Assembly: GCA_902783435.1 (NCBI GenBank)
Contig: CACZQV010000078.1
Location: 1-7,043 of the forward strand
DNA: 7,043 nt
Reading direction: 5' to 3'
Origin: an uncultured Erysipelotrichaceae bacterium
Lineage (GTDB): Bacteria; Bacillota_I; Bacilli_A; RF39; UBA660
This document shows positions 1 through 7,043 of this stretch, piece after piece (positions within the stretch are counted from its first letter, which is position 1; every line of letters starts with the position of its first letter). Under the pieces are notes generated by a model. It was not told the DNA's origin, ran no database searches, and saw only the letters and a program-made list of their open reading frames with translations. Both the position numbers and the translations under genes were made by a program.

Positions 1-3
1 ATA

Positions 4-77
4 TGGAGGGGCCTGACGGATTTGAACCGACGATCAGGGTGTTGCAGACCCACGCCTTACCACTTGGCTAAAGCCCC
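4..77 (-). tRNA. tRNA-Cys (anticodon GCA), CCA encoded
   Basis: The minus strand folds as a full cloverleaf. The acceptor stem pairs GGGGCTT with AGGCCCC, and the discriminator base is U, as expected for tRNA-Cys. The anticodon loop is CTGCAAC at 41-47, giving anticodon GCA at 43-45, so it reads UGC/UGU codons. The T loop is TTCAAAT at 20-26. The D arm keeps three G-C pairs plus an A13-A22 mismatch, which is also known from E. coli tRNA-Cys. The terminal CCA is genome-encoded at 4-6. Two U-U mismatches are visible, one at the top of the anticodon stem (36/52) and one in the T stem (16/30). An extended -10 promoter sits 13 bases upstream. Identity is secure; exact processing ends are inferred. 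Confidence 0.95.
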
Positions 78-89
78 GTTACGAATATT

Positions 90-98
90 ATTATAGCA
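90..98 (-). promoter_or_regulatory. Extended -10 promoter of tRNA-Cys
   Basis: The minus strand reads TGCTATAAT, a perfect TATAAT with an extended -10 TG. The predicted start is near 83, about six bases before the mature tRNA 5' end at 77. I see no convincing TTGACA box upstream. It is the same promoter type as at the protein genes in this window. Confidence 0.75.
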
Positions 99-120
99 AA
101 AAGAAATTTACTTTTCAATA

Positions 121-145
121 AAAAAAGAAAAGAATTTAATTCTTT
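121..145 (-). terminator. Intrinsic terminator after the 383-aa gene
   Basis: On the minus strand AAAGAA (140-145) pairs with TTCTTT (129-134) around a five-base loop that contains the TAA stop codon, followed by a run TCTTTTTTT. The stem is short and A/T-rich, so termination may be weak, but the U-tract is good. Confidence 0.6.
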
Positions 146-1287
146 CCTATATTATATATATTTTTATAATTATATCTTAATTCATTATTCTCTAATATTT
201 TTCTTAATCCTGTATCATCACTATAATAATAAATAGTATTATCTACTAAAATAATTATTTCATCATCTACTACTTTCCACTCTACTATATCATTTAATTC
301 TAGTAATAATGTTTTATTCTTTTTACTTTTTAATTGTTTATATATTTTATTATCTTCAATAAAGTATTTATAATTACTATTACTATAATCAAATATTTGA
401 TCTTTCATAAAATAATCACTCTTAGATAGTTTTTTCTTTTTACTATTATTAAATACTATATAACTACTTTGTTCATCATCTATTTCAGTTATTTTCTTTT
501 TTCTAATATCAATAGTATATTCTTTTTTATTACGTCTATCTGTTACATATATTAAGTTATTTACTACTCCATTGATATATGAATCTTTATCTAATTTTTC
601 TTTTAATTTAAATAAATTTATTTTATTTTTTATAGAATCATAATAATATATATTTTCTATACCATTAACACTAGTATTTTCAAATAATACATAGTATTTA
701 TCTACTACACAACTCATTAAATTATCATATAAATCATAATCTAATATTTTTACATATTTATTAGTATTATTTAAAATATATATACCTTTATAATTCCATA
801 TATAGAAATTATTATTATTGATATTCTTATTATATACAAATATTTTTTTATATTTTTTCTTTTTATTATTACTACTAGGTAATTTTATTTTTACTTTTTT
901 TATTATTTTATTAAAGTCTTCATTATTAGTCTTTAATAAATAATCATTAGATACTTGAATATTATCTAAGTTACAATAAATATTTTTATCTACATCTTTT
1001 TTATATATTGGGATAATACATTTTAAATTATTTTTTTTATATACTTTTATATCTTTTATTATTCTTTTTTGTTTACTTAGATTTTTATCTATTGTATATG
1101 TATAATTTTCTTTTTTATTAGTTATTATTAATTCATAATGATGACCATTCTTTTTATAGAAATGTTCATCAACATTATATTTATTTATTTTATAAGTAAA
1201 ATTGTGTTCTACTATTAATAGTTTAAATCCATAATAACAAATAATAATTATTAATAATAGAAATAATATACTTTTTATTTTCTTCAT
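136..1287 (-). CDS. Membrane-anchored beta-rich protein, function unknown
   Basis: 383 residues, not recognised as a named family. Residues about 5-26 are a hydrophobic anchor after a MKKIK start, so the rest is probably outside the cell. The body is extremely rich in Lys, Asn, Ile and Tyr. From about residue 148 onwards it shows repeated short strands ending in turns: IYILNNTNKYVKI (169-181), YYVLFENTSVNGIENIYYYD (198-217), LIYVTDRRNKKEYTIDIRK (245-263), IIILVDNTIYYYSDD (344-358). This pattern suggests a beta-propeller-like sensor or scaffold fold, which is an inference from alternation only. No catalytic motif is visible. The start is set by a GGTGAT ribosome binding site at 1291-1296 and an extended -10 promoter just upstream. 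It is a single-gene unit with its own terminator, followed by tRNA-Cys. Confidence 0.8.
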   Translation of the reverse strand: MKKIKSILFLLLIIIICYYGFKLLIVEHNFTYKINKYNVDEHFYKKNGHHYELIITNKKENYTYTIDKNLSKQKRIIKDIKVYKKNNLKCIIPIYKKDVDKNIYCNLDNIQVSNDYLLKTNNEDFNKIIKKVKIKLPSSNNKKKKYKKIFVYNKNINNNNFYIWNYKGIYILNNTNKYVKILDYDLYDNLMSCVVDKYYVLFENTSVNGIENIYYYDSIKNKINLFKLKEKLDKDSYINGVVNNLIYVTDRRNKKEYTIDIRKKKITEIDDEQSSYIVFNNSKKKKLSKSDYFMKDQIFDYSNSNYKYFIEDNKIYKQLKSKKNKTLLLELNDIVEWKVVDDEIIILVDNTIYYYSDDTGLRKILENNELRYNYKNIYNIGKN

Positions 1288-1302
1288 ATTATCACCATTT
1301 AA

Positions 1303-1311
1303 ATTATAACA
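1303..1311 (-). promoter_or_regulatory. Extended -10 promoter of the 383-aa gene
   Basis: The minus strand reads TGTTATAAT, 15 bases before the ATG at 1287. The preceding bases are the U-tract of the upstream gene's terminator, so any -35 element would lie inside that hairpin. No good TTGACA is seen. Confidence 0.7.
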
Positions 1312-1314
1312 AAG

Positions 1315-1336
1315 AAAAAGACTAAAAACTAGTCTT
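1315..1336 (-). terminator. Terminator of the thioredoxin/PH operon
   Basis: On the minus strand AAGACTA (1330-1336) pairs with TAGTCTT (1318-1324) across a GTTTT loop, followed by TTTC. The TAG stop codon at 1329-1331 lies in the hairpin. Confidence 0.7.
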
Positions 1337-1778
1337 CATTTTCGTCTCTATTTTTATATTCTTTTTTAGCTTCCATCATGTATGATGAAATTTCTGTTTC
1401 TATTTCAGTTAAGGCATCATTACTAATATTTGATAGAGTAACAAATTCTTTTACTGTATCAATATATACTCTACCCCAAATTATACCACCAGACACTTTT
1501 AAATCATTAAACATATCTGGAGTAATTGAATTTAAGAAATATCCAAATACTATTCTTTTTCTTCCTATTAATATTCTTTTTGTAGTTAAAGCAATTACTG
1601 ATGTTTCAAATATATTAAATGGATTATCATTCTTTTGAGCTGCGAATGCATATATCACTTCTTCATCTGGATTTAAATGTCTTTCAACTACTTCTGAATT
1701 TTTTCTTAATCTCCAAGCTATTGTCATTGGATACTTTTCTTTAAATTTTAATACTCTTTTATATATAGAATTTGCCAT
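1329..1778 (-). CDS. Bacterial PH-domain protein (bPH_3-like)
   Basis: 149 residues with no signal peptide or membrane segment, so cytoplasmic. Residues about 33-130 follow the pattern of the small bacterial PH-like family: LNPDEEVIYAF at 36-46, then VIALTTKRILIGRK at 61-74 (compare the typical 'lvlTnkRli' strand), a loop, GGIIWGRVYID at 97-107, and a C-terminal helix (DALTEIETEISSYMMEA). Such domains are often protein or membrane-binding modules; no specific role can be read from this one. The tail (KKEYKNRDENED) is charged. A perfect AGGAGGT ribosome binding site at 1785-1791 overlaps the TAG stop of the upstream thioredoxin-like gene, with 11 bases between the two reading frames, so the two are translated from one mRNA. 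Family assignment is by pattern, without a search. Confidence 0.8.
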   Translation of the reverse strand: MANSIYKRVLKFKEKYPMTIAWRLRKNSEVVERHLNPDEEVIYAFAAQKNDNPFNIFETSVIALTTKRILIGRKRIVFGYFLNSITPDMFNDLKVSGGIIWGRVYIDTVKEFVTLSNISNDALTEIETEISSYMMEAKKEYKNRDENED

Positions 1779-1784
1779 AATAAT

Positions 1785-1791
1785 ACCTCCT
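1785..1791 (-). promoter_or_regulatory. Ribosome binding site overlapping upstream stop codon
   Basis: The minus strand reads AGGAGGT, six bases before the PH-protein ATG. It shares two bases with the TAG stop of the thioredoxin-like gene (1790-1792), which supports operon structure and possibly translational coupling. Confidence 0.8.
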
Positions 1792-2311
1792 ACTTTATAA
1801 ATTTATTATCTTTAAATATTTTTTCATAATGAGCATAATCTGTAAGTCCATCTATCATATCAATTATTTTATTATTACTAATAATTAATAACATTGGTGT
1901 ACCAAAGCCTTCATTAAATTTTTTATTTGATTCCATAAATCTTTTTGCGTCATCATTTTGAAAATTATCAGTATTTAAATAATTAATATCTAAATCATAA
2001 TCGTATGCTACTTTACTAATTATTGGTTCTGCGATTTGACAATACTGACATGTAGGTCTAGCTATTAAAACTATTTTATTTTCTGAACCATTATAATATT
2101 CAAAATATGTATCTATATTTATTTCGGTAAATGTTTTTTGTTCTTTTGAATTTTTAAATGATGAACTTTGTTCTTGAGCATTTTGCATAATAACATTTGG
2201 ATCATTTGATAGTTCATGTTTTTCTTCTTTATTAGGATCTAATGTAATACATATAATTAATAAAATACAAAGTATTATCACACCTATTATTCCAAAATAC
2301 TTTTTATTCAT
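1790..2311 (-). CDS. Membrane-anchored thioredoxin-fold protein, CQYC active site
   Basis: 173 residues. Residues about 5-24 form an N-terminal membrane anchor; the sequence at Cys21 is not a standard lipobox. A polar linker (about 25-58) follows, then a thioredoxin domain (about 59-170). The redox motif is RPTCQYCQ with Cys88 and Cys91, preceded by the strand KIVLIA, and the cis-proline is Pro139 in FGTPMLLII. It resembles the extracytoplasmic thioredoxin-like proteins annotated as bacteriocin transport accessory proteins, and would reduce, form or shuffle disulfides on the outer face of the membrane. It is first gene of a two-gene unit with the PH-domain protein, and lies directly downstream of a surface protein with eleven cysteines, a plausible client (inference). 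The start is fixed by a GAGGG ribosome binding site at 2317-2321 and a close promoter. Confidence 0.87.
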   Translation of the reverse strand: MNKKYFGIIGVIILCILLIICITLDPNKEEKHELSNDPNVIMQNAQEQSSSFKNSKEQKTFTEINIDTYFEYYNGSENKIVLIARPTCQYCQIAEPIISKVAYDYDLDINYLNTDNFQNDDAKRFMESNKKFNEGFGTPMLLIISNNKIIDMIDGLTDYAHYEKIFKDNKFIK

Positions 2312-2330
2312 AATATCCCTCTTTTGTCTT

Positions 2331-2339
2331 ATTATAACA
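2331..2339 (-). promoter_or_regulatory. Extended -10 promoter of the thioredoxin/PH operon
   Basis: The minus strand reads TATGTTATAAT, a perfect -10 with a TRTG extension. The predicted start is near 2324, leaving a leader of only about 13 bases that is almost entirely ribosome binding site. The best -35 candidate (TTTTAA, 17 bases upstream) is poor. Confidence 0.75.
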
Positions 2340-2352
2340 TAGAGAATTTTAT

Positions 2353-2386
2353 ATTAAAAGAAAAAAGAAGATGAATTCTTCTTTTT
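2353..2386 (-). terminator. Terminator after the DGR-type target gene
   Basis: On the minus strand AAAAAGAAGA (2377-2386) pairs with TCTTCTTTTT (2362-2371) around ATTCA, followed by a T-rich run. The ten-pair stem begins within the TAA stop codon. Its position shortly after the 3' end of the variable region means it might also serve as a DGR target-side hairpin, but this is speculation. Confidence 0.75.
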
Positions 2387-3848
2387 AATAACTTATTTTA
2401 TTCTTTGGTACTTCAATTACAGGACGGGCGCCGCGGCTACTGGAATCGTTAGCGTAGTAGCTGCCCACGTCGCGGCTGCCGCCATCGACATTCCAGACAT
2501 CGCTAGAGTGAGACGCATGAGGCGACTCAAGCCAGTATCCGTAGGAACCTATACTTGATTTTGCATATTTTGTATTTTCCATTAAATAATTACATGTATC
2601 TAATTCTCCCATTGAACAACTTCCTACTTGTGATAGGCCACATCCACTCATTAATTCTTTTACTGTTAAAAATCTTGCAGCATATCCTGAATAACTATAT
2701 GCTCTTGGTAATGTTCCTCCCTCTGTTGTTGGTGAATCATGTGTTGAAGTATATTCTGCTAATATTGCACGTGAATTATTCTTTAAGCTTACATTACTCC
2801 ATTGTGTTGTTGTTGGTAATTGAAGTTTTACTGTCTCTGGTCCACGCCTGTTCACGCTTGCTGCCCCATAATATGCATATGTGTTTTTATTACATGATAC
2901 TCCTTCTGTTACATTATTATAATATACTAATACTGCTGTTGTTGTATCAAATACTTTATTTGTTGTATCATAGTAATCTGATACATAATAGAATCTTTCT
3001 GTTAATTCATCAAATGTTCCATCTCCATTGACATCACATGTGAAGGCATCACCTGATACCGGATCTGCTTGTTGTGTTCCACAATTACCATATGTTATTG
3101 TTGTTGTGCCTTTAGAACCTGACGCTGTATATCCTGCTCCAGAACAGTAATAATCTGTTTGAGTACACTCCTCTTGATGTAATTGAATAGCTCTTTTACA
3201 TATTGTTCCTGCTGGTACTGTTACATTTTCATTTGCTGAACATGTAGTAGATGATAATGTCGTTATATTTTCGTTATTATTACATACTGGTGGTGTATAA
3301 CTATCTGTATAATTATATGTTATTTTAAATGTATAACTTGGATAATCTGTTACTGTTGTCATGTCTGTACCACTTATATAATTAAATTTAAATTTATATG
3401 TTTGTGTTCCTGCTATTGCTAATTCTTCTCCAGTTTCAATTGCTGTTCCATCTCCATGAGTTATACTATATTCATATGGAGCTGCTAAAGTTATTTCTGT
3501 TGTTCCATTATATACTTTTATATCAATTCCTGATAAATAAGCTTTTTTACTACCTTTATTTATTACTGTAGTAGTCTCTTCAAAGAATGATGAACCATCA
3601 CTTGTAAGTGCTGTAGTGAAATCAACCTCTTTTTTATCATTACCTATTATTGTAGGAGTACCTGTAGTACTTCCACTAGTTACATTAACTCCTTGTATAT
3701 ATGAATTTAACTCAGGTGCTTCTACTGTAACATCTCCATTAATATTTAAATTTGCTTCTAGAAAGGCATATCCTATACCTAGAAATACTACTAATATGAA
3801 TATTATTTTATAAAGATTATGAGTTTTAGTTTTAATATTCTTTTTCAT
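2385..3848 (-). CDS. Cys-rich anchored surface protein, C-lectin-like DGR target
   Basis: 487 residues. Residues about 12-30 are an N-terminal anchor ending in GIGYAFLEANLNINGDVTVEAP, a signature common at the start of surface proteins in gut Bacilli. Residues about 37-185 are a beta-rich, Thr/Ser-rich domain without cysteine. From residue 188 the protein is cysteine-rich (eleven Cys from 189 to 419). A calcium-loop-like segment DVNGDGTFDELTE is at 272-284. The C-terminal block (about 284-480) contains ERFYYVSDYYDT, LPTTTQWSNV, YSGYAARFLTVKEL, CNYLMEN and YGYWLESP, then ends in GARPVIEV, a layout seen in C-type-lectin/formylglycine-enzyme-like targets of gut DGRs. Codons 444-472 are GC-rich and almost all NNY, the mark of retroelement mutagenesis. 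It is probably exposed on the cell surface and binds a variable ligand (inference). Ribosome binding site AGGGAG at 3856-3861; single-gene unit. Confidence 0.88.
   Translation of the reverse strand: MKKNIKTKTHNLYKIIFILVVFLGIGYAFLEANLNINGDVTVEAPELNSYIQGVNVTSGSTTGTPTIIGNDKKEVDFTTALTSDGSSFFEETTTVINKGSKKAYLSGIDIKVYNGTTEITLAAPYEYSITHGDGTAIETGEELAIAGTQTYKFKFNYISGTDMTTVTDYPSYTFKITYNYTDSYTPPVCNNNENITTLSSTTCSANENVTVPAGTICKRAIQLHQEECTQTDYYCSGAGYTASGSKGTTTITYGNCGTQQADPVSGDAFTCDVNGDGTFDELTERFYYVSDYYDTTNKVFDTTTAVLVYYNNVTEGVSCNKNTYAYYGAASVNRRGPETVKLQLPTTTQWSNVSLKNNSRAILAEYTSTHDSPTTEGGTLPRAYSYSGYAARFLTVKELMSGCGLSQVGSCSMGELDTCNYLMENTKYAKSSIGSYGYWLESPHASHSSDVWNVDGGSRDVGSYYANDSSSRGARPVIEVPKNKISY
2424..2549 (-). 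other. Probable DGR variable region (VR)
   Basis: The core 2424-2531 is 67 of 108 G+C (62%), unlike the AT-rich gene around it. From His444 to Arg472 (2433-2519), 26 of 29 codons end in C or T; the exceptions are GCG, TGG and GTG. The residues at the candidate sites are only H, S, D, N, G, R and Y, all encodable by NNY, as expected if AAY codons of a template were randomised at their two adenines. Fixed positions (P-A, VW-V, V, A, then GARPV) interrupt the variable runs. The exact edges cannot be set without the template repeat; the GC-rich GGCGCCCGTCC end at 2422-2432 is a likely initiation-of-mutagenic-homing side. DGR variable regions sit in just this position, at the end of a lectin-like target gene. 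Confidence 0.75.
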
Positions 3849-3867
3849 ACTATCGCTCCCTATTATT

Positions 3868-3876
3868 AATATAACA
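3868..3876 (-). promoter_or_regulatory. Extended -10 promoter of the DGR-type target gene
   Basis: The minus strand reads TGTTATATT, about 19 bases before the ATG at 3848, directly after the U-tract of the ABC-F terminator. No good -35 is visible. The target thus appears to be transcribed on its own. Confidence 0.65.
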
Positions 3877-3902
3877 AAAAAAAAGAGTTTTTTAAACTCT
3901 TT
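3876..3902 (-). terminator. Terminator of the ABC-F gene
   Basis: On the minus strand AAAGAGTTT (3894-3902) pairs with AAACTCTTT (3882-3890) around a three-base loop and is followed by further Ts to about nine in total. The right edge overlaps the TAA stop at 3901-3903. This is one of the strongest terminators in the window. Confidence 0.85.
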
Positions 3903-5487
3903 ATTTATTTTTTTCTAAATATTCTTCATATGGTAATACTCTATCTGTTATTTTACCTTCTGCATCTATTTCAATTACTCTATTTGTAACTGTTCTATTT
4001 AATTCATAATCACGTGATGTGAATAGTACCTCTCCTTTAAAGTTTAATAATCCTTTATTTAGTGAAGTTATACTTTCTAGATCTAGATGGTTTGTTGGTT
4101 CATCTAATATTAAGAAATTTGGTTCTTCTAACATTATTTTTGATAACATACATCTTGCTTTTTCTCCACCAGATAAAACATTAACTTTTTTAAATACATC
4201 TTCTCCTGAAAATAACATTCTACCTAAGAATCCACGTGTTACTGTTTCATCTTTTATATCATAATATTGTCCAAGCCACTCTAATATATTTTTATCTGTA
4301 TTAAAGTATTCATTATTATCTTGTGGAAGATATCCTGGGATAATTGTTTTACCCCATTCTATTGTTCCTTTATCATATTTTTCTTTACCACTTAAAATAT
4401 TAAATAGAGTTGTTTTTTGCATATCGTTTGATGCGATAAAACAAATTTTATCTCCTTTTAATACTGTGAATGATACTTTATCTAGTATTTTTTTACCATC
4501 TACTATTTTAGTTAAGTTTTCTACTTTTAATATTTCTTTTCCTGCTTCTTTTTCTATTTTAAAATCAATATATGGATATTTTCTTGATGATGGAACTATT
4601 TCATCTAATTCAATCTTTTCTAGCATTTTCTTTCTTGATGTAGCTTGTTTAGATTTTGATGCATTAGCTGAGAATCTAGCGATGAATGCTTGTAGTTCTT
4701 TTATTTTTTCTTCTTTCTTCTTATTTGATTCTCTCATTTGCTTTTGTAGTAATTCACTTGATTCATACCAGAAATCATAGTTACCTACATATAGTTTTAT
4801 TTTTCCATAATCTATATCAGCAATATGTGTACATACTTTATTTAAGAAGTATCTATCATGAGATACTATAATAACTGTATTATTGAAGTTAATTAAGAAT
4901 TCTTCTAACCATCTTATTGCATCTAAATCTAGGGAGTTAGTTGGTTCATCTAGAAGTAGGATATCAGGATTACCAAATAATGCTTGTGCAAGTAATACTT
5001 TAACTCTTAGTTTTACTGGTATTTCTTTCATATTTACATAATGATATTCTTCATTTATTCCTAAGTTATTTAAAAGTTGAGCTGCATCTGGTTCAGCATT
5101 CCATCCATCTAATTCCATAAATTCAGCTTCTAAGTTGGCAAGTTTCATACCATCTTCATCAGTAAATTCTGTTTGTTGATACATCTTATCTTTTTCTTCC
5201 ATTATTTTCCATAACTTAGTATTTCCCATCATAACAACATCAATTACTCTATTTTCATCATATTGATAGTGATCTTGCTTTAATATAGAAATTCTTTCAT
5301 CTTTAGTAATAGTTATTTCACCAGTAGTAGTTTCTAATTCTCCACTTAATAATTTTAAAAAAGTAGATTTTCCACTACCATTAGCTCCTATAAGACCATA
5401 ACAATTACCATTAGTAAATTTTATATTAACATCTTCAAAAAGTGTTCTTTTACCGAATTTTAAACTTACGTTGTTTACTTGTATCAT
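3901..5487 (-). CDS. ykpA: ABC-F family ATPase, YkpA/YbiT-like
   Basis: 528 residues, close to full length for the family and matching Bacillus subtilis YkpA along its length from memory (start MIQVNNVSLKFGKRTLFEDV; linker ARFSANASKSKQATSRKK). ABC-F proteins have two ATPase domains, no membrane part, and act on the ribosome near the tRNA exit and P sites. NBD1 has Walker A GANGSGKST at 34-42, Walker B LLLDEPTN with Asp180/Glu181 and switch His210. The coiled linker is about 241-300. NBD2 has signature LSGGE at 438-442, Asp462/Glu463 and DEPTNHLD. Odd points: the NBD1 signature is replaced by IPVKLR (156-161), NBD2 Walker A is ASNDMQKTT (352-360), and the NBD2 switch His is Arg492, so one composite ATP site looks dead. 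GAGGTG ribosome binding site at 5493-5498; single-gene unit. Whether it gives translation-factor or resistance activity cannot be told. Confidence 0.93.
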   Translation of the reverse strand: MIQVNNVSLKFGKRTLFEDVNIKFTNGNCYGLIGANGSGKSTFLKLLSGELETTTGEITITKDERISILKQDHYQYDENRVIDVVMMGNTKLWKIMEEKDKMYQQTEFTDEDGMKLANLEAEFMELDGWNAEPDAAQLLNNLGINEEYHYVNMKEIPVKLRVKVLLAQALFGNPDILLLDEPTNSLDLDAIRWLEEFLINFNNTVIIVSHDRYFLNKVCTHIADIDYGKIKLYVGNYDFWYESSELLQKQMRESNKKKEEKIKELQAFIARFSANASKSKQATSRKKMLEKIELDEIVPSSRKYPYIDFKIEKEAGKEILKVENLTKIVDGKKILDKVSFTVLKGDKICFIASNDMQKTTLFNILSGKEKYDKGTIEWGKTIIPGYLPQDNNEYFNTDKNILEWLGQYYDIKDETVTRGFLGRMLFSGEDVFKKVNVLSGGEKARCMLSKIMLEEPNFLILDEPTNHLDLESITSLNKGLLNFKGEVLFTSRDYELNRTVTNRVIEIDAEGKITDRVLPYEEYLEKNK

Positions 5488-5509
5488 ACTATCACCTCAA
5501 AACACTAAT

Positions 5510-5518
5510 ATTTTAACA
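5510..5518 (-). promoter_or_regulatory. Extended -10 promoter of the ABC-F gene
   Basis: The minus strand reads TGTTAAAAT, 22 bases before the ATG, immediately after the upstream U-tract. One mismatch to TATAAT; no good -35 is seen. Confidence 0.6.
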
Positions 5519-5555
5519 AAAAAAAAGAGATTAGACAAGTTTAATCCATTCTCTT
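5518..5555 (-). terminator. Terminator of the kinase-like gene
   Basis: On the minus strand GATTA (5542-5546) pairs with TAATC (5529-5533), with a possible lower AAGA/TCTT stem across a bulge, followed by a run of nine Ts. The stop codon at 5541-5543 lies within the hairpin. Confidence 0.7.
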
Positions 5556-6212
5556 AACAAATTGTTTAAATGTATCATTATCTTCTAATAATTCTCTTAA
5601 ATAATAACTTGTATTATCAGAAGAATCTTTCATTTCTAATAATTCTTTTACTTCGTTTATTGTACTTTTTTGAAAATTAATTCTTCCTAGTTCTTGAATT
5701 ATTAACGCAGTAAATAATAAATGAAATTGATATTTATTTAACTGTTCTAAGTATTCTGTAGATGTATCTTCTAATACTGAATAACTAGTTGGATCTGTTA
5801 AATAAATTCTTCCATTAAATATTGTATTACTTGGTTCTATTCCATTTAATAGAACTTGTTTTCTACTTAGTGTTTCTATATCTTTTTCTATAATTGAAGA
5901 ATTCTCTATAAGTTCATCTTTAGGTAACATTATCATTCTATTACCCATACCTTTTTTAGATACTAATTTATATGTATAACCTCTAAAAGCATTATTAAAG
6001 AATAGTAATTTTTCTGGGAGTAATATTCTATTTGTAGAAATGCCTGTTAGATAAGAAGCAGTCTCATAATCTATTGGAGTGTCTTTATCTTTTTTAAATA
6101 CTTTTAAAGCACTATTTTTATACTTATAAACATCTCCTGTTACTCCTGTACCAATCTTCTTTAAATTTTTCTTTGTAAGAGTTATATCTTTGTCATCTAA
6201 CTTATATCCCAT
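5541..6212 (-). CDS. Small protein-kinase-fold protein, altered catalytic loop
   Basis: 223 residues, soluble, no signal peptide. The N-lobe is clear: glycine-rich loop GTGVTGDVY at 21-29 (Gly21, Gly23, Gly26) and ALKVFK with the ATP-binding Lys37; Glu50 in IDYETASYL is the likely helix-C partner. A hinge-like segment is FRGYTYKLV (76-84). The catalytic loop reads LLNGIEPSNTIFN (121-133): Asn129 is kept, but the position five residues earlier, where HRD-type kinases have the catalytic Asp, is Gly124. The metal-binding Asp is probably Asp140 in LTDPTSY. It is short for a Ser/Thr kinase and may be a pseudokinase, or use a different base; related fold families (small-molecule kinases) cannot be excluded. 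A strong GGAGGGG ribosome binding site at 6218-6224, five bases before ATG, decides the start. Single-gene unit. Confidence 0.75.
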   Translation of the reverse strand: MGYKLDDKDITLTKKNLKKIGTGVTGDVYKYKNSALKVFKKDKDTPIDYETASYLTGISTNRILLPEKLLFFNNAFRGYTYKLVSKKGMGNRMIMLPKDELIENSSIIEKDIETLSRKQVLLNGIEPSNTIFNGRIYLTDPTSYSVLEDTSTEYLEQLNKYQFHLLFTALIIQELGRINFQKSTINEVKELLEMKDSSDNTSYYLRELLEDNDTFKQFVKRMD

Positions 6213-6238
6213 AGAGACCCCTCCGTTTTTATGGCTAT

Positions 6239-6247
6239 ACTATAACA
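6239..6247 (-). promoter_or_regulatory. Extended -10 promoter of the kinase-like gene
   Basis: The minus strand reads TATGTTATAGT, a TRTG extension with one mismatch in the -10. The leader after it is about 20 bases, longer than at its neighbours because of the GGAGGGG site and its spacer. Confidence 0.6.
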
Positions 6248-6254
6248 TATATGT

Positions 6255-6272
6255 ATTTATTTGTAAATAAAT
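6255..6272 (-). repeat. A/T-only palindrome, weak possible terminator
   Basis: ATTTATTT (6255-6262) is the exact reverse complement of AAATAAAT (6265-6272), giving a seven-pair hairpin with a four-base loop, next to the TAA stop of the membrane-protein gene. No U-tract follows on the minus strand, so read-through into the kinase-like gene is possible. Confidence 0.35.
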
Positions 6273-6859
6273 TAATTTTTATAGAAATTTGATATAAATT
6301 TAGAAAACTCATAAAGTATGATATCACTTTTATTAATTGCGAAACTTTTACCTATAGCTTTACCACCTATTGTTAATGATGAGATGATTGCAGTTATTAT
6401 TAATCCCGTTAAAAGTAAGTCTGTATGATATTTTGTTACTAAGATTGCACATATTGTAGTTCCTGCAGCACCTGATATTACTCCACAAATATCTCCTATA
6501 ACATCACAACAGAAGCTTGATGTTTTATCAGCACTTTTTTTAAATCTTACTGCAGTAGTAGCTCCTTTTACCTTACGGGAAGCCATTGAATGAAATACTG
6601 CTTCATCAGCACTAGTTACAGCTACCCCTACTATATCAAAAAGTATTCCTATAAATATAAATATTAAAGTTAATATTATTCCAAATATTAAAGATAAATT
6701 AGGTATAGTAGAATTAGCTATAAAAGATAAAGAAAATGATATTACGAAGGCAATTATTATTATTGTGATTATCCATTTAATATCTACTTTTTCTTTTTTT
6801 ATTTTTTCTCTTTTTTTAGTTTGTTCTACTAAGTTTTTAAATTCACTATTATTTTTCAT
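6272..6859 (-). CDS. Four-helix integral membrane protein, unknown function
   Basis: 195 residues. A charged cytoplasmic N-terminus (residues 1-27, Lys-rich) precedes hydrophobic segments at about 28-48, 55-82, 119-142 and 147-167. Between the second and third lies a polar stretch that looks conserved in character: DIVGVAVTSADEAVFHSMASRKVKGATTAVRF split over 75-105, followed by a Cys pair in SFCCDVIGDICGVISG (115-130). The 'ADEAVFHSMASRKVKGA' part recalls the DUF21 membrane domain of CorB/CNNM-type proteins, where a similar Glu/Ala-rich turn ends a helix, but the CBS domains of that family are absent and I would not name it so. Ribosome binding site AGGAGA at 6865-6870 and a perfect extended -10 upstream fix the start. 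Single gene, possibly with read-through to the kinase-like gene. Confidence 0.85.
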   Translation of the reverse strand: MKNNSEFKNLVEQTKKREKIKKEKVDIKWIITIIIIAFVISFSLSFIANSTIPNLSLIFGIILTLIFIFIGILFDIVGVAVTSADEAVFHSMASRKVKGATTAVRFKKSADKTSSFCCDVIGDICGVISGAAGTTICAILVTKYHTDLLLTGLIITAIISSLTIGGKAIGKSFAINKSDIILYEFSKFISNFYKN

Positions 6860-6878
6860 ATTATTCTCCTATAAATTA

Positions 6879-6887
6879 ATTATAACA
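6879..6887 (-). promoter_or_regulatory. Extended -10 promoter of the membrane-protein gene
   Basis: The minus strand reads TATGTTATAAT, perfect -10 with TRTG extension, 19 bases before the ATG at 6859 and just after the U-tract of the preceding terminator. Confidence 0.75.
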
Positions 6888-6888
6888 T

Positions 6889-6913
6889 AAAAAAAAGTAG
6901 TTTAACCTACTTT
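6889..6913 (-). terminator. Terminator of the truncated right-edge gene
   Basis: On the minus strand AAAGTAG (6907-6913) pairs with CTACTTT (6894-6900) around GTTAAA, followed by five more Ts (eight in a row counting the stem end). The hairpin overlaps the TAA stop at 6912-6914. A T-run also follows on the plus strand (6916-6920), so it might work in both directions. Confidence 0.8.
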
Positions 6914-7043
6914 AATTTTTATAAATTGTTTGGCTTTTAATATAATTAACTTTGAACCTTAGGTCAAGTAGGATTTCCCTGATTTCTACAAATCCGTTAC
7001 CAGAAATGTGGTTCCCCTTTAAAGAAATCAATATGGCGTTACC
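6912..7043 (-). CDS. 3' end of a gene cut by the window edge
   Basis: 43 codons are open to the right edge and end in TAA at 6912-6914, overlapping a good terminator, as the other genes here do. The peptide runs GNAILISLKGNHISGNGFV then EIREILLDLRFKVNYIKSQTIYKN. I do not recognise it. The first 27 or so codons use AAC, GCC, GGG, CAC, AGG, ATC and GAC, and the stretch 6961-7043 is about 40% G+C, richer than its neighbours; the last twelve codons return to A/T-rich use. This could be a well-conserved or recently acquired gene, or a structured RNA that happens to be open. The frame, the stop and the terminator position make coding the better guess. Confidence 0.55.
   Translation of the reverse strand, partial: GNAILISLKGNHISGNGFVEIREILLDLRFKVNYIKSQTIYKN

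Follow-up and report, generated by a model that had tools for sequence, protein, structure and literature searches.

A lectin-like, putatively membrane-anchored protein of an uncultured member of the Bacilli as a probable remote target of a diversity-generating retroelement

A gene of an uncultured Bacilli bacterium is probably a remote (trans) target of a diversity-generating retroelement (DGR): its product, probably membrane-anchored and surface-exposed, ends in a lectin-like C terminus that would carry the element's variable region (VR). DGRs are known systems that rewrite chosen codons of a gene. The gene lies in the window, the whole 7,043-nt stretch of DNA analysed here (contig CACZQV010000078.1, assembly GCA_902783435.1), and the features concerned are as follows.

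2385–3848, minus strand: target gene, 487 amino acids; N-terminal helix, Ig-like domain and C-terminal C-type-lectin-like domain ending in the VR (open reading frame, AlphaFold model, fold comparisons)
3750–3839, minus strand: N-terminal helix, residues 4–33 (helix in the model, hydrophobic sequence)
3300–3722, minus strand: Ig-like beta-sandwich, residues 43–183
2388–3215, minus strand: extent of the lectin domain model, residues 212–487
2388–3074, minus strand: C-type-lectin-like domain, part matched by PDB 9qa6, residues 259–487
2421–2546, minus strand: DGR VR (a well-supported reading), about codons 435–476 (G+C, codon pattern, codon-position inversion, ungapped alignment to a G223 template over 110 bases)
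2433–2519, minus strand: core of variable codons 444–472 (H444–R472)
2362–2386, minus strand: hairpin immediately past the stop codon; its stem has 10 bp and its loop 5 bases, and T-rich sequence follows (DNA fold, z −2.3 and −2.5)
1790–2311, minus strand: thioredoxin-like gene, downstream neighbour of the target
3901–5487, minus strand: ATPase gene, presumably of the ABC-F type, upstream neighbour of the target (ABC_tran and ABC_tran_Xtn matches)
6914–7043, minus strand: OLE RNA, 3′ part, cut by the window end (RF01071, 75.7 bits, gathering threshold 50)

The target protein was modelled with a mean pLDDT of 91.1. Residues 4–33 probably form a membrane signal anchor, as predicted from the model and sequence, which would place the remainder of the protein on the cell surface. 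Because the Ig-like part swamped the fold search with the whole model, the lectin domain was modelled alone for a separate fold comparison; this C-terminal domain matches solved C-type-lectin-like structures and presumably binds a ligand. In line with known DGR targets, the VR thus sits at the 3′ terminus of a gene encoding a C-type-lectin domain. Against Pfam DUF6273 (PF19789), which is present in several listed homologues, the protein scored 16.8 bits, below the cut-off of 23.5; its lectin domain is related in fold to DUF6273 and is not classed as a member. No peptidase family match was found in the protein. When solved structures were searched by sequence with the family profile, three matches came up (E 0.5 to 1.6), which we take as chance.

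The VR differs sharply in composition from its surroundings. The original observation of a G+C island (62%, 108 bases) in this AT-rich gene was borne out: the highest G+C fraction for any 108 bases was 0.63 (starts 2420–2426), compared with 0.254 for the window, 0.333 for the target gene and 0.44 for the best 108-base stretch elsewhere (a scan leaving out starts before 101, after the last 208 bases and at 2302–2560). An exact recount agrees that 26 of the 29 consecutive codons H444–R472 end in C or T (41.9% for the remaining codons of the gene; binomial p about 1e-7), and 17 of them end in C (5.0% in the rest; p about 2e-15), whereas the maximum for a 29-codon run in the window's six other genes was 21 C/T-ending and 6 C-ending codons. 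Unusual codon use extends over about 2421–2546, where the island had been placed, its 5′ edge being approximate.

Foreign DNA can form such an island, and five relatives lack the gene at this place (see below). With no DGR at all, the island could be explained by an imported G+C-rich segment or by a hypervariable loop of the usual kind that evolves under diversifying selection. The behaviour of the codon positions makes this very improbable. Compared with the three closest target genes (loci L001, L002 and L003, in Bacilli or Bacillales metagenome-assembled genomes, with sheep and goat ileum as the source of two), the window VR is identical at 0.80, 0.83 and 0.80 of third positions and at only 0.47–0.60 of first and second positions (Fisher p 0.008, 0.014 and 0.017; raw p, seven comparisons), whereas the rest of the gene has the reverse pattern (third positions 0.63–0.69; first and second 0.70–0.80). 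Residue-level selection would not keep third positions above first and second. The inversion is sharper still between L001 and L002 (0.69, 0.45 and 0.97 at VR positions 1, 2 and 3); it was present against three of the seven relatives compared, which are the three closest, and was not seen with the four remoter targets, one of G508 (L096) and three of G223. As read from these alignments, it is the pattern expected of randomised AAY codons with a common template lineage. Ordinary selection would also not avoid Lys, Glu, Gln, Met and Trp, which fill 26 of 637 cells at template-Asn columns (register of G223) versus 2,606 of 17,672 residues elsewhere in these proteins. The template-Asn columns are more variable than the others (3.04 versus 2.08 bits) in 49 unique segments drawn from the 59 of 120 listed homologues that have the register. 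The codons therefore behave as NNY, variable at positions 1 and 2 and fixed at position 3, with unreachable residues rare. Templates in related genomes have adenine-biased mismatches to similar domains, one of them in register with the window, which further argues for a DGR.

The VR-bearing C-terminal domains of L001, L002 and L003 end far larger frames (1,047, 1,523 and 1,974 residues; L001 open at the contig end), and PF09479 repeats occur in several homologues of this domain; the lectin end seems to have been swapped between anchors.

The original prediction of an AAY template found support in relatives. We wrote AAY at the variable codons of the window VR and used this predicted template as the query: 14 genomes among 197 relatives of G001 matched at E ≤ 0.001, and 25 among 386 genomes in the family of G483 at E ≤ 1e-6. 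Template-like repeats made up 27 of the 29 listed loci, a label that depends on Asn count and towards which the Asn-rich query is biased, and some of which are near-copies from one genome (L140/L150, L138/L151). Adjacency to a reverse transcriptase (RT) is the independent part: an RT match lay near (up to 1.5 kb on each side) 16 of the 27 template-like loci and none of 37 control loci. DGR-type RT here denotes a match to three RTs picked by context (Avd-like gene, template and VR) rather than phylogeny, which NCBIfam names only below its cut-offs; among 39 genomes of the nearest genus, only three had such a match. RVT_1 matches were found at L088 in G223 and L004 in G002, and the G002 cassettes L005 and L006 encode RVT_1 and MutS domain I proteins above the Pfam cut-off together with Avd-like proteins below theirs (39.9 of 40 bits and 19.9 of 40). 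Matches in G001 and G003 were their own VRs and not templates, and L040 of G146 was a plain Asn-rich repeat within a gene.

Mismatches between templates and VRs were concentrated at template adenines (counts hereafter are for template A and for other template bases). In G002, template L005 differs from VR L032, on a different contig, at 27/40 A and 2/68 other, whereas the template beside this VR differs at 27/37 A and 14/69 other. The VR on contig C27 (L032) is thus fitted better by the C21 template (L005, beside an RT) than by the adjoining one, which suggests homing in trans or template exchange, as far as the sequences indicate. Similar biases were found for L006 of G002 (26/60 A, 9/108 other), for G424 of the nearest genus (22/43 A, 11/85 other) and for template L058 of G223, another genus-level lineage, against four G223 VRs (15–19 of 34 A, 11–15 of 74 other). 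These four VRs (L074, L109 and L111 among the loci) lie in separate target genes spread over several contigs, and L058, L066 and L071 are three near-copies of one template with diverging 3′ parts. For the L002 target, templates from its own G002 genome did not fit (non-A mismatches 15/51 and 9/32; a third aligns over 22 bases only).

Template L058 aligned to the window VR over 110 ungapped bases with 19/34 A and 22/76 other mismatches (p 0.007; 0.97 with the roles reversed). Its 29% non-A mismatches show it to be a relative of the window's template and not the cognate one. Further comparisons with the window gave 20/35 A and 18/62 other (G223 L066), 13/22 A and 17/55 other (G223 L071) and 23/40 A and 20/68 other (G002 L005); the G002 L032 template had no adenine bias (19/36 A, 22/52 other, p 0.23), and two other alignments were too short to count. 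The related templates have a G+C-rich, GGCGYYCGYCC-like end in common, a possible counterpart of the IMH-type 3′ end that DGR targets share with their templates. Between Pro and Gly-x-Arg-Pro, L058 has 13 AAY codons, which point to residues 447, 449, 450, 457, 458, 460, 462–465, 467, 468 and 471 as likely diversified; columns 453, 455 and 472 are likewise among the most variable in the family, and those of V451, W452, V454, G456, R459, V461 and A466 are comparatively conserved. The earlier estimate of up to 23 variable codons is therefore probably too high, about 13–16 being likelier from these alignments.

A contig binned with G506 holds a DGR at L119 (G506:C7:22728-25784; VR about 700–830, template about 1465–1595, RT about 1592–2770), with 18/40 A and 0/83 other mismatches. 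The 394 codons of its RT frame include four TAG but neither TAA nor TGA, and the contig appears to use TAG as a sense codon; at one VR codon, the template's AAG has become TAG, such that mutagenesis produced a codon that is a stop in the standard code. The RT is similar to phage RTs (70 records, best 41% identity), and the contig is therefore probably that of a phage, binned with the G506 genome.

The window itself contains a tRNA-Cys gene, a gene of unknown family, a bPH_3 protein, the thioredoxin-like gene, the target, the ABC-F-type ATPase, a second gene of unknown family, a membrane protein and the OLE RNA 3′ part. The target is set among chromosomal housekeeping genes with no recognisable phage around. 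Searches of the window with tblastn and the three DGR-context RTs gave nothing better than E 3.2, no second, adenine-tolerant copy of the 80-base VR core was found in it, and a VR copy was absent from the 20 largest of its 37 direct-repeat families. With neither RT nor template next to the VR in the window, the locus is not a DGR cassette and can at most be a remote target, lying between the ABC-F-type and thioredoxin-like genes. The nearest genomes, found with the DNA of the ABC-F-type gene as query, were 84–87% identical (five best of 385 searched). In the five relatives examined (G483, G026, G453, G424 and G402), the two flanking genes adjoin without a target between them.

We consider it most probable that the VR is diversified from elsewhere in the genome. 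An error-prone RT would copy a template RNA that has AAY at about 13–16 codons and is specified by another locus in the cell, and the cDNA would replace the VR; first and second positions of the AAY codons would be randomised, while third positions and framework codons would be kept. The source strain would accordingly hold the cognate template and RT, both active. The hairpin after the stop codon is terminator-like and may be merely a terminator; a hairpin after the VR can occur in DGR targets (that of BPP-1), and a homing role is possible. It is doubtful, though conceivable, that phages or other mobile elements bring in DGRs that act in trans on stand-alone chromosomal targets of this lineage; if so, a mobile element would retune its host's surface lectin. 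In IMG/VR, ten stretches matched a pattern for relatives of the target, none of which was confirmed, and a degenerate template pattern had no matches.

Alternatively, the VR could be a relic: the DGR of an ancestor or donor would have produced it, and it would now be frozen in a strain from which the RT and template have been lost or in which they never existed. The genomes with the closest targets detected (G001, G002, G003 and G508) yielded no cognate template; RVT_1 had no match in G001 and G003, and in G508, a member of the nearest genus, a related target ends at 62% G+C, but there was neither an RT match nor a template beyond its own VR. The absence of a detectable RT and template from G001, G003 and G508, the insertion of the gene relative to the five relatives and the interpretation of target-only Treponema denticola isolates as remnants, as given in PMC4891356, are all consistent with a relic. 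We nevertheless regard this as unlikely, as no decay is visible: third positions of the VR are 80–83% identical to three relatives, versus 63–69% in the rest of the gene, and are still C-rich in a 25% G+C genome. Moreover, the relatives are metagenome assemblies, and three templates and two VRs of G223 lie within 1.1 kb of contig ends, such that an RT may simply be missing from an assembly. The near-identical protein P0001 differs from the target only at D39G and D455V, of which just D455V is inside the VR; strain variants are hidden because the protein database is clustered at 90%. The original reading of the gene as a DGR target is supported by the templates and RTs of relatives, the codon inversion, the scarcity of certain residues and the fold, whereas its description as active or recently active is conjectural for this strain: the window yielded no RT or template, the four genomes with the closest targets yielded no cognate template, and the P0001 difference is weak evidence.

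Remote DGR targets are already known as a kind. As described in the reports on cyanobacteria (PMC7517822) and T. denticola (PMC4891356), remote variable proteins resemble the target in having a 3′-end VR in a C-type-lectin gene away from the RT and template cassette, and target-only genomes also occur in T. denticola (PMC4891356). The present case differs from these in its host, an uncultured member of the Bacilli, and in that the target is known here without its cognate template and RT. Mtd of phage BPP-1 and TvpA of T. denticola (PDB 1yu3 and 2y3c) are among the closest known systems. The DUF6273 targets of phage DGRs, as presented for tentaclins (PMC10743442) and Faecalibacterium prophages (PMC11792537), share the lectin-like domain, C-terminal VR and Ig-like domains; unlike these, the window protein is below the Pfam cut-off, has the order helix, Ig-like, lectin and is chromosomal. 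In the descriptions of the Thomasclavelia ramosa IgA peptidase (PDB 9qa6; PMC12237041, PMC12402451), the matching N-terminal domain is joined to a metallopeptidase, in contrast to the window protein. Cassettes with Avd and MutS-like (MSL; PF01624) proteins, the latter described as a known DGR accessory (PMC10053308), are matched by L005 and L006 of G002 and not by the window. A large metagenome survey sought VRs beside RTs and states that remote targets would go undetected (PMC8144416). As this case shows, a single gene can suffice to recognise a remote target, by predicting its AAY template, searching relatives with it and testing codon-position conservation. The candidate DGR targets now include a lectin-like chromosomal protein, probably membrane-anchored, from uncultured Bacilli. 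Among the literature matches listed, no paper addressed both DGRs and Mollicutes, RF39, Tenericutes or Bacilli, from which we claim no absence.

At the far end of the window, the membrane protein gene (6272–6859, minus strand) comes after the OLE RNA (6914–7043, minus strand); its product may be the OLE RNA partner OapA, an assignment that no family call supports.
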